Source of the DNA: Pontibacter sp. SGAir0037 | GTDB lineage: Bacteria > Bacteroidota > Bacteroidia > Cytophagales > Hymenobacteraceae | NCBI RefSeq assembly: GCF_005491705.1 | Contig: NZ_CP028092.1 | Coordinates: 2,914,001-2,978,000, forward strand | Length of the DNA stretch: 64,000 bases | Direction: 5' to 3' | Shown: positions 1-64,000 of the stretch, piece by piece | How positions within the stretch are numbered: position 1 is the stretch's first letter | Layout: every line of letters starts with the position of its first letter | Made by a program: the position numbers and the translations under genes | The notes under the pieces: generated by a model | Told to the model about the DNA's origin: nothing | The model's database searches: none | What the model saw: the letters and a program-made list of their open reading frames with translations, nothing else

Positions 1-441
1 ATAATTGCCCGCGTGGTGGACCTGGCTACAAGCCTGAACGGCGTTATTTTGGCTACGTCTGATAAATACAGGTGGGACCTTTCTTTCAACATACTGCTGG
101 CTGGCCTCACCATCTGGACAAACTGGTACTTTATCAGGCGTTATGGCATTAATGGAGCAGCTTTTGCCTCTATGATCTCTTATCTGTTCATTAACATGTC
201 GCGGCTCCTGTTTGTAAAATTTATATACAACCTGCAGCCTTTTGCCTGGAGTTCTGTTACCATTACGTTTATTGCTGCTGTATCTCTGGGTGCAGCTTAT
301 CTTCTGCCAGATTTAGGTAACGTATTTTTAGATATCTTTGTCAGATCTTTACTGATAACTGTGATTTATGCCGGCCTAACAATTGGGTTTAAAATATCAC
401 CGGAAATAAATGCCTGGCTACAAAAACTTTTGCCCAACTAG
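1..441 (+). CDS. Polysaccharide flippase/transporter, C-terminal part (5' end outside window)
   Basis: The reading frame is open from base 1, so this is the last ~146 residues of a longer protein. It holds four to five hydrophobic segments separated by short charged loops, for example around FNILLAGLTIW, AAFASMISYLF and SLLITVIYAGL. The pattern fits the C-terminal half of MATE/Wzx-like flippases, which move lipid-linked sugar units across the inner membrane. The motif YGINGAAFASMISY resembles the conserved 'GxxGAAxAt' stretch of that superfamily. The family call is an inference from this pattern, because the N-terminal half is not visible. No terminator is evident before the next gene. Confidence 0.7.
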   Translation: MIARVVDLATSLNGVILATSDKYRWDLSFNILLAGLTIWTNWYFIRRYGINGAAFASMISYLFINMSRLLFVKFIYNLQPFAWSSVTITFIAAVSLGAAYLLPDLGNVFLDIFVRSLLITVIYAGLTIGFKISPEINAWLQKLLPN

Positions 442-574
442 CAGGTTGTAAATATGACTATTTCATTATTAAATATAAAATACCTGCGCTTGTTCAGCTT
501 TACCGAGGGCACAAAATGCAACTTAGATGACAGGGCTTCGTTACTTTAATTTGTTCCACCAACCGGGCTTGTCT

Positions 575-1114
575 ATGTTACGATACAGCTTCTTCCTGCT
601 ACTAACGCTTCCTCTCTACTTCTCCTGCTCTTCAGGCAGTTCCACAGATAAAGAAGCAGAACAGGCGTACCAGGACCTTCGTAATTTTGTAGCAGACGTT
701 GAACAGGATACCGCTATGGCTACTGACGTTACAGAAGCTGCCTGGGAAGAAGAGGCGGATCAGTTGCTGGAAGAATACAGCAAGCACGAATCAAAGGCAG
801 ATGAATACCGGGAGCATTATAGTGTGGAAAAACGGGAAGAAATTAAGGCGCTGGAAGAAAGGTTTGAGCTCGCTTATGAGAAAAGGCAAAAGCTATACGA
901 TGATGTGAGCCGCCGCTACAGGCTTCGGCAGGATATGTTAGGCGTAGAAGTTGCTGCAGATGATCTAAGCACCATCCAGGCAGATAACATAACAGCCACC
1001 TATCAGAAGTTTATAAATACGCTGCATAGTAACAAAGAGCTCTATACGGCCCGGGACTGGGAGCATATAGAAGGCTGGTGGAGCGCCCTAAACGACAGAA
1101 GGCAGGAAGTATAA
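575..1114 (+). CDS. Hypothetical lipoprotein, charged and helical
   Basis: About 179 residues. An in-frame ATG at 527 exists, but the start at 575 places MLRYSFFLLLTLPLYFSC directly at the N-terminus, a signal peptide ending in a lipobox-like LYFSC. This predicts a lipid-anchored envelope protein. The mature part is rich in Glu, Lys and Arg and probably forms long helices or coiled coil (around VEKREEIKALEERFELAYEK). I do not recognise the family. It follows the flippase on the same strand after 133 bases, so a shared transcript is possible. A 19-codon frame (1135-1194) follows it and has the look of leftover coding sequence. Confidence 0.65.
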   Translation: MLRYSFFLLLTLPLYFSCSSGSSTDKEAEQAYQDLRNFVADVEQDTAMATDVTEAAWEEEADQLLEEYSKHESKADEYREHYSVEKREEIKALEERFELAYEKRQKLYDDVSRRYRLRQDMLGVEVAADDLSTIQADNITATYQKFINTLHSNKELYTARDWEHIEGWWSALNDRRQEV

Positions 1115-1204
1115 GCCCAACTAAAACCAGCTGATATGGCTATGATTCAAAAGAAACAGGAGGAGTACGTAGCAATAAGGGAAAACCTGAATTAAAGCCT
1201 GCAA

Positions 1205-1915
1205 TTAAAAACCATTCGTCAGCGAGAAAGATTCTACACGCGAGTCCAGCACTTTTCCGTGCTCACACTTCAATACCCTGTTCGGGTAACGGTTAATAAT
1301 TTCGTAGTTGTGGGTTGCCATTAAGATGGCGGTACCACTGTTGTTAATTTCCAGAAACAGCTGCATAATGCCGTCTGCCACCATCGGATCGAGATTACCG
1401 GTGGGTTCATCGGCAAAGAGAATAACAGGTTCGTTTAACAGGGCACGTGCAATTACAATGCGCTGCTGCTCACCGCCAGACAGCTGGTGGGGCATCTTGT
1501 TGGCAGCCGCATCCAGGCCAACACGCATCAGCACTTCCGAAATGCGTTGCTTTATTTTTGATTTGTCTTTCCAGCCGGTTGCTTTTAAAACGAACGAAAG
1601 GTTTTCAGCAACAGTTCTGTCGAAAAGCAGCTGGAAATCCTGGAATATTATACCTATTTTCCGGCGCAGGAAAGGCACCTTTGCACGGGGCAGCTTGCTT
1701 AACCTGAATTCTGAAACAGAGCCTATGCCTGTTTGCAGCGGTAAATCGGCGTAAAGGGTTTTTAACAAAGAGCTTTTCCCGCTGCCTGTGCGACCTACCA
1801 GGTATACAAATTCTCCTTTCTCAATATCAAAATTCACATTGCTGAGAATGGTATTAACATCCTGGTAAATAACCACGTCGCGTAACGACACGACTGGCGA
1901 AGTAGAAAAGTTCAT
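1205..1915 (-). CDS. ftsE: FtsE-like cell-division ABC transporter ATP-binding protein
   Basis: A 236-residue ABC ATPase, the usual FtsE size. It carries Walker [10 protein letters not shown] (residues ~41-49), a Q-loop in IIFQDFQLL, the signature LSGGEQQR, Walker [13 protein letters not shown] and the switch His in MATHNYEI. The 'FQDFQLL' and 'DEPTGNLD' wording is typical of the FtsE/LolD branch. FtsE works with the permease FtsX at the inner face of the division septum to control peptidoglycan hydrolases. No ftsX is adjacent. The gene follows a 67-residue hypothetical gene after 6 bases and is almost certainly co-transcribed with it. LolD or another FtsE-like ATPase is the main alternative. 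Confidence 0.82.
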
Positions 1916-1921
1916 GTGGTA

Positions 1922-2125
1922 TTAAATCTCTAATTTTTGAAGTTTGCCAAACTCTAAACCGGCTATCACTGCTGCCAGGCCATCTTCCTTCCCCTCTAAA
2001 CCATAGCGATCCAGATTTTTCAAAGGGCGATCGGCCCTGAAGTAGGCAATCAGCACAAAGTTGTCGTCCCGTAGCTGAATATAATCCGGAATCTTAGCCT
2101 TTCCTTTTACTTTGATGATATACAT
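1922..2125 (-). CDS. Small conserved hypothetical protein upstream of ftsE
   Basis: A 67-residue soluble protein starting MYIIKVKGKAKIPDYIQLRD. It has no signal peptide or membrane segment and is a compact mix of strands and one helix. Its stop lies 6 bases before the ftsE-like start, so the two form an operon with this gene first. I do not recognise a domain. The tight coupling and good codon structure argue that it is real. Any link to cell division is only an inference from position. Confidence 0.65.
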   Translation of the reverse strand: MYIIKVKGKAKIPDYIQLRDDNFVLIAYFRADRPLKNLDRYGLEGKEDGLAAVIAGLEFGKLQKLEI

Positions 2126-2131
2126 CCTGAA

Positions 2132-2232
2132 GAGAATTATGAATTAGAAATTATGAATTATGAATTATAAATTGAGACCGGGCACTTGCCTCCACCTCAT
2201 TCATAACTCATAATTCATCATTCATAATTATT
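2132..2232. repeat. AT-rich intergenic inverted repeat
   Basis: The left arm (about 2137-2177) is built from repeated 'gaattatgaatta' units. The right arm (about 2200-2232) holds the complementary 'cataattcat' units. A ~20-base G+C-richer centre separates them, so the region can fold into an imperfect hairpin. It lies between the fructose-6-phosphate aldolase stop and the small gene upstream of ftsE. Similar wording recurs near 15471-15578 and 25121-25262. Confidence 0.6.
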
Positions 2233-2236
2233 ATGA

Positions 2237-2893
2237 TTACTTATTTCCTTTAGCATGGTCGGCTAAGAAAGTAGCCAGGCCGCTATCAGTAAGCGGGTGC
2301 TTTAGCAGACCTGTGATCACAGAAAGCGGGCAGGTAACTACATCAGCACCAATTTCGGCACACTGCACTAGGTGCATAACGTGGCGAACAGAGGCAGCCA
2401 GTACCTGTGTCTGGTAGCCGTAGTTGCTGTAGATATCCACAATCTGCTCAATCAGTTGCAAGCCATTGGTAGAAACGTCATCCAGACGACCTACGAAGGG
2501 CGATACATAGGTTGCTCCGGCCTTAGCTGCCAGAATAGCCTGTCCGGCTGAGAACACAAGAGTACAGTTTGTTTTAATTCCTTTTTCGCTGAAATAGCGG
2601 ATAGCTTTTACACCATCTTTGATCATCGGAACTTTTACAACGATGTTCGGGTGCAGGCTGGCCAAAAACTCACCTTCACTTACGATAGTATCGAAATCTG
2701 TTGCGATTACTTCAGCGCTAATGTCACCATCTACTATTTCGCAGATTTTCTTATAATGCGCCATTACGTTGTCGTGGCCAAAGATTCCTTCTTTTGCCAT
2801 CAAAGACGGGTTTGTTGTTACACCGTCTAATACACCAAGATCGTAGGCTTCCTGAATGTCCTGCAGGTTTGCAGTGTCGATAAAGAATTTCAT
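2237..2893 (-). CDS. fsa: Fructose-6-phosphate aldolase / transaldolase-like protein
   Basis: The start is placed at ATG 2893 ([13 protein letters not shown]), giving 218 residues, the normal length for the small transaldolase/FSA family. The frame stays open further upstream, but family members begin at MKFF. Visible family marks are GVTTNPSLM near residues 24-32, the Schiff-base lysine in IVVKVPM (Lys ~87) and [10 protein letters not shown]. The enzyme cleaves or forms fructose 6-phosphate, or transfers dihydroxyacetone units, in the cytoplasm. FSA and TalC-type transaldolase cannot be separated with certainty from sequence alone. A TAGATTTG -7-like box sits at 2918-2925. Confidence 0.88.
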
Positions 2894-2917
2894 AGTAATG
2901 GGATATAGATTTACATA

Positions 2918-2925
2918 CAAATCTA
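2918..2925 (-). promoter_or_regulatory. Predicted -7 box of the fsa promoter
   Basis: On the minus strand the bases read TAGATTTG, matching the Bacteroidota -7 consensus TAnnTTTG. It lies 24 bases upstream of the preferred ATG at 2893. No clean -33 TTTG is seen at the usual spacing. Confidence 0.5.
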
Positions 2926-3002
2926 ACGCAATAATCCGAATCAGAAAAGGATAAAGAGATTAATAAAGAATAAATGTATTGGATACACTTATAAGAGAGG
3001 GC

Positions 3003-3103
3003 AAAAAAAAGTGGCAAACCAACATCGCGTCGCTACAACCGCCTACCCTTGCTCGCTTCCGCACCTGGGGGAGTTCGGCGGGAGCTGACCGTGCCGATTT
3101 GCC
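3003..3103 (-). ncRNA. ffs: Signal recognition particle RNA (small bacterial SRP/4.5S RNA)
   Basis: The minus strand carries the universally conserved SRP domain IV: CCCCCAGGTGCGGAAGCGAG followed by CAAGGGTA. This includes the GGAAG tetraloop region and the asymmetric loop bound by Ffh. The predicted 5' end (GGCAAATC, from 3103) pairs with the 3' end (GGTTTGCC, 3020 to 3013), closing a ~91-nt hairpin RNA. A run of T follows at 3010-3003, serving as terminator. A textbook promoter ends 4 bases before 3103. The RNA forms the signal recognition particle with Ffh and targets nascent membrane proteins to the inner membrane. ORFs drawn through this stretch are artefacts. Confidence 0.93.
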
Positions 3104-3107
3104 GTTG

Positions 3108-3138
3108 CAAAGGTAGTAAAATTTATTCTTGCCGCAAA
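3108..3138 (-). promoter_or_regulatory. Consensus Bacteroidota promoter of ffs
   Basis: Read on the minus strand: TTTG at 3138-3135, exactly 19 bases, then TACCTTTG at 3115-3108. This matches the -33 TTTG / -7 TAnnTTTG consensus of the Bacteroidota housekeeping sigma factor. The predicted transcription start (3105-3103) coincides with the 5' end of the folded SRP RNA. Confidence 0.88.
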
Positions 3139-3335
3139 CATACCCACACAAAAAATCACTCTTTCACCTTTCACCTAGCTTAACAACTTCATAATAAACT
3201 GATTATACTTAAATAAATTTTCATTCAAAGGCTTTGTTTCTTCGTTTCTGTAGTTAAACAAACCTGTTTGACCAGTAAAAACGGAGGCAAGAAATCAGAT
3301 TTGGGTACAATTGTGCTAAATGAAAAGACAAACTG

Positions 3336-3367
3336 TTGGTAAAAACTATAAATCTGCCTTAACTTTG
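3336..3367 (+). promoter_or_regulatory. Predicted guaA promoter (possibly leaderless transcript)
   Basis: TTG at 3336-3338, 21 bases, then TAACTTTG at 3360-3367. The -7 box ends only 3 bases before the preferred guaA ATG (3371), so transcription would begin at or next to the start codon. Confidence 0.55.
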
Positions 3368-3370
3368 CGC

Positions 3371-4900
3371 ATGCCAGAAAAAATACTCATCCTCGACTTT
3401 GGCTCCCAGTACACCCAACTTATTGCCAGAAGGGTTCGGGAGCTTAATGTATATTGTGAGATATACCCTTTTAACAAAATCCCAGAACTTACAGACGATG
3501 TAAAAGGTGTTATCTTATCAGGAAGCCCTTGCTCTGTTCGCGACTACGAGCATCCAACCATTGATTTGTATCAGTTTATTGGCAAAGTGCCTGTATTGGG
3601 CGTTTGCTATGGAGCCCAGCTGATCGCTCATGAACACCAGGGTGAAGTAACCCCTTCTACCATCAGAGAATATGGCCGTGCCAGGTTATCAGAACTGCAT
3701 ACAGCCAGTCGCCTGATGAAGGAACTTACCCCTGGCTCGATCGTGTGGATGTCGCATGGAGATACAATTAAAGAAATTCCGGATAACTTCGAAATTATTG
3801 CCAGTACAGAAAGTGTGCGTGTAGCTGCTTATAAACTGCGTGATCATGAGACATATGGTATACAGTTTCACCCGGAAGTAACCCATTCCGATGAAGGCAA
3901 GATATTGCTCCGCAACTTTGTAGTGCATATTTGTGAATGCTCTCAGGATTGGACTCCAGACCAGTTTATCGAAAGTACCGTAGCCGAAATACGCGAAACA
4001 GTAGGTAACGACAGGGTAGTTTTAGGGCTTTCGGGTGGCGTAGACTCCAGTGTGGCTGCTATGCTGATACACGAGGCTATCGGGGAAAACCTCTACTGTA
4101 TATTTGTTGATAACGGCCTGCTACGCAAAGATGAGTTTGAGGCCGTGCTGGATTCTTACAAGCACATGGGCCTGAATGTGAAGGGTGTAGATGCCAAAGA
4201 CCGTTTCTATACGGCACTGGCTGGTATTTCAGATCCTGAGCTGAAGCGTAAAGCAATCGGCCGTGTGTTTATAGAGGTTTTTGATGATGAAGCACACAAA
4301 ATAGAAAACGTAAAATGGCTTGCACAAGGCACTATCTACCCGGACGTAATTGAATCGCTGAGTGTAAAAGGTCCTTCTGCCACCATTAAATCGCACCATA
4401 ACGTAGGTGGCCTGCCCGACTTCATGAAACTGAAAGTGGTGGAACCGCTTAAAACACTTTTCAAAGATGAAGTTCGTTTGGTGGGAAGAACACTTAAAAT
4501 TGATGAATTGATTATCGGCCGCCATCCTTTCCCTGGTCCGGGACTGGCTATCCGTATTTTAGGTGACATCACGCCGCAGAAAGTGCATATCCTGCAGCAG
4601 GTAGATGATATCTTCATCAGAAATCTACGTAAATCAGGATTGTATGATGAAGTTTGGCAAGCGGGAGTTATGCTATTGCCGGTACAGTCGGTGGGTGTAA
4701 TGGGAGATGAGCGTACCTATGAAAACGTGGTGGCCCTTCGCGCTGTAACAAGTGTGGATGGTATGACAGCAGATTGGTCGCGTTTGCCGTATGAATTCCT
4801 GGCAGATGTTTCGAACGAAATCATCAATAAAGTAAAAGGCGTAAACCGCGTAGTGTACGATATTAGCTCGAAACCACCAGCTACTATTGAGTGGGAATAA
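3371..4900 (+). CDS. guaA: GMP synthase (glutamine-hydrolysing)
   Basis: From ATG 3371 ([20 protein letters not shown]) the protein is 509 residues. An upstream in-frame ATG at 3320 would add 17 residues but falls before the predicted -7 promoter box. Domains in order: class I glutamine amidotransferase with nucleophile Cys ~79 in GVCYGAQ and His/Glu in [12 protein letters not shown]-pyrophosphatase with the PP-loop [10 protein letters not shown] near residue 225; and the C-terminal dimerisation domain ending KPPATIEWE. It converts XMP to GMP using ATP and glutamine, the last step of guanine nucleotide synthesis. It appears monocistronic. Confidence 0.97.
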
Positions 4901-4923
4901 AAACCAGGTATAAGAAGATTGGA

Positions 4924-4987
4924 GACGCAAGACATAAGACTTGAAGTAAAGAACTAAAAGCCGGATGTCTTGCGTCCTTTGTCTTAT
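4924..4987. repeat. Intergenic inverted repeat after guaA
   Basis: The left arm GACGCAAGAC plus ATAAGAC (4924-4940) is complementary to GTCTTGCGTC (4967-4976) and GTCTTAT (4981-4987). The two arm blocks are in direct order on both sides rather than mirror order, so alternative pairings are possible. It could act as the guaA terminator or be a degenerate short mobile repeat. It has no obvious T-tail. Confidence 0.55.
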
Positions 4988-5015
4988 GCCTTTTATAGCA
5001 TACTGTTTTAAAACG

Positions 5016-6716
5016 ATGAAACGAAACTTTTGGAAGCATCTAGCGGCTATACTTTTAGCCGGAGCTTTAGCGTTGCCGGCAAGTGCTCAGCAAAACAACG
5101 AAGTAAGGTACAACAACGGTAAAATCTTACTGGAGCAGCAGCGTTTCGACCAGGCAATGGCCGAGCTGATGCCTTTAACAGATGCCGGGAACCCATACGC
5201 TCCGGAAGCTTCCTACTTTTATGCGCTGGCTGCCCTGAATGCCTCCAAACTGGTAGATGCCAACCTGATGCTGCAACAGCTGAAGGAACAGCATCCGCAA
5301 TGGCAAGGCATGCCGGAAGCCCAGTATTTACTGGCAAATGTATTATTTGAGCGGAACAACTATGAGCAGGCACTGGCTGAGCTTCGGCTTATTAAATCAT
5401 CGGCACTTCGCTCCGATGCCGATGGCCTCAAGCGCTACTACCTGAATCGCCTGAACGACCGCACAACTTTTGAGAAACTGCTACAGCTAAACCCCGAAGA
5501 TAAAATAGTAGCACAGGCCTTTGCCGATAAGCTGGTAAACGGCTGGTATCGCCCACAGGACAAAACCATTCTCGAAAACCTGGTTGCCAGGCATAACCTG
5601 GATCGCAACCGCTATCTCCGTACAAGCAACAGGAACGGCCAGGGTATACGTATAGCAGCCCTTCTCCCCTTCCAGCTGAACCAGGATCCAAACCAATCTG
5701 CCCGTAAAAATCAGTTTGTAAACGACTTATATGCCGGCATGAAGCTAGCCCAGGATTCGCTTGCACAATTAGGCATACAAGTGAACCTCTACTCTTATGA
5801 TGTCGGTACAGATACAGCTACTGCCCGAAAAACGCTGGCGCTGCCAGAGATGCGACAGATGGACCTTGTCATTGGCCCGATCTATAAATCTGCCGCACCG
5901 CTCGCAGCCCGCTTTGCTACACAGCACAATATTCCTGTTATAAACCCACTCACCCAAGACCTGGAGGTGGCGCAAAACAGCCAGCAGGTATACCTGTTTG
6001 AGTCGTCTATAGCCACACAGGCACGGCAGGCAGCCAGCTATGCGTACAACAACTTTTCTCCTAAAACGGTTACTATTTTATACGAAGGTGCCTCCTCCGA
6101 CACAACTTTTGCGCGCTATTACCGCCAGCACTTCATTAGCCTGGGAGGAAAAGTAAAGGCTTATAAAAAAATAAACTCAGCCCAGGCCTCTGCTACCGCC
6201 TCGGCTTTTACCAGCCTCGACCTCACAAATATTGGCCACTTAGCCGTTTTTTCAGATAAAATGACCGCTGCTGTAAATGCGATGAGTTTACTGAGCGGAA
6301 GACCTGAAAGGCTGCCCCTGATTACGTATGACAAATGGCTGGAGATTAACCAGATCTCTTTGCGCCAACTCGACAACCAGGAGATATATTTTATTAGCCC
6401 CAAGTATGTAAACAGAATGTCGCCGGCTACCAACTGGTTCAGGAAACGTTATACAGCAAAGTATAATTTACCACCTTCGGCCTACGCCTATGCTGGTTTT
6501 GAGATGCTGTTCTACTACAGCAACCTGCTCCAGCAGTACGGTTCTAACCTGAGCCAGGCATTGGTTGCAAGCGGAGTAAAGCCGGGCGTTCTTTACCAGG
6601 GTATTGGTTACACCAATGGCACTGCCAGTACAGAACCTAAAAAAGACAATCAATATGTTCCGATAACCAAGCTGGAGAACCTACAGCTTATTGTCGTGAA
6701 CCCAACATTCTATTAA
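5016..6716 (+). CDS. Exported protein with N-terminal TPR-like and C-terminal periplasmic-binding fold
   Basis: The start is set at ATG 5016, where MKRNFWKHLAAILLAGALAL...ASAQ forms a classical signal peptide; an upstream in-frame ATG would spoil it. The protein has 566 residues. Residues ~28-190 contain TPR-like helical pairs (ILLEQQRFDQAM, VLFERNNYEQAL). From ~205 on, IRIAALLPFQL and DLVIGPIYKSAA mark a type I periplasmic-binding-protein fold, as in LivJ/LpoA-like proteins. The same combination of TPRs and a binding-protein fold occurs in LpoA, a periplasmic activator of penicillin-binding proteins, but a ligand-binding role is equally possible. No transporter genes are adjacent. Confidence 0.75.
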   Translation: MKRNFWKHLAAILLAGALALPASAQQNNEVRYNNGKILLEQQRFDQAMAELMPLTDAGNPYAPEASYFYALAALNASKLVDANLMLQQLKEQHPQWQGMPEAQYLLANVLFERNNYEQALAELRLIKSSALRSDADGLKRYYLNRLNDRTTFEKLLQLNPEDKIVAQAFADKLVNGWYRPQDKTILENLVARHNLDRNRYLRTSNRNGQGIRIAALLPFQLNQDPNQSARKNQFVNDLYAGMKLAQDSLAQLGIQVNLYSYDVGTDTATARKTLALPEMRQMDLVIGPIYKSAAPLAARFATQHNIPVINPLTQDLEVAQNSQQVYLFESSIATQARQAASYAYNNFSPKTVTILYEGASSDTTFARYYRQHFISLGGKVKAYKKINSAQASATASAFTSLDLTNIGHLAVFSDKMTAAVNAMSLLSGRPERLPLITYDKWLEINQISLRQLDNQEIYFISPKYVNRMSPATNWFRKRYTAKYNLPPSAYAYAGFEMLFYYSNLLQQYGSNLSQALVASGVKPGVLYQGIGYTNGTASTEPKKDNQYVPITKLENLQLIVVNPTFY

Positions 6717-6791
6717 AAGCCAGTACATGCGCAGATTGCAGAAATTAATTACTCTGCCATGCAATCATAAAAATAATTTGAACTCTATACT

Positions 6792-8090
6792 ATGAAGATA
6801 GCTCCTATCAGCGAAGAACTTTTTCAGCGTGCACAGCATAGCATACCCGGTGGCGTAAACTCACCGGTTCGAGCCTTTAGAGCAGTAGGCGGAAACCCTC
6901 GTTTCATGGTTTCAGCCAAAGGCCCCTACCTGTACGATGAAGACGGAAATCAGTACATAGAATTTATAAACTCCTGGGGGCCGATGATCTTAGGCCACGC
7001 TTCAGAGGTAGTAGAAAAAGCCGTTCGGGAGGCTATACCAAACTCACTCTCCTTCGGAGCTCCCACCCGCAGAGAGATTGAAATCGCCGAGCTCATTATT
7101 GACATGGTGCCTTCGGTAGAGAAGGTACGTATGGTAAATTCGGGTACAGAGGCTACCATGTCGGCTATTCGCGTGGCCAGAGGCTATACAGGCCGCAGCA
7201 AGATTATTAAGTTTGAAGGCTGCTACCACGGCCACGGTGACTCCTTCTTGATAGCTGCCGGTAGTGGCGCTGTTACTTTGGGGTATCCTGATAGTCCGGG
7301 AGTAACCATGGGTGTTGCTGCCGATACACTTACAGCACCTTATAACAACCTGGAAGCCGTAAAAACACTGGTAGATGCTAATAAGGATCATGTAGCCGCC
7401 ATCATTCTGGAACCTGTGGCAGGCAACATGGGGCTGGTAACACCTGAACCTGATTTTCTGCAGGGACTTCGCACGCTCTGTGATCAGCATGGCATTGTGC
7501 TTATTTTCGACGAAGTGATGACAGGTTTCCGCCTGGCACCTGGCGGGGCACAGCAGTTACTGGGTATTACACCAGATATGACAACGCTTGGCAAGATTAT
7601 AGGCGGCGGTATGCCTGTAGGTGCCTACGGTGGTAAAAAAGAAATAATGGACTTTGTAGCTCCTGCCGGGCCTGTATACCAGGCGGGCACCCTATCGGGT
7701 AACCCTATTGCGATGGCAGCAGGTATGGCTATGCTACAGCACCTGCACAACAACGCATCCGTTTACGAAACATTGGAAAACACAACTTCTAAAATCGTAA
7801 ATGGCATGCAGGAGAACATGCAAAAGCTCGGCCTGAACTATACGATAAACCGCATTGGCTCTATGTTTAGTATTTTCTTTACCCAGCAGCGTGTAGCAGA
7901 TTTTGAAAGTGCCAAAACTTCAGACACAGCTTTATTCGGCCGCTACTTTAACAGCATGCTGCAGCGAGGTATATATCTTGCACCATCGCAATACGAAGCC
8001 TTGTTTGTTTCTACATCCATTACCGATGAGCTGGTAGAACAATACCTGCAAGCGAATTTTGAAGCATTACAAGAGGCACATCAGCAATAG
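6792..8090 (+). CDS. hemL: Glutamate-1-semialdehyde 2,1-aminomutase
   Basis: 432 residues, the full family length. Key signs are the N-terminal IPGGVNSPVRAF, the PLP phosphate-binding area VNSGTEATMSAIRVARG, the PLP-contacting ILIFDEVMTGFR segment and the lysine of TTLGKIIGGGMPVGAYGG that forms the Schiff base. It converts glutamate-1-semialdehyde to 5-aminolevulinate in the C5 route to haem. It stands alone here, with a terminator at 8113-8152. Confidence 0.97.
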   Translation: MKIAPISEELFQRAQHSIPGGVNSPVRAFRAVGGNPRFMVSAKGPYLYDEDGNQYIEFINSWGPMILGHASEVVEKAVREAIPNSLSFGAPTRREIEIAELIIDMVPSVEKVRMVNSGTEATMSAIRVARGYTGRSKIIKFEGCYHGHGDSFLIAAGSGAVTLGYPDSPGVTMGVAADTLTAPYNNLEAVKTLVDANKDHVAAIILEPVAGNMGLVTPEPDFLQGLRTLCDQHGIVLIFDEVMTGFRLAPGGAQQLLGITPDMTTLGKIIGGGMPVGAYGGKKEIMDFVAPAGPVYQAGTLSGNPIAMAAGMAMLQHLHNNASVYETLENTTSKIVNGMQENMQKLGLNYTINRIGSMFSIFFTQQRVADFESAKTSDTALFGRYFNSMLQRGIYLAPSQYEALFVSTSITDELVEQYLQANFEALQEAHQQ

Positions 8091-8112
8091 TGTAAAAACA
8101 GAAAATTACCGG

Positions 8113-8152
8113 AAGCGGCAGCACCAGCAATGGTTCCTGCCGCTTTTGTTTT
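8113..8152 (+). terminator. Terminator of hemL
   Basis: Stem AAGCGGCAG (8113-8121) pairs with CTGCCGCTT (8137-8145), with an inner ACC/GGT pairing and a following TTGTTTT tail. Confidence 0.75.
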
Positions 8153-8241
8153 CTAAGTATCTGTTTCAGCCGGCTTATTTATCATTCCCGCAAATTATTG
8201 CTATATTAGTATAACAGTACTTCTCACCTGCAGTTATACCC

Positions 8242-8904
8242 ATGAAACAGTTATTCATTCTGCTGTCTTTCCTGCTTTGCACATTCACTGCCAGCTCTCA
8301 AAGCAAACTTTTCTTTGGAATAAATGCCGGACCAGATTTTACACTGGATAACTCTTTGCCCTTACCCACTCCAGATGCAAGTTTCAGGAACAAACCCAGC
8401 TGGAATTTTCTGGCCAGAATAGGCACCGATATTGGCCACAACAGCAGAATCCGACTGGACCTGGGTAGCATTGACATGAACAGCCGTCTAACCTACAACT
8501 ACAATAGCTCACCACCTGACCCTGAAGTACCGGTAAAAACAGAGTTGGCAATTCATACTGCCGTGCTGAACTTTAACTACGATTACAAGGCAATCAGCTT
8601 CGAAAAATTTGACGTGTATGCGTCAGCGGGTTTGCGGGCACAATTTCCAACCAGCAAAAAAGAGACAACAACTTATTCAGATAACAGAGAAGTAGAGACA
8701 ACCCGTGTTATTACCCAGTTCAACAAGAGCCTGTATGGTTTTGGTGCAGGTATAGTGCTTAAATACAAGCATTCTGATAAAGCTGCCTTTACACTAAGCC
8801 CCGATTACAGCCATTATTTCGAAGGCTTAAACAAAGGAAACAGCAGCAGTGTAAAACGGTTGAACTTAAGCGTGGGTGTGGAGTATAGGTTATCAATGGA
8901 ATAA
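8242..8904 (+). CDS. Outer-membrane beta-barrel family protein
   Basis: 220 residues with a clear signal peptide, MKQLFILLSFLLCTFTASSQ. The mature region alternates polar and hydrophobic residues in amphipathic strands (for example AVLNFNYDYKAI, GFGAGIVLKYK, LNLSVGVEYRL). It ends in an aromatic-type C-terminal strand, as small Bacteroidota outer-membrane barrels do. It probably spans the outer membrane, and its substrate or partner cannot be read from the sequence. It is likely monocistronic. Confidence 0.72.
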   Translation: MKQLFILLSFLLCTFTASSQSKLFFGINAGPDFTLDNSLPLPTPDASFRNKPSWNFLARIGTDIGHNSRIRLDLGSIDMNSRLTYNYNSSPPDPEVPVKTELAIHTAVLNFNYDYKAISFEKFDVYASAGLRAQFPTSKKETTTYSDNREVETTRVITQFNKSLYGFGAGIVLKYKHSDKAAFTLSPDYSHYFEGLNKGNSSSVKRLNLSVGVEYRLSME

Positions 8905-9083
8905 GAAAGGTAAGCTGATTTTAAAGCAGGTGACAAATTAATCTAAACTTACACTACTCTTTTTACTTCTTTAAGTAATCATTACAGGTAGACGGGCAAC
9001 AAATTCACCGCTATATTCTCACACCTCCATTAGTGGCTTTTCAGCTTATTTTACTACTTTTACAGCTTGTAAAAGCCCATCAC

Positions 9084-9620
9084 ATGATATTAACAGATCA
9101 GCAAATTTTAGAGGAGATAGAAAAAGGCACCATTCTGATTGAGCCGTTCCGGCCTTCCAGCCTTGGCACCAATTCATACGATGTGCATTTGGGCCGTTAC
9201 CTGGCTACTTACCGCGACGAAGTGTTGGATGCCCGTGCCCATAACGAGATAGACGTGTTTGAGATACCGGAAGAAGGCATCGTACTACGCCCGGAAGTTT
9301 TGTACTTGGGCGTTACCCTGGAGTATACCGAAACCCATGCACACGTGCCGTTTTTAGAAGGAAAATCGAGTGTTGGCCGTTTAGGTATAGATATACATGC
9401 TACAGCAGGAAAAGGCGACGTAGGCTTCTGTAATACCTGGACTTTGGAAATTTCTGTTACACAGCCTGTACGCGTATACTATGGGATGCCAATTGGGCAG
9501 TTAATCTACTTCGAAGTAAAAGGCGGTATCCAAAACTATTACAACAGGAAAGAGAACGCTAAATACAATACCCGCACTATTGCTCCGGTGGAGTCGATGA
9601 TGTGGAAAAATAAGTGGTAA
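9084..9620 (+). CDS. dcd: dCTP deaminase
   Basis: The start is placed at ATG 9084 (MILTDQQILEEI); a GTG at 9033 would add an unsupported hydrophobic N-terminus. The protein has 178 residues. It shows the dUTPase/Dcd superfamily pattern IEPFRPSSLGTNSYDVHLG, the EGKSSVGRLGI stretch containing the catalytic region, and HATAGKGDVGFCNTWTLEI. It makes dUTP from dCTP for thymidylate synthesis. A bifunctional dCTP deaminase/dUTPase is possible. A 20-bp perfect-stem terminator follows. Confidence 0.95.
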   Translation: MILTDQQILEEIEKGTILIEPFRPSSLGTNSYDVHLGRYLATYRDEVLDARAHNEIDVFEIPEEGIVLRPEVLYLGVTLEYTETHAHVPFLEGKSSVGRLGIDIHATAGKGDVGFCNTWTLEISVTQPVRVYYGMPIGQLIYFEVKGGIQNYYNRKENAKYNTRTIAPVESMMWKNKW

Positions 9621-9637
9621 AAGCAAATCACTGACAG

Positions 9638-9685
9638 TTAAAGCAAGAGAGGCTGCCCTGATACAGGCAGCCTCTCTTGCTTTAA
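9638..9685 (+). terminator. Terminator of dcd
   Basis: A 20-bp perfect stem: TTAAAGCAAGAGAGGCTGCC (9638-9657) pairs with 9666-9685, with an 8-base loop. No long T-tail follows, so it may act as a bidirectional or processing hairpin. Confidence 0.75.
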
Positions 9686-9802
9686 GCACAGATAATGGTA
9701 ATGTGCCTGATGTTACAGAAATGAATCATTCTGCCTGCTCCTTTGTTATTAAGACTGACACAACGAAGTACCTTATTAACACAACAAAATAAAACACAAC
9801 TT

Positions 9803-10225
9803 ATGAAGAAATTACTTGCATTAGCTCTCTTAACATTTGGAATTGTATTTGGCACAACTGCTTCCGGCAACAAAGTTTCGGTTGAAGCAAGAGCAGCAAA
9901 CATAAGCAGCCAGATGATTAAGGAACTACGCTTAAACAACTATCAGGCAAACAAGGTAAAAGAGATAAACCTGGCTGTAATTGCCAAAATAGCCGCTATA
10001 GAAAAAGCGTATGCAGGTAACGCCGAACTTATCGAGCAGAAGTGTAAAGAAGCACGCGCTGAACGCGATCTTGCATTGGAAGACATTTTAAGCACAGCCC
10101 AGTATAGCAACTACTTCGGAAACCGCAAAGCTTATACTCAGGCAGATAAAGCATATGTGGCCAATGCTGGTCAGGCTACAGAAAAAGCAGCTGATCTTAG
10201 GGCATCACTTTCTTCCACAAAATAA
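9803..10225 (+). CDS. Small exported helical protein of unknown function
   Basis: 140 residues from ATG 9803 (MKKLLALALLTFGIVFGTTASG, a signal peptide). The upstream in-frame start would add 20 residues ahead of it. The mature part is nearly all helix and charged (VKEINLAVIAKIAAIEKAY, CKEARAERDLALEDIL). The general layout recalls Spy/CpxP-like periplasmic helical proteins, although I see no LTxxQ motif, so that is only a resemblance. A strong terminator follows. Confidence 0.65.
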   Translation: MKKLLALALLTFGIVFGTTASGNKVSVEARAANISSQMIKELRLNNYQANKVKEINLAVIAKIAAIEKAYAGNAELIEQKCKEARAERDLALEDILSTAQYSNYFGNRKAYTQADKAYVANAGQATEKAADLRASLSSTK

Positions 10226-10252
10226 AGACCAACCAAACCTTTTTTAGATATT

Positions 10253-10282
10253 AAAAAAGCCACTCCTAAGAGTGGCTTTTTT
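10253..10282. terminator. Bidirectional terminator between the small exported gene and gldC
   Basis: A-run, stem GCCACTC (10259-10265), loop CTAA, stem GAGTGGC (10270-10276), T-run. T-tails exist on both strands, so it can end transcripts of both convergent neighbours. Confidence 0.88.
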
Positions 10283-10301
10283 GTTTATAACACAGGCATC
10301 A

Positions 10302-10640
10302 TTAGCCATTCTTTTGCCTGTCCTGCTCTACATGCTGCATCAGCTCTTCGCAGAGGGCACGCATTTTCTGGGCCATTACCTGGTCGCTGGTAGCAGTAGC
10401 GATGCTTTGTGCCATTGCACCAATGCTGTCAATGTAGAAGTATTTCATCTCCTCAACCGGCATATCCTTTGTCCAAAGGTCAATTTTCATTGTGCCCGCC
10501 TCATCTCTGTCCCAAAGAGAAATGTTAATGGCTTTGGCAAAATGTATTTTTTCTCCGGCATCGGTTGCTCTCCAGCTGATGGCTTCGGGAATCTTCTGAT
10601 CGTCCAGGGCAATGCTAAAGTATATCTCTGACTTCTTCAT
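10302..10640 (-). CDS. gldC: Gliding motility protein GldC
   Basis: 112 residues, starting MKKSEIYFSIALDDQKIPE, which matches the GldC family in length and opening (MKKSEI, DxxxxPExIxW). It lacks a signal peptide, consistent with a cytoplasmic protein. In Flavobacterium johnsoniae GldC is needed for efficient gliding and type IX secretion-linked motility and usually neighbours gldB. Here gldB is not adjacent, while the gldAFG transporter lies 2.4 kb further on. A TAACTTTG box sits 65 bases upstream. The call rests on recalled family similarity. Confidence 0.82.
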   Translation of the reverse strand: MKKSEIYFSIALDDQKIPEAISWRATDAGEKIHFAKAINISLWDRDEAGTMKIDLWTKDMPVEEMKYFYIDSIGAMAQSIATATSDQVMAQKMRALCEELMQHVEQDRQKNG

Positions 10641-10704
10641 TTTCGTAATTTTTGAACTTTGTTATATCTATATCTCGTAATATGCCTACTCACATATATT
10701 AGTA

Positions 10705-10712
10705 CAAAGTTA
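10705..10712 (-). promoter_or_regulatory. Predicted -7 box of the gldC promoter
   Basis: TAACTTTG on the minus strand, a match to TAnnTTTG, ~65 bases upstream of the gldC ATG. It overlaps the region just before the divergent lipoprotein gene (start 10717). Confidence 0.5.
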
Positions 10713-10716
10713 CGCG

Positions 10717-11751
10717 ATGCGATACGGAATAAAAACCCTCTTACTGCTTTTTACAACAATCACCTTTACAGGCTGTGCCTCCTTATTTCAAAAAGATAAG
10801 AATTTGCACACGGTAGCCTTTTATAACGTTGAGAAATTATACGATACGCAAGCCAGCACCGAGCGAAACGATCTGGATTTTACTCCAGGCGGAGCTCTTG
10901 CCTGGGACGACACACGGTACCGAAAGAAGATCAGCAACCTGGCTAATGTTATGCAGGACATCGGTGGTAAAAAAGGAGCTACGCTAATAGGCCTGAGCGA
11001 GGTTGAGAACCAGCAGGTTGTAAAAGACCTGATGAATACTACACCGCTTAAAAAGCACAACTATGCCATTATTCACTACGAATCTCCTGATATAGCTGGC
11101 CTGGATCTGGCTTTCCTCTACAATCCTAAACAATTTACGCCAACAGCGCACCGCACTATTCCGGTTGAAAACCTGCCGAGGAACACGAAAACCAGAGAGA
11201 TAGTAGAAATTAAAGGACTGTTGCAGAAAGAACCGATAACGATATACCTGAACCACTGGCCAGACAATACGGGCAATGTAAGAGCCGGAGCGCAAAATCG
11301 TAGAGCTGCCGCTACCACGCTACGTAAACTTATCGACAATCTGCTGGAAGCTGATCCCAACGCTAAAATAATTGTGATGGGTGATTTTGGGGAGCTGCCC
11401 TCCTCGCCGATCCTGGAAAACGTTTTAAAAGCTACCGGGCGTCCTAACCCTGCTTATAACAAGGAACTTTTCAATATCTTTTATATGGCCCATGTGCAAG
11501 GTAACGGCAGTGTATACAGGAGAAACAAATTCCAGATGCTGGATCAAATTATGGTTTCTAAATCTTTTTTAAACGGGCAGGGGCTGCAGTATGTCAGAGG
11601 CTCTGAGCATATACATGCACCAGATTTTGCCAAACACAATTTCGGGAAGCTGAAAAATAGCCCTATCAGAACCTTCACGGGCACCACCTACTTGGGGGGA
11701 TACAGCGACCACTTCCCGATATACATAAAGCTCCAGAAAGGGAAAAGATAA
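10717..11751 (+). CDS. Endonuclease/exonuclease/phosphatase-fold lipoprotein
   Basis: 344 residues. The N-terminus MRYGIKTLLLLFTTITFTGC ends in a lipobox (FTGC), so a lipid-anchored envelope protein is likely. Family marks of the EEP fold are VAFYNVEKLYDT (metal and substrate strand), IGLSEVENQQV (metal-binding Glu), IYLNHWPDN, IVMGDFGELPSS (usually GDFN) and the terminal YSDHFPIYIKL (catalytic Asp-His). The residue after GDF is Gly instead of the usual Asn. It could be a secreted nuclease or a phosphodiesterase; the substrate is unknown. It shares a palindromic terminator with dnaN. Confidence 0.85.
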   Translation: MRYGIKTLLLLFTTITFTGCASLFQKDKNLHTVAFYNVEKLYDTQASTERNDLDFTPGGALAWDDTRYRKKISNLANVMQDIGGKKGATLIGLSEVENQQVVKDLMNTTPLKKHNYAIIHYESPDIAGLDLAFLYNPKQFTPTAHRTIPVENLPRNTKTREIVEIKGLLQKEPITIYLNHWPDNTGNVRAGAQNRRAAATTLRKLIDNLLEADPNAKIIVMGDFGELPSSPILENVLKATGRPNPAYNKELFNIFYMAHVQGNGSVYRRNKFQMLDQIMVSKSFLNGQGLQYVRGSEHIHAPDFAKHNFGKLKNSPIRTFTGTTYLGGYSDHFPIYIKLQKGKR

Positions 11752-11763
11752 GCCGCTAAAAGC

Positions 11764-11795
11764 ACAAAAGGCGGGCCATATGGCCCGCCTTTTGT
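11764..11795. terminator. Perfect palindromic bidirectional terminator
   Basis: A 32-base perfect palindrome: ACAAAAGGCGGGCCAT (11764-11779) followed by its exact reverse complement to 11795. It lies between the convergent lipoprotein gene and dnaN and has A/T flanks on both sides. Confidence 0.85.
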
Positions 11796-11813
11796 ACATA
11801 AGGAGAAAATTCC

Positions 11814-12938
11814 TTATACGTAATTGTTCAGCATTACTGGCATTACCAGCATTAAAACATTTTCATTATCTTCATTGGTAAGCGGCATTAATAAACCAGC
11901 TCTGTTCGGAGTTGATAATTCAAATGTGATCTCATCAGAATCCATATTATTCAGCATCTCGATCAGGAACTTGGCATTAAATCCGATTTCCATATCCTCT
12001 CCTTCATACTGGCAAGACAAACGCTCGTTTGCTTCGTTAGAGAAATCCAGGTCTTCGGCAGAAACCTGAAGCTCAGAGCCAGAAAGTTTTAACCTGATCT
12101 GGTGCGTTGTTTTATTCGAGTAGATAGAGATACGTCTGACAGAGCTTAAAAGAGCAGTACGTTCAATAACCAGTTTATTCGGGTTTTTCACCGGAATAAC
12201 GTTCTCGTAATCAGGATAACGCTCATCTATCAGGCGGCACACCATACGGATGTTATCAAAGCTGAAGAAGGCGTTCGACTGGTTAAACTCTACACGCACA
12301 GCTGTTGCTTCGGTTGGCAGCGTAGATTTTAGCAGCGTAAAAGCTTTGCGCGGAATAATCAGAGATGCTTCCTGGCTGGTTGTGATATCCTGGCGGCGGT
12401 AGCGTAACAAACGGTGACCATCCGTCGCCACAAAAGTAACATTATCAGAACGTAGTTGAACGAAGATACCCGTCATAGCCGGACGAAGCTCATCGTTGCT
12501 AACTGCAAAAATAGTTTTATTGATAGCTCTGGAAAGCACGTTAGACGGTATCTCAATCGCGTTGTCTCCTTTTACAACCGGCACACGCGGAAAATCCGTT
12601 GCATTCTCGCCTGAAAGTTTGTAGCGGCCGTTAGAAGAACTGATCTCAATAGTATACGTCTCTTCGTCGATAGTGAAGGTTACCGGCTGATCTGGCAGGT
12701 TCTTAAGCGTTTCCAGCAAAATTTTAGCAGGAGCCGCTATACGGCCATTTTCCCTTGCCTCAACCGGCAGCTCTGTAATCATGGATGTTTCCAGATCGCT
12801 GGCGGTAATGGTAAGTGTGCTTTCGTTTATTTCGAACAAAAAGTTCTCTAGGATAGGAACCACCGGATTGCTGGTTACTACTCCGTTTATGCTGGCTAAC
12901 TGCTTTAAGAGAGCAGATGAAGAAACGATAAATTTCAT
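11814..12938 (-). CDS. dnaN: DNA polymerase III beta subunit (sliding clamp)
   Basis: 374 residues with the three tandem clamp domains. Signature stretches are MKFIVSSSALLKQL, LEDFLF-type ILENFLFEI, GRYKLSGENATDFPRVP, FVATDGHRLLRYR and the C-terminal VLMLVMPVML. It forms the ring that tethers DNA polymerase III to DNA. It is not next to dnaA or gyrB here, so this locus is not a classical origin arrangement. A TAACTTTG promoter box lies 27-34 bases upstream. Confidence 0.97.
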   Translation of the reverse strand: MKFIVSSSALLKQLASINGVVTSNPVVPILENFLFEINESTLTITASDLETSMITELPVEARENGRIAAPAKILLETLKNLPDQPVTFTIDEETYTIEISSSNGRYKLSGENATDFPRVPVVKGDNAIEIPSNVLSRAINKTIFAVSNDELRPAMTGIFVQLRSDNVTFVATDGHRLLRYRRQDITTSQEASLIIPRKAFTLLKSTLPTEATAVRVEFNQSNAFFSFDNIRMVCRLIDERYPDYENVIPVKNPNKLVIERTALLSSVRRISIYSNKTTHQIRLKLSGSELQVSAEDLDFSNEANERLSCQYEGEDMEIGFNAKFLIEMLNNMDSDEITFELSTPNRAGLLMPLTNEDNENVLMLVMPVMLNNYV

Positions 12939-12964
12939 TACGTATACTTATAATGTTATTAAGG

Positions 12965-12972
12965 CAAAGTTA
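12965..12972 (-). promoter_or_regulatory. Predicted -7 box of the dnaN promoter
   Basis: TAACTTTG on the minus strand, ending 26 bases before the dnaN ATG. No clear -33 TTTG is seen. Confidence 0.55.
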
Positions 12973-13041
12973 TAAATATTTTGCATTTATACTACTTGCC
13001 AGCGGCCTCCTTTTTCAGGAAAACATATAGAAAAATCAATT

Positions 13042-14742
13042 TTAGAAGCGCTCATACTTTCTTTTTCGGATATAATAGCGCACAACTCCAAAAATGATAA
13101 GCAACACAACCGGCACTACCAGGTTTATCAGCTGCCAGGTAGTTCTTTCTTCCTTTACTCTTACCCGATCCAAAGGCCGTAGTTGTATTTCCTTACTGCG
13201 CACGTTTATAAGACCTTCCGAATCGAGCAGGTAATGAATGGTATTCAGAGCCAGCTCCCGGTTCGCAAAGGTGATGTTATTATAGCGGTCAAAACCTAAC
13301 TCATAAGCCTGCCCTGTTCTGGGGTTGATTTCATTTCGAACCAAGTCGCCATCTGAAAATACTGCTATTTTAGAAGCCACTCCCTGCTCCTGTACCTGTG
13401 TCTGCTGCACGCCTTCAGGTGCTCTTCTGTTCCGGAAAAGGGAGGTAAACTCTCCCTCCAGTAGAAATCCTACCGGCTGATTACCAGCCTGGTACTGCTC
13501 CGGGTTCACCTGCATGCGTGCCTCCTCCAGGGTTAGCGGTACAGGCACCTGCATAATGCGCGAGTAAAGTGAGGTGTGCAGCAACGGCGTTTTACGTATC
13601 CCATCAGCACGAACCGTATCTATAGTACCTATAAAGCGGGAGAGTACGGCATCCAGGTTGCGGGTGATAGGATGCTTGCTGAACGTATTCAGAATCGGAT
13701 AAAAGCGCCAGTTCATCATCTCCGTCTGTGGCCTGTCCCCCAGATAGCCTGTTACCATAGGTATAAAGGCAGAGTTGAGGTCCATGATCATCGTCTGGTT
13801 GAGGCGCGCGCCATAGCGGAAAAGCAGATCATCCAGGTTCAGGTTATAAGGTACGGCAAACATGCCGCCAGCGCCCACACTATCCATGTTGGCATTCAAG
13901 GCATCAACAAAAAATACTGCTTTGCCACCTTTCATTATAAACTGATCAATTTTGTACTTATCTGCTTCGGAGAAGGCAGCAGTAGGCTTCGCCACTATGA
14001 TCAGATCAAGCCCTTCCAAAGTCGGAATCAGGTTTAAATCGCCACGCGCTACTCTGTAAAACTCCTGCAGAGAACCTAAAAGATCTGTTACCTGCTGCAT
14101 TTCCAGCTCCCCCTGACCAGTAATATAGCCAATGGTTTTGTTGCCCTGCAAAGCAACTTTCCGGATGGCCGTAGCCAGCTCATACTCCACCCCTTCCACC
14201 GACTGGTTTAGCCGCTGTTCGGCAGAGGCAGAGAGGTTGCCTTTCAACAGCGAAACGCCTGCCTCTTTGCCTTTATATTTCACCAGTGCTCCCGGAAACA
14301 CCAGCCTTTCCACCTGCTTTCCTTCTTCATTTGCCCGTAGGTTGGTGGGCTGTATGCCTTTCTTAGCCAGGTTTGTAATATACTCTACCCGTTGCTCTTC
14401 GTCCTGTATATCGTTCGGATCGATGAATATATATCTAATATTTCCTCCGGCATAAATCCTGAACTCCTCCAGCGTCTCCCTGACAGATTGTTGTAATCGT
14501 TTAAAACCCGCCGGGAAATCGCCCTCTAAGTATACTTCTACCACTACCTCGTCCTCCAGTTGCTGAAGCATCTGTTTGGTAACAGGTGCAATGGTGTAAC
14601 GCTTATCTTCTGTTAAATCGAGGCGGAAGAAATAGGTAGAAGCCAGCAGGTTTAACAGGACAATGCCTGCCACCCACAGGAAAAACCGCAGAAAATCCTG
14701 GTTTCGCTTGCTCTTAAACTGTTTTGGCTGCTCGGTTACCAT
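13042..14742 (-). CDS. gldG: Gliding motility ABC transporter auxiliary/substrate-binding protein GldG
   Basis: 566 residues. An N-terminal membrane anchor (residues ~19-39, FFLWVAGIVLLNLLASTYFF) is followed by an extracytoplasmic region of the ABC_transp_aux/DUF4350 type (VVEVYLEGDFPAGFKRL, KTIGYITGQGELEM) and a C-terminal membrane segment (LINLVVPVVLLIIFGVVRYYI). GldG partners GldF and GldA in the gliding-motility ABC transporter. Its ATG overlaps the gldF stop by 7 bases, which indicates translational coupling. Confidence 0.93.
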   Translation of the reverse strand: MVTEQPKQFKSKRNQDFLRFFLWVAGIVLLNLLASTYFFRLDLTEDKRYTIAPVTKQMLQQLEDEVVVEVYLEGDFPAGFKRLQQSVRETLEEFRIYAGGNIRYIFIDPNDIQDEEQRVEYITNLAKKGIQPTNLRANEEGKQVERLVFPGALVKYKGKEAGVSLLKGNLSASAEQRLNQSVEGVEYELATAIRKVALQGNKTIGYITGQGELEMQQVTDLLGSLQEFYRVARGDLNLIPTLEGLDLIIVAKPTAAFSEADKYKIDQFIMKGGKAVFFVDALNANMDSVGAGGMFAVPYNLNLDDLLFRYGARLNQTMIMDLNSAFIPMVTGYLGDRPQTEMMNWRFYPILNTFSKHPITRNLDAVLSRFIGTIDTVRADGIRKTPLLHTSLYSRIMQVPVPLTLEEARMQVNPEQYQAGNQPVGFLLEGEFTSLFRNRRAPEGVQQTQVQEQGVASKIAVFSDGDLVRNEINPRTGQAYELGFDRYNNITFANRELALNTIHYLLDSEGLINVRSKEIQLRPLDRVRVKEERTTWQLINLVVPVVLLIIFGVVRYYIRKRKYERF

Positions 14743-15464
14743 TTTCTGCTCCTCAGTACAAGTTTAGTGGCCAATACCATAATAGCTATTACGCTAACAA
14801 AATACAGCACATCTCTCGAATCTATCAGCCCCTTGCTGATAGCGGTATAGTGGTTTGCAATACCTAATTGGTTGATGTAGTAACTGTAGCTTGTTAAAGC
14901 CGGAATAGAGGCAATTGATTCGAAGCCGGTATAGATGATAAAGCACAAGAAAACAGCAATCACAAACGAAATAATCTGGTTACTGGAAATAGAGGATGCA
15001 AAAACACCTATGGCTGCAAAAACCCCGGAAAGAAAGACCAGCCCCAGGTAAGAGCCTACCACTGCCGCTGAATCTACGTTGCCTTTCGGGTTGCCAAGTT
15101 CGTAAACCGTATAATAGTAAATAAGCGTAGGCACCAGCGCAAACAAAGCCAGCAGCAATGCTGCAAAGTATTTACCTAAGATCAGCTGTAAATCAGAAAT
15201 GGGCTTGGTTAGCAGCAACTCAATGGTTCCCTCCCGCTTCTCCTCTGCAAAAGTCCGCATGGTAATAGCGGGTATCAGGAACAGGAATACCCAGGGAGCC
15301 ATGTTAAACAGGGTTTGCATATCGGCAAAACCATAGTCGAGTACGCTGCTTTCCGGGAACACCCACATAAACATACCGATTGCTACCAGAAACACCGTAA
15401 TCACGATGTAAGCAATCAGTGAGTTCAGGAAACCGTTAAACTCTTTTTTTAGTATGGATAACAT
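14736..15464 (-). CDS. gldF: Gliding motility ABC transporter permease GldF
   Basis: 242 residues with about six membrane helices, starting MLSILKKEFNGFLNSL. It shows the ABC-2 permease pattern, including the cytoplasmic TFAEEKREGTIELLLTKPISD segment shared by GldF and CcmB-like permeases. It is the membrane channel of the GldAFG transporter. It overlaps gldG. gldA lies upstream, separated by a ~115-base AT-rich inverted repeat, so gldA-gldF-gldG are probably one transcript with a hairpin between the first two genes. Confidence 0.93.
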   Translation of the reverse strand: MLSILKKEFNGFLNSLIAYIVITVFLVAIGMFMWVFPESSVLDYGFADMQTLFNMAPWVFLFLIPAITMRTFAEEKREGTIELLLTKPISDLQLILGKYFAALLLALFALVPTLIYYYTVYELGNPKGNVDSAAVVGSYLGLVFLSGVFAAIGVFASSISSNQIISFVIAVFLCFIIYTGFESIASIPALTSYSYYINQLGIANHYTAISKGLIDSRDVLYFVSVIAIMVLATKLVLRSRKW

Positions 15465-15470
15465 TCTTTA

Positions 15471-15578
15471 TTTAATTAAAAATTATGAATTAGAAATTAG
15501 AAATTTTGGACCCGCAGCTAACTAAATGTCTCTGCTATCGATCCGACTTTTTCTATTTCTAATTTTTAATTTCTGATT
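15471..15578. repeat. AT-rich intergenic inverted repeat between gldA and gldF
   Basis: The left arm (15474-15505) has units such as 'aattaaaaattatgaattag'. The right arm (15550-15578) carries the complementary 'tttctaatttttaatttctg'. A ~45-base non-repetitive centre separates them. The word pattern is shared with 2132-2232 and 25121-25262. Confidence 0.6.
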
Positions 15579-15579
15579 A

Positions 15580-16491
15580 CTATTTCGTTAGTTGTTGAAA
15601 TATCTTTTCCAGTGAATTTTCTTCTTGGCGAAGCCCTACCAGTGGCCAGTTTCGTTCGGCTGCAATCCGGAAAACAGCAGACCGGATATCGGCATCTTTC
15701 TGAGATATAACACGATAGGTATAGCCTTGTGCAAGACCAACTGTTAAAACGCCTGGTATAATTTGCAGTGCTTCAATTTCTACCGGCTGCTCAAACTCCA
15801 CCAGCGTTGTTTTCTCTCCTCTGTCACCGGCCTGTAGGCTGGCTACATCGCTATCAGCAACTAACTTTCCCCTGTTTATAATCACCACCCGGTCGCAGAT
15901 AGCCGCTACTTCCTGCATAATGTGCGTAGAAAAAATAACTGTTTTATCCTGCCCAATGCGTTTGATAAGCGAACGGATTTCCACAATCTGGTTTGGGTCA
16001 AGTCCTGTAGTTGGTTCATCCAGTATAAGGACCTTCGGATCGTGTACCAACGCCTGTGCCAGGCCTACTCTCTGACGATATCCTTTGGAAAGGGCACTAA
16101 TTTTCTTTCCCTGCTCCAATGTAAGCCCGCAAAGCTCCACCATTTCCTTTACCCGGTCCTTTGCCTTTCTGCCCTTTAAACCATAAACAGAAGCCACAAA
16201 AGCCAGGTATTCGTGCACATACATATCCAGGTACAGCGGGTTATGTTCCGGCAAATAGCCCACACTGCGGCGCACAGCCATTGGCTCCCGCACTACATCA
16301 TACCCGTTTACCAGTATAGTACCTGCACTCGGAGGCAGATAACAGGTGGCAATTTTCATGGTTGTAGATTTCCCGGCCCCATTCGGACCCAGAAAACCTA
16401 CAATTTCGCCCTGCCCTGCCGTAAAACTGATGGCATCTACCGCATGCTGCGAGCCAAATAGTTTTGTTAAGTTATTTACTTCAACAGACAA
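15580..16491 (-). CDS. gldA: Gliding motility ABC transporter ATP-binding protein GldA
   Basis: 303 residues with an ATPase domain: Walker A GPNGAGKSTT (~residues 35-44), Q-loop VGYLPEHNPLY, signature-type LSKGYRQRVG, Walker B VLILDEPTTGLDP and switch ...IFSTHIMQEV. A ~80-residue C-terminal extension follows, as in the GldA family (TIGR03522 type). The 'YLPEHNPLY' Q-loop is characteristic. No ATG is available: the frame begins at TTG 16491 (L/M-SVEVNNLTKLFG), and codons upstream run to a stop without an ATG. It energises GldF/GldG and is required for gliding in Flavobacterium. Confidence 0.93.
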   Translation of the reverse strand: MSVEVNNLTKLFGSQHAVDAISFTAGQGEIVGFLGPNGAGKSTTMKIATCYLPPSAGTILVNGYDVVREPMAVRRSVGYLPEHNPLYLDMYVHEYLAFVASVYGLKGRKAKDRVKEMVELCGLTLEQGKKISALSKGYRQRVGLAQALVHDPKVLILDEPTTGLDPNQIVEIRSLIKRIGQDKTVIFSTHIMQEVAAICDRVVIINRGKLVADSDVASLQAGDRGEKTTLVEFEQPVEIEALQIIPGVLTVGLAQGYTYRVISQKDADIRSAVFRIAAERNWPLVGLRQEENSLEKIFQQLTK

Positions 16492-16561
16492 TTTTGAAAA
16501 GATAAGAATGAATAAACAATGATGTTCTTCTCTTTGATTTAGAGCTTATGCTATAGGAAAA

Positions 16562-16615
16562 AAGCAGCAATTCTTAACGCTGTTTCTCCAGCTTAATTGT
16601 TTACCTGCTGCTTCT
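16562..16615 (-). terminator. Terminator of the first short-chain dehydrogenase gene
   Basis: On the minus strand AAGCAGCAGG near 16615-16606 pairs with the distal TTGCTGCTT near 16570-16562, with an inner GCTG/CAGC pairing and a T-run. It separates the dehydrogenase transcript from gldA. Confidence 0.6.
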
Positions 16616-16666
16616 TTTATTCCCGAACTTGCTCTGCAAAGCTACAAAAGCCGAGCCAGACTCTGC

Positions 16667-17371
16667 TTATTTCTGGCGTTTTCCCTTAGGCATAAGCGGG
16701 CGAACTTCAATATCTATGTGGTGGTAATTCGGGTGAGACTCTAAAGCATGCAGAATAGTAGAAGCAATGTCTTCGGGCCGCATCATGTTGTCATTGAGTG
16801 TAACGCTTTCTATCGGATCGAAGAAATTTGTTTTAACTGAGCCGGGATAAATGCAGGTGACCTTTACTCCATACTCCCGCACTTCTTTGTACAGGGAATG
16901 CGAAAGCCCCCGTACCGCATGCTTGGTAGCACAATAGCCCGACATTTGCTCCACACCTGTAGTACCTGCAATAGAAGAGATGTTAATGATATGCCCTTCC
17001 TCCTGCTCTTTCATGCCTGGTACCACCAAACGTGTACAGTAAAAGAGGCCATTCACATTGGTATCGAACATGGTATGCCACTCATCCAGAGTTTGCTCTT
17101 CCAGTTTAGCAGAAAAGCCTAATCCGGCATTGTTTACAAGTATAGTAATGTTCCCGCCCAGTTTTTCAACAGTCTGGTTAAAAGCTTCCTGCACCTGCTC
17201 TGGCTTTCGTATATCGCAGGCAAAGAAAGAAAAGTTTTCGTGTTCAAGGTCAGAGGCTGTTCTTCCCCAGCCTGCTACTTTTACTCCTTTCTCTAATAAC
17301 GCCTGAGTGGTGGCAAGGCCAATACCACGGCTTGCACCAGTTACAACTGCTATCTTTCCGGTTAGATTCAT
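16667..17371 (-). CDS. Short-chain dehydrogenase/reductase (SDR)
   Basis: The start is placed at ATG 17371 (MNLTGKIAVVTGASRGIG), giving 234 residues; an upstream in-frame start would add a hydrophobic tail not typical of the family. It shows the Rossmann TGASRGIG dinucleotide loop, NNAG (in LVNNAGLGF), catalytic Ser in INISSIAGTTG and YCATK (Tyr-x3-Lys). It is a classical-type SDR of ketoreductase or alcohol-dehydrogenase kind; the substrate is unknown. It follows another SDR (17510-18217) on the same strand after ~140 bases. Confidence 0.88.
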   Translation of the reverse strand: MNLTGKIAVVTGASRGIGLATTQALLEKGVKVAGWGRTASDLEHENFSFFACDIRKPEQVQEAFNQTVEKLGGNITILVNNAGLGFSAKLEEQTLDEWHTMFDTNVNGLFYCTRLVVPGMKEQEEGHIINISSIAGTTGVEQMSGYCATKHAVRGLSHSLYKEVREYGVKVTCIYPGSVKTNFFDPIESVTLNDNMMRPEDIASTILHALESHPNYHHIDIEVRPLMPKGKRQK

Positions 17372-17509
17372 AATTAAGATTAAATTGCTGCTAACTATAC
17401 ATAGAAACAGTAAAATCCTCAACAATTTTTTACTGATCTTTCTTATTAATTGATTTTACAAAAGTATCAAAGTTTGTATTACATGCCTGAACGGAAAGAC
17501 AGGATTTAC

Positions 17510-18217
17510 CTACAGATCTCCTAACTGCGGCCTTATAAGGATTTCTTCTACCACACTATTGGCTGATATCGTGTAGGCATTATACATGGAGATGGCCACA
17601 TCTTCGGGCTTCATAAATCTTTCCGGCGGCAGGTCCACGCCCTCCCAACTGGCTGTTAGGGTGGCACCAGGCAACACAGCAGTTACCCGAACATTATGCT
17701 CCTTCAGTTCTTCCCGCAATACCTTTGTCATGCCATACAAGGCGTATTTAGAAATACAGTAAGAACCACCATTGGTATAAGGCGTTATACTTGCAGTGGA
17801 ACACATATTAAAGATATGGCCGGAGCGCTGCCTGATCATTTCCGGCACAAAGGCTTTGGTAATATAATAGGCACTATACAGGTTGGTTTCGATCATAGAT
17901 GGCAGGGCCTGCTCTGGTTCTTCATGCACCTTGCCCGGTATAAAGAGGCCACTGTTATTTACCAGCACATCAATTTTTACACCCAAACCTTTTACGTAGT
18001 CAACAAAGGATTTTAAGGAGTCTTTGTCGCTCAAATCAGCTTCTTTATAAAACACTTTCGAAAAAGTAAAATCCTGTTCCAGTTCCAGCTTCAACTTTTG
18101 CAGATCATTTTCGTTTCGAGAGCAGGTAATTATATGGAAGCCTTCTTTTGCAAACTGTTGAATAACAGCACGACCAATTCCTTTTGTGCCTCCTGTTACC
18201 AGAATATATCGCTGCAT
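17510..18217 (-). CDS. Short-chain dehydrogenase/reductase (SDR)
   Basis: 235 residues with TGGTKGIG nucleotide loop, LVNNSGLF, catalytic Ser in NMCSTASIT and YCISK (Tyr-x3-Lys). It is a paralogue of the SDR at 16667-17371: both end with a similar 'MMRPEDIAS'/'FMKPEDVAIS' block followed by a short C-terminal strand. They may be an ancient duplication. The substrate is unknown; sepiapterin-reductase-like or 3-oxoacyl-reductase-like activities are both possible. Divergent from the mlaE-like gene. Confidence 0.88.
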   Translation of the reverse strand: MQRYILVTGGTKGIGRAVIQQFAKEGFHIITCSRNENDLQKLKLELEQDFTFSKVFYKEADLSDKDSLKSFVDYVKGLGVKIDVLVNNSGLFIPGKVHEEPEQALPSMIETNLYSAYYITKAFVPEMIRQRSGHIFNMCSTASITPYTNGGSYCISKYALYGMTKVLREELKEHNVRVTAVLPGATLTASWEGVDLPPERFMKPEDVAISMYNAYTISANSVVEEILIRPQLGDL

Positions 18218-18328
18218 ATATGTTAATCTTTATATGTTTTTTATTTTTAATCGTAATATAGGCATTAATACAGTAATTTTACTCCCATTCCCGTTATATA
18301 CCACATTATAACTGCAGTCGCTTTTTAT

Positions 18329-19060
18329 ATGCTAAACCATTTCGGCAGATATCTGTTATTTATGTCTACCCTTTTTACCCGAAAAGAATCGGCTAAAATT
18401 ATATTTAACAGAACCATAGATGAAGCCATTCTGATCGGCATCAATTCTATCTTTATTGTTGCCATTGTCTCCACCTTTATTGGTGCTGTAACCTGTGTTC
18501 AGATCTCCTATAACCTCAACAACGCCTTTATTCCACGCTCCACCATTGGTTTTATGGTGCGGGAGATGACATTGCTGGAACTTGCTCCTACCATTACATC
18601 TATTGTACTGGCAGGAAAAGTAGGTTCTAACATTGCCGGCGGGCTGGGCACTATGCAGATAACAGAGCAGGTAGATGCTTTGGAAGTGATGGGAATTAAC
18701 TCTACCTCTTACCTGGTTCTTCCTAAAGTAATAGCTGCTCTCCTGGTTTTCCCGATGCTGGTGGTGCTGGCCATGTTTCTTTCTATTGGCGGCGGCTTTG
18801 TAGCAGGCTGGCTTTCCGGTGAAATATCGCCACAGGAATACGTGTCAGGCATACGATCCGACTTTGTTCCGTATAACATTGTTTTTGCCCTGGTTAAATC
18901 TTTTGTATTTGCTTTTCTGATCTCTTCTATCTCTTCTTTTAAAGGTTATAACACACGAGGTGGCGCGCTGGAAGTAGGTGAAGCAAGTACCGGAGCCGTA
19001 ACCAACAGCGTTATTGCTATTCTGATTGCCGACTTTGTGCTGGCTAACATGTTGCTGTAA
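18329..19060 (+). CDS. mlaE: MlaE-family lipid ABC transporter permease
   Basis: 243 residues (or 232 from a second ATG at 18362) with about five membrane helices. It shows the MlaE/DUF140 pattern: FIVAIVSTFIGAVTCVQ, LELAPTITSIVLAGKVGSNIAGGLGTM with conserved E-x-G-type motif, and QVDALEVMGINS. MlaE proteins move phospholipids between inner and outer membrane with MlaF and a periplasmic MCE protein (MlaD). The ATPase gene follows after 24 bases, but no MCE gene is next to it. Confidence 0.88.
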   Translation: MLNHFGRYLLFMSTLFTRKESAKIIFNRTIDEAILIGINSIFIVAIVSTFIGAVTCVQISYNLNNAFIPRSTIGFMVREMTLLELAPTITSIVLAGKVGSNIAGGLGTMQITEQVDALEVMGINSTSYLVLPKVIAALLVFPMLVVLAMFLSIGGGFVAGWLSGEISPQEYVSGIRSDFVPYNIVFALVKSFVFAFLISSISSFKGYNTRGGALEVGEASTGAVTNSVIAILIADFVLANMLL

Positions 19061-19084
19061 AGGCCTTATATTTGAGATAGAAGT

Positions 19085-19858
19085 ATGATAGAAATACATA
19101 ATATTCATAAATCCTTTAATGGAAAAAAAATTCTGGACGGTGTTAGCGGCATTTTCGAAACAGGAAAAACAAACCTGTTGCTTGGGGCCAGCGGTACCGG
19201 AAAGAGTGTGCTCTTGAAATGCATTGTAGGTCTGGTAAAGCCGGATTTGGGAAGCGTTACCTTCGATGGCACCTACTTTACCAACAATAAGCTGGACATA
19301 CGCCAGGAGATTCGCCGTAAGATTGGCATGCTCTTCCAGGGATCGGCTTTATTCGATTCTATGACGGTGGAGCAGAATGTTGAATTTCCGCTTAAAATGC
19401 TTACGGAAATGAACAAAAGCGAGCGAAAAGACCGGGTTAACTTTTGCCTGGAACGTGTAGGGCTACAGGGGGCCAACAAAAAAATGCCTTCTGAGATAAG
19501 CGGGGGTATGAAAAAACGTGTGGGTATAGCCCGGGCCATTGCACCAAACTGCACCTATCTTTTCTGCGATGAGCCAAATTCCGGCCTGGACCCTCAGACA
19601 GCCCTAACGATTGATGAACTCATCAAAGAGATTACAGAAGAGTATAATATCACCACTATTATTGTAACGCACGACATGAACTCTGTTATCGAGATCGGTG
19701 ATAAGATCATGTTCCTTTACCAGGGTAAAAAGCTATGGGAAGGCTCCCGCGACGATATTATGGGTAGCAATGTGAAAGAGCTAAACGACTTTATTTTCTC
19801 CAACCGCCTGATGCGTGACGCCAAACGGATAGAAGAAGAGGAAGGCAAAAGAGACTAA
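19085..19858 (+). CDS. mlaF: MlaF-like ABC transporter ATP-binding protein
   Basis: 257 residues with Walker A GASGTGKSV, Q-loop FQGSALFDSM, signature ISGGMKKRVG, Walker B LFCDEPNSGLDP and switch VTHDMNSV. The 'GMKKR' signature and 'FQGSALFDS' Q-loop are diagnostic of MlaF-type ATPases. It would power the MlaE permease encoded just upstream. A 25-bp perfect-stem bidirectional terminator follows. The MCE subunit is presumably encoded elsewhere. Confidence 0.9.
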   Translation: MIEIHNIHKSFNGKKILDGVSGIFETGKTNLLLGASGTGKSVLLKCIVGLVKPDLGSVTFDGTYFTNNKLDIRQEIRRKIGMLFQGSALFDSMTVEQNVEFPLKMLTEMNKSERKDRVNFCLERVGLQGANKKMPSEISGGMKKRVGIARAIAPNCTYLFCDEPNSGLDPQTALTIDELIKEITEEYNITTIIVTHDMNSVIEIGDKIMFLYQGKKLWEGSRDDIMGSNVKELNDFIFSNRLMRDAKRIEEEEGKRD

Positions 19859-19868
19859 GCTGCTTAAA

Positions 19869-19925
19869 CACTATAAAAAAGGCGCGCCACTGGCTATAAA
19901 CCAGTGGCGCGCCTTTTTTATAGTG
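19869..19925. terminator. Long bidirectional terminator between mlaF and purF
   Basis: A 25-bp perfect stem (19869-19893 with 19901-19925) and a 7-base loop. The stem contains GGCGCGCC and is bordered by A-run and T-run on either side, so it works for both convergent transcripts. Confidence 0.92.
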
Positions 19926-19932
19926 AGATAGA

Positions 19933-21828
19933 TTAATAAGCCCTTACAGCCTTGTTCTCCATATAATTCATAAAAGCCCGGTTTACGACGCCTGTGCCTC
20001 CGGGAGTCGGGTAATTCCCGGTAAAGTACCAGTCGCCTTTGTGGTTCGGGCAAGCCTGGTGCAAGCCTTCGATGCGTTGGAATATTACCTGCACTTCTGC
20101 GTTTATATCATCTGCTTTTACAATTTCAGATACTTTAGCTGATACCTCATCGTAAGTAAAGTTGTCGTATAACTCCTGCACGAAATTCCTTTGCTTGAAT
20201 AGAGGAGTGTTTACAGCTGCAGCGCATTTATCATAGGTCTCCTCCAGTTTATAATCCTGCCCGCGTTCTTTTAACAAGGCGATCAGGGCTCTGAAAGCCA
20301 CGAACTCTTTCATGCGCGACATGTCAATGCCATAGCAGTCAGGGTAACGGATCTGTGGTGCACAGGAAACAATAATAATTTTCTTCGGACCCAGTTTATC
20401 CAGCATTTTGATAATACTTTTCTCCAGTGTAGTACCGCGTACAATAGAGTCGTCAATTACCACAACTGTGTCGATGCCTTTGCGCACAACACCGTAGGTG
20501 GTATCATACACGTGCGTTACCAGGTCGTCGCGGCTGTCATTATCGGTAATGAAGGTACGAAGCTTCGCATCCTTGATAACCAATTTCTCTGAGCGCGGCC
20601 TGAACTGCAGAATATTATCGAGTTCCTCTTCCGAAAGATCCTGTTTCAGAATGGCGCTTTTACGGTACTCCCTCAAATAACCTTCTACTCCTTTCATCAT
20701 ACCTAACCAGGATGTTTCGGCAGTGTTCGGAATATACGAGAATACAGTATCTAATAAATTGTAGTCAATTGCTTCCAGAATCTGAGGGCAGAGCATTCTA
20801 CCCATGTTCTTACGCTCGTTGTAAATTTCAGGGTCGTTGCCACGTGAGAAGTAGATGCGCTCAAAGCTGCAGGAGGTCTTCTCTCCCTGCGGCATAATTT
20901 CGCGCATAGCAGCATTGCCTGCTTTATCCACAATCAGCGCATGCCCGGGAGTGATTTCTTTAATGTCGGCATAATCTACCTCAAATGCTGTCTTTATAGC
21001 AGGCTTTTCTGAGGCGACTACCACTACTTCATCATCCACGTAATAGTATGCCGGGCGTATTCCGTTTGGATCGCGAACCACAAAGGAAGCGCCATATCCT
21101 GTAAGTCCCGCCATGGCATACCCCCCGTCAAAATCTTTACAGGCACGTCTTAATACGCGGTGCAGGTCCAGGTTTTTCTCGATCAGTTGCGTAATTTCCT
21201 GGTTATTGTAGTTTTCTGCTTTGTAGGAGTCGAACTCGCGCTGGTTTTCCTCATCTAAAAAGTGCCCGATTTTTTCCAGCACGGTAATAGTATCAGACTT
21301 ATGCTTCGGATGCTGCCCCAGTTCAACCAGTTTATTGAACTGCTCGTCCACATTGGTCATGTTAAAGTTACCGGCTACGGCCAAGCTTCGGCTGCGCCAG
21401 TTGTTTTCACGCACCATTGGGTGGCAATTATCCACACTGTTAATGCCGTGGGTACCATAGCGCAGGTGGCCCAGGTATACATCGCCTAAAAACGGCATCT
21501 GTTCCCAAATAAAACTGGTGTCTTTGGCCTTCTCCGGATACTCTTCTTTCAGTTTCCTATACTCTTTGCCAATTTTCCCGAAGATGCTGTCGATCGCACG
21601 GGTTTTCACAGAGCGGAAGCGGCTGATATACTCCATGCCAGGACCCGCATCTATTTTGATACTTGCTACCCCTGCACCGTCCTGCCCCCGGTTGTGTTGC
21701 TTTTGCATAAGCAGGTACAACTTGTTGATGCCGTACATCGGAGTACCATATTTTTCAACGTAATATTCGATTGGCTTCCTGAGTCTGATCAAGGCAATGC
21801 CGCATTCGTGTTTAATTGAGTCGCTCAT
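19933..21828 (-). CDS. purF: Amidophosphoribosyltransferase (PurF) family protein
   Basis: 631 residues, longer than the ~500 of E. coli PurF. An N-terminal class II glutaminase domain has its nucleophile as Cys9 (HECGIALIRL) after a short propeptide; GHLRYGTHG also fits. The C-terminal phosphoribosyltransferase domain has the PRPP loop VVVIDDSIVRGTT and a Bacteroidota-like extension (GDWYFTGNYPTPGG). It starts purine synthesis by making phosphoribosylamine. The start lies 8 bases after the nuoN stop, so purF seems to ride at the end of the nuo transcript. Confidence 0.92.
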   Translation of the reverse strand: MSDSIKHECGIALIRLRKPIEYYVEKYGTPMYGINKLYLLMQKQHNRGQDGAGVASIKIDAGPGMEYISRFRSVKTRAIDSIFGKIGKEYRKLKEEYPEKAKDTSFIWEQMPFLGDVYLGHLRYGTHGINSVDNCHPMVRENNWRSRSLAVAGNFNMTNVDEQFNKLVELGQHPKHKSDTITVLEKIGHFLDEENQREFDSYKAENYNNQEITQLIEKNLDLHRVLRRACKDFDGGYAMAGLTGYGASFVVRDPNGIRPAYYYVDDEVVVVASEKPAIKTAFEVDYADIKEITPGHALIVDKAGNAAMREIMPQGEKTSCSFERIYFSRGNDPEIYNERKNMGRMLCPQILEAIDYNLLDTVFSYIPNTAETSWLGMMKGVEGYLREYRKSAILKQDLSEEELDNILQFRPRSEKLVIKDAKLRTFITDNDSRDDLVTHVYDTTYGVVRKGIDTVVVIDDSIVRGTTLEKSIIKMLDKLGPKKIIIVSCAPQIRYPDCYGIDMSRMKEFVAFRALIALLKERGQDYKLEETYDKCAAAVNTPLFKQRNFVQELYDNFTYDEVSAKVSEIVKADDINAEVQVIFQRIEGLHQACPNHKGDWYFTGNYPTPGGTGVVNRAFMNYMENKAVRAY

Positions 21829-21836
21829 GAGTGCTG

Positions 21837-23351
21837 TTAAAGTGTAAGTTCCAGCAGTTTATCAATCCATTGCAGCAGCAAATCCGGTTTAAAGAACAAG
21901 ACTAACAACGGCAGGGCGAAAAATGCAAGAAGCAACTTATTCGACAGTGAAATAACTAATTTTTCTGTATTAAGATTCCTTTTGAAGAAAAGGAAATAAG
22001 GAATTTTGATATAATAGAACAAGGCAACTCCCGTCAGCAATATACCTGCTACCAGCAATACCAGCAGCAGCACCTGATCCGACAAAGTATAGGCTTCCCA
22101 GATATTACTGAATACAAGCAGCTTGCCAATAAAACCTGCAAAAGGCGGAAGCCCGGTAAGCGACAACATAAATACAACAGCTGTAACACCCAGGTACGGG
22201 TACTGCAGTCCGAGGCCGGAAAATCCAGCTAAGCTGTTTGTATTAAACCTGCTTTCGCATATCTGCAGTAACAGGAAAGTGCCAAAGTTCATAAACAGCA
22301 GCACCGTCATGTAAAACAGAATAGCAGGTGTATAGTTGGTACCAAAAGCTAGTAAGCCCATTAACAGGAAACCGGCATGCGATACCGACGAGTAAGCCAT
22401 TAACCTACGGGGTGTCTTTTGCCAGATCGCTGTAAAGTTACCAATAACCAGCGTAGACAAAGCAGCAAAAAAAAGGAACAACTGTATATCGCTGAACGTT
22501 TCGCCCATGCCCGGATCGGCAAAAACAGCTATAAAGCGCAAAATAACAATGATACCTGCCATTTTAGGACCTGTAGAAAACAAGGCAACCACAGGCAACG
22601 GTGCACTTTGGTAGACATCCGGCACCCAGAAATGAAAAGGCGCGCCCGATATTTTGAACAGGAAGCCCGCAAACACCAGTATAGCGGCAATTGTAACTAT
22701 AAGCGTATCTGCCTGTGTAAGCGTTGTCCAGAAGGTGCCTACAGTAAAATCGAGTGAACCGGTAAGGCCATAGAAGAAAGACATACCATACACCATAATT
22801 CCGGCTGAAAGTGCTCCGTATAGTATATATTTTAAACCAGCCTCTACCGACCGGCTGTTCTCTTTTAGCGTAAGCGTTAGAATATAAGAGGCAATGGAGA
22901 CTACCTCTATAGAAAGGAATACCATGAGCAGGTTAATGGATTTCCCCATCAGGTTCAGCCCCAGCACCAGGATCAGGATAAGGCCATAATACTCGCCCCG
23001 GCCTTTTTCCAGCTGTTCCAACGATCTGTTATGCAGCGACAGCAGAATGGTAAATATACCTGCAGCACTAAACAGAATGCCGCCATACCGGGAGAGACCA
23101 TCCGAACGAAGCAGGTTCAGGAACTGAACGCCTTCTGTCGTATATCCTCCCAGCACCTGCACCAGCAAAGCTGCAAACAAGCCAGTAAGGGCAAACCAGG
23201 GCAGCAAACCTTTAACTATCGGCGATTTGAACAGATCGAGCGTAATAAGCAGCAGGAAAAAAGCAGCCAACAGGAACTCGGGCAGCAAAGAACCAGCCCC
23301 CGCTACTATTGCATTTATAGCTTCCGATAAAAAAGCTGCCTGTTCGTTCAC
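21837..23351 (-). CDS. nuoN: NADH-quinone oxidoreductase subunit N
   Basis: 504 residues and about 14 membrane helices. Typical marks are the Mrp-antiporter-like core (LKYILYGALSAGIMVYG, SGAPFHFWVPDVYQSAP with the conserved Lys/Pro region, and RLMAYSSVSHAGF). It is one of three antiporter-like proton-pumping subunits of complex I in the inner membrane. It lies 5 bases after nuoM and 8 bases before purF. Confidence 0.95.
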   Translation of the reverse strand: MNEQAAFLSEAINAIVAGAGSLLPEFLLAAFFLLLITLDLFKSPIVKGLLPWFALTGLFAALLVQVLGGYTTEGVQFLNLLRSDGLSRYGGILFSAAGIFTILLSLHNRSLEQLEKGRGEYYGLILILVLGLNLMGKSINLLMVFLSIEVVSIASYILTLTLKENSRSVEAGLKYILYGALSAGIMVYGMSFFYGLTGSLDFTVGTFWTTLTQADTLIVTIAAILVFAGFLFKISGAPFHFWVPDVYQSAPLPVVALFSTGPKMAGIIVILRFIAVFADPGMGETFSDIQLFLFFAALSTLVIGNFTAIWQKTPRRLMAYSSVSHAGFLLMGLLAFGTNYTPAILFYMTVLLFMNFGTFLLLQICESRFNTNSLAGFSGLGLQYPYLGVTAVVFMLSLTGLPPFAGFIGKLLVFSNIWEAYTLSDQVLLLVLLVAGILLTGVALFYYIKIPYFLFFKRNLNTEKLVISLSNKLLLAFFALPLLVLFFKPDLLLQWIDKLLELTL

Positions 23352-23356
23352 CTAAC

Positions 23357-25099
23357 CTATAGAATTGAAGATAATACAATATGCAACTGCTCCTGCCCGT
23401 TCCGAAGCACCAACTCTGCAAAACCTGCTGCGGCTACTCCTATCTTATCCAGCAGCAGGTGTGGAAATACTCCGAACAACAAGGCCAGTATAGCCAGGGG
23501 CACCAGCATCAGGTACTCCCTGAAATTAAGATCAGTCATGGTAGCTTTTTCTCTTAGCGCCGGGAATATCCAATATTTACCAAAGAACATGCGTTGCAAA
23601 GCCCACAGGTAATAGGCAGCTGCTAACAGCAAACCGAAAACAGCCACGATGGCTACCCAGCGAGGCAACATGCCGGTTGTATCGGGAGCCGCAAAACTAC
23701 CCAGCAGCACCAGCAGTTCAGAAATAAAGCCGGAGAAACCAGGCAGGCCTAAAGAAGCAAAGAAAGCTATTACAACAAAAGTGGTATAAACCGGCATTAT
23801 GCCAGCAAGTCCCCTGAAATTCAAAATCATACGATCGTGTGCCCGTTCGTACACCACCCCCACCAGCAGGAAGAGCATGGCTGAAATAATACCATGGCTG
23901 AACATCATATAAATGGCTCCATTTACGCCTTCTGTTGTCAGTGAAGCCAGGCCAAGTAATACAAAGCCCATATGAGAAACCGACGAATAAGCGATCAGCT
24001 TTTTAAGATCGTTCATAGCCAGGGCACAGAAGGCCGCATAAATAATAGACAACACGCCTAATCCTCCTACCAAAAGCGAGAAATAAGCTCCTGCATCCGG
24101 AAAGACCGGATATACAATGCGTATCAGGCCGTAGCCGCCCACCTTTAGCAGTATAGCTGCCAGTAACACAGAAATAGGAGTAGGTGCCTCTACGTGTGCA
24201 TCAGGCAACCAGGTATGTACCGGCACCGCAGGCACTTTTATCATAAAGCCCAGGAACACCAGCAGAAAGGCTATAAAACGAATCGGCAACCCCCACAGGT
24301 TAGTATCAGACATTATGTGCAGCAGGCTACCCGGAATAAAATTGGCCGACTCCATCATGGCAGGAATGCTGAAGGTCCGCACCAGGCTCGCGCTGTTAAC
24401 CTGCCCTTGTTGCAGCATCTGCTGTACCTGTTGTATGACTTCTGCCGAAACAGGTGATCCGTTTGCCACCAGGCCAAGCTGCCAGGCCGTTGCCTCCGGG
24501 TCAATAACAGAAGTATACAACCCGATCATCACGATCAGGATAAAAAGAGAGCCAACTAAAGTATAAATGAAGAACTTTAAGGCCGCATATTCACGTCTCG
24601 GACCGCCCCAGATACCGATCAGGAAGTACATCGGCAGGAGCATAAATTCGAAGAAAAGGTAAAAAAGGAAGAAATCAAGCGATAAAAAGCAGCCCATAAC
24701 GCTGGTCATGAGCAGCAGGTACAGCAGAAAGTACCCTTTTACATTCTTTGTAATCGTCCAGGAGGAGATAATACCTATCACACCGATGATGCCTGTGAGC
24801 AGCACTAGGCTGATACTTATACCGTCTACGCCTACAAAGTATTGTATCTGGAAGCGGCCCAGGTTGCCTAACGAAAAGCCTATCCAGTTTACTTTCTCCA
24901 CAAACTGATATCCCTCCTGCCCATTTGCCAAGGCTAATCCATCGAAGCGCAGGTATAACAGGATTGCCAGCACCATCTGCACCAAAGCTCCCAGCAAAGC
25001 AACCGCCTTAACCGGCTTCTGCAGGCGGGCGGGCAGCAATAATATAACAAGTGCCGCCAGCAAAGGTGTAAAAATGAGGCTGGAAAGTATAAAGTTCAT
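23357..25099 (-). CDS. nuoM: NADH-quinone oxidoreductase subunit M
   Basis: About 580 residues from ATG 25099 (MNFILSSLIFTPLLAAL); a TTG one codon earlier is an alternative. It has ~14 membrane helices with the antiporter core VPAVPVHTWLPDAHVEAPTPISVLLAAILLKVGGYG... and KLIAYSSVSHMGFV. It is longer than E. coli NuoM (509), mainly through a loop around residues 205-270. It is a proton-pumping subunit of complex I. nuoL precedes it after ~180 bases of repeats. Confidence 0.95.
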   Translation of the reverse strand: MNFILSSLIFTPLLAALVILLLPARLQKPVKAVALLGALVQMVLAILLYLRFDGLALANGQEGYQFVEKVNWIGFSLGNLGRFQIQYFVGVDGISISLVLLTGIIGVIGIISSWTITKNVKGYFLLYLLLMTSVMGCFLSLDFFLFYLFFEFMLLPMYFLIGIWGGPRREYAALKFFIYTLVGSLFILIVMIGLYTSVIDPEATAWQLGLVANGSPVSAEVIQQVQQMLQQGQVNSASLVRTFSIPAMMESANFIPGSLLHIMSDTNLWGLPIRFIAFLLVFLGFMIKVPAVPVHTWLPDAHVEAPTPISVLLAAILLKVGGYGLIRIVYPVFPDAGAYFSLLVGGLGVLSIIYAAFCALAMNDLKKLIAYSSVSHMGFVLLGLASLTTEGVNGAIYMMFSHGIISAMLFLLVGVVYERAHDRMILNFRGLAGIMPVYTTFVVIAFFASLGLPGFSGFISELLVLLGSFAAPDTTGMLPRWVAIVAVFGLLLAAAYYLWALQRMFFGKYWIFPALREKATMTDLNFREYLMLVPLAILALLFGVFPHLLLDKIGVAAAGFAELVLRNGQEQLHIVLSSIL

Positions 25100-25120
25100 C
25101 AATTTTCTTTAGACACAATA

Positions 25121-25262
25121 CTCTATAAATTATGAATTCTGAATTAAGAATTCAGGGTGCTATTCAACATGATAGGTTTAACTCCTCTAAATGTTGGTTC
25201 AACTCTACCCAATATCTCCACATCTTCAAATTCCCACATTTTCAAATTTTAAAATCTTAATC
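25121..25262. repeat. Repeat-rich spacer between nuoL and nuoM
   Basis: The first part (25124-25160) holds 'aattatgaattctgaattaagaattcag', which includes the small palindrome CTGAATT-AAG-AATTCAG. The second (25200-25260) is a run of 'caaattcccacattttcaaattttaaaat' words whose reverse reads as degenerate 'tttgaaaatgtgggaatttgaagatgtgg'. No gene is visible. Confidence 0.55.
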
Positions 25263-25280
25263 CGGCGCACGAAATTAAAA

Positions 25281-27467
25281 TCAAAACAGGACAATGTATA
25301 GTATTATCAAAATAAATCCGAAAAGTGAAAATATATAATAGTTCTGCACCCTGCCATTCTGCGGATAGGTACCAAAGTAACCCATAAGTTTAGACAGAGC
25401 ACCTGCAAGCCAGACCACCCCATCTACCACAAACCGGTCGAACCAGGCTACGATTTTAGAGAGCACTACTAACCATTTACTGCCATAATCCAGGATATAG
25501 TCTATAACGCGCCTGTCGGTACGGTAAAAATTGCGGGCAAATAACATGGCAGGGCGTACAAAAGCCAACTGATAAAAATGATCGAGGTAAAAATGGTTGA
25601 AAGACAGCTTTGCAAAAGCAATTTGAGGTTGTTCCTGCAAAATACGTTCAGAAGAAGCTTTTTTATACTTGCTTATGGCTATTCCTATACCTGCAACTCC
25701 AAGCACTGCCGAAAGCACACCGATAAGCAAATGAGCAGTATGGTTACCGGCATCCTGTACTTTAATTGCTTCAAGCAGCTTATTGCTCAGTAAATAGCTT
25801 TTGTTGGCCAGTTGTTCTAAACCAACTCCATGCATTACCCAACTACCGGCAAAAGAGAGAGGATTCAGCGAAAAGAAAAACCCGAGGGAAAGCAGCCCTA
25901 GCAGTATAACCGGCAATGCCATTACCCACTCCAGCTCTTTTCCTTCTGAGAACCTGAGCTTCCGCACCTCGAATGGCAGCCTGAATTCTCCGAAGAAGAT
26001 TAGCCAGAGGTGGCGCCCCATGTAATAAGCCGTAAGCAGTACTACCGTAAAACCAATCAGAGGCACTACATAGAAAAGAAAATTTCCATTGGCACTCATT
26101 GTTTGTGCCCAGGCCCAACTGCCCGAAAGGATGGCATCTTTCGAAAGAAAACCGGAAAATAAAGGCAGGCCAACCAAGGCGGCGGCGGCCAGCAGGTATG
26201 CATAAAATGTTAAGGGCATTGCTTTACGCAACCCTCCCATATTCCGGATATCCTGCGGATTTATGTGCTCCGGCTGGTGTGTATGATGCAGCCCATGATG
26301 CATGGCATGGATGATGATGCCAGCATTCAGGAAGAGTGCTGCTTTAAAGAAAGCGTGCGTTGTAAGGTGAAACAGAGAAGCATCATGTGCGCCTGTTCCC
26401 ATACCCATCACCATATACCCCAGTTGAGAAATGGTTGAGAAGGCAAGCACTGCTTTTATATCGTACTGCGTAAGGGCGGCAATCGCTCCCAGCAGTGCCG
26501 TGACAGCACCTACAACAGCAATAATAGTGAGTGCATCTACTGTAAAAAAAGCATAACACCTGGCCAGCAGGTATACACCGGCCGCCACCATTGTAGCCGC
26601 ATGTATAAGCGATGAAACAGGCGTTGGCCCTTGCATGGCATCCGGCAGCCATACCTGCAGCGGAAACTGCGCTGATTTACCCACGCATCCCATAAACAAT
26701 CCCAAGCCTGCCAAAGTCAGAAACAGCGGACTTACCTGCACCAGCTGTTCCTGTCCGTTTAAGGTATAAGGCAAGACAAAGCCCTCACTTGTCCAGGTAC
26801 CTGCGCTGATGAAGGCGCGCAATGCCTCCAGATCGAAGGTGCGGAAGCAGGCATAAAAGGCAAAGAGCCCGAGCAGCAGCCCTATATCTCCTACCCTGTT
26901 TACCAGAAAAGCCTTTTTGTTGGCTTCTATTGCGGCAGGGCGCTCAAACCAGAAGCCGATGAGCAGATAAGACGAAAAGCCTACCAACTCCCAGAACATA
27001 AACAAAAGCAGCAGATTATCCACCAGCACAATTCCCAGCATGCTACTTGTAAACAAACCCAGGTATGCAAAATAACGGCTATACCCGCTATCACCCCGCA
27101 TGTAGGCAACGGAAAATAACTGTACCAGCGTAGAGATGAACGTAACCACTACCAGCATGAGCACCGTGAGGTTATCAAGCAGAATGCCTGCAGTAAAGCT
27201 GGTAAAGGAACCTGCAAGCGCCGGCAAACTAAACCAGCTGACGCGGCTGTGGTAGGTAGCGGTATTCCAGGTCTGGGTAAAAAGCCAGAGCGATAAACCA
27301 AAAGAAATTGCTGTTACAGCGATGCCCAGCCAATCGCCTTTTCGGGGTAAGCGATCACCTAAGAGAAACAACAGCAAGAATGCCAGCAAAGGCAGCAGCA
27401 GCACCACTAATGCCATAGTGGTCTGGGATGTACCTGCCAGCGGCTCTATCAATGAAGTAAGCTCCAA
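25281..27467 (-). CDS. nuoL: NADH-quinone oxidoreductase subunit L
   Basis: Up to 728 residues. The upstream frame has no ATG: TTG 27467 is the first plausible start. An internal ATG at 27416 (MALVVLLLPLLAFLLLF) would give a typical NuoL N-terminus, so the start is uncertain. It has ~15 membrane helices, the antiporter core QFPLQVWLPDAMQGPTPVSSLIHAATMVAAG, and the C-terminal amphipathic helix region with transmembrane anchor (YNYYIFSLFGFILI-type ending). It is the distal proton-pumping subunit. A TAACTTTG box at 27540-27547 suggests its own promoter. Confidence 0.95.
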   Translation of the reverse strand: MELTSLIEPLAGTSQTTMALVVLLLPLLAFLLLFLLGDRLPRKGDWLGIAVTAISFGLSLWLFTQTWNTATYHSRVSWFSLPALAGSFTSFTAGILLDNLTVLMLVVVTFISTLVQLFSVAYMRGDSGYSRYFAYLGLFTSSMLGIVLVDNLLLLFMFWELVGFSSYLLIGFWFERPAAIEANKKAFLVNRVGDIGLLLGLFAFYACFRTFDLEALRAFISAGTWTSEGFVLPYTLNGQEQLVQVSPLFLTLAGLGLFMGCVGKSAQFPLQVWLPDAMQGPTPVSSLIHAATMVAAGVYLLARCYAFFTVDALTIIAVVGAVTALLGAIAALTQYDIKAVLAFSTISQLGYMVMGMGTGAHDASLFHLTTHAFFKAALFLNAGIIIHAMHHGLHHTHQPEHINPQDIRNMGGLRKAMPLTFYAYLLAAAALVGLPLFSGFLSKDAILSGSWAWAQTMSANGNFLFYVVPLIGFTVVLLTAYYMGRHLWLIFFGEFRLPFEVRKLRFSEGKELEWVMALPVILLGLLSLGFFFSLNPLSFAGSWVMHGVGLEQLANKSYLLSNKLLEAIKVQDAGNHTAHLLIGVLSAVLGVAGIGIAISKYKKASSERILQEQPQIAFAKLSFNHFYLDHFYQLAFVRPAMLFARNFYRTDRRVIDYILDYGSKWLVVLSKIVAWFDRFVVDGVVWLAGALSKLMGYFGTYPQNGRVQNYYIFSLFGFILIILYIVLF

Positions 27468-27539
27468 AATATTGTTGATATCTTTTGCTGTTTATACCGA
27501 TTGTTCCTGCAGGTCTTAGCCATTCAGGTAACAGAGGGC

Positions 27540-27547
27540 CAAAGTTA
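27540..27547 (-). promoter_or_regulatory. Predicted -7 box upstream of nuoL
   Basis: TAACTTTG on the minus strand, a match to TAnnTTTG, 73 bases upstream of the TTG start. It would allow nuoL-nuoM-nuoN-purF to be transcribed separately from nuoH-K. No -33 TTTG at standard spacing. Confidence 0.5.
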
Positions 27548-27693
27548 AGTATATTGTGTTAATTTTATACTTATACTTTGAGTAGAATCAGCTAAAACTG
27601 CTACGGACTTAAGATGCAGAGAGCAGGTAGCAGGGCATTTCTGCCTGTTTTGTATCATCAGCCACAGTATATTTTATTAACAACCGAAGGGTT

Positions 27694-28149
27694 CTAAAGT
27701 GGTTCTCCGGAAGCTATCTTGCCTTTTTTATATTTCCGCTTCCAGCGATTGTTCGGGTAAAAGTGCATTGGTAAGGTATAGCGAACACTAACTTTTTTAC
27801 ATTGCTGTGTGGCCGGAGTAAAAGCCGGAAGCGCAGCAACCAAGCGCATTGCCTCCTGGTTCAGGTCTTCCCTAACTCCTGCTACCAATCTGACATCTGT
27901 TACTGTACCAGTGGTGTCTATCAGGTAGCTTACCACCACTTTACCACCTACTTTATCATGAAGCGCGGCTGCAGGGTATTGCATGTTTTCTTCTATAAAC
28001 TTAAACAGGGCCTGCTCGCCTCCCGGAAACACAGGCAATGCCTCCTGGTAAACAGCCGTGTCGCAAGGCAACTGTTTCTGCTTTGCTTCCTGCGCATAGA
28101 GCCTGAGATGCAACAGGTTCAGGACAATTAAAATTATAGAAAGCCTCAC
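27694..28149 (-). CDS. TonB C-terminal-domain protein (exported)
   Basis: 151 residues from a GTG start at 28149. The signal peptide (R-LSIILIVLNLLHLRLYAQ) is followed by a TonB_C-type domain (EALPVFPGGEQALFKFIEENMQYP...GGKVVVSYLIDTTGTVTDVRLVAG). It lacks the long Pro-rich linker and the inner-membrane anchor of a true TonB, so it is a soluble periplasmic or secreted TonB-C protein as often seen in Bacteroidota. The start lies 7 bases after the nuoK stop, so it is co-transcribed with complex I genes; the reason is unknown. Confidence 0.85.
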   Translation of the reverse strand: MRLSIILIVLNLLHLRLYAQEAKQKQLPCDTAVYQEALPVFPGGEQALFKFIEENMQYPAAALHDKVGGKVVVSYLIDTTGTVTDVRLVAGVREDLNQEAMRLVAALPAFTPATQQCKKVSVRYTLPMHFYPNNRWKRKYKKGKIASGEPL

Positions 28150-28156
28150 TGCCTGC

Positions 28157-28477
28157 TTATTCTATCTCTTTGGGACCTGTTAGCTGGTTAAGATTTGCAG
28201 TTTTGAAATGCTGGTACACCCGCAACACAATAGCCAATGCTACAGCAGCTTCGGCAGCGGCTATAACCATGACGAATAATGAAAAGACCTGCCCCTGAAA
28301 AAGAGAAGGATCGTGCCGGCTGAAAGCAACCAGGTTCAGGTTTGCCGCATTAAATATCAGCTCAATGCCCATCAGCACCACTACCGCATGCCGTTTTGTG
28401 ATAACCGCCAAAAGTCCTATGCTGAAGAGTACAGCACCCAGAAAAAGGATATGTGCCAGAGGAATCTGTTCCATCAT
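28157..28477 (-). CDS. nuoK: NADH-quinone oxidoreductase subunit K
   Basis: 106 residues and three membrane helices. It has the conserved Glu in MGIELIFNAANLNLVAF and a second Glu in AAEAAVALAIVL, both needed for proton translocation. The ATG overlaps the nuoJ stop by 4 bases (ATGA), so translation is coupled. It sits between nuoJ and the TonB-C gene. Confidence 0.96.
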   Translation of the reverse strand: MMEQIPLAHILFLGAVLFSIGLLAVITKRHAVVVLMGIELIFNAANLNLVAFSRHDPSLFQGQVFSLFVMVIAAAEAAVALAIVLRVYQHFKTANLNQLTGPKEIE

Positions 28478-28989
28478 TTTGTTTTTTGGTTATCTGTAGC
28501 AATAAGTGCGGCTCCAATTAATGCCATCAGTAGTAAAAGCGAAGCCACTTCGAAAGGCACTACAAAATCAGTCATAAGCTTAATGCCAATGACCTGTACC
28601 GTGCTTTTCTGCTCTCCCAGCACATCGGCACCTGCAGTCTGCAACCAGGGCAGCAATGCAAAATCAGCTTTATGAATGGCGTAAGCCAGCCCTGCCAGTA
28701 CCAGCACCGATACCAGAATTCCCCACACCCTATTCACCGATTGCGACAGCAACGACTTATCGCCTACCCTGCTGCTCAGCATTATACCAAACAGAATTAA
28801 CACCAGCACCCCACCCACATAGACCATCAGTTGTGTTACCGCAACAAAGTCAGCATAAAGCAGCACATAAACTCCCGTCAGACTCAGTAGGGTAACCAGT
28901 AACGAAAAGCCTGCATACAACAGGTTTCGCGTTAGTACAACATAAGCTCCCGAAAGTACTGCCAGTGCGGCGAAGATGTAGAAAAGCAT
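28474..28989 (-). CDS. nuoJ: NADH-quinone oxidoreductase subunit J
   Basis: 171 residues and five membrane helices. It shows the NuoJ pattern, with YAGFSLLVTLLSLTGVYVLLYADFVAVTQLMVYVGGVLVLILFGIML split by loops. It belongs to the membrane arm of complex I. The stop overlaps the nuoK start. nuoI lies ~60 bases upstream. Confidence 0.95.
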   Translation of the reverse strand: MLFYIFAALAVLSGAYVVLTRNLLYAGFSLLVTLLSLTGVYVLLYADFVAVTQLMVYVGGVLVLILFGIMLSSRVGDKSLLSQSVNRVWGILVSVLVLAGLAYAIHKADFALLPWLQTAGADVLGEQKSTVQVIGIKLMTDFVVPFEVASLLLLMALIGAALIATDNQKTK

Positions 28990-29049
28990 GTTCTAAAACT
29001 ACTCTTTATAGATGAGGTTAATTAATGTTTCGCTGTTCAATATGCTTGC

Positions 29050-29649
29050 TTACTTGTTTCTGGCTGCCAGAGCCGCTGCTTTAGCAGCGGCAATTTCCTC
29101 CTGCTGTTTTTCGTAAAGCAATTGCTTTTCCTTTGCCTGTTCCGGGGTGAGATCTGTAAAATGGTAAATCATGTTTTTGATATCCACTTCACTGAAATCA
29201 TACACCGGAGTCATGGTAAGACAATCGGTTGGGCATACTGTTGTGCAGAGGCCACAATAGCAGCACTTAGCCATATCAATGTCGAAGGTAGCGGCATAGA
29301 GGCGCTTTTTGGTACCATCAGAGGTAACACCTATATCTTCAGTAGCCTTAATAGAATCGATAGTAATGCAATTTACCGGGCATATTTTCGCACAGAGATC
29401 ACAAACAATACAGTCGTCTATCTCGTTGTGCAGGCGGTAACGACCTTTATCAGGCACGGGTAAGGCTTCGTAAGGGTATTTTAGCGTCACGAGCCCGTCC
29501 GGTTGCTTAAAATAATTTTCATCCGACACATACTCCTGCGTACGGCGGGTTCTGAAATTAAGAAAGTGATGCAAGGTAAGCTTCGCCCCATTTAATATAG
29601 AGCTGATCACATCCCAAAAACCACTTTTATATTTAACAGCTTCTTTCAT
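29050..29649 (-). CDS. nuoI: NADH-quinone oxidoreductase subunit I (4Fe-4S)
   Basis: 199 residues with two ferredoxin-type cysteine clusters: CIVCDLCAKICPVNC (~residues 84-98) and CCYCGLCTTVCPTDC (~residues 129-143), binding clusters N6a and N6b. Unlike E. coli NuoI (180), it has a charged Ala/Lys-rich C-terminal tail. It carries electrons through the peripheral-to-membrane junction. Upstream lies the NUDIX gene, an unusual neighbour. Confidence 0.95.
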   Translation of the reverse strand: MKEAVKYKSGFWDVISSILNGAKLTLHHFLNFRTRRTQEYVSDENYFKQPDGLVTLKYPYEALPVPDKGRYRLHNEIDDCIVCDLCAKICPVNCITIDSIKATEDIGVTSDGTKKRLYAATFDIDMAKCCYCGLCTTVCPTDCLTMTPVYDFSEVDIKNMIYHFTDLTPEQAKEKQLLYEKQQEEIAAAKAAALAARNK

Positions 29650-29721
29650 CCTTATAAGATTAGAAGGTTAAAACGTTTACATGTTTATACCTAAATTAAA
29701 CAAACACAGCTGCAGCCATCC

Positions 29722-30366
29722 TTATTGAAAGGCTTCGTCATTCAGCTCAGCAATAACACTCAGCAACTCACTCAGCATCATAGCAGTAGCACCCCATACA
29801 GTATGGCCGTTTACATCAAAGTAAGGGGCAGAAATTTCCATGTTGCCCGATACTATAATATTGGTGATGCCCCTGATGCTTTTATCGAGCAGCGTGGAGA
29901 GAGATACTTCTATTAGTTGGTCTACTTCCTTGGGGTCAGCCGAAAAAACCGGTTTTTGGTTAATGTAACCTACTACCGGATGCACCATATGATTACTGGC
30001 AAATACAAAGAGATCGCTTAAGGTACCTATAACTGTAACCTCCGATGGATTAACACCTATTTCTTCGTAGGATTCTCTTAAAGCTGTTTCGTAAAAATCT
30101 TTATCAGATTTCTCCATTCTGCCTCCAGGCAATCCAATCTGGCCGCTATGTACACCCTCATAAACCGGCCTTAAGATGAGTGGTAGCTTAATTGCATCTT
30201 CATCCTGATAGAATAATATCAATACGGCACTCTCTTTGGTCTTACTGTCAGGCTTCGTTCTGAATCTAATATTACTTTTGGCTGTACTTGCCATTAAGTT
30301 ATGAGCAGCTTCACCGGGTAGTGGCTCACGCAATCTCTTTCCAAGTGCTTCAATAAACTTCTGCAT
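29722..30366 (-). CDS. NUDIX hydrolase, CoA-pyrophosphatase-like
   Basis: About 214 residues from ATG 30366. The Nudix box reads GGRMEKSDKDFYETALRESY followed by EEIGV, a full G-x5-E-x7-REUxEExGU match. Just ahead, VHSGQIGLPGG resembles the 'H-x-GQxxFPGG' motif of CoA pyrophosphatases (NudL/YeaB). It probably cleaves CoA or a related nucleotide diphosphate in the cytoplasm. It sits between nuoH and nuoI in the same orientation, so it was inserted in the complex I operon. Confidence 0.87.
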   Translation of the reverse strand: MQKFIEALGKRLREPLPGEAAHNLMASTAKSNIRFRTKPDSKTKESAVLILFYQDEDAIKLPLILRPVYEGVHSGQIGLPGGRMEKSDKDFYETALRESYEEIGVNPSEVTVIGTLSDLFVFASNHMVHPVVGYINQKPVFSADPKEVDQLIEVSLSTLLDKSIRGITNIIVSGNMEISAPYFDVNGHTVWGATAMMLSELLSVIAELNDEAFQ

Positions 30367-30385
30367 CAATTTATCAGATCATCTA

Positions 30386-30437
30386 TTCAGCTGTTCTGCT
30401 ACACCATATATACAACCTGTGCAGCAGAACAGCTGAA
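30386..30437. repeat. Perfect inverted repeat between nuoH and the NUDIX gene
   Basis: TTCAGCTGTTCTGCT (30386-30400) is exactly complementary to AGCAGAACAGCTGAA (30423-30437), leaving a 22-base AT-rich loop. There is no T-tail on the minus strand, so it is more likely an RNA processing or attenuation hairpin than a simple terminator. Confidence 0.7.
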
Positions 30438-30471
30438 ATTTCTTGAACAGCTTTATAACGTTCTCCCTCAG

Positions 30472-31575
30472 TTAAATCATTAACAATCGCCAGATGCCTG
30501 CGGTTAGCATAACACCAAGTGCGATGGGAGTTAATACTTTCCAGCACAGGTACATCAGCTGGTCTACTCGTAAACGTGGGTAGGTCCAGCGGGCCCAGAG
30601 CTGCACAAAGGCTAACACCAGTGTTTTGCAGATTAACCAGAACGCTCCCCACAGCATACCTGACAAACCTCCTATGGTACCTGTTGTCCAGTGAGCCAGG
30701 TGAACAGGCCCAATATTTGGCAAGGGTGTATTCCAGCTTCCTAAAAACAAAATAACAGCAACAAGGCACACCAGCACCATCATGGCATATTCTGCCAGAA
30801 AGAACGTGGCAAACCTAAACCCGGAGTATTCCACGTGGAATCCTGCTACCAGTTCCGATTCTGCCTCCGGTATATCGAAAGGTGCCCTATTACATTCTGC
30901 CAGCGAGGCTATAAAGTAAATGATAAAGGCAACCAGCAGCATGGGTGCCCTGAAAATGTTCCAGGTGGTCATGCCGCCAATATGGGTGGTATTTATTCCA
31001 AGTGCTTTTATCCCCAGAAACCAGTTTTCTTCATTTTCTAAGCCCGGGAACAGGTTCATGAGAACGCCCTGCTGGTAACTAATCTCCTGAAAATCCAGCG
31101 ACTGACACACCATTACTACCGATAACACTGCCAGCCCGGCCGGTATCTCATAAGAAACAATTTGTGCCACAGAACGCATTGCGCCCAACATGGCATACTT
31201 GTTATTGGAACCCCAGCCCGCCATCAGCAAGCCGATCACATCCAGGGAAACAATTGCCAGAAAATAAAAAACACCTATACCTATTCCGGATGCCACCAGC
31301 GAAGGCGAAAGCGGGATTACGGCAAATCCTGCAAACACTGCCGCAAAAATGAGTATGGGAGCCGCTGCAAACAACTTCTTATCAGCTGCTACCGGAATAA
31401 TGTCTTCTTTCTGCAAAAGCTTGAGTACATCCAGCAAAGGTTGCAGAGTACCATGTGGCCCAGCTTCTGTAGGACCAATACGATCTTGTATAAACGCTGC
31501 TACTTTACGCTCGGCATACACCACAACGATCACTACAATAAGCATGAGCACCAGCGTAAGTACAAAAGCGAGCAT
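30472..31575 (-). CDS. nuoH: NADH-quinone oxidoreductase subunit H
   Basis: 367 residues from ATG 31575 (MLAFVLTLVLM). Eight membrane helices; marks are ERKVAAFIQDRIGPTEAGPHGTLQPLLDVLKLLQKEDI and the conserved LAECNRAPFDIPEAESELVAG loop, both split here for length. NuoH lies at the quinone site of complex I. It is the first nuo gene in this block; nuoA-G are not in the ~17 kb to its right. A TAACTTTG box lies 24 bases upstream. Confidence 0.96.
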   Translation of the reverse strand: MLAFVLTLVLMLIVVIVVVYAERKVAAFIQDRIGPTEAGPHGTLQPLLDVLKLLQKEDIIPVAADKKLFAAAPILIFAAVFAGFAVIPLSPSLVASGIGIGVFYFLAIVSLDVIGLLMAGWGSNNKYAMLGAMRSVAQIVSYEIPAGLAVLSVVMVCQSLDFQEISYQQGVLMNLFPGLENEENWFLGIKALGINTTHIGGMTTWNIFRAPMLLVAFIIYFIASLAECNRAPFDIPEAESELVAGFHVEYSGFRFATFFLAEYAMMVLVCLVAVILFLGSWNTPLPNIGPVHLAHWTTGTIGGLSGMLWGAFWLICKTLVLAFVQLWARWTYPRLRVDQLMYLCWKVLTPIALGVMLTAGIWRLLMI

Positions 31576-31598
31576 AAGCAATTCTGTTTTTCAGCAGG

Positions 31599-31606
31599 CA
31601 AAGTTA
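31599..31606 (-). promoter_or_regulatory. Predicted -7 box of the nuoH operon
   Basis: TAACTTTG on the minus strand, 23 bases upstream of the nuoH ATG at 31575. It supports nuoH as the first gene of a transcript. Confidence 0.55.
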
Positions 31607-31615
31607 GGGTTTAAT

Positions 31616-31760
31616 TTTTTATTGTGCTGATGTATACTTTTGAAGATTTGGAAATTTAAAGAGGAAGGAATGTACTGTTTGAGGTGCTGATGGAAGCTGT
31701 GAGGATGTAGAGATGCATCCAGTAACTCTTTAGGAAGTTCGACGGAAATATAGATTCTAA
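31616..31760. other. Spacer between galM and nuoH with degenerate repeat words
   Basis: No gene is visible. The stretch contains 'gaagatttggaaatttaaagag' and 'gtgaggatgtagagatg' words that resemble the reversed words in the nuoL-nuoM spacer at 25200-25260. Confidence 0.4.
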
Positions 31761-31775
31761 TTTCTCTGTAAATAA

Positions 31776-31809
31776 AAATACCACACCCTCCTGACAGGAT
31801 GTGGTATTT
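31776..31809 (-). terminator. Terminator of the galM-like gene and the polysaccharide locus
   Basis: AAATACCACA (31776-31785) pairs with TGTGGTATTT (31800-31809), with inner TCCTG/CAGGA pairing. On the minus strand a TTTTTATTT tail follows. It marks the downstream end of the polysaccharide utilisation locus. Confidence 0.85.
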
Positions 31810-31828
31810 AAAACAGAAGCTTAACTTT

Positions 31829-33052
31829 TTATTGGCCCTGTGCCTGCTCTCCGCCTTCTCTTAACGAGAACTTGTAAACAGTAGTTGTTTCGTAAGTTTC
31901 TCCCGGCTTTAGTAAAGTAGAAGGGAAATCCTTTTGATTAGGTGTATCAGGGAAATGCTGCGTTTCTAACGCAAAACCATAGCGATGTGCATATTTTTTG
32001 TTGCCACGGCCGGTGATGGTGCCGTCCAGGAAGTTGCCGGAGTAAAACTGAATACCGGGTTCAGTAGTATGAACCTCCATAACACGTCCGGAAACAGGTT
32101 CATAAACTGTAGCAGCAAGCTTCATGTTATCGCTTCCGTCTGTTAGCACATAGTTGTGGTCGTAGCCGCCACCTTCTACCTGCTCCACACGCTCCCCTAT
32201 TGCATGTGGCGTTTTAAAATCCATCACAGTTCCTTCTACCTTTCTTAGTTCGCCTGTCGGGATAAGTGATTGGTCTACCACCGTATACCGGTCTGCATTT
32301 ATGGTGAGCACATGGTCGTGGATATTCTCAGCCTCACCGGCAGCCAGGTTAAAGTAGCTGTGGTTTGTCAGGTTTACATGCGTTGGCTTATCTGTAGTTG
32401 CCTGGTAATCGATCCTGATTTCGTTATCATTAGTAAGGGTATAGGTAACAGTAGAGGTAAGCGTGCCCGGATAACCTTCTTCTCCGTCCGGACTTACATA
32501 GGTCAGCTTTAAGGCATTCTGGCCCGACACCGGCTCTGCCTGCCACACTACCTTGTCAAACCCTTTTTTACCTCCGTGCAAGTGGTTCTCGCCGTTGTTG
32601 GTGGCAAGCGTATACTGCTGGCCATCTATAGCAAATTTACCTTTGGCAATTCTGTTGCCATAGCGGCCTACAATGGCCCCGAAATACGGACCGCTTTTCA
32701 GGTACTCATCGCTCTGATAACCTTCCATGCTATCAAAACCTAAAGCTACATCTCCCATTTCACCATTTTTATCGGGCGTAACAATAGAGGTAATGGTAGC
32801 GCCATAGTCGGTAATTTTCACGACCATACCATTGGCATTTGTTAAGGTGTAAAGGCTGGTTTCCTGCCCATCTTTTGTTTTACCAAAAGATTCTTTTTTA
32901 ATCTCCATGTTATTCTGTTGGTCTGATGTAGATGCTGTCTGGCTGTCTGCCTCGCCGGAACCCTGGCTGGAGCAACTAACCAAAGAGGTAGCCCCCATAC
33001 TGCCCGCTATGGCAAGCAGTAACAGCTTTTTGTTTATTTGTCTTTTTTTCAT
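31829..33052 (-). CDS. galM: Aldose 1-epimerase (mutarotase), lipoprotein
   Basis: 407 residues. The N-terminus carries a signal with lipobox (SLVSC) and a Ser/Gln-rich linker, then the galactose mutarotase fold: YGATITSIVTPDKNG, IVGRYGNRIAKGKF, NNGENHLHGGKKGFDK, THVNLTNHSYFNLAG (catalytic His) and GIQFYSGNFLDG, EYxH-type Glu in ALETQHFPD. It interconverts alpha- and beta-anomers of galactose, glucose or arabinose released by the neighbouring hydrolases, in the periplasm. It is the last gene of the locus. Confidence 0.93.
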   Translation of the reverse strand: MKKRQINKKLLLLAIAGSMGATSLVSCSSQGSGEADSQTASTSDQQNNMEIKKESFGKTKDGQETSLYTLTNANGMVVKITDYGATITSIVTPDKNGEMGDVALGFDSMEGYQSDEYLKSGPYFGAIVGRYGNRIAKGKFAIDGQQYTLATNNGENHLHGGKKGFDKVVWQAEPVSGQNALKLTYVSPDGEEGYPGTLTSTVTYTLTNDNEIRIDYQATTDKPTHVNLTNHSYFNLAAGEAENIHDHVLTINADRYTVVDQSLIPTGELRKVEGTVMDFKTPHAIGERVEQVEGGGYDHNYVLTDGSDNMKLAATVYEPVSGRVMEVHTTEPGIQFYSGNFLDGTITGRGNKKYAHRYGFALETQHFPDTPNQKDFPSTLLKPGETYETTTVYKFSLREGGEQAQGQ

Positions 33053-33129
33053 GCAGTATATTTCGTGTTAAATATATAGTCTAATATCTAAAACTTCAGA
33101 ATAGATACCTAATTTATAAGGTATTTTTA

Positions 33130-34731
33130 CTATTGCTGCTCTAATCTGAACCACTCGAAAGCAGCCGTTTCGCCGGCAGGCCCTTTGGCGGATACCCCAA
33201 CCCGAACACCTCTGTCCCATGGTGGCAGATAGGATGCATCCACTGCATTTCCATCGTTCAACTGGTTCCAGTTGTTTCCGTCGGCGCTCCAGGCAAACTG
33301 CATCTGATCTCCGTTTCGGGCCTGTAGCCTTAGCTGAACCGAACCTTGTTTGGGAGCAGCGGCCTTTGCCAATGTAGTGGTATTATTTCCCCTGGCTGAC
33401 CAAAGCACTATTTCTGCACCGCTTACAGATACTCCCACGGCGTTTTCTCTGTCTCCTATTGCCACCAAACCTGCAGCCGTATTTTTACCTAGAGTCCCTA
33501 CCTCTACCGCTGTTGTGGCTGTATAATCTGCTTTAGCGGTTCGCTGGCCCAACAGGTTTCCGATTCTGTCGGGGCTGGCAGGCAGTACTAGCTTGCCATT
33601 GTTACTGCTGTAACTAACTTTCTGCTCTACCGGCCATTGCCAGGTTTTTGCTAGTTCTCCGGCCTCAAACTCTTCCCGGATGTTCAGGTTTGTCTTTTCT
33701 TCGGAGGATGCACCTGTTTGAACTTCTGCTGTTACGCTAGGTGAATTGTTCTTAAATTTCGGCCAGCCGTCTTCACCCCAGGTCACTTCATCCAGTATCC
33801 CCTGGCGGCCCGGATAAACGGTACTTTTAGCGTTATAGGCATGGTAGAGAAAGTAATCTTTGCCGTTCTGGTCTGTAACCACGGTACCATGTCCCGGGCA
33901 TTTCCAGTCGTCATTCTTTTCCATAATAGGGTTTTGAGGATGTTTCTCCCACGGCCCCCGCAGGCTTCTGGCCCTTGCCACGCCTACACCGTAAGTACAC
34001 TCACGCCCACAGCACTTGTCTCCGGCATAGAAAGTATAGAAGTAATCGCCTCGCTTCACAATAGCCGGTCCTTCCACCAATCCTCCTTCCCAGGTCCCCG
34101 GATCGTTGCGGAACATTTCAAACATCTCGCCTGTCAGGGCTGTACGCTCTTCGTTCATGCGCTGTGCCCAGAGAGGCGTTGGCAAACCACGGCTGTTCCC
34201 GTCTTCTTTCCAGACCAGGTACAGCTCCCCGTTCTCATCCCGCATTTCAAATCCGTCGATAGAACCTACCTCCTGGCACACCAGTGGCCCATGATCGGTA
34301 AAAGGTCCTGTAGGGCTGGATGCGCTGGCTACTCCCACACAAAGATTGCCGCCTTTCTTTTTTGCTGTATAGTAGATATAATATTTACCATTCTCATACG
34401 CTATCTCCGGAGCCCAGAAATGGGCTTCGGCCCAATCAGGTAGCTTGTCAGGAAATACATGCCCTACTGTTTCCCAGTCTACCAGGTTTTTGGAGTGCAG
34501 CAGCGGGAACAAGGGCGCCCATTCCGAGGAAGTAGCGGTAGCCCAGTAGTCGTCTCCCACCCGAACCACAGACGGATCGGCATAATCGCCGGGCAACACA
34601 GGGTTAGTATAGCTGACGCTTTGCCCGGTACTGCTCTCGCCCGAAGCTTCGTCCTGATTTTTAGAACTGTTACTGCTGCAGGAGAAGCCCAGTGCGGCCA
34701 CCAGGAGAAAAAGTAGCATTTGAATTTTCAT
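33130..34731 (-). CDS. GH43-family glycoside hydrolase with C-terminal beta-sandwich, lipoprotein
   Basis: 533 residues from ATG 34731, where MKIQMLLFLLVAALGFSC gives a lipobox signal. The five-bladed GH43 propeller covers ~45-340: base Asp in YADPSVVRVGD, middle Asp in GSIDGFEM, acid Glu in VEGPAIVKR, and HGTVVTD. A ~190-residue C-terminal beta-sandwich (like xylosidase C2 domains) follows: REEFEAGELAKTWQWP...FAWSADGNNWNQL. Cysteines cluster in DKCCGREC and KCPGHG, which may bind metal or form disulphides. Likely an arabinofuranosidase or xylosidase on the cell surface or in the periplasm. Confidence 0.9.
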   Translation of the reverse strand: MKIQMLLFLLVAALGFSCSSNSSKNQDEASGESSTGQSVSYTNPVLPGDYADPSVVRVGDDYWATATSSEWAPLFPLLHSKNLVDWETVGHVFPDKLPDWAEAHFWAPEIAYENGKYYIYYTAKKKGGNLCVGVASASSPTGPFTDHGPLVCQEVGSIDGFEMRDENGELYLVWKEDGNSRGLPTPLWAQRMNEERTALTGEMFEMFRNDPGTWEGGLVEGPAIVKRGDYFYTFYAGDKCCGRECTYGVGVARARSLRGPWEKHPQNPIMEKNDDWKCPGHGTVVTDQNGKDYFLYHAYNAKSTVYPGRQGILDEVTWGEDGWPKFKNNSPSVTAEVQTGASSEEKTNLNIREEFEAGELAKTWQWPVEQKVSYSSNNGKLVLPASPDRIGNLLGQRTAKADYTATTAVEVGTLGKNTAAGLVAIGDRENAVGVSVSGAEIVLWSARGNNTTTLAKAAAPKQGSVQLRLQARNGDQMQFAWSADGNNWNQLNDGNAVDASYLPPWDRGVRVGVSAKGPAGETAAFEWFRLEQQ

Positions 34732-34813
34732 AGAATTCTGACGTATTGTTAAAAGATATAAGCTCATTTTTAAATAGTGAATAAAAGACGTTCCACAGCC
34801 AGTTGAACACCTC

Positions 34814-35899
34814 TTATAAATCTTCCTCGCCGGAAGGTACTTTTACAGGTACACCAGTTGGTACCGGCACACCGAAATCAGGAGAGCCGTCTGCCTTCCA
34901 GGTATAGGGCTGCAACCTGATATCACGCTCCCAGCCTGGCTTTGTGCTTTTCTTGGCATGATAAATTATCCAGTCTTCGGTGCCATCCGGTGATTTGGCG
35001 AAACTACAGTGCCCGACTCCGAAAACCTGATCCGTGCCCTGAAACACCGGGCCGGACTTAATCCAGTTTTTTGCCTGCATCGGATCCTGCAGGGTATCTG
35101 TTAAAGCCAACTGCCCCAGCCGATACTCCTTCAGCCACGACTCACGGGTGGAGTAGACAATAAAAACCCTGTCCTTATGCTTCAGCACCTGCGGCCCCTC
35201 GTTCAGATCCAGTTCACCGCCTGTTTCCCAGAGTTCTACCGGTGAAGATATCTTCACCCTATTGCTGCTGATGGTCCAGGGGTTCTGCATCCGGGCAATG
35301 TACAGGTGCTGCTTCGTTTTATCAGTAGGCGCGTTTTCTTCCCAGCCCGACCAGATGGCATATAACCGGCCATTCAGCTCCAGTGGTGTCAGGTCTATCG
35401 CCCACTTGACGGTTGCCGTATCTTGTAAATTATCGCCTGTATACAGCATTCCTCTATCGGTGTAAGGGCCAAAAGGATCATCTGAAACAGACTCCAGCAC
35501 ACCGGATCGCTGAAAAATAAATGGTCCGCCGGGCTTTTTGGCGGCTGCATAGTAAATGTACCACTTCCCGCCAAAGAAATGCAGTTCCGGCGCCCACACA
35601 TTACTTCTGTTCCAGCCGGATTCAGGAGCTTTCCAAACCACTACCCGCTCTCCCGGCTCCGTAAGCTTTTTTGATTTAGAAACGTAAATGCCTCCTCTCC
35701 CTGAGCCACATGTATAGTAATACCCGTCTTTCCTGATTACCCACGGGTCGGCTCCATCTGCTATCGGGTTTGTAAAGGTTTTTTCTGTAGCTGCTTTGCT
35801 CTCCTCAGCTTGCTGCTGGCTGGTACCAACACAGGAAAAGGCACATGCACTAAGCAGTAACCCATAAAACAATGGCACGACTAAGCTTTTGGGGTTCAT
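34814..35899 (-). CDS. GH43-family hydrolase, exo-arabinofuranosidase-like, lipoprotein
   Basis: 361 residues from ATG 35899 (MNPKSLVVPLFYGLLLSACAFSC, lipobox). GH43 marks: base Asp in ADGADPWVIRKDGYYY, WAPELHFFGGKWYIYYAA, middle Asp in WAIDLTPLELNG and acid Glu in DLNEGPQVL, plus SPDGTEDWIIYHA. It is clearly a paralogue of 40324-41391. The layout resembles exo-alpha-1,5-L-arabinofuranosidases (GH43 subfamily 26); that subfamily is an inference. It releases arabinose from arabinan side chains or ends. Confidence 0.9.
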   Translation of the reverse strand: MNPKSLVVPLFYGLLLSACAFSCVGTSQQQAEESKAATEKTFTNPIADGADPWVIRKDGYYYTCGSGRGGIYVSKSKKLTEPGERVVVWKAPESGWNRSNVWAPELHFFGGKWYIYYAAAKKPGGPFIFQRSGVLESVSDDPFGPYTDRGMLYTGDNLQDTATVKWAIDLTPLELNGRLYAIWSGWEENAPTDKTKQHLYIARMQNPWTISSNRVKISSPVELWETGGELDLNEGPQVLKHKDRVFIVYSTRESWLKEYRLGQLALTDTLQDPMQAKNWIKSGPVFQGTDQVFGVGHCSFAKSPDGTEDWIIYHAKKSTKPGWERDIRLQPYTWKADGSPDFGVPVPTGVPVKVPSGEEDL

Positions 35900-36041
35900 A
35901 AATATGTTGTGCTTGAACACTTAATCTCTTTGAAGGAGTTATGAAATTTATTTTATACGGCCACAGTAGCTTCTGCACAGTGATTGCTAGCTGCCACAGG
36001 CTTTCATAACCTGGCTAACAATCACCGGCAGTTTTAATGAT

Positions 36042-37904
36042 TTAGCGCTTCGTATTTACCAGCGCCGGATTGTACAGTTTGGTATGCACCTGCTTCAGCT
36101 TCTCTGCCGGCACCTTGATTACCTTTCTGTCGTAGGTCATCAGGCCGTTTGTTTCTATCTCTACATCTGTTGTCTGGGTATAAACAGCGGCCGACAGTCC
36201 TCTCTTTACCAGGTCTTCCAGTTTTGTCATGAAAGCTTCGTAGCGCGTAAACAATTCATCCGCATTTTTAAAGCTCTGATAGCCCCAGTTGTTTTTTTGC
36301 TGCCAGGTATGTCCTTCCAGCGGCAGGCCCAGCCCGCCAAATTCTCCCAGCACGATCACTTGTTTCGCTCCAAACAGATCGGCTCGAGGCATAGCAGGAT
36401 CCGGGTAGTTGTGCAGATCGATGATATGGCCTACCGGATGAAAATTACCACCGCTGGCGCTGTTCACCAAGCGGCTAGGATCTTTTTCCATTGTCCAGTT
36501 GGTAATTTCAGCCGTCTTAAACTGCCCCCAGGCTTCGTTAAAAGGCACCCATACCACAATGCTCGGGAAATTATATAGATCGTCCATTATCTCTGTCCAT
36601 TCCGTACGGAAAATCTTGTCTGATTCGGCAGAACGCTGCATATCCTGCCCCGGCCCCTCAATGCCCGGATGATTTCCCCATCTGGCTCCCAGATCGCCAC
36701 TTGGCATATCCTGCCAAACCAGCATGCCCATTTTATCACAATGGTTGTACCAGCGGGCAGGCTCTACTTTAACGTGCTTCCGGATCATGTTAAAGCCCAT
36801 TTCCTTTGTCTTTTCAATATCAAACAGCAAAGCTTCTTCGGTTGGAGCTGTATACAAACCATCGGGCCACCAGCCCTGATCGAGCGGACCATACTGAAAA
36901 ACAAATTTATTGTTGAGCAACATGCGCTGTGTGCCGTTGGCATCCGGTTCCATGCTGATTTTGCGCATAGCGAAATAGCTTTTCACTTCGTCAACCACTT
37001 TACCATTTCTCACTACTGCAACCTGCAGATCATACAGAAAAGGATTCTCCGGCGACCAAAGCTTTGGGTTCTGGACCTGTAGCACCGCTGCACTGTTACC
37101 GGCTATTTCCTGCTCTGCAATTTTTCTTTTACCATCCCAGGCAGTAACACGCAGTTTATCGTTCGCCTGCAGGTTTTGCACCTGGGCCGTAACAGCTATA
37201 TGCTGCTTATCGATGTCGGGCGTATGGCGTGTGGCCGTGATATAAGTTTGGGGCACCGCCTCAAGCCATACCGTCTGCCAGATACCTGTTACGGGTGTGT
37301 ACCAGATACTTTCCGGCTTCTTCACCTGCTTACCGCGGGGTTGCGGTCCGTCATCGCTGGGGTCCCAGACGCTTACCGCGATTTCCTGCTGGTTACCGTT
37401 TTTCAGGAGAGAGGTTATATCAAAATAAAATGGATCGTAGCCGCCCTGATGGCTGCCAGCTTTCTGCCCGTTCACATAAACATCGCACTGCCAGTCTACT
37501 GCCCCAAAATGAAGCAGCACCCTTTGCTTACGTAAACTGGCTGGCACACTCATGCTGCGCTTGTACCACAACACGCTATCCTTGCCAACTGTCTTTCCCA
37601 CTCCCGATAAAGCAGATTCTACCGCAAAGGGCACCAGGATTTGCCCGTTAAATGAAGCCGGCATGTTGGTCTGCTGTGCTTTAGGTACGATAGCATAATC
37701 CCAGAGACCATTCAGGTTCTGCCAGTTTTTGCGCACCAGTTGTGGGCGTGGGTACTCTGGCAGCGGATTGGCCGGATTTACTTTTTCGGCCCAGGGCGAT
37801 GTAATTCTGCCCTGCACAGGACGCCAGTTGGGACTTTGAGCCACAACGGTGCCTGCCTGTATCAGGATAAAGAGCAGCGTAAAAAGACAAGAAGTTTTTT
37901 TCAT
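36042..37904 (-). CDS. Glycoside hydrolase family 2 protein
   Basis: 620 residues with a signal peptide (MKKTSCLFTLLFILIQAGTVVAQ). Domains: N-terminal jelly-roll sugar-binding (NLNGLWDYAIVPKA... HFGAVDWQCDVYVNGQKAG), immunoglobulin-like middle and TIM barrel. Acid/base Glu lies in VPFNEAWG and nucleophile Glu in VLGEFGGLG, the standard GH2 pair. Shorter than LacZ-type enzymes (~1000). Possible activities are beta-galactosidase or a related exo-glycosidase (beta-arabinosidase, for example); the sequence does not decide. It is exported and sits in the middle of the polysaccharide locus. Confidence 0.92.
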   Translation of the reverse strand: MKKTSCLFTLLFILIQAGTVVAQSPNWRPVQGRITSPWAEKVNPANPLPEYPRPQLVRKNWQNLNGLWDYAIVPKAQQTNMPASFNGQILVPFAVESALSGVGKTVGKDSVLWYKRSMSVPASLRKQRVLLHFGAVDWQCDVYVNGQKAGSHQGGYDPFYFDITSLLKNGNQQEIAVSVWDPSDDGPQPRGKQVKKPESIWYTPVTGIWQTVWLEAVPQTYITATRHTPDIDKQHIAVTAQVQNLQANDKLRVTAWDGKRKIAEQEIAGNSAAVLQVQNPKLWSPENPFLYDLQVAVVRNGKVVDEVKSYFAMRKISMEPDANGTQRMLLNNKFVFQYGPLDQGWWPDGLYTAPTEEALLFDIEKTKEMGFNMIRKHVKVEPARWYNHCDKMGMLVWQDMPSGDLGARWGNHPGIEGPGQDMQRSAESDKIFRTEWTEIMDDLYNFPSIVVWVPFNEAWGQFKTAEITNWTMEKDPSRLVNSASGGNFHPVGHIIDLHNYPDPAMPRADLFGAKQVIVLGEFGGLGLPLEGHTWQQKNNWGYQSFKNADELFTRYEAFMTKLEDLVKRGLSAAVYTQTTDVEIETNGLMTYDRKVIKVPAEKLKQVHTKLYNPALVNTKR

Positions 37905-37962
37905 GATAATTTGCTATGCTATGACAAGTAAATTCTAACTATACCACCTAGGGAAGATGACA

Positions 37963-39126
37963 TTAATTAACTTCCAGATCGTTTTTGGAAGGTAATTTAG
38001 GAAAAGGGGCGTGTGGTTCAGTCTGGTACCAATAAACCACCGAACTAATATCTGACTTTTGTGGCAGGTAACGGTGTTCACTTCTCCAGCCCAGGTCCTG
38101 TATTGTTATCCGGAGATCTTTATTAAAACGTACCGGGTCCATTATATGCCAACGGTACATGCCAAAACGCTGCTGCGATTCGTAAAGTCCGTCCGGTCTT
38201 ATTACTTGGTGCAGCCCGGCATAGGCCGTTGAATATTCTTCATACTGCCTTGTCTTTTTATTTTCAAAATTATAGGAGCCCAGGAAATAATCTTCTGTAC
38301 CGGTACCGTTTATAGTGGGAAACTTATTGTCACCGTCCATGTAAAACTTGATTTCTCCTTCGCCCCACCAGCCTTTGTTGTTTACCTGCCAGGCTATGTA
38401 GGTACCGACATAATGCCCTTTGCCTTTTATGCCGTCCACCAACGTATAGAGTGATCCCTGGGTAGGATTGTTTCTTCTGAACTGAGCATGAAAATAGGCA
38501 GCATCCTCCGGCACCTGTGTCAGCGTATAGTCGATCTGGTAAAACAGGTTCATTCTTTCGGAGCTGAGGTTTTCCATGGTAATCCGGCATTTTCTTCTGA
38601 AAGGCATTACCCAATAGCTGTTAAAGGCACTGCCGGGGTTTACCTGTACAGGCAGCGAATTTAGCGGAGCATACTCGCCCCAGCCCATTCCAAAAAAATC
38701 GCCCACCGGCACTTCCACCGACGGCTCTTTCTCATCGTCCCAGTAAAAGCGCAAAACAGAGTAGCGCCAGTTGCCTGTTGGTGTCATCCAGATATGCTGT
38801 ATGGCACCCGGACCTTCTATCTCACCCAGCGTAATGGTTTGCCCGCCCTCGATCCAGACAAAAGGATTAACTTTCCACCCCTGCCCCAGTTCCCGGGCCT
38901 GGTGCCCGTGCACGCCCTCCTTTAACGTAGCCATACCGCCTTTGCCTTTTTCACCTGTAAAATTTTCAGGACTGATAGAGCGGGTTTCTGCATTGGAGAG
39001 GCGATAGAGGTTGCCCATGTTCATTTCCAGGCCATTGAAGCTACCAGCTTTTTGGGCAAAAGAGGGTAGTACTGCCAGGCAGCAAACGATACCTGTTACT
39101 ATTACGCTTACACTGTATCTAAACAT
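37963..39126 (-). CDS. DUF2961 / GH172-family protein
   Basis: 387 residues with a signal peptide (...VLPSFAQ). The family marks are GPGAIQHIWMTPTGNWRYSVLRFYWDDEKEPSVEVPVGDFFG in pieces, the repeated aromatic stretches, and NGTGTEDYFLGSY with the conserved Glu. DUF2961 is now GH172; characterised members act on furanosides (difructose dianhydride I synthase/hydrolase, and alpha-D-arabinofuranosidases of mycobacterial arabinan degraders). Here it lies between a GH43 and a GH2 gene, which fits a furanose-rich substrate. Confidence 0.9.
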   Translation of the reverse strand: MFRYSVSVIVTGIVCCLAVLPSFAQKAGSFNGLEMNMGNLYRLSNAETRSISPENFTGEKGKGGMATLKEGVHGHQARELGQGWKVNPFVWIEGGQTITLGEIEGPGAIQHIWMTPTGNWRYSVLRFYWDDEKEPSVEVPVGDFFGMGWGEYAPLNSLPVQVNPGSAFNSYWVMPFRRKCRITMENLSSERMNLFYQIDYTLTQVPEDAAYFHAQFRRNNPTQGSLYTLVDGIKGKGHYVGTYIAWQVNNKGWWGEGEIKFYMDGDNKFPTINGTGTEDYFLGSYNFENKKTRQYEEYSTAYAGLHQVIRPDGLYESQQRFGMYRWHIMDPVRFNKDLRITIQDLGWRSEHRYLPQKSDISSVVYWYQTEPHAPFPKLPSKNDLEVN

Positions 39127-39175
39127 ATAATAAAGTATTAAACTTTGTTTCTTCAGTAGAAAAAGGATTTAGCTA

Positions 39176-40201
39176 CTACTTCTCTAGCTTAGGGTAGTAA
39201 AAACTTTTATTGCTTATCGTCAGCTGTTTTGTATTATCAGCGCTTTTTCCGGCAAACCGGGCTTTTACAATACCTGTTTGCCTGGGCCCTACTTTGGTGT
39301 CGGAGTAATGGGTATGAAATACGTAATACAACTGCCCTTTCTTATCGGTGAAAAAATCGCCGTGGCCCGTACCGTTTATACCAATAGCTGCTTTGCTAAG
39401 GATAGGACTATCTTTTTGCTTCTCCCAAGGCCCCAGCGGACTGGTGCTGGTAGCATACCCAACGGCATAGTCGGGATTGCGGAAGTCGTTGGCAGTGTAT
39501 ACCAGATAATACAGCTTACCCTGCCTGAGAATGGAAGGCCCTTCTGTAACCGGCCATTCTGCCTGCACTGTGTTTTCCCAGGGTTCCTGCGCGCTGATGC
39601 ATTCACGCAGTGTTTCCTGCTTTATGGCAGAAAAATCATCAGTCATTTCCGCCACAAAAATTCTGTTTCCATTGGTTAGCCTGACATGGTACAGGTACTT
39701 TTTCCCATCGGCATCTATAAACACAAAAGGATCAATTTGCTTTACAGGAGCTGCCAAAGGTGCTTTTTCTGCTTGTGTAAACGGGCCTAAGGGAGAGTTA
39801 CTTGTTGCGATAGCAATGTTTTCGTCGGCTGTATAAGCCATGTAGAATTTCCCGCCAGTATAAAACACCTGAGGAGCCCAAAAGCCTTTACTACCGTAGG
39901 CATCCCCTTTTTTTAACGCATAGCCCTCTTTTATACCTTTTGGCCCTTCCCATGTTTTCATATCAGAGGAGGTATATACAAAGAAGCCTTCGTTAGCCCC
40001 GCCTTCCACCGTTCCGTAGAGGTAATAGGTCCCTTCGTGATAAAATATGGTCGGATCTGCAAGAGGAATGTTCTCTGCTTGCACAGCCTTCCCTGATTTG
40101 TGCGCCTGTCCGTAACTTATCAAAGGGACTGTACCCAATGCTACGAGCAGCCAGACGGCTATGGTACTTAAGAATCCCTTACGTCCGGTAAAGTTTTTCA
40201 T
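39176..40201 (-). CDS. GH43-family glycoside hydrolase, exported
   Basis: 341 residues from ATG 40201 (MKNFTGRKGFLSTIAVWLL...SYGQ signal). The GH43 fold marks are base Asp in LADPTIFYHEGTYYLYG, GFWAPQVFYTGGKFYMAYTA, middle Asp in QIDPFVFIDADGK, acid Glu in VTEGPSILRQGKLY and NGTGHGDFF. It is more divergent from the 34814 and 40324 genes than they are from each other. An arabinofuranosidase or beta-xylosidase role fits; the linkage is unknown. Confidence 0.88.
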   Translation of the reverse strand: MKNFTGRKGFLSTIAVWLLVALGTVPLISYGQAHKSGKAVQAENIPLADPTIFYHEGTYYLYGTVEGGANEGFFVYTSSDMKTWEGPKGIKEGYALKKGDAYGSKGFWAPQVFYTGGKFYMAYTADENIAIATSNSPLGPFTQAEKAPLAAPVKQIDPFVFIDADGKKYLYHVRLTNGNRIFVAEMTDDFSAIKQETLRECISAQEPWENTVQAEWPVTEGPSILRQGKLYYLVYTANDFRNPDYAVGYATSTSPLGPWEKQKDSPILSKAAIGINGTGHGDFFTDKKGQLYYVFHTHYSDTKVGPRQTGIVKARFAGKSADNTKQLTISNKSFYYPKLEK

Positions 40202-40323
40202 GTATGATGAATGTGATGGCTTACTCTGAATACACATTAAATTAATATATTCTTAGGTATAAATACAAGCCTATACTACTAATCTGATGAATTATACCTG
40301 CCATTTAAAGTATGGAGCGGCTT

Positions 40324-41391
40324 TTACTGCACTTCACCGCTTGGCTTATCGTGTCTGATGTTAATGTTTGCTGGTTCACCGAAGTTGGGGGTTCCGTCTG
40401 CATTCCAGCTAAACTTCTGAATACGGGTATTCCTGGTGCCGCCACAGCCTTGTCCGCTTAAGGTATTGGCATGATAGATAATCCAGTCTTCCGTTCCGTC
40501 AGGAGATGTAAAGAAACCATTATGCCCAGGGCCGTAAGCACCATTTGCCGGATTTTTAGATAAAACCGGTGTAGCCTTCTTTTCCCAATCGTCTGCACTC
40601 ATAGGATTACCTCCTTCTTTTAAACGAAGCATACCCAAAGAATAGTCGTCCGTCCAGCAGCCACTGCCGGAGTAAATTAAAAAGACATCGCCTTCTTTGT
40701 TCTTCAGGATAACTGGTCCTTCATTTACCAAACCATTCATTTCCCAATTGTAAGTCGGCCTCGATATCATGACCCGCTCACTGCTAATGGTCCAGGGGTT
40801 ACTCATGGTGGCAATGTAGATTTGCTGCCTCCCCGAATTACTACCCGGATCGGTGCCCTCCCAGCCTGACCATAAAAAGTAAAGCTGGCCTTCGTGCTCC
40901 AGCACAGTTCCGTCAATGGCCCATTTATCAGAAGGATCACTTATTTTACCTTTAAACTCCCAGGTGCCTGTTGTTGGATCAGGAGAACTGTTTTCTATAA
41001 CATACATGCGATGGTTCTCATCGTTCCCGTCGTCTGCAGCAAAATAGCAGTACCACTTGCTAGCTACAAAATGAAATTCAGGAGCCCAAATATTTCTTGA
41101 GTAAGCCCCGGTAGCAGGGGGTGTCCAGATTGTTTTGCTTGATGTAGCCCGAAGTTGTGTAACAGCATTGGTTTTATAGATACCTATCCTGTTGCCCATG
41201 GTGTGGGTATAATAATAAATGCCATCTTTCTGTGCCACCCACGGATCAGGTCCGTTCGTCATAATAGGGTTCGTAAAAGTGGTATTTGTATTAAAGGCGG
41301 GATCATTCCTGGGTGCATCTTCCTTACCACAGCCGGTTAAGAAAGAAAGCTGAAAAAATAAGAAGAGGCTAATAACCATGCGGTATTTCAT
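40324..41391 (-). CDS. GH43-family hydrolase, exo-arabinofuranosidase-like, lipoprotein
   Basis: 355 residues from ATG 41391 (MKYRMVISLFLFFQLSFLTGC, lipobox LTGC). GH43 marks: base Asp in NGPDPWVAQKDGIYYY, WAPEFHFVASKWYCYFAADDG, middle Asp in KWAIDGTVLEHEG, acid Glu in LVNEGPVILKNK and SPDGTEDWIIYHA. It resembles exo-alpha-1,5-L-arabinofuranosidases and is a paralogue of 34814-35899. It is the first enzyme gene after susD, separated from it by a terminator. Confidence 0.9.
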   Translation of the reverse strand: MKYRMVISLFLFFQLSFLTGCGKEDAPRNDPAFNTNTTFTNPIMTNGPDPWVAQKDGIYYYTHTMGNRIGIYKTNAVTQLRATSSKTIWTPPATGAYSRNIWAPEFHFVASKWYCYFAADDGNDENHRMYVIENSSPDPTTGTWEFKGKISDPSDKWAIDGTVLEHEGQLYFLWSGWEGTDPGSNSGRQQIYIATMSNPWTISSERVMISRPTYNWEMNGLVNEGPVILKNKEGDVFLIYSGSGCWTDDYSLGMLRLKEGGNPMSADDWEKKATPVLSKNPANGAYGPGHNGFFTSPDGTEDWIIYHANTLSGQGCGGTRNTRIQKFSWNADGTPNFGEPANINIRHDKPSGEVQ

Positions 41392-41480
41392 GAGAGCTTG
41401 TTTTACAAAAGGTTTGGAAGTCATTTTAGTAGAGAAAGAATAATGTTATTTAACCAAAGTAGCTTATACCAACAGCAATA

Positions 41481-41522
41481 AAAAAGAGGGTGCCGACCGA
41501 TTCAGAGTACCAGCACCCTCTT
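41481..41522 (-). terminator. Terminator between susD and the hydrolase genes
   Basis: On the minus strand AAGAGGGTGC (41522-41513) pairs with GCACCCTCTT (41493-41484), followed by TTTTTTATTG. It is an intrinsic terminator, 8 bases after the susD stop. Confidence 0.9.
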
Positions 41523-41530
41523 GCAATTTC

Positions 41531-43069
41531 TTATCGCCAGCCTTCGTTTTGAATCAGGTTAGGGTTAATGTCAATTTCCTGCGTCGGAATTGGTAGTAAC
41601 TCATGCTTGCCCACTACAAAATTACTGAAAGCAGGATCTCTCTGAACTAGCTGAGGCCCCAGATCACCCCATCTTGCCAGATCATTCCAGCGATGGCCCT
41701 CTCCAGTGAGTTCTGTAACTCTTTCATGCTTTAACTGTGTTAAAAAGCTCTGCTGATTTAGTCCGGGCATGACATCTGTTAAAGGGGCCAGGCCTGCTCT
41801 TTGTCTAACTCTGTCCACATACTGGTAAGCCTGTGCAGTCTGCCCAGTCGCATTTAAAGACTCCGCGTACATCAGCAGCACATCCGCATACCGAATGTAG
41901 CGCCAGTTATTAGGTGAACTATAGCCTTCCTGGTTTTTCCAGTGGTCGTTCAGGAATTTTCGAAACCACACACGTTCATTATCGGCACCATAACGTTGTG
42001 CAAAAGATTCGCCATAAATCATTGTATTTTGAGGGCCTCTCTCATCGGTGTAGTTAAAAAGGAGCGATGCAGCTAAGCGAGGATCTCTTCCTCCACTGGT
42101 AGTTTCCTCTTCCAAAAACTCGTCTACTAACCACCTGCGCGCTTCCCCATCAGACCAACCAACACCAGGAGGGGCAAAAAACTGGGCTATGGAGGTGCCT
42201 GTGTTTAGATTATCTATGCGCGGATCTGTGTCATCATCATGGTTTTCAGCAGGATTCATCAGAAATTGCCATTCAAACACTGATTCCACATTATTCTCTG
42301 TACTTACCAAGAAATTATCCCGATAGTTAGGCATCAGATTATAGATACTCTTCCCTTCTCCTTCCACAAGCCATGCGAGTGGCGTTAAGGCTTCATTATA
42401 TTTTCGCTGCTGCATCAATGCCTTTGCTAACATGGCATAAGCAGCACCTTTTGTGGCTCGTCCCAGGTCACTGGGGTTGTCGTATCTGGCTGGCAGACTA
42501 TTAACTGCCTCTGTCAGGTCAGCTTGAATCTGCGCCCACACTTCTGCCTGAGTTGCAGTTGGAGGCACATCCTCAGGTGTCGAAGGCTCCAACATAAGCG
42601 GCACATTTCCCCACAAGGTTACCAGGTGATAATAGAAAAGTGCCCTTAAGAAATGAGCTTCCCCTATCAACCGCTGTTTCAGATTAGCATCCATATCAAT
42701 ACCGGGAACATTCGCAATAACCTGGTTAGCTCTGAAAATACCTACATAGTTGTCTCTCCAGATATCGTAGGCATTGCCGTAGTTATAGTCAGTTACCAGA
42801 AATTGATCCATGTTATTAATAATATTAGGATCGCCACTGCTACTTCTACCTTCATCGGAGCGAATAATATAGTAAAAAGGCATCCATCTGGAAATTGCGC
42901 CTCGGTGCAGTGTGCTATAGATAGCATGTACACCTTTTACCGCCTCATCCGCATTTGTCCAGTATACTTCTACCGATGCCTCGTTTGGATTTGGAATATC
43001 TAATTCTTTCTTACAGCTCATCATAACCAAACCTACAGCCATTAATGAGCAAAGTATTTTCTTTTTCAT
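41531..43069 (-). CDS. SusD/RagB-family nutrient-binding outer-membrane lipoprotein
   Basis: 512 residues with lipobox (MVMMSCKKELDIPNPN). SusD-like helical TPR framework: DEAVKGVHAIYSTLHRG, EAHFLRALFYYHLVTLWG, ATKGAAYAMLAKALMQ and the C-terminal NWRYIRYADVLLMYAESLN...RQRAGLAPL...ERVTELTGEGHRWNDLARWG and HELLPIPTQEIDINPNL. It caps the SusC channel at the cell surface and binds glycan. Stops 8 bases before a terminator; susC is 22 bases upstream. Confidence 0.95.
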   Translation of the reverse strand: MKKKILCSLMAVGLVMMSCKKELDIPNPNEASVEVYWTNADEAVKGVHAIYSTLHRGAISRWMPFYYIIRSDEGRSSSGDPNIINNMDQFLVTDYNYGNAYDIWRDNYVGIFRANQVIANVPGIDMDANLKQRLIGEAHFLRALFYYHLVTLWGNVPLMLEPSTPEDVPPTATQAEVWAQIQADLTEAVNSLPARYDNPSDLGRATKGAAYAMLAKALMQQRKYNEALTPLAWLVEGEGKSIYNLMPNYRDNFLVSTENNVESVFEWQFLMNPAENHDDDTDPRIDNLNTGTSIAQFFAPPGVGWSDGEARRWLVDEFLEEETTSGGRDPRLAASLLFNYTDERGPQNTMIYGESFAQRYGADNERVWFRKFLNDHWKNQEGYSSPNNWRYIRYADVLLMYAESLNATGQTAQAYQYVDRVRQRAGLAPLTDVMPGLNQQSFLTQLKHERVTELTGEGHRWNDLARWGDLGPQLVQRDPAFSNFVVGKHELLPIPTQEIDINPNLIQNEGWR

Positions 43070-43091
43070 ATTTACTTCTTAAGTAATTTCC

Positions 43092-46000
43092 TTAAAATTC
43101 ACCTTGAATGCCAACCGAAATGACACGGCTCGCCGGCCAGTTCCCGTTATCTAACCCTCTCTCCAGAATTCCACTTCCTACCACATCAGGGTCCAGTCCG
43201 GTATATTTGGTGATAGTAAAAAGATTCTGGCCACTCACAAACAGCCTTGAATTGGTGATACCTGCTCTTCCTAAAAGATTTGCAGGAAGGTTATACCCAA
43301 GTTCAACGTTACGAAGACGTACATAAGACCCGTTTTCCAACCAGCGATCCGTGTTGGACCGGTTGTTTAAATCTATGCCGGGATCTCCCTCTAATACACC
43401 TATTCTTGGATCTGTGGTATTGGTGTTGGTAGGAGACCATGGGCTTATATCGCGGCGGAAGTTAGTACCTGTGTAATCATCCAGTTCCCGTCTTACCCCA
43501 TTATAAATGGTGTTCCCGAACACGCCTATTAATTGCACATTCAACGTAAGCTGTTTGTAAGCGGCATTAAATTGTGCGCCTGACTGTAATGTCGGCCATG
43601 GTGAGCCGGCAAACGTTCTGTCAGCATCGTTGATAGTACCATCTCCGTTCAGGTCAATATACCTGATGTCACCTGGTTGGGCATTTGGCTGAATAATGAC
43701 ACCGTCTGCATTTCTGTAATTATTTATTTCATCATAGCTCTGGAAAAGCCCATCCGTTTTCAGCACAAACCACTCTCCTAAAGATCGACCTACCTGCGTA
43801 CGGGTATCGCCTGCTGTTATATAATCGATACCACCGGCTCTCCTGCCCACACTTTCAACTTTGTTTTTGATGGTGGTTATGTTTGCAGATACATCCCATT
43901 TAAAGTCGTTAACACTATTGCGGTAAGTAGCAGATACCTCAATGCCTGTGTTCCGGATCGAACCTGCATTTACAAACGGATCTCCGGTTAAGTTACCTAA
44001 GTATCCAGCTACAGGTAAGCGTAACAGTGCATCTTTTGATAAAGAGTTGTACAGCTCTAGAGAAAGCGAAACTCTGTTATTCAATAAACTGGCATCTAAG
44101 CCGATGTTTTTCACAACTCTTTCTTCCCACCTTAAATCCGGATTTGCCAGTGCGGCCTGGTATGCACCGAAATAAGGATTCTGGTCAGGGCCGAAAACAG
44201 CAATAGGGCTGTTGTTTATGTAAGAGGTATAATCCCACGACCCTACCGTAACGATTCCTAACTCACCGTATGAGGCATTAATTTTTAGATCTGATACCCA
44301 GGCTACATCAAAGAAGTCTTCGTTGCTAATTCGCCAGGAAGCCGCAACAGAAGGAAAGAAACCTGTTCTGTAGTTTTCCCCAAATCTTGAGTCCTGGTCT
44401 ACACGACCTGTTAAAGTTAACAGGTACTTATCGTTATAGGTATAATTTATCCTTCCTAAGTAACCGTATATCCTGTAATCAACAGGCCTGCCACCATCTG
44501 CAGAAGGATCCCCTGTAGCAGAACCTATGGTCGTAAAGTATTCGTTATTGAAAACAGACAGATTGGTACGACCAGCTGCTGTTGTCTCACGAGAGGTATG
44601 CTGCTGTGTATAACCTAAAACACCATTAATATTATGCGCACCAAGTGTTTTGTTAAAGTTAACTGTATGCTCAAATAATAAGCTTAAAAACCTGGAACGC
44701 GCCTCATTTATAGAACTCGGCCGGGGTGCCGCACTCATCTGCCAGATACCAATTTTCCGGATATTACTGTTATGGTCGAAGCTCACTTCAGCACCAGCAT
44801 TAAACTTATAGTTTAACCAGTCCAGGATTTTGACATCTGCATAGGCATTACCTACAAGTTTTGCATAGTTGTTTCTGGAAGATGCCAGGCTATTAACAGC
44901 CAAAGGATTCCAGGCATACGTTGTAGCCGCAAAAGAAGCATCAGGCACCGTACCAATTCCCCAGCCTTCAGGATTAGATTCTGTAATGTACCTGCTACCT
45001 CTAACAGGTATAACAGGCAGCATCTGAGGCATATCCAGAAAAGGATTTCCTTCTCCTGGAGATTTAGCAATTGTATTGGTGATGACCATGTTTTCACCAA
45101 ACGTAACACGCCCCTTCTGGCTGCGGGTGTTTACCCGAAGGCTTCCCCTCTCAAATGAGTTCCCGATTAAAACACCCGTGTTATTAAAGTAACTACCTGA
45201 CACTAAGTAATTACTCGTATTAGAACCACCAGAAATAGACAGGTTATAGTCTTGCATGTTCCCGGTTCTAAGCACCTCATCCTGCCAATCGGTATCCACA
45301 TTCGGATCATAAGCAGAGCCGACACTTGTGGGAGGCGTTAATCCGGAGTTTTCGTATTGAATTCGTTGCAATTCAGCAAATTCAGCGCTGTTCATCATAT
45401 CCCAGCGCTTCGGCACTTGCTGAATTCCGTATTTTGCAGAAAAGTTAACCTTTGCCGGCCCTTCTTTACCCTGCCTGGTTGTGATAATAATTACACCGTT
45501 TGCAGCTCTGGAACCATAAATAGCAGCAGCAGAGGCGTCCTTTAAAATCTGAATAGACTCTATATCGTTTTGGTTAATAGTGGTATTGGCATCTGCGATC
45601 ATACCATCAATAACATAGAGCGGATCTGTATTGGTAAAGCTGGCGGCACCCCTGATTTCAATCCGGGCCATTTGCCCTGGCGCACCACCATTTCTTACCG
45701 TAACACCCGGTGCCAAGCCCTGAATTGATTCAGCCACCGAATTAGAGGTAACCCTATTGGCTGCCTCAGGATTGATAACAGAAACCGCACCCGTTAAATC
45801 ACTTTTTCTTACGGTCTGGTAACCGATCACCACTACCTCATCCAGCACCTGGTTATCCGGTGCTAACTGTACATTTATGGTGGTTCTGTTTCCAATCTGC
45901 ACCTCCTGTGTTACATACCCCACAAATGAAAACGCTAACACGCCATTTTCCTGCCCATCAGGCACTGCTAAGGTATAATTACCTTCGGCATTGGTAGTGC

Positions 46001-46499
46001 CTCCCACAGATGTGCCTCTTAAGGCAACCGTTACACCAGGCAGCCCCTCTCCGTTCTCATCTGTTACTCTACCTGTTACCGTAATAGCCGCACTTTTTTC
46101 AATTTGGGTAGCGGCTTTTACAGGAGTTGCCTCTCTGGGTTGTTCTGCACGAGGTAAAATCAGATAGGTGCTATCGTTAATCTTCTCCGAAGTAAGTTTC
46201 TGGTTATCAAGAATCAGGAGCAGCACCTTTTCCAGTTCGGCACCACTTGCTTTCAGTGCCTCTGCATCTGCATACTTCTTCGAAATCAGTTCACTATCAT
46301 AGTTAAAGCTAACTTTATACCGTTTCTCAAGCTCGCCAAGTATATCAGCCAGTGGTTTAAAATTTGAATCGACTGACTCAAGTCTGTTTACAGGAGACTT
46401 GGCAAGCGCTGTAAGCACCTGTGCCTGTGCTGGTAGCTCCAAGCTAGTGCACAATACTATCGGCACCAGGAATGGAATCTTTCGTAAACGTTTCATCAT
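43092..46499 (-). CDS. SusC/RagA-family TonB-dependent transporter with N-terminal signalling domain
   Basis: 1135 residues. Signal peptide; then an STN (secretin/TonB short N-terminal) domain at ~45-115 (FKPLADILGELEKRYKVSFNYDSELIS), a carboxypeptidase-regulatory-like domain ~135-215 (ITVTGRVTDENGEGLPGVTV), the plug (NSVAESIQGLAPGVTVRNGG... DPLYVIDGMIAD) and a 22-strand-type barrel to the C-terminal SVGIQGEF. The STN domain is what distinguishes sigma-regulated SusC receptors: it signals through FecR to the ECF sigma. It imports oligosaccharide together with SusD. Confidence 0.95.
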   Translation of the reverse strand: MMKRLRKIPFLVPIVLCTSLELPAQAQVLTALAKSPVNRLESVDSNFKPLADILGELEKRYKVSFNYDSELISKKYADAEALKASGAELEKVLLLILDNQKLTSEKINDSTYLILPRAEQPREATPVKAATQIEKSAAITVTGRVTDENGEGLPGVTVALRGTSVGGTTNAEGNYTLAVPDGQENGVLAFSFVGYVTQEVQIGNRTTINVQLAPDNQVLDEVVVIGYQTVRKSDLTGAVSVINPEAANRVTSNSVAESIQGLAPGVTVRNGGAPGQMARIEIRGAASFTNTDPLYVIDGMIADANTTINQNDIESIQILKDASAAAIYGSRAANGVIIITTRQGKEGPAKVNFSAKYGIQQVPKRWDMMNSAEFAELQRIQYENSGLTPPTSVGSAYDPNVDTDWQDEVLRTGNMQDYNLSISGGSNTSNYLVSGSYFNNTGVLIGNSFERGSLRVNTRSQKGRVTFGENMVITNTIAKSPGEGNPFLDMPQMLPVIPVRGSRYITESNPEGWGIGTVPDASFAATTYAWNPLAVNSLASSRNNYAKLVGNAYADVKILDWLNYKFNAGAEVSFDHNSNIRKIGIWQMSAAPRPSSINEARSRFLSLLFEHTVNFNKTLGAHNINGVLGYTQQHTSRETTAAGRTNLSVFNNEYFTTIGSATGDPSADGGRPVDYRIYGYLGRINYTYNDKYLLTLTGRVDQDSRFGENYRTGFFPSVAASWRISNEDFFDVAWVSDLKINASYGELGIVTVGSWDYTSYINNSPIAVFGPDQNPYFGAYQAALANPDLRWEERVVKNIGLDASLLNNRVSLSLELYNSLSKDALLRLPVAGYLGNLTGDPFVNAGSIRNTGIEVSATYRNSVNDFKWDVSANITTIKNKVESVGRRAGGIDYITAGDTRTQVGRSLGEWFVLKTDGLFQSYDEINNYRNADGVIIQPNAQPGDIRYIDLNGDGTINDADRTFAGSPWPTLQSGAQFNAAYKQLTLNVQLIGVFGNTIYNGVRRELDDYTGTNFRRDISPWSPTNTNTTDPRIGVLEGDPGIDLNNRSNTDRWLENGSYVRLRNVELGYNLPANLLGRAGITNSRLFVSGQNLFTITKYTGLDPDVVGSGILERGLDNGNWPASRVISVGIQGEF

Positions 46500-46581
46500 T
46501 AATTTATCCTTAAGTAATTAGTCTTTAATAACCTGAATGGTGCATTGCAGCCCAACCGGGCTTTTCTGTTGGTATTATTTA

Positions 46582-47646
46582 TTACGTTATTCTGATTTCT
46601 TTGTCTTCAACAGCTATCTCTACATCAAATAGCTTCTCAAGTGCGGTAAACAAAACTTGTATACCCGCTACAGGCACAGTACCTGTAAACCTTCTTTTAG
46701 CTAGCTCCGGATCGGCAAACGTAACCTGGTAGCCGTAGTTATCCTTCAGTATTCTGGCTACTTCGGTAAGTGGTGCATCTCTGAAAACTATCTCGTTACG
46801 CTTAAAGGCCGCATAAACATCCGGATCGGCAAGCTGCTCTTTATGCACAACCTGCTGCAGGCGCCCCAGTTCTATTAGTTCACCTGGCTTTAAAGTATTT
46901 TCATGTTTTGTGGCTGAATAAAGGCCAAACATTCTTTCTTCAAAAACCGAAAGCTTTACTTTACCCTCATTCAGTACAACTCTTGTTTTCTCGGGCCGCA
47001 TGGTTACGGTAAACGTGGTGCCCAATACCTCAACAGCTACCCCGTCCTGCAGTTTCACCTGAAACTTCTGGTTATTGTATTGATGTGTTACAGCAAAAAA
47101 TGCTTCGCCACTTAATTGTACCTCTCTGGCTTTTTCCTTGCTCCACTTGTTTGCATACCTGAGAGTAGAATTAGCGTTCAGTACTACGGAAGACCCGTCG
47201 GGCAGCTCTAAGTTTTTCACCTCTCCATAGGCAGTGCTATACTCCGTGTACTCCTCGTTACCGGAAGACAGAAGCCAGAACATAGCTACTCCCAAAACAA
47301 GCAAGGCTGCAAATCCTGCTGCTACCCTTGTGTAGAAGCCCCAGCCCCTGAGGCTATCTCCTACAGCAGGCTCCTCTGCTACTCTTAAATAACCGTGCTG
47401 TGCTTCGTGGGCATTTCTGTTACGTATGGCCTCCCACATGAAAGCTTTATCCTGCTCAGACAAGGTGTTACTGGTGCTATTTAAAGACTGCACCAAAGAC
47501 TTTGCCTGCCGTACCAGTTCAGCCTTCTCCGGATGCTCGTCTAGCCAGGCTTTCCAGTGCGCTTCCGCTTCCGGATCGGTGCCATTTACCCAACTGCAGA
47601 AGTGGGCATCCAGCATTAAATCTTGTATGGTCTGGTAATTGGTCAT
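46582..47646 (-). CDS. FecR-family anti-sigma factor
   Basis: 354 residues. A cytoplasmic N-terminal part (WVNGTDPEAEAHWKAWLDEHPEKAELV) binds the sigma factor. A single membrane helix lies around residues 108-128 (VAAGFAALLVLGVAMFWLL). The periplasmic FecR domain (YSTAYGEVKNLELPDGSSVVLNANSTLRYANKW... VLGTTFTV) and a C-terminal STN-interacting domain (PLTEVARILKDNYGYQVTFADPELAKRRFTG) follow. It relays the SusC signal to the ECF sigma factor. It lies 82 bases before susC. Confidence 0.95.
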   Translation of the reverse strand: MTNYQTIQDLMLDAHFCSWVNGTDPEAEAHWKAWLDEHPEKAELVRQAKSLVQSLNSTSNTLSEQDKAFMWEAIRNRNAHEAQHGYLRVAEEPAVGDSLRGWGFYTRVAAGFAALLVLGVAMFWLLSSGNEEYTEYSTAYGEVKNLELPDGSSVVLNANSTLRYANKWSKEKAREVQLSGEAFFAVTHQYNNQKFQVKLQDGVAVEVLGTTFTVTMRPEKTRVVLNEGKVKLSVFEERMFGLYSATKHENTLKPGELIELGRLQQVVHKEQLADPDVYAAFKRNEIVFRDAPLTEVARILKDNYGYQVTFADPELAKRRFTGTVPVAGIQVLFTALEKLFDVEIAVEDKEIRIT

Positions 47647-47842
47647 GAAACTATACGTGCCTTATATTACCATAAAGAGCACATCTCTTGTGAGTGACCC
47701 ATCACATTAAATATTTTTTAAAAAAATTTTAAATGAGAGATTGAAGGATGAATGTGGTACTTGTTTGCTGGAGGGCTTTTGCTTTCTAAAGGCATGTTTG
47801 ACGACTTCGCCCCCGAAAGAAGGAGTTAGAGCAGAATTACAA

Positions 47843-47864
47843 GCATCTCCTTAAAAGGAGATGC
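47843..47864. terminator. Hairpin overlapping the 3' end of the sigma factor gene
   Basis: GCATCTCCTT (47843-47852), AA, AAGGAGATGC (47855-47864) is a near-perfect palindrome that contains the sigma gene stop codon. No T-tail follows on the minus strand. It could be an attenuator between the sigma gene and fecR. Confidence 0.6.
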
Positions 47865-48474
47865 AAAACAGCAGCAAGAGGAGGTACAGCTGAAATTCAG
47901 GATAAGAGACTAGTAAGGCAGGGGAATCTTTCTGCGCAGCAGGAAAATAGTTTTTGTGTAGCACATCAATTGCCCTGTAAATCAATTTATACACAGCTCT
48001 CGGTGTAATATCCATTATTCGTGCAATGTCTTCGAACTCCATGCTCTGAAAGAACCGCAGGTATATGGCTTCCCGCTGCCTCTCCGATAATTTACTCAGG
48101 GCATTTTCCAGCATTCGCTTCATAGAAGAATTATCTTCGGATCCGATCCACCTGTCTTCAGCAGAGTATTCTGTTAATGTATCTGAAGCTTCCATTACAA
48201 TGGAACGTTGCCGGAGCGTACGCACCAACTCCCGCCTCAGCGAGCGAAAAAGATAATACTTAATGGAATTGGTTGGCCCAAGAGAGGTTCTTTTATGCCA
48301 GAGATTGACAAACAGGTCCTGCAGACAGTCTTTCACCAGTTCTTTGTCATGATTTAAGCTGCAGCCATAACTATAGAGGATGGAAGAGTACGTTTCGTAA
48401 ATAAGGGCATACGCTTCTTCACTACCGGCACGGAAGTTATCCCAAATAATTTCTTCGTTTGCTAAACCCTTCAT
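47851..48474 (-). CDS. ECF RNA polymerase sigma factor
   Basis: 207 residues. Sigma-70 region 2 (YALIYETYSSILYSYGCSLNHDKELVKDCLQDLFVNLWHKR in pieces) and region 4 helix-turn-helix (LSERQREAIYLRFFQSMEFEDIARIMDITPRAVYKLIYRAID). It belongs to the Bacteroidota FecI/HxlR-linked ECF group. After HKNYFPA an unusual tail ends in LYLLLLLFCISF, strongly hydrophobic. It directs RNA polymerase to the polysaccharide locus when the SusC-FecR signal releases it. Confidence 0.94.
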   Translation of the reverse strand: MKGLANEEIIWDNFRAGSEEAYALIYETYSSILYSYGCSLNHDKELVKDCLQDLFVNLWHKRTSLGPTNSIKYYLFRSLRRELVRTLRQRSIVMEASDTLTEYSAEDRWIGSEDNSSMKRMLENALSKLSERQREAIYLRFFQSMEFEDIARIMDITPRAVYKLIYRAIDVLHKNYFPAAQKDSPALLVSYPEFQLYLLLLLFCISF

Positions 48475-48696
48475 TTTTACCTTAACTGTTCTACCTCCTC
48501 AGTAAAGTATTAAAACTGGCTTCCAAGGTACTTTTAAAAAGTGAGCAATCAAATACATAACACTGATATTATGTCTCTAACGCTTCACCTTCGCCTGCAT
48601 CTTAAGCCACTGAAGAAGTAATCACAGTACGTAATCAAAGAATAGTTGATCGCTATAAAACTATATTATTAGCAGGGGGAAAACTATAGCTTTAGA

Positions 48697-49872
48697 CTAC
48701 TCTACCCGGTGCGGCACAAACTGAGATAAGTTGGTAATAATTCCTTTCTCTCTACGGAAACCAATTGCACACCCCTCTCCTGCCCAGAAAACACCGGCCT
48801 GGTACTGGTAGCCGTCTTTGTCCTGAGGCAGCTCCACCCATTGCTGGTATACCTGTTGCTGTTCATCGTAATCGCCCTGCATTTTAGTTACCTCCCCCTT
48901 GTCTACTACCTGCACGCTCTGCCCTTCGCGGCCAAAGTACGGCTTGCGGATGTACTTGCCACTAAGTGGTTCTAAATCGGCTGCCAGCAAAAGCGGGTGG
49001 TAAGGAAATGCTTTCCACAACCAGGCCAACATTCCTTTGCTCTGGAAAAGCAGACTATAAGCCGGGTTTGCAATAGTAACCGTTCGGGTACGGGTTAAAA
49101 GTGTCAGGCTTGCCAGCAGTTCAGGCTCTTCCCAGGCAATCTCTTCCCAGGGCAATAACTTAAACAGGAAGGGAAACTGCTGCCACTGCTCAGCACCCAC
49201 CTGTGCCCAAATGCCTTTTTCTTCTCCTTCTGTAGAAACGCTGATCTGATCTATCGGACAGAGATGGGCATCAAATCCAGCTTCGCGGGCAGCCTGAGCA
49301 ATAACGGTACAGTTGGTTTCATCTTCGGCACTTGCACCTATATAGGTAAGCAATAGGTTCGGAGCCAGGTCATCGTTAAGCATACGCCAAGTTTTCAACT
49401 GCTCTACCAGGGCCTCATACAAACCAGAATACTGATTGGCGTCGTTTTTTCCGGCTGCTGCCAGACTAGCCCACTGCACAACGGCTGTTTCCGGAATAGA
49501 GGTAGCGGTATCGGCGTTAAACTCGATCAGTTTGGGTCCGTCTGGTGTTAAAGCCAGATCAAAACGGCCATAGAGATGCCACTGCCTTTCATCCTGCCAC
49601 GAATGACGCACCAGTTGCCAAAGATTTTCGGGAATCCCCAACACTGTTAAAAAAGGATCCGGTAAGTCATCCGGCACGGCCTGTACCAGCATATCATAAA
49701 GCGTTTCGGTGGCCTCAAGCAACGAGTCAGCTTCTTTCTCTGGCAATAGCACTGCTTCTCCCGGCACATAATTCGCACAATCTTCTTCCACTACCCAATC
49801 CCAACCCAATCCACGAACAGCTTTATCAATATCGCCCTGATGTTTCTCCAGGCGAATAGTCAGATTATTCAT
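48697..49872 (-). CDS. Glutathionylspermidine synthase-like ATP-grasp protein (YgiC-like)
   Basis: 391 residues from ATG 49872 (MNNLTIRLEKHQGDIDKAVRGLGWDW); a TTG at 49884 would add four residues. The family pattern includes YGRFDLALTPDGPKLIEFNADTATSIPE, FLFKLLPWEEIAWEEPELLASL, LLLAADLEPLSGKYIRKPYFGREGQSV (ATP-grasp elements), and the C-terminal CAIGFRREKGIITNLSQFVPH. Lengths and motifs match the C-terminal synthetase-like YgiC/YjfC group, whose substrate is unsettled. The gene behind a YgiB-like lipoprotein mirrors the E. coli ygiB-ygiC pair. Confidence 0.88.
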   Translation of the reverse strand: MNNLTIRLEKHQGDIDKAVRGLGWDWVVEEDCANYVPGEAVLLPEKEADSLLEATETLYDMLVQAVPDDLPDPFLTVLGIPENLWQLVRHSWQDERQWHLYGRFDLALTPDGPKLIEFNADTATSIPETAVVQWASLAAAGKNDANQYSGLYEALVEQLKTWRMLNDDLAPNLLLTYIGASAEDETNCTVIAQAAREAGFDAHLCPIDQISVSTEGEEKGIWAQVGAEQWQQFPFLFKLLPWEEIAWEEPELLASLTLLTRTRTVTIANPAYSLLFQSKGMLAWLWKAFPYHPLLLAADLEPLSGKYIRKPYFGREGQSVQVVDKGEVTKMQGDYDEQQQVYQQWVELPQDKDGYQYQAGVFWAGEGCAIGFRREKGIITNLSQFVPHRVE

Positions 49873-49937
49873 ACATCTCTGCAATTAGTTCAGCAGCCTG
49901 TTTCTAAGCTGCCATTTACTTTAAAGATTAGCCCAAG

Positions 49938-49960
49938 CTCCTGCCGATCAGGAGCAGGAG
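49938..49960. other. Small hairpin between the lipoprotein and synthase genes
   Basis: CTCCTGC (49938-49944) pairs with GCAGGAG (49954-49960). It lies in the spacer of the two-gene unit and could modulate read-through. Confidence 0.4.
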
Positions 49961-49980
49961 AATTATACCTTTTGCTGTGT

Positions 49981-50532
49981 TTAAGCGCCGGAGCCACTGC
50001 TGCGGCCATTAAAGAAACCGCTTCTGCCCGATCTTGGTGCAGCAGATCGCTGGCGGTACGACTGCACATTCTGGCGCCAGGTATCGGTGCGTTGCATTAC
50101 GCCCGGGTTAGCATAGTAAGCAGGACGGGGTGCTGTCATACGGCCAGCCATAAAACCAAGGCCGCTCCACCACAACACGCTGCCCAGCCCGAAACCACCG
50201 GCTCTGTAGGTGCTTTCATTAGAAGCAACATCCCGCATGCGGTTCTCCAGCGCAAGCCCCTGCAGCGTATCCACTCGCCCATCGCTATACTTCAGAATAG
50301 CCATGCTCTGACCGGGGGCAGTAGTACGCTCATCTGTTATTTTCCATTGGTCAGGGGCTTCTTCTGTAAGTTCTGTTATAATGCCATCCGGTGCGGCTAC
50401 CTCTTCTCCTGTGCTCCAGTCGGCGTTTCTGTTTGCACCGGAGTCGCAGGCAGACAAACCCATACAGGCTGCAGCTGCCACGATAAAGGCATTCCTTCTT
50501 ATATCTCCTATAGATAAGTATCTTTTCTTCAT
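49981..50532 (-). CDS. YgiB-like lipoprotein of unknown function
   Basis: 183 residues. The N-terminus KKRYLSIGDIRRNAFIVAAAACMGLSAC ends in a lipobox, with a basic leader. The centre has GSVLWWSGLGFMAGRMTAP, and the tail is Arg/Ser/Gly-rich (RQRSAAPRSGRSGFFNGRSSGSG). E. coli YgiB has a comparable lipoprotein head, 'MAGYMMGR'-type Gly/Met core and Ser/Arg-rich tail, and is encoded next to ygiC. The resemblance is in layout, and its function is unknown. It is transcribed upstream of the synthase gene. Confidence 0.72.
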   Translation of the reverse strand: MKKRYLSIGDIRRNAFIVAAAACMGLSACDSGANRNADWSTGEEVAAPDGIITELTEEAPDQWKITDERTTAPGQSMAILKYSDGRVDTLQGLALENRMRDVASNESTYRAGGFGLGSVLWWSGLGFMAGRMTAPRPAYYANPGVMQRTDTWRQNVQSYRQRSAAPRSGRSGFFNGRSSGSGA

Positions 50533-50560
50533 TTTTTTTTATACTGATAATGAAATCAAT

Positions 50561-50618
50561 TATTGCTTTAAAACGGCCTCTTTATCTAATATTGCTTTAA
50601 AACGGCCTCTTTATCTAA
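50561..50618. repeat. Perfect 29-bp tandem duplication
   Basis: Bases 50561-50589 and 50590-50618 are identical (each begins TATTGCTTTAAAACGGCC). It lies between murI and the YgiB-like gene. Confidence 0.95.
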
Positions 50619-50660
50619 AGCAGGCAATCCTTCTTATTAGAACCCAGGTTTATTGCTTCC

Positions 50661-51476
50661 TTATTCCCAGAGCGGATAGTGCTCCAGGTGCACCTGTCTT
50701 TTAAAGAAGATACGGGTACTTTCTTCAAAAGAACGTGTAAAATCCGACACATAAAATTTATGGTCGCCCTGCTGCTTTTCCGCCAGCAAACCCTGTTCTT
50801 CCAGGAAAAGCTTTACATGCGCAGCCACAATCTGGCTGGCATCCAGCACATCTACTTTTCCCTGGTAATATTTTTCTATCTGCTTTTTTATAAGCGGATA
50901 ATGGGTACACCCCAGAATAAGAGCCTCCACCTGCTGAAGCTCCGGATCGGAAAGGTAAGCATTGATCACACTTTCTGAAATGGAATCATTAAAAAAGCCT
51001 TCTTCGATCATGGCTGCCAGTAAAGGTGTTGCAACCGACTTTAAATATATATCCAGGTCCAGTTCATCTACCTTTTTCCGGTATACGTTCGAGTTTACAG
51101 TTTGCTTTGTACCAATCAGCCCGATTGTTTTCGCAGGATACGTTTGCCCTATATGCTGTACAATCGGGTCGATTACATTCAGCACCTTTGCTTTACTGCC
51201 CACATACTCTTTTACCAGTTCATAGGCAGCGGCAGAGGCCGAATTGCAGGCAATCAGGATTACTTTGCAATGCTGCCGGATAAGCAGATCACATATTTTT
51301 ACAGCATAAGACTGAATTGCTGCTGTTGATTTATCGCCATAAGGCAGGTGCGCTGTATCACCAAAATAAATTATTCTTTCGTTGGGTAAAACATTAATAA
51401 TAGCCTGCGCTACTGTAAGTCCGCCTATACCGCTATCAAAAACACCGATAGGCCTCTGTTTCATTTCTTGTACCAT
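50661..51476 (-). CDS. murI: Glutamate racemase
   Basis: 271 residues (267 from the second ATG at 51464). Catalytic cysteines lie in ACNSASA (~residue 77) and GCTHYPL (~189); the substrate loop FDSGIGGLTV and YFGDTAHLPYG are also present. It makes D-glutamate for peptidoglycan. A TAACTTCG box 12 bases upstream is a one-mismatch -7 element. Confidence 0.96.
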   Translation of the reverse strand: MVQEMKQRPIGVFDSGIGGLTVAQAIINVLPNERIIYFGDTAHLPYGDKSTAAIQSYAVKICDLLIRQHCKVILIACNSASAAAYELVKEYVGSKAKVLNVIDPIVQHIGQTYPAKTIGLIGTKQTVNSNVYRKKVDELDLDIYLKSVATPLLAAMIEEGFFNDSISESVINAYLSDPELQQVEALILGCTHYPLIKKQIEKYYQGKVDVLDASQIVAAHVKLFLEEQGLLAEKQQGDHKFYVSDFTRSFEESTRIFFKRQVHLEHYPLWE

Positions 51477-51788
51477 AATCGCGAAGTTATGGCAAAAAGT
51501 GTTAAAAGAAATGCTAGCCTGTCATAAGTAAGTTTTAGAATATAGGCATTTATTATAACAGGTGCTGAACGGCAGGTTCAACGACATAAATGATCTACAT
51601 TATTTAACTATAACCATATTATTTTAAATAATATTTTGGTATATAAATAATTTTTTATACTTTTATCCTACTTATTGACGTCTCTGCTGAACAAAAGAAT
51701 AAATGATACTTTCAGCCTGCCCTGCAGCTTCCAACAAAACTATTGGGCTTGCTCCTGGACTTCCGGAGCTGTATAGTGCTACCTTTTT
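51477..51788. other. Divergent AT-rich intergenic region, murI / RDD gene
   Basis: 312 bases without a convincing ORF or RNA. It contains the promoter for the RDD gene (51635-51665) and presumably that of murI. Very A+T-rich between 51590 and 51670. Confidence 0.6.
51635..51665 (+). promoter_or_regulatory. Predicted promoter of the RDD gene
   Basis: TTTG at 51635-51638, 19 bases, then TACTTTTA at 51658-51665. One mismatch in the -7 box (G to A). A start near 51668 gives a leader of about 120 bases. Confidence 0.6.
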
Positions 51789-52298
51789 ATGAAAACACTC
51801 ATGCCTGTAATGGCTTCAACTCCGACTTATAAAAAGCTGTCTCTCTACGGAGGCTTTACTACCCGCCTGGTTGCCTTTTTGGTTGACTCTACTATTATTG
51901 TGTTTTTATACTCTATTATATTGTACTCGGCATCTGACGAAACCATGCACCTTCTTTCGTGGAAAAGCATGATTGCCGATGGCTTTATCAGTTTCAAAGA
52001 AGCCAATTTTATTTTTAGGTCACTATTTTACAATTCTTACTTCCTAGTTCTTCACTGGTTTTATTATACTATTTTCGAATCGTCTCCCAAGCAGGCTACC
52101 ATTGGCAAATTTACACTTGGCATGAAAGTGACCGATATACGCGGAAAGCGCATTAACTTTATTCAAGCCAATTTGCGCTACTTCGCCAAGGCTCTTTCTG
52201 CCCTGCCTTTCTTTTTAGGTTTCTTATTGATTATGAGTAGCAGACGCAAACAAATGCTGCATGACTATATATCAAAAACCATAATAGTATTTAGCTAA
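51789..52298 (+). CDS. RDD-family membrane protein
   Basis: 169 residues (or 165 from an ATG four codons on). Three to four membrane helices. The RDD marks are YGGFTTRLVAFLVDSTIIVFLYSIIL (Arg and the following Asp-Ser), QATIGKFTLGMKVTDIRGKRI and RYFAKALSALPFFLGFLLIMSSRRKQMLHDYISKT. RDD proteins are integral inner-membrane proteins, in some cases Na+/Li+/K+ antiporters; the role here is unknown. Confidence 0.9.
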   Translation: MKTLMPVMASTPTYKKLSLYGGFTTRLVAFLVDSTIIVFLYSIILYSASDETMHLLSWKSMIADGFISFKEANFIFRSLFYNSYFLVLHWFYYTIFESSPKQATIGKFTLGMKVTDIRGKRINFIQANLRYFAKALSALPFFLGFLLIMSSRRKQMLHDYISKTIIVFS

Positions 52299-52370
52299 AA
52301 TATTAACATAATACAAAAATCACCAACCTCCTCTGGTTACCTGCGTATATTCAGATCATAAATTAACAGA

Positions 52371-52378
52371 AAGGAGGA
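52371..52378 (+). promoter_or_regulatory. Strong Shine-Dalgarno before the SPW gene
   Basis: AAGGAGGA at 52371-52378, with GGAGG ending 5 bases before ATG 52383. This is an exceptionally good match for a phylum whose genes rarely use Shine-Dalgarno. Confidence 0.7.
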
Positions 52379-52382
52379 CGTT

Positions 52383-52769
52383 ATGAGATTTATCCCGACA
52401 CGATTCCACGGAATCTTGGATTATATAGTAGGCATTCTGTTGATTGCCTCGCCATGGTTGTTCAATTTTGCTGCAGGTGGCGCAGAAACATGGGTGCCTG
52501 TAGTGATTGGTGCCATGGTATTGATACAAACTATCTTAACCGATTTTGAGGTAGGTATTGTTAAAATGATCCCAATGCCAACACACTTGATGCTCGACTT
52601 TGGTATAGGTGTTATTTTAGCGCTTTCGCCTTGGTTGTTTGGGTTTGCCGATCAGGTATATTTACCACATGTAATTTTCGGTGTATTTTCTATACTGGCA
52701 TCGCTTACCACACACCGTGTGCCAAGCCGTGCATACAACACTAACAACGTACAAAAAGAAAGAATTTAA
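52383..52769 (+). CDS. SPW-repeat membrane protein
   Basis: 128 residues, four membrane helices. The SPW motif occurs twice (IASPWLFNFA near residue 22, and LSPWLFGFAD near residue 82), each after a helix with GILDYIVGI / LMLDFGIGV. The symmetrical halves look like an internal duplication. SPW family members have no settled function. A very strong Shine-Dalgarno precedes it and a strong terminator follows, so it seems monocistronic and well expressed. Confidence 0.9.
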   Translation: MRFIPTRFHGILDYIVGILLIASPWLFNFAAGGAETWVPVVIGAMVLIQTILTDFEVGIVKMIPMPTHLMLDFGIGVILALSPWLFGFADQVYLPHVIFGVFSILASLTTHRVPSRAYNTNNVQKERI

Positions 52770-52788
52770 AGAAGACATCTCTTTGTAA

Positions 52789-52827
52789 AATAAAACAGGC
52801 TAGCCATTTTGGCTAGCCTGTTTTATT
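52789..52827 (+). terminator. Terminator of the SPW gene
   Basis: An 18-bp stem (52789-52806 with 52810-52827), 3-base loop. T-rich tail follows. It is close to the ABC-F promoter. Confidence 0.9.
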
Positions 52828-52854
52828 TTACAGCCTACAAAGCTTTTAAATGCT

Positions 52855-52862
52855 TAAATTTG
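52855..52862 (+). promoter_or_regulatory. Predicted -7 box directly before the ABC-F gene
   Basis: TAAATTTG, ending 3 bases before the ATG at 52866, the same spacing as at guaA. No good -33 TTTG. Confidence 0.45.
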
Positions 52863-52865
52863 TAT

Positions 52866-54749
52866 ATGAATTATTTATCTGCAGAAAATATATCTAAAAG
52901 CTTCAGCGAACGCTGGCTGTTTAAAAACTTAAACTTCGGTATCAGCCAGGGCCAGCGTGTGGCGCTGGTGGGTGTAAACGGCTCAGGCAAAACAACATTA
53001 CTGAATGTGCTGGCAGGAAAAATTCCGCCCGACGAAGGCAGTGTAAGTGTACGCAAGGAGGTGAGCATAGGCTATTTGGGCCAGAATCCTGAATTTGACG
53101 AGGAAGCGACTGTACAGCAAGCCATTTTTTCGAACCAGAACGAGGTGCTGGAGACTATTAAGGCATACGAAGCTGCCATTGCCGATACCAACACCAGCTC
53201 TGCTAAAATGCAGCAACTGATGGAGCGTATGGATGAACTCCAGGCCTGGGATTTTGAAGTGAAGGTAAAGCAGATCCTTTCGAAACTTGGTATTCATAAC
53301 CTCGACAACTACATAAAGCATCTTTCCGGAGGCCAGCGCAAACGAATTGCCATGGCCCGTGTACTGATAGAAGAACCGAACATGCTTATCCTGGACGAGC
53401 CAACCAACCACCTCGACCTGGAAACAATTGAGTGGCTGGAGAATTTGCTCTCTACCCAGAATACGACCCTGCTGATGGTAACCCACGACCGTTATTTTCT
53501 GGATAAGGTAGCCAATGAGATTGCTGAACTGGATAATGGCCAGCTCTATACTTACAAGGGCAACTATAGTTACTTTGTCGAGAAAAAAGCAGAGCGCGAG
53601 GAAATGGCTGTTGCCGAAACAGAAAAGGCCCGTAACCTGATGCGCAAAGAACTGGACTGGATCAGGCGACAGCCCAAAGCCAGGGGGACCAAAGCAAAAT
53701 ACCGGGTAGATGCGTTTGAGGAGCTAAAAGAAAAAGCTGCCAAGAAAACAGCTGCTCCACAACTGGAGCTATCTGTTAAAACAACCCGCCAGGGAGGCAA
53801 AGTAATAGAGGTAGAGCATATTTCGAAAACATTCGGAGACAAGAAAATTGTAGACGATTTTACTTATGTCTTCAAAAAGAAAGACCGCTTAGGTATAGTC
53901 GGGCCAAATGGTGCAGGCAAATCTACTTTCCTGAACATGCTAACCGGTAAGCTTGCGCCAGACCAAGGCACTATTATAGCAGGACAAACAACTATTTTCG
54001 GCTATTATACCCAGGATGAGCTTACCTTCCGCGACGACCAGCGCGTGATTGACATTGTAAAGGAAATAGCCGAAGTAGTTGAAATGGCTAACGGAGAAGT
54101 GATCACTGCATCGCAGTTCCTACAGCATTTCCAGTTTCCGCCAGCTCAACAGTATACGTTCGTCAGCAAACTGAGTGGCGGCGAAAAAAGAAGGCTTCAG
54201 TTACTGCGTGTACTCATCAAAAACCCGAATTTCCTTATTCTGGATGAGCCAACCAACGACCTCGATATCATCACACTGAATATTCTGGAAGATTTTCTCC
54301 TGAATTTCGGAGGGTGCCTGCTTATTGTTTCACACGACCGCTACTTTATGGACAGGCTGGTAGAGCATTTGTTTGTATTTGAGGGAGAAGGCAACATCCG
54401 AAACTTTCCGGGCAACTATACCGATTACCGCGAATGGCTTAAAGAACAGGAAAAGCAGGAACAGGAAGTTAAGAAACCTGCCGCATCAGCTCCTGTATTG
54501 AAACAACAGCAGCCTGCAGCCTCATCGGGCAAGCGAAAAGCATCTTATAACGAGAAGAAAGAGTATGAGCAACTCGAAAAAGAGATTCCTAAACTGGAGG
54601 CACGTAAGACCGAAGTTATTAACCTGATGAATGCCGGCACCACCACCGACCACGAGCAGCTTACGGCCTGGGCAAAGGAACTGGAGCAGCTAAACGAAGA
54701 ACTGGAAGAGAAGGAAATGCGCTGGCTCGAATTATCTGAAGTTATTTAA
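52866..54749 (+). CDS. ABC-F family ATPase (Uup/EttA-like)
   Basis: 627 residues from ATG 52866 (MNYLSAENISKSF); an upstream in-frame ATG would start inside the preceding terminator. Two ABC domains: Walker A GVNGSGKTT and GPNGAGKST; signatures LSGGQRKR and LSGGEKRR; Walker B LILDEPTNHLD and LILDEPTNDLD. A linker with IRRQPKARGTKAKYR joins them and a charged C-terminal coiled coil ends the protein, as in Uup. No membrane segments. ABC-F proteins act on ribosomes or DNA damage, not in transport. Convergent with the unknown gene at 54837. Confidence 0.93.
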   Translation: MNYLSAENISKSFSERWLFKNLNFGISQGQRVALVGVNGSGKTTLLNVLAGKIPPDEGSVSVRKEVSIGYLGQNPEFDEEATVQQAIFSNQNEVLETIKAYEAAIADTNTSSAKMQQLMERMDELQAWDFEVKVKQILSKLGIHNLDNYIKHLSGGQRKRIAMARVLIEEPNMLILDEPTNHLDLETIEWLENLLSTQNTTLLMVTHDRYFLDKVANEIAELDNGQLYTYKGNYSYFVEKKAEREEMAVAETEKARNLMRKELDWIRRQPKARGTKAKYRVDAFEELKEKAAKKTAAPQLELSVKTTRQGGKVIEVEHISKTFGDKKIVDDFTYVFKKKDRLGIVGPNGAGKSTFLNMLTGKLAPDQGTIIAGQTTIFGYYTQDELTFRDDQRVIDIVKEIAEVVEMANGEVITASQFLQHFQFPPAQQYTFVSKLSGGEKRRLQLLRVLIKNPNFLILDEPTNDLDIITLNILEDFLLNFGGCLLIVSHDRYFMDRLVEHLFVFEGEGNIRNFPGNYTDYREWLKEQEKQEQEVKKPAASAPVLKQQQPAASSGKRKASYNEKKEYEQLEKEIPKLEARKTEVINLMNAGTTTDHEQLTAWAKELEQLNEELEEKEMRWLELSEVI

Positions 54750-54763
54750 GCCCCTTATAGCAT

Positions 54764-54810
54764 TAAGCCCCGCTTCTATAGATATACATCTGCTATAGAA
54801 GCGGGGCTTA
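54764..54810. terminator. Bidirectional terminator after the ABC-F gene
   Basis: An 18-bp perfect stem (54764-54781 with 54793-54810), 11-base loop, between convergent genes. Confidence 0.88.
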
Positions 54811-54836
54811 TGTATTGCATTACATTTTGCCATCAG

Positions 54837-55526
54837 CTAATGTGTTAGCTGGTGGTTCATCATAAAGCCGAGTTTTTTATTTGAAGTGAGGTGCATGTTA
54901 TCGAACTTCTGCTTTAAACTTATCTTTTCGATATCACTTACATCCTGCCCCATTAGATCATTGTTTACTGCGGCTATCATAGCACTTTCAACTATTATGC
55001 GAAGATCTTCGTCCTTAAGCGGGTTTTTGGAGAAGCCCTCGAATGGCAAATCCATCTGCTTTACTCCTTCCAGGCAAAAATGCTTTTCAAAATTGATCAG
55101 CATGCGCCCAATCAGGTAACCCGGATCATCCAGGCGACCATACTTGATGGAGTCGGCCATAAAATTATAAGCCATGATATGGCCAAAGAACCTTCGCCTG
55201 AAATCTTCCTGCACATAGCTGCTCTGCATAATTTTATAATCGTCAGGAAACGTAATGATGTTGGAGTGCATTATAAAGATGAGCAGGTCGCCAGAGAACT
55301 TAATATTGAATTCGTATTCGTTAATCTCTTTATACTCAATAATTATGTTAGCATCGTATTGTGTGATACGCTCAGAAAGTTCATCTACTACTTCCCGGGC
55401 TACTTCCTTCAGTTTTGCAAATGTCTCTTTTGTATTGCGGAATATGAGCTGTTTAGTCGCAGACTTTTGCTGCATCCCGTTTACAATACTATCTAGTCTG
55501 TCTTCCATAGAGGTGTCGAATATCAT
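54837..55526 (-). CDS. Conserved-looking protein of unknown function
   Basis: 229 residues; MIFDTSMEDRLDSIVNG (the second Met is an alternative start). No signal peptide or membrane helix. It looks like a folded soluble protein with helices (KETFAKLKEVAREVVDEL) then strands (ANIIIEYKEINEYEFNIKFSGDLLIFIMHSNIITF), and a helical end. I do not recognise any catalytic motif. Good coding character and its own terminator support it as real. Confidence 0.7.
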   Translation of the reverse strand: MIFDTSMEDRLDSIVNGMQQKSATKQLIFRNTKETFAKLKEVAREVVDELSERITQYDANIIIEYKEINEYEFNIKFSGDLLIFIMHSNIITFPDDYKIMQSSYVQEDFRRRFFGHIMAYNFMADSIKYGRLDDPGYLIGRMLINFEKHFCLEGVKQMDLPFEGFSKNPLKDEDLRIIVESAMIAAVNNDLMGQDVSDIEKISLKQKFDNMHLTSNKKLGFMMNHQLTH

Positions 55527-55676
55527 TTGGTCCTTGCCTTATGTACAGTAATTTAAGTTACTAGGTTTAAAATTAGCCATGGCTGCAAAACAACTCATAA
55601 GGCTTGATTTGTACTCCGAAGATGCTTCAAGCAAGCAGCACCGCCTATAATACGGGGCTTTCGGCATTTCTACAAA

Positions 55677-56432
55677 TCAGGCATCAAGCTCCTGTAACTG
55701 CTCCTCGTTCAGCTCCAGGTTATGATAGACTCTTTGTATATCGTCATCATCTTCAAGCGCCTCGATAAACTGCAAAATCTTTCTTACTGCCTCATTGTCT
55801 TCCACCATCACTGTTGTTTTCGGGATACGCTGCAGTTCGGCACTTTCCAATTCAAGCTCCAACTCTTCCACCTTCTTTTGCATTGCCCCAAAATCTTCCA
55901 TCGCACAGTATACCGTTATATACTCTTCATCAAACACAACTTCCTCAGCGCCGGCATCAATCATCAGGAGCGTAAATTCCTCCTCATCCGGGAGCTCATC
56001 TGCCTTATTTTTGAGAACGAACACGCCTTTCCTGTCGAAAATAAACTCCAGAGAGCCATTGGTACCTAAACTACCGTTGTACTTATTGTAAAGCGTGCGA
56101 AGGTTCTGTACCGTCCGGTTAATGTTATCTGTCATGGCTTCCGCAAATATGGCCACACCATTTGTAGCATAGCCCTCGTAGCTAACTTCCATGTAATTGG
56201 CATCGTTCCCCTCTCCTTTGCGTATGGCCCGCTCTATATTATCTTTTGGCATGTTAACAGCCTTTGCACTTTGTATAGCCAGGCGCAGGCGAGGGTTACC
56301 GGCAGGATCAGGACCTCCCTCTTTGGAGGCAACCGTTATCTCTTTAATTAGCTTGGTAAAGATTTTAGAGCGCTTCGCGTCTAAGGCTCCTTTTTTTCGT
56401 TTAATCTGCGACCATTTGTTGTGCCCAGCCAT
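55677..56432 (-). CDS. YebC/PmpR-family protein
   Basis: 251 residues from ATG 56432 (MAGHNKWSQIKRKKGALDAKRSKIF), the invariant family N-terminus; the upstream frame is open but not part of the family. Further marks: GNPRLRLAIQSAKAVNMPKDNIERAIRKG, GYATNGVAIFAEAMTDN, NGSLGTNGSLEFIFDRKG. Historically called transcriptional regulators; YebC-type proteins have more recently been linked to relief of ribosome stalling at proline stretches. The acidic tail EDDDDIQ is typical. Confidence 0.95.
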   Translation of the reverse strand: MAGHNKWSQIKRKKGALDAKRSKIFTKLIKEITVASKEGGPDPAGNPRLRLAIQSAKAVNMPKDNIERAIRKGEGNDANYMEVSYEGYATNGVAIFAEAMTDNINRTVQNLRTLYNKYNGSLGTNGSLEFIFDRKGVFVLKNKADELPDEEEFTLLMIDAGAEEVVFDEEYITVYCAMEDFGAMQKKVEELELELESAELQRIPKTTVMVEDNEAVRKILQFIEALEDDDDIQRVYHNLELNEEQLQELDA

Positions 56433-56593
56433 TGTATCAGAAATGCTTTGTTGTAATGATATGGGTTTCTCTTTACCTGCTAACACCCCTGAAGGTTATT
56501 TCCACAGGTTTTGTCAGCTCAAAATTAACAAAATGTAAATTTTTATTGAGGCTGCTTTGCTGAAGCAATAATTTTGCAGGAGCCTGCAAAATA

Positions 56594-56629
56594 AAAAGAG
56601 AGTCCTGCTCACGAGCAGGACTCTCTTTT
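56594..56629 (-). terminator. Strong terminator downstream of the 27-residue ORF
   Basis: A 17-bp stem (56594-56610 with 56613-56629) with T-rich tail on the minus strand. A second hairpin, ATTTTGCAGG/CCTGCAAAAT, follows at 56571-56592. No longer gene would need it: it ends the unit carrying the small ORF. Confidence 0.85.
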
Positions 56630-56656
56630 CATGTCTGGTATGACGGAGTCTATATC

Positions 56657-56740
56657 CTATAAAAATAGAAAGATCGCATTAATTATGTTAACACCAAGCA
56701 ACAAATAGAAGTTTGGTGATTCTTGTATGGCTTTTTTCAT
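56657..56740 (-). CDS. Candidate 27-residue small membrane peptide
   Basis: The minus-strand frame starts at ATG 56740 (MKKAIQESPNFY) and ends NAIFLFL-stop at 56657. It has a basic/polar head of about ten residues followed by ~16 hydrophobic residues, enough for a short membrane helix. It stops 27 bases before a very good intrinsic terminator, and no other gene ends there. This context, rather than length, supports it. I recognise no family. A noncoding small RNA with the same terminator is the alternative. Confidence 0.55.
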   Translation of the reverse strand: MKKAIQESPNFYLLLGVNIINAIFLFL

Positions 56741-57151
56741 ATCCTATTTCTAGTATTATATTTTCAAATTAAGTCTATTGTAATTACAAAAGCTTTATGG
56801 AACATTACGTCGTAAAATTGGCTTTGTTTCACCTTAAATATAACTTAACATATAGTAAAATAAATATAAGGATATTATTATATAAGCTCTATCAATACGC
56901 AACCAGGCATTTGCAGACAGTTGTGGCAGCCTGTAAGCATGAGCAGCAAGAACTAAAATTGAATTATTCTCACAGCCTCACATCTCCTTCTGGCATTTAT
57001 CAAACGTAAATAGCTCAGGCGTATAACCTAAAACATGATTAGTTTGCACGAAGCGTATTGTTAGCAACATAATTATTGTATCTTTACTTTAATCTAAACT
57101 GTATTTGCTGAAGCAAATAGGTTTTTTCAAAAAGCAAAATCATTAGAAACT
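56741..57151. other. AT-rich intergenic region before the helicase gene
   Basis: 411 bases. It holds the helicase promoter (57058-57086) and probably the promoter for the small minus-strand unit. A 70-codon plus-strand frame (56797-57009) has poor coding character. Confidence 0.5.
57058..57086 (+). promoter_or_regulatory. Predicted promoter of the DEAD-box helicase gene
   Basis: TTG at 57058-57060, 18 bases, then TATCTTTA at 57079-57086 (one mismatch to TAnnTTTG). A leader of ~60 bases would follow; cold-inducible helicases of this type are often controlled in the leader, though nothing diagnostic is visible. Confidence 0.45.
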
Positions 57152-58573
57152 TTGGACTTTCGTTCGTTTAACTTACACGAAGATGTAATAACTGGTATAG
57201 AATCGATGGGATACAATTCCCCTACACCAGTTCAACAGCAGGCTATTCCGCTCATCTTGGATCAGAAAGATATTATAGCCTGTGCGCAAACGGGTACCGG
57301 CAAAACTGCTGCTTACCTTCTGCCACTTATAGACCGTATTTCACATGCAAATGCCAGCCACACCAGCACCTTGGTACTGGTGCCAACCCGGGAACTCGCC
57401 AAGCAAATAGACGAGCAGGTGGAAGGCTTTGGCTATTTCGCATCGGTTAGCTCTATCGCCATTTACGGTGGCAACAAAGGCGGCGAGTGGGACCAACAGA
57501 AACGGGCTCTTACCTCCGGTGCCGATATTATAATAGCTACGCCAGGCCGGCTAATGTCGCACATGGCGCTTGGTTATGTAAAACTCGACCAGCTCGACTA
57601 CCTGGTTTTAGACGAAGCCGACAAGATGCTGGACATGGGTTTTATGGACGATATACTTAAAATTGTACGCCAGTTACCTACCAAGCGCCAAACGCTTTTA
57701 TTCTCTGCTACCATGCCTCGCAAAATCAGGGAGTTGGCAAAGCAGATTCTGCAGCAACCTGAAGAGATAAACCTGGCTATTTCGAAACCAGCCGAAGGTA
57801 TAGACCAGCGCCTATACCTAACCTTCGATAACCAAAAGCTACCTCTTCTGGAGCATTTACTGCGCCAGTTGGAAGTACAGAGCATGATCATCTTTACTTC
57901 CCGAAAATCGAATGTAAGCCAGATTGTCAGATCTTTACAGAAGATGGGCTTTGAAGCGGAGGGCATACAATCCGACATGAACCAGGATGAGCGGGAGAAG
58001 GCACTACAAGGGTTCAAAAACAAACAATATCAGATACTGGTAGCGACCGATATTCTTTCCAGGGGTATTGATATAGACAGCCTGAGCCACGTGGTAAACT
58101 TTGACATGCCACAGGATGCCGAAGATTATGTGCACCGGGTAGGACGTACTGCCAGAGCTGCATCAACCGGAATGGCCATTACCTTTGTAAATGAAAAAGA
58201 CATGTACCGGGTGCAGAAGGTAGAGCGGCTTATAGAGCGCGAACTTCCGAAACTGCCTTTACCGGAAGACTTTGGTCCAGGCCCTGCCTATGATCCTACA
58301 CGCCGGGATGACAAAAGCGGCAGAAACAAAAGCAGGAACCCGAATGCCAGACCCGATAACAAAGACAAACGCAGCAAGCACCATCGGGGAGAAAGTAAAA
58401 ACCGGTCCAGGCCAAAGCCGGAACAGGCTGGCACAGCACCTACAGCACAAGCTGTAGAACAGGCACAGGCAGGACAGGCACCAGCTTCAGGTCAACCTCG
58501 CAAAAACAATAGAAACAGAAATAGAAACCGCAACAAACCTTTGGGACCAAAACCTGAAAAAACTGACAGTTAA
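57152..58573 (+). CDS. DEAD-box RNA helicase, RhlE-like
   Basis: 473 residues from a TTG start at 57152 (M/L-DFRSFNLHEDVITGI). No in-frame ATG exists between it and the upstream stop. Helicase motifs: Q motif GYNSPTPVQQQAIP, I AQTGTGKT, Ia PTRELA, II VLDEADKMLD, III SATMP, IV IIFTSRKS, V ATDILSRGIDI, VI HRVGRTARA. The last ~95 residues are a low-complexity basic/Asn/Gln tail (NRNRNRNKP) that likely binds RNA. It remodels RNA in ribosome assembly or cold adaptation. Confidence 0.94.
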   Translation: MDFRSFNLHEDVITGIESMGYNSPTPVQQQAIPLILDQKDIIACAQTGTGKTAAYLLPLIDRISHANASHTSTLVLVPTRELAKQIDEQVEGFGYFASVSSIAIYGGNKGGEWDQQKRALTSGADIIIATPGRLMSHMALGYVKLDQLDYLVLDEADKMLDMGFMDDILKIVRQLPTKRQTLLFSATMPRKIRELAKQILQQPEEINLAISKPAEGIDQRLYLTFDNQKLPLLEHLLRQLEVQSMIIFTSRKSNVSQIVRSLQKMGFEAEGIQSDMNQDEREKALQGFKNKQYQILVATDILSRGIDIDSLSHVVNFDMPQDAEDYVHRVGRTARAASTGMAITFVNEKDMYRVQKVERLIERELPKLPLPEDFGPGPAYDPTRRDDKSGRNKSRNPNARPDNKDKRSKHHRGESKNRSRPKPEQAGTAPTAQAVEQAQAGQAPASGQPRKNNRNRNRNRNKPLGPKPEKTDS

Positions 58574-58575
58574 TG

Positions 58576-58604
58576 AAAAGCCTTCCGAATGGAAGGCTTT
58601 TTTG
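58576..58604 (+). terminator. Terminator of the DEAD-box helicase gene
   Basis: AAAAGCCTTCC (58576-58586), GAAT, GGAAGGCTTTT (58591-58601), then T-run. Confidence 0.9.
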
Positions 58605-58774
58605 TTCTTCAACAAGTAGTTTATATCCTATATAGCCTATACTATATAAAGCGAGATACCGTTTTAGTATTTATATAATACAGTAACAATCATTATAACA
58701 TCATACAAAATTGTTTTAGCATTACCGAGCTAAATCGTTTAATAGTCTTAATCGAAGATTATTTTTAATTAATT

Positions 58775-58794
58775 TTAACTAAAAAAATAGTTAA
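58775..58794. promoter_or_regulatory. Candidate operator: TTAACTA-N6-TAGTTAA
   Basis: Seven-base perfect half-sites (58775-58781 and 58788-58794) around six A residues. It occupies the -33 zone of the promoter with -7 box TATCTTTG at 58810. A dimeric repressor or activator could bind here; the ACTA/TAGT core resembles BlaI/CopY-type sites only loosely. Confidence 0.45.
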
Positions 58795-58809
58795 TGTTAG
58801 AACAATTGT

Positions 58810-58817
58810 TATCTTTG
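58810..58817 (+). promoter_or_regulatory. Predicted -7 box of the receptor-like gene
   Basis: TATCTTTG, an exact TAnnTTTG match, giving a leader of about 100 bases before ATG 58924. No TTTG at -33. Confidence 0.55.
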
Positions 58818-58923
58818 GATAAATAATTTACCTACCGGCAGTAAAGTGCGAGAGTGAGAAAGAGCAAGTGAAGTCTGCAGTATAGGCTATACCTCGTTTT
58901 CTAATTTTTCAACAATAAATGTT

Positions 58924-61383
58924 ATGAGACAAGCTTTCCTCCTCTTCTTTCTCTGCTGCTGTTTTACAGCATCCTATGCACAAACCATTTTACCAGTTTC
59001 GGATGGCGTTATAAAAGGAGTTGTAGCAGACTCCGCCAATGCCGCTAAATTAGGTTTTGTTACAGTTGTACTAAAAGAGGCTGGCAAAGATCAGGCTATC
59101 AAAAGTACCTACACCAAAGACAACGGCTCTTTTGAAATAAGTGGTTTACCGTACAACAAGTACCAGCTCATTATAAACTACATGGGCTATCAACGCAAAA
59201 CCATCGATATTGCAAACCTCTCCGCCACCCATACGACCGTCGATCTGGGGAGCATTCTTCTCACCTCTACAACCACACAGTTAAAAGAGGTAGAAGTAAC
59301 TGCCGAAAAGCTGCTGGTAACGCAGGATGTAGATAAAATTGCCTATAACGTTGATGCAGACCCCGAAAGCCAGACACTCACAGCCCTGGACATGCTGCGG
59401 AAAGTACCACTTTTAAGTGTGGATGCCGAAGACAATATTCAGTTGAATGGCAGTGGCAGCTACAGAATCCTTATTAATGGTAAAACCTCGTCTCTTTTTG
59501 TGCGCAACCCGAAAGATGTGTTTAAAAGTATGCCCGCCAGCACGATCAAAAGCATCGAGGTTATCACCAACCCTCCTTCCAAATATGAGGCAGAGGGTGT
59601 AGGCGGCATCATTAACATTATCACACACAAGAAAAACATTGGAGGCTATAATGGTTCAATTAACCTGGGAGTAAGCGAACCAAGAGGAGTAAACGCAGGT
59701 GGTTATTTAACAGCCAAAGCAGGCAAATTCGGTTTCTCAGGCTACTTCGGCCAAAGCACCTACTACAGCCCTACAAGCAGAAACTATTCGCTACGGGAAG
59801 ACCGGATATTTAATACCGAATTAGAACAAATCGGCAGAAGCAACAGCGAAGGAAACTTCCAGTATTTTAGTGGTGAGGTAAGTTTTGAGCTCGACACCCT
59901 TAACCTGTTTACAGCCAACTATAACTTTAACATAAGCAACGGAGAAAATACCAATTTCCAGGACGTAAACCAGGTGGATTATACAGGCCAGCCAATTCGT
60001 GCTTTCTCCCGCATTTCAGATGGCACCAACGAATGGAGTGGCAACGACTTTGGTGTTGATTACCAGCGCACCTTTAAAAAGAGCAAAGAGCAGCTTTTTA
60101 CCCTTTCTTATAAGTACAATTCCAGCGGTAACGGTAGCTTATCTAACTTCAGAACCGAGCCTCGCCTAAACTACAGCTCTGAAGCTTATGCTACCGAAAA
60201 CGATGGCAGATCGACCGAACATACTGTTCAGGCAGACTATGTACAGCCAATTAAGAAACACACCTTCGAAGTTGGTGTAAAAGGTATTTTCAGGCTTAAC
60301 AGCAGCGACTATTTTTATAAACGGTTTACAAACATTGATCTGGGAACATACGAGCTTGTACCGGAACTGAGCAACAACTTCGACTACAGGCAGGACATTT
60401 ATGCAGCTTACTCTTCCATTAACCTGAAAAAAGACAAATGGGGCATGAAGGTGGGCCTCCGTTTAGAAGAAACTGTAATTGATGCAAATTTCAGATCGTC
60501 TAAAAGGTTTGTGGAACAGGATTACTTTAACCCGATCCCGAACGTAACCATATCGCGCATGCTCAAAAGTATGAGCTCAGTCCGGTTTTCTTATACACAG
60601 CGAATTGAACGACCGAGCCTGTACCTGATTAACCCATACGTAAATGCGATAGATACTTTTAACATCAGCTATGGCAACCCTAAACTGGAGCCAGCCACTA
60701 ACAATGTATTTACCCTGGCCTATAATACGTTTATAAAGGGCTCGTCTATCAATGCCAGTCTGTTCCATAACTTTACCAATAACTCCATCCAGCGCTATAC
60801 CACTTTAGGTTCTGATTCTATCGCCAGAACTACCTACGAAAACATTGGCAAAAACAGGACCTATGGCCTATCGCTTTTCGGAAACACTACCTTATTTAAG
60901 AAACTCAGTATAAACCTGAATGGTACGCTTAATTATGTTCAGCTGAATAGCTTTGTTGATGGCCAGCCACAGGATAACAGCGGCTTAACGGCCAATATCT
61001 TCGCCTATAGCAGCTATCGGTTTGAGAAAGACTGGAGACTGAGCGGCAACATAGGCTATAACTCGCCGAGTGTATTGCTGCAAGGCAGATCAGCTGGCTA
61101 TATGTTTAACAGCCTGTCTCTGAGTAAGCAATTCCTGAAAGAAAATAAGGCCACCGTTAATTTTTCCGTCTCCAACCCTTTCCAGAAAGAACGCCGTTAC
61201 TTTAACGAAGTACAAGGGCCTGAATTTACACAGCTCATGGAATCGTATTTTATTCAAAGGAGGTTTAACCTGTCTTTTAACTATCGCTTTGGTAAGCTGA
61301 AAGGCGATATTGCCCGCAAGAAACGCGGTATCAAAAACGACGACTTATCTGGCGGCGGCGGAGAACAAAAATCGGGCAACTAA
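58924..61383 (+). CDS. Outer-membrane beta-barrel receptor-like protein (TonB-receptor superfamily)
   Basis: 819 residues with a signal peptide (MRQAFLLFFLCCCFTASYAQ). A carboxypeptidase-regulatory-like domain spans ~28-105 (GVIKGVVADSANAAKLGFVTVVLKE). A plug-like region follows (ALDMLRKVPLLSVDAEDNIQLNGSGSYRILINGK... IEVITNPPSKYEAEGVGGIINIIT). The rest is a large barrel ending LSFNYRFGKLKGD and a polar tail. It belongs to the Bacteroidota 'outer membrane beta-barrel family' near TonB receptors. It has no SusD partner, so the ligand is unknown. Confidence 0.9.
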   Translation: MRQAFLLFFLCCCFTASYAQTILPVSDGVIKGVVADSANAAKLGFVTVVLKEAGKDQAIKSTYTKDNGSFEISGLPYNKYQLIINYMGYQRKTIDIANLSATHTTVDLGSILLTSTTTQLKEVEVTAEKLLVTQDVDKIAYNVDADPESQTLTALDMLRKVPLLSVDAEDNIQLNGSGSYRILINGKTSSLFVRNPKDVFKSMPASTIKSIEVITNPPSKYEAEGVGGIINIITHKKNIGGYNGSINLGVSEPRGVNAGGYLTAKAGKFGFSGYFGQSTYYSPTSRNYSLREDRIFNTELEQIGRSNSEGNFQYFSGEVSFELDTLNLFTANYNFNISNGENTNFQDVNQVDYTGQPIRAFSRISDGTNEWSGNDFGVDYQRTFKKSKEQLFTLSYKYNSSGNGSLSNFRTEPRLNYSSEAYATENDGRSTEHTVQADYVQPIKKHTFEVGVKGIFRLNSSDYFYKRFTNIDLGTYELVPELSNNFDYRQDIYAAYSSINLKKDKWGMKVGLRLEETVIDANFRSSKRFVEQDYFNPIPNVTISRMLKSMSSVRFSYTQRIERPSLYLINPYVNAIDTFNISYGNPKLEPATNNVFTLAYNTFIKGSSINASLFHNFTNNSIQRYTTLGSDSIARTTYENIGKNRTYGLSLFGNTTLFKKLSINLNGTLNYVQLNSFVDGQPQDNSGLTANIFAYSSYRFEKDWRLSGNIGYNSPSVLLQGRSAGYMFNSLSLSKQFLKENKATVNFSVSNPFQKERRYFNEVQGPEFTQLMESYFIQRRFNLSFNYRFGKLKGDIARKKRGIKNDDLSGGGGEQKSGN

Positions 61384-61390
61384 ACCTGGT

Positions 61391-61445
61391 TAAGCCATAA
61401 ACAAAGAGGGCCGCTTTAAAAGCGGCCCTCTTTGTTTATGGCTTA
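61391..61445. terminator. Very long bidirectional terminator
   Basis: A 27-bp arm (61391-61417) is matched by 61419-61445. It lies between the convergent receptor-like gene and the small gene at 61453. Confidence 0.9.
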
Positions 61446-61452
61446 GATAAAA

Positions 61453-61743
61453 CTAAGCAGATATTTTAAATTTCTTCAGGTCTTCTACTGGTCCAATTTG
61501 CGTCTTTGCCACCGTCATTCCCCATCTTCTCAGGTGTACTTCAACGGGAGCCATGTTTTTAGTGAAATCAGAAGAGATTACTTTGCCATAAAACTCTTTT
61601 GCTTCTTTGCTGGCACCTCTCTCAAAAGAATGCTTCGACTGGTTTTTGTTAACAGGCATACCAGGTATAATCTGGTAATTAGTACAAATTACTTCATACT
61701 TTGGAAGAAAAGGCTTTACAACCTTCTTAAGCAATGTTTTCAT
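61453..61743 (-). CDS. Small basic protein of unknown function
   Basis: 96 residues, net basic: MKTLLKKVVKPFLPKYEVICTN, ending DLKKFKISA. No signal peptide or membrane helix is evident. Good coding character, a bidirectional terminator 7 bases after its stop and a separate upstream spacer support it. I do not recognise the family. Confidence 0.6.
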   Translation of the reverse strand: MKTLLKKVVKPFLPKYEVICTNYQIIPGMPVNKNQSKHSFERGASKEAKEFYGKVISSDFTKNMAPVEVHLRRWGMTVAKTQIGPVEDLKKFKISA

Positions 61744-61965
61744 GGATTAATTCAATTATTTAAGATTGGCTCTTACAATATAAATCATTAATTTATTGTA
61801 ATGCAAAAGACAATTAAAATAATTTATCGGTTCCTGAAAATCGGCTACACATCAAAATTTAATAAAAATAAAAGCTTGTAAAAACCCGCAGCCTTTTAAC
61901 TATACCTCTGTAAAATTATATTTTATTTAATATTAGCTGCGCCTTTGAATACCAGATTACTAATT
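61744..61965. other. AT-rich spacer between the small basic gene and menA
   Basis: 222 bases, no gene seen. Confidence 0.5.
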
Positions 61966-62901
61966 TTATAGCAACTGCCCTATTCCGAAAAGTAGTACAA
62001 ACAGCAAGGTAGAAAGCGCCATTTGCTTCAGGTAAGGATCCAGCTGCTGTGATGTTTGCTTCCTCCAAACGTTTATACCATTTAACAGCAAAAGCGGCAG
62101 CACCAGCAAGAATAAGAATTGCCACCAGCTGGCAAAGTTCAGGGCTGCATAAACCACCGCGCTTAACACACCTCCTGCCAAAAGAAACAGATGGTATATG
62201 CGGGCACGCACAGGCCCCAAACGAACAGGTATAGATATTTTTCCGGCTAAACGATCAGAATTAATATCGCGGATATTATTTACATTCAGCACCGCTGTGG
62301 AGAAGAAGCCGCAAACCAACGCAGGCAGTACCACATCGGCGTGAAATACCTGCGCCTGCAAAAAATAGGTACCCAGCACTCCTACCAATCCAAAGAAAAT
62401 AAATACCGAAATATCGCCCAGCCCTGCATAGCCGTAAGGTTTGGAACCAGCCGTATAGTTGATGGCAGCCCAAATACAGGCCAGTCCTATTCCCAGGAAC
62501 AGCAATGCCAGCAGCATTCCCTCCGTGCCAAATGCCACCCACAATAGCAGCAACCCCGAAATCAGGGAAAGAAGGCTAAAAACAATCATGCCCTTCTTCA
62601 TATGCGCTGCCTTAATCAGGCCCGCCTGTACAGCCCGTTTCGGCCCTTCCCGGTGCACACTATCTGCCCCATGCACAGAATCGCCATAGTCGTTGGCCAG
62701 GTTAGACAGTATTTGCAAAAAAAGCGTGGTTAGCACACACAGGCTAACAATAGCGCCATTAAAGGCTCCATGAGCCGCAGCCATAAAGCCCCCCATCGCT
62801 ATACAGGAAAATGCCAGAGGCAGCGTACGCGGCCTAAAAGCGGAAATCCAGGCCCTGACAAGGCCTGGATTTGATGCTGGTTGTGTTGATGTATATTCCA
62901 A
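61966..62901 (-). CDS. menA: 1,4-dihydroxy-2-naphthoate polyprenyltransferase
   Basis: 311 residues from a TTG start at 62901 (M/L-EYTSTQPASNPGLVRAWISAFRPRTL); no ATG lies nearby upstream. UbiA-family membrane protein with ~8-9 helices. The two Asp-rich motifs are NDYGDSVHGAD (prenyl-diphosphate binding) and NIRDINSDRLAGK. 'SAFRPRTLPLAFSCI' is the MenA-type N-terminus. It attaches the isoprenoid tail in menaquinone synthesis, providing the quinone used by the complex I encoded in this window. Confidence 0.93.
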   Translation of the reverse strand: MEYTSTQPASNPGLVRAWISAFRPRTLPLAFSCIAMGGFMAAAHGAFNGAIVSLCVLTTLFLQILSNLANDYGDSVHGADSVHREGPKRAVQAGLIKAAHMKKGMIVFSLLSLISGLLLLWVAFGTEGMLLALLFLGIGLACIWAAINYTAGSKPYGYAGLGDISVFIFFGLVGVLGTYFLQAQVFHADVVLPALVCGFFSTAVLNVNNIRDINSDRLAGKISIPVRLGPVRARIYHLFLLAGGVLSAVVYAALNFASWWQFLFLLVLPLLLLNGINVWRKQTSQQLDPYLKQMALSTLLFVLLFGIGQLL

Positions 62902-62979
62902 AATAGTTGCTTCGTTCCATTACCGCTGCACAGTTTATGCTGGCAGCAATTTAAGAGTGCAGTAAACGAACTGCCCGGT

Positions 62980-63588
62980 TTACTTTATAGCAGCGATCAG
63001 CTCCTCCCCCATTGGGTTCACTTTAGAAGGGAAGAATGCCACTACCTTGCCCTGCTCGTTTATAAGATACTTGCAGAAGTTCCAGCTAGGTTTATCCTTG
63101 TTAGGTGAGTTTTGCTCTAACCAGGTATAAAGAGGTGCTCTGTCGTCGCCCACCACTGATATTTTTTCGAATAGCGGAAACGTAACGCCAAAGTTCTTCT
63201 GGCAGAAAGCTGCAATATCCTCGTTAGAACCCGGCTCCTGGCCCCCAAAATTATTGGCAGGGAAGCCAAGCACTATAACTTTGTTGCCGTAAGTTTCATG
63301 CAGCTTCTGAAGGTCAGCATACTGTTTGGTGTACCCGCACTCAGAGGCTGTGTTTACCACCAGCACCTTTTTTCCTTTATATTGCGAGAAATCAACATCT
63401 TTTCCATCCACTGACTTCATTTTGAAGCTGTAAAAGCCCTTGGTTTCAGCACTTGTATTTTCCATAATTGTATTTCGGTTAGTAATATCACTTATTGGCG
63501 ATAAATCAGGAGCAGCCCACGAAACTACAGCAGCTAATAACAATATAAATACCAGTGTCTGGAATAAGAATTTAGCTTCTCTTGTCAT
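62980..63588 (-). CDS. Glutathione peroxidase-family thiol peroxidase, membrane-anchored or exported
   Basis: 202 residues. The N-terminus holds a hydrophobic stretch (FLFQTLVFILLLAAVVSWAAP), so the enzyme faces the periplasm; ordinary GPx proteins (~160) lack it. Catalytic Cys lies in NTASECGYTKQY, Gln in FPANNFGGQEPGSN and Trp/Asn in PSWNFCKYL. Such Cys-type enzymes usually use thioredoxin rather than glutathione. It removes hydroperoxides. Confidence 0.92.
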   Translation of the reverse strand: MTREAKFLFQTLVFILLLAAVVSWAAPDLSPISDITNRNTIMENTSAETKGFYSFKMKSVDGKDVDFSQYKGKKVLVVNTASECGYTKQYADLQKLHETYGNKVIVLGFPANNFGGQEPGSNEDIAAFCQKNFGVTFPLFEKISVVGDDRAPLYTWLEQNSPNKDKPSWNFCKYLINEQGKVVAFFPSKVNPMGEELIAAIK

Positions 63589-63701
63589 TTTAGTTCAAAT
63601 TCAGAATTGTTCTACGAATTATGAATATTATAGGAAATAACCTAATACCTAAACGACTTTTTTTTCTTTATCACTAACTTCAGACAGAATAAAGAAAAAG
63701 G

Positions 63702-64000
63702 CTACATGCGCTCCGGCACTTCTATTCCTAGTAAACTCATGCTTACACGAATAAAGCGGGCTACCGCTCCAGACAGTGCTATTCTAAAACAACGAGCCTC
63801 CTCATTAGTTTCATTAAAAATCGAAATTTCCTGATAAAAACGATTATAGGCTTTTGCTAACTCATACGCATAGTTTGCAATGATAGACGGCGCATACAAA
63901 TTGCCCGCCTCTTTTACTGTATTGGAGAAGTTTACGAGCTGGGCAATTACCTCTTGCTCTGTCTCGTGCAGCTCTGCAAACTGTTCAAAAGCAGCTATAT
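63702..64000 (-). CDS. argS: Arginyl-tRNA synthetase, C-terminal part (5' end outside window)
   Basis: The frame is open to base 64000, so this is the last ~99 residues. It shows the DALR anticodon-binding domain: FEQFAELHETEQEVIAQLVNF, IANYAYELAKAYNRFYQEI, and the terminal LLGIEVPERM, typical of ArgRS. The gene's start and catalytic core lie to the right, outside the window. It charges tRNA-Arg. Confidence 0.9.
   Translation of the reverse strand, partial: IAAFEQFAELHETEQEVIAQLVNFSNTVKEAGNLYAPSIIANYAYELAKAYNRFYQEISIFNETNEEARCFRIALSGAVARFIRVSMSLLGIEVPERM

Follow-up and report, generated by a model that had tools for sequence, protein, structure and literature searches.

Introduction

YohP from Escherichia coli, a protein of 27 residues with a single hydrophobic span, represents a class of small membrane proteins that has been tied to stress responses (PMC7549839). 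MgrB (47 residues), an inhibitor of the sensor kinase PhoQ, is described as belonging to a stress regulon and, small membrane protein that it is, as binding a partner in the membrane (PMC8404706, PMC10576120). The promoters of ECF sigma factors are marked by AAC at −35 and CGT at −10, and the ECF41 sigma factors, by the account given in the same source, appear to control a single transcript from promoters with a spacer of 16 ± 1 (PMC3426412), which offers a precedent for an ECF element with, in essence, one transcription unit to its name. For the Bacteroidota, in which TAnnTTTG is the sequence recognized by the primary sigma factor, few ECF recognition motifs were known according to a 2020 account (PMC7366714). 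One promoter class of Flavobacterium with CGT in its −10 region has been assigned to an ECF sigma factor; this class, SM6 (CGT-box) of Flavobacterium psychrophilum, is reported to drive membrane proteins together with the putative regulatory RNA Rfp11, and its regulon is said to include type IX secretion genes (PMC9723704).

The DNA analysed here, referred to as the window, is a stretch of 64,000 nucleotides from Pontibacter sp. SGAir0037 in which a first-pass annotation had pointed to a short minus-strand unit next to a helicase gene. Comparison of 50 Pontibacter genomes brings out, at the level of sequence, a gene, its reading frame, a promoter element, a terminator and the retention of the whole throughout the genus. 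We propose, with a probability of roughly 0.7, that the unit encodes an ECF-controlled, monocistronic membrane microprotein with a single span, which would bind a membrane partner or itself. It has the length of YohP and likewise a single hydrophobic span, but the regulator and the host phylum differ, and the two are likened by these features and not by sequence. MgrB is longer, whereas the Pontibacter microprotein has nothing beyond its membrane span and its binding to a partner is presumed. Where the ECF41 promoters are described with a −35 of TGTCACA and enzymes as targets, the −35 is here TGNAACATT and the target a microprotein, and the likeness to SM6, a class of the same phylum, is one of promoter type. 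We class the gene as a new family among the single-span stress-type microproteins, a kind that is already known. Our searches of the open-access literature brought up no account of Pontibacter small proteins, and nothing on a Pontibacter sigma factor together with a small RNA.

A short gene under selection for its protein product

The features of the locus, with coordinates in the window, are as follows.

56805–56831, minus strand: predicted ECF-type promoter element, with −35 TGAAAC at 56831-56826, a 16-nt spacer and −10 CGTAA at 56809-56805
56741–56804, minus strand: 5′ leader, its sequence unconserved in the alignment and its start placed provisionally near 56798
56657–56740, minus strand, stop included: 27-codon ORF MKKAIQESPNFYLLLGVNIINAIFLFL, intact in 50/50 genomes of the genus, pN/pS 0.17
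56588–56629, minus strand: predicted intrinsic terminator, with arms at 56629-56613 and 56610-56594 and a T-rich tail at 56597-56588
56571–56592, minus strand: second hairpin of 9 pairs with a T-containing tail, found by the consensus scanner
55677–56432, minus strand: YebC/TACO1 family gene by Pfam, the downstream neighbour in 29/50 genomes
57152–58573, plus strand: divergent DEAD-box RNA helicase gene, with a TTG start as listed and Pfam matches to DEAD and Helicase_C

The window contains, as the first-pass annotation had claimed, a minus-strand frame that opens with ATG at 56740 and closes after 27 codons with TAG at 56657, and this frame is kept in all 50 Pontibacter genomes with zero in-frame stops; the remaining two forward frames are interrupted by stops in 50/50 and 37/50 of them. 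The 50 copies comprise 48 distinct DNA and 41 distinct protein sequences, the peptide having 27 residues in 29 genomes and 28 in 21. Mean pairwise differences at codon positions 1, 2 and 3 are 0.214, 0.068 and 0.515, and pN/pS is 0.173 over the 48 distinct DNA sequences and 0.160 in 104 close pairs; with synonymous sites near saturation, the real ratio is probably lower. Conservation that ignores the reading frame, which had been named beforehand as the observation that would speak against a gene, is the reverse of this pattern, in which third codon positions are the most variable and pN/pS is low. Judged by these substitutions the 27-codon ORF codes for a protein on which purifying selection acts strongly, and is a gene that ordinary gene finding would miss; genes so short tend to escape annotation. 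A whole-genome DNA search with a 341-base region returned the locus and otherwise only short matches of the chance type.

Whether the product is a membrane protein or a small RNA had been left as a choice in the first-pass annotation. The codon-position pattern and the pN/pS value favour the protein, and the RNA half of the proposal loses ground in that neither the 5′ leader nor the terminator stem has a common sequence. A small regulatory RNA in which the reading frame is incidental would suit the short predicted transcript and its strong terminator, and similar promoter elements do precede probable sRNAs in Pontibacter genomes (see below), but it is the amino acids that are conserved and not the leader and hairpin sequences, the stops in the other forward frames tell against it, and no Rfam family reaches its gathering threshold in positions 50000-64000 of the window. 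We hold it to be the least probable of the readings weighed here.

A basic head and an uncharged hydrophobic span

The polar head and hydrophobic tail of the original description reappear across relatives, the head being basic and the C-terminal half hydrophobic and free of charge. The short head is followed by an SPN turn, and the hydrophobic stretch after it reaches or nearly reaches the C-terminus and has two asparagines within it. In the 41 distinct proteins M1, P9, N10, L14, N18, I19, N21 and F24 are invariant, K2, K3, I5, S8, L13, G16 and A22 are near-invariant (37 to 40 of 41; Gly16 in 39/41), and residues 11-26 are free of charge. In 50/50 genomes the highest-scoring 17-residue Kyte-Doolittle window reaches 2.07 or more and starts at residue 11 or 12. 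With no more than 50 residues, one hydrophobic span and a conserved frame, the peptide has the make-up of a small single-span membrane protein and is predicted to be one; the predicted 17-residue span, which ends at the C-terminus, is short, and this counts against the reading that we favour.

By the positive-inside rule the basic head would lie on the cytoplasmic side. Asparagines within a membrane span promote helix association. By a moment test the conserved residues do not gather significantly on one face of a helix (p = 0.65), so that a one-sided binding surface is unsupported. The window peptide matched 0 families in Pfam, and no PDB chain gave a credible match (best E 0.47); of 26 members, 0 matched PHROGs and 1 matched NCBIfam (YmgF, E 0.014), a match judged not credible.

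An ECF-type promoter element

The spacer up to the helicase was aligned for every genome except G027, which was omitted because its spacer is longer. The alignment (49 genomes, all entering the consensus, with 27 rows printed) proved mostly unconserved with two conserved islands. The island close to the helicase could be that gene's own TAnnTTTG-like box. The second, TG(A/T/C)AACATT-N11-GGCGTAA, lies 75-100 nt upstream of the small ORF, and the pattern AAC-N16/17-CGTA is found upstream of the ORF in 50/50 genomes as against 0/100 control windows further upstream and 0/50 opposite strands, counts that are unchanged when either C or G is allowed before GTA. With AAC at −35, CGT at −10 and a spacer of 16 ± 1, the element has the composition of an ECF promoter, and transcription would start near 56798, about 7 nt past the −10. 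The promoter originally guessed at, made up of TTTTG and a TAATTTG-like box within 56741-56830, did not hold: nothing alike is conserved in the alignment, and the conserved element is of the ECF type and lies inside 56831-56805. A sigma-A promoter for the small ORF was rejected in view of these unconserved boxes. Scored with a matrix derived from the very 46 sites to which it was applied, the window's own promoter reaches 14.3 bits and is the third weakest, with 42/46 sites at 21 bits or more.

The genome that carries the window yields 20 matches to the Sigma70_r4_2 profile, at least one of which, L149, reads as a response regulator and not as a sigma factor. No copy of the promoter element was found upstream of any of the 20, within 250-300 nt of the earliest possible start codon. 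An autoregulated sigma gene, usual for ECF factors though not universal, was sought among these matches and none was found, so that it is the motif itself that carries the ECF assignment. The gene offers a way to approach an ECF sigma factor, and the targets it controls, within the Bacteroidota.

Two further observations concern the surroundings of the element. Its distance to the helicase start is 310-333 nt in 48/50 genomes, with mostly unconserved sequence between, the exceptions being G151 (427 nt) and G027 (677 nt). One of the Sigma70_r4_2 matches falls inside the window at 47971-48117 (G000 C1:2961971-2962117), about 9 kb away, and has no ECF-like element upstream.

A separate cistron with its own terminator

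A 17-bp terminator had been placed 27 bases past the stop codon, and a perfect inverted repeat is indeed found there with a T-rich tail after it; its 17 complementary bases with 2 between them amount in practice to 16 pairs and a tetraloop. The consensus scanner does not return this terminator, probably because its stem can be extended into the T-run. By our scorer a G+C hairpin with a T-run stands behind the stop in 46/50 genomes, a score reached by 0/250 mononucleotide shuffles; among the genomes missed, G002 and G060 have by eye an imperfect hairpin and a T-run, and G017 and G144 none that is clear. The stem sequences differ widely among genomes of the genus, as expected for a terminator and not for a conserved RNA. 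Its recurrence behind the ORF in the 46 genomes, despite a differing next gene, bears out the earlier suggestion that it serves the short transcript. The second hairpin reported after it was also found, by the scanner, at 56592-56571; a perfect hairpin of at least 9 pairs within 62-120 nt past the stop occurs in 1/50 genomes, the window's own alone.

The divergent helicase adjoins the small ORF in 50/50 genomes of the genus. On the other side the neighbour changes: ten of the 21 genomes that lack a downstream yebC were read, and in eight of these the gene found there has a product with ELASVLAGPSVGQFFAELGA in it, the remaining two having other genes. A variable downstream gene combined with a promoter, frame and terminator that are kept points to a separate cistron and not to a leader, and on this ground a leader or attenuator for yebC was rejected. 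The more general possibility of a leader peptide, belonging to an attenuator or acting as a nascent-chain sensor that controls whichever gene lies downstream, draws on the order of short ORF, terminator and same-strand gene, but sits poorly with a yebC gene present in only 29/50 genomes and replaced, in eight of the ten other genomes read, by the gene for the ELASVLAGPSVGQFFAELGA-containing product, and with a protein sequence that is conserved where the leader RNA is not; we consider it very improbable.

Apparent restriction to the genus Pontibacter

A search with the peptide was positive in 37/37 genomes of the same genus and gave matches in three of 22 genomes of other families, the best with E 0.46. 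A profile search of 150 genomes of the family was positive in 50/50 genomes of the genus (E 1.9e-12 to 1.4e-19), the 35 named loci that it found being all from Pontibacter, and gave no credible match in the 100 genomes of five other genera. A match in G169 (E 0.002) was set aside, covering 14 residues in a frame without a start codon where one would be expected, as were the second, weak matches in G095 (read) and G027 (judged from the table), which are partial and do not look like relatives. Outside the genus the profile gave only weak matches in 16 of 291 genomes of the order and 13 of 395 of the phylum, the best with E 1.8e-5 and internal stops. The nine that were read look like chance, since their frames are broken by stops or lack a start codon, or only a part is matched; the other 20 were judged from tables alone. 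A 28-residue frame opening with MKK at L213 diverges in its second half and was not judged a relative.

A related peptide and the promoter element are both missing from the helicase locus in 21 genomes of five other genera. Upstream of some of these helicases there are unrelated short hydrophobic frames, so that an analogue without sequence likeness may exist. A YebC-like protein, by sequence resemblance, adjoins the helicase in 3 of the 21. As far as sampled, then, sequence searches confine the gene to Pontibacter, and it may have been born or have arrived at the base of the genus. A gene of one genus that is kept in 50/50 genomes could serve to study how a microprotein comes to resist being lost.

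This distribution bears on two other views of the product. TisB and Hok are short hydrophobic toxins that damage the membrane and are held in check by antisense RNA. A type I toxin-like peptide of this sort would agree with the size, the hydrophobicity and the stress-type promoter of the Pontibacter gene, but the latter has one locus match in 50/50 genomes, always adjoining the helicase (the second G095 and G027 matches being partial), and zero matches in 72,556 plasmid records. In the 49-genome alignment no conserved antisense element was seen, the ECF-type motif, the one pattern sought there, occurs on 0/50 opposite strands of the locus, and single residues seem to be under tighter constraint than a pore-forming helix would call for. 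We regard a toxin as unlikely. A real microprotein that serves constitutively as a CydX-like subunit in a membrane complex, instead of as a regulator induced by stress, would explain the strict conservation of its residues and of its length (27 or 28) in 50/50 genomes; the lack of a credible match in the 100 genomes of other genera of the family is unlike what a subunit of a core enzyme would lead one to expect, and the promoter element does not belong to the housekeeping class. This too we find unlikely, if marginally less so than a toxin.

Proposed mode of action

The comparative evidence, which takes in frame, promoter, terminator and neighbourhood, is unusually complete for a gene of this size, and from it we infer a course of events for the favoured ECF-controlled microprotein that runs from transcription and translation through membrane insertion and topology to partner binding under a stress signal. 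RNA polymerase with an ECF sigma factor would start about 57 nt before the ATG, and transcription would end at the terminator behind the stop codon to give an mRNA of roughly 210 nt that encodes the membrane microprotein of 27-28 residues. The first ten of these (residues 1-10, MKKxIQxSPN) would stay on the cytoplasmic side and residues 11-27 would cross the inner membrane and end within it, insertion being perhaps post-translational as presumed by likeness to YohP. Asn18, Asn21, Phe24 and Gly16 may then hold the microprotein to a membrane partner or to itself, and the activity of the partner would be adjusted for as long as the ECF sigma factor is active.

Other sites of the element and a probable sRNA pair

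A strict form of the element pattern has 31 sites in the 50 genomes, 29 of them at the small gene, against 6 for a reversed-pattern control; a one-mismatch pattern has 59 sites, 22 of them elsewhere (control 24), and a third pattern 30 sites, 7 of them elsewhere (control 5). Sites elsewhere are thus present at the number expected by chance, and it is recurrence in relatives alone that singles out one further locus. In a non-systematic look at five contexts of strict or near-strict sites and then at fourteen contexts, this locus was the only one seen to recur in a relative: the site recurred in three genomes, directly behind another gene that by eye has DEAD-box helicase motifs.

L266:1575-1880 (G118), also L265, L267, L321 and others: probable tandem sRNA pair behind the second helicase-motif gene

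DNA resembling this locus is present in 50/50 genomes, in some as 35-47 bases only, and the same gene end precedes it in 47/50. Two AAC-N16/17-(C/G)GT(A/T) elements spaced 110-165 nt apart are found at 38/50 loci and on 0/50 opposite strands; a single permissive match says little, occurring in 50/50 genomes but on 24/50 opposite strands too. The window's own genome has the second element only. The hairpins that end the two short units show at least two Watson-Crick types at 10/15 and 9/16 predicted pairs, computed in 40 and 39 genomes with 10 and 11 uncovered, and the conservation of their loops is partly by selection, as loop words served as anchors. Four of the loci were tested against Rfam and gave no match. 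The two units are probably sRNAs, presumably of some 90 and 110 nt.

The E. coli sigma-E response has a small-RNA and a small-protein arm. A Bacteroidota counterpart of it might be sought in a Pontibacter ECF regulon made up largely of small products, namely the microprotein, genus-born and possibly de novo, and the tandem sRNAs behind another DEAD-box helicase gene, with AAC-N16/17-CGT(A/T) promoters and terminators of their own; we put this forward tentatively, as a possibility well short of even odds.

Three sites were seen in other settings. At L273:1205-2371 (G118 C1:1537500-1541500) one genome has a strict element 87 nt upstream of a gene of the glycosyltransferase 61 family, which may be due to chance or mark a further member of the regulon. 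ECF-like elements also stand before a 177-residue lipoprotein-like ORF without a Pfam match at L268 (G006), and at L270 (G026) before a short stretch that ends in a hairpin and holds no long ORF.
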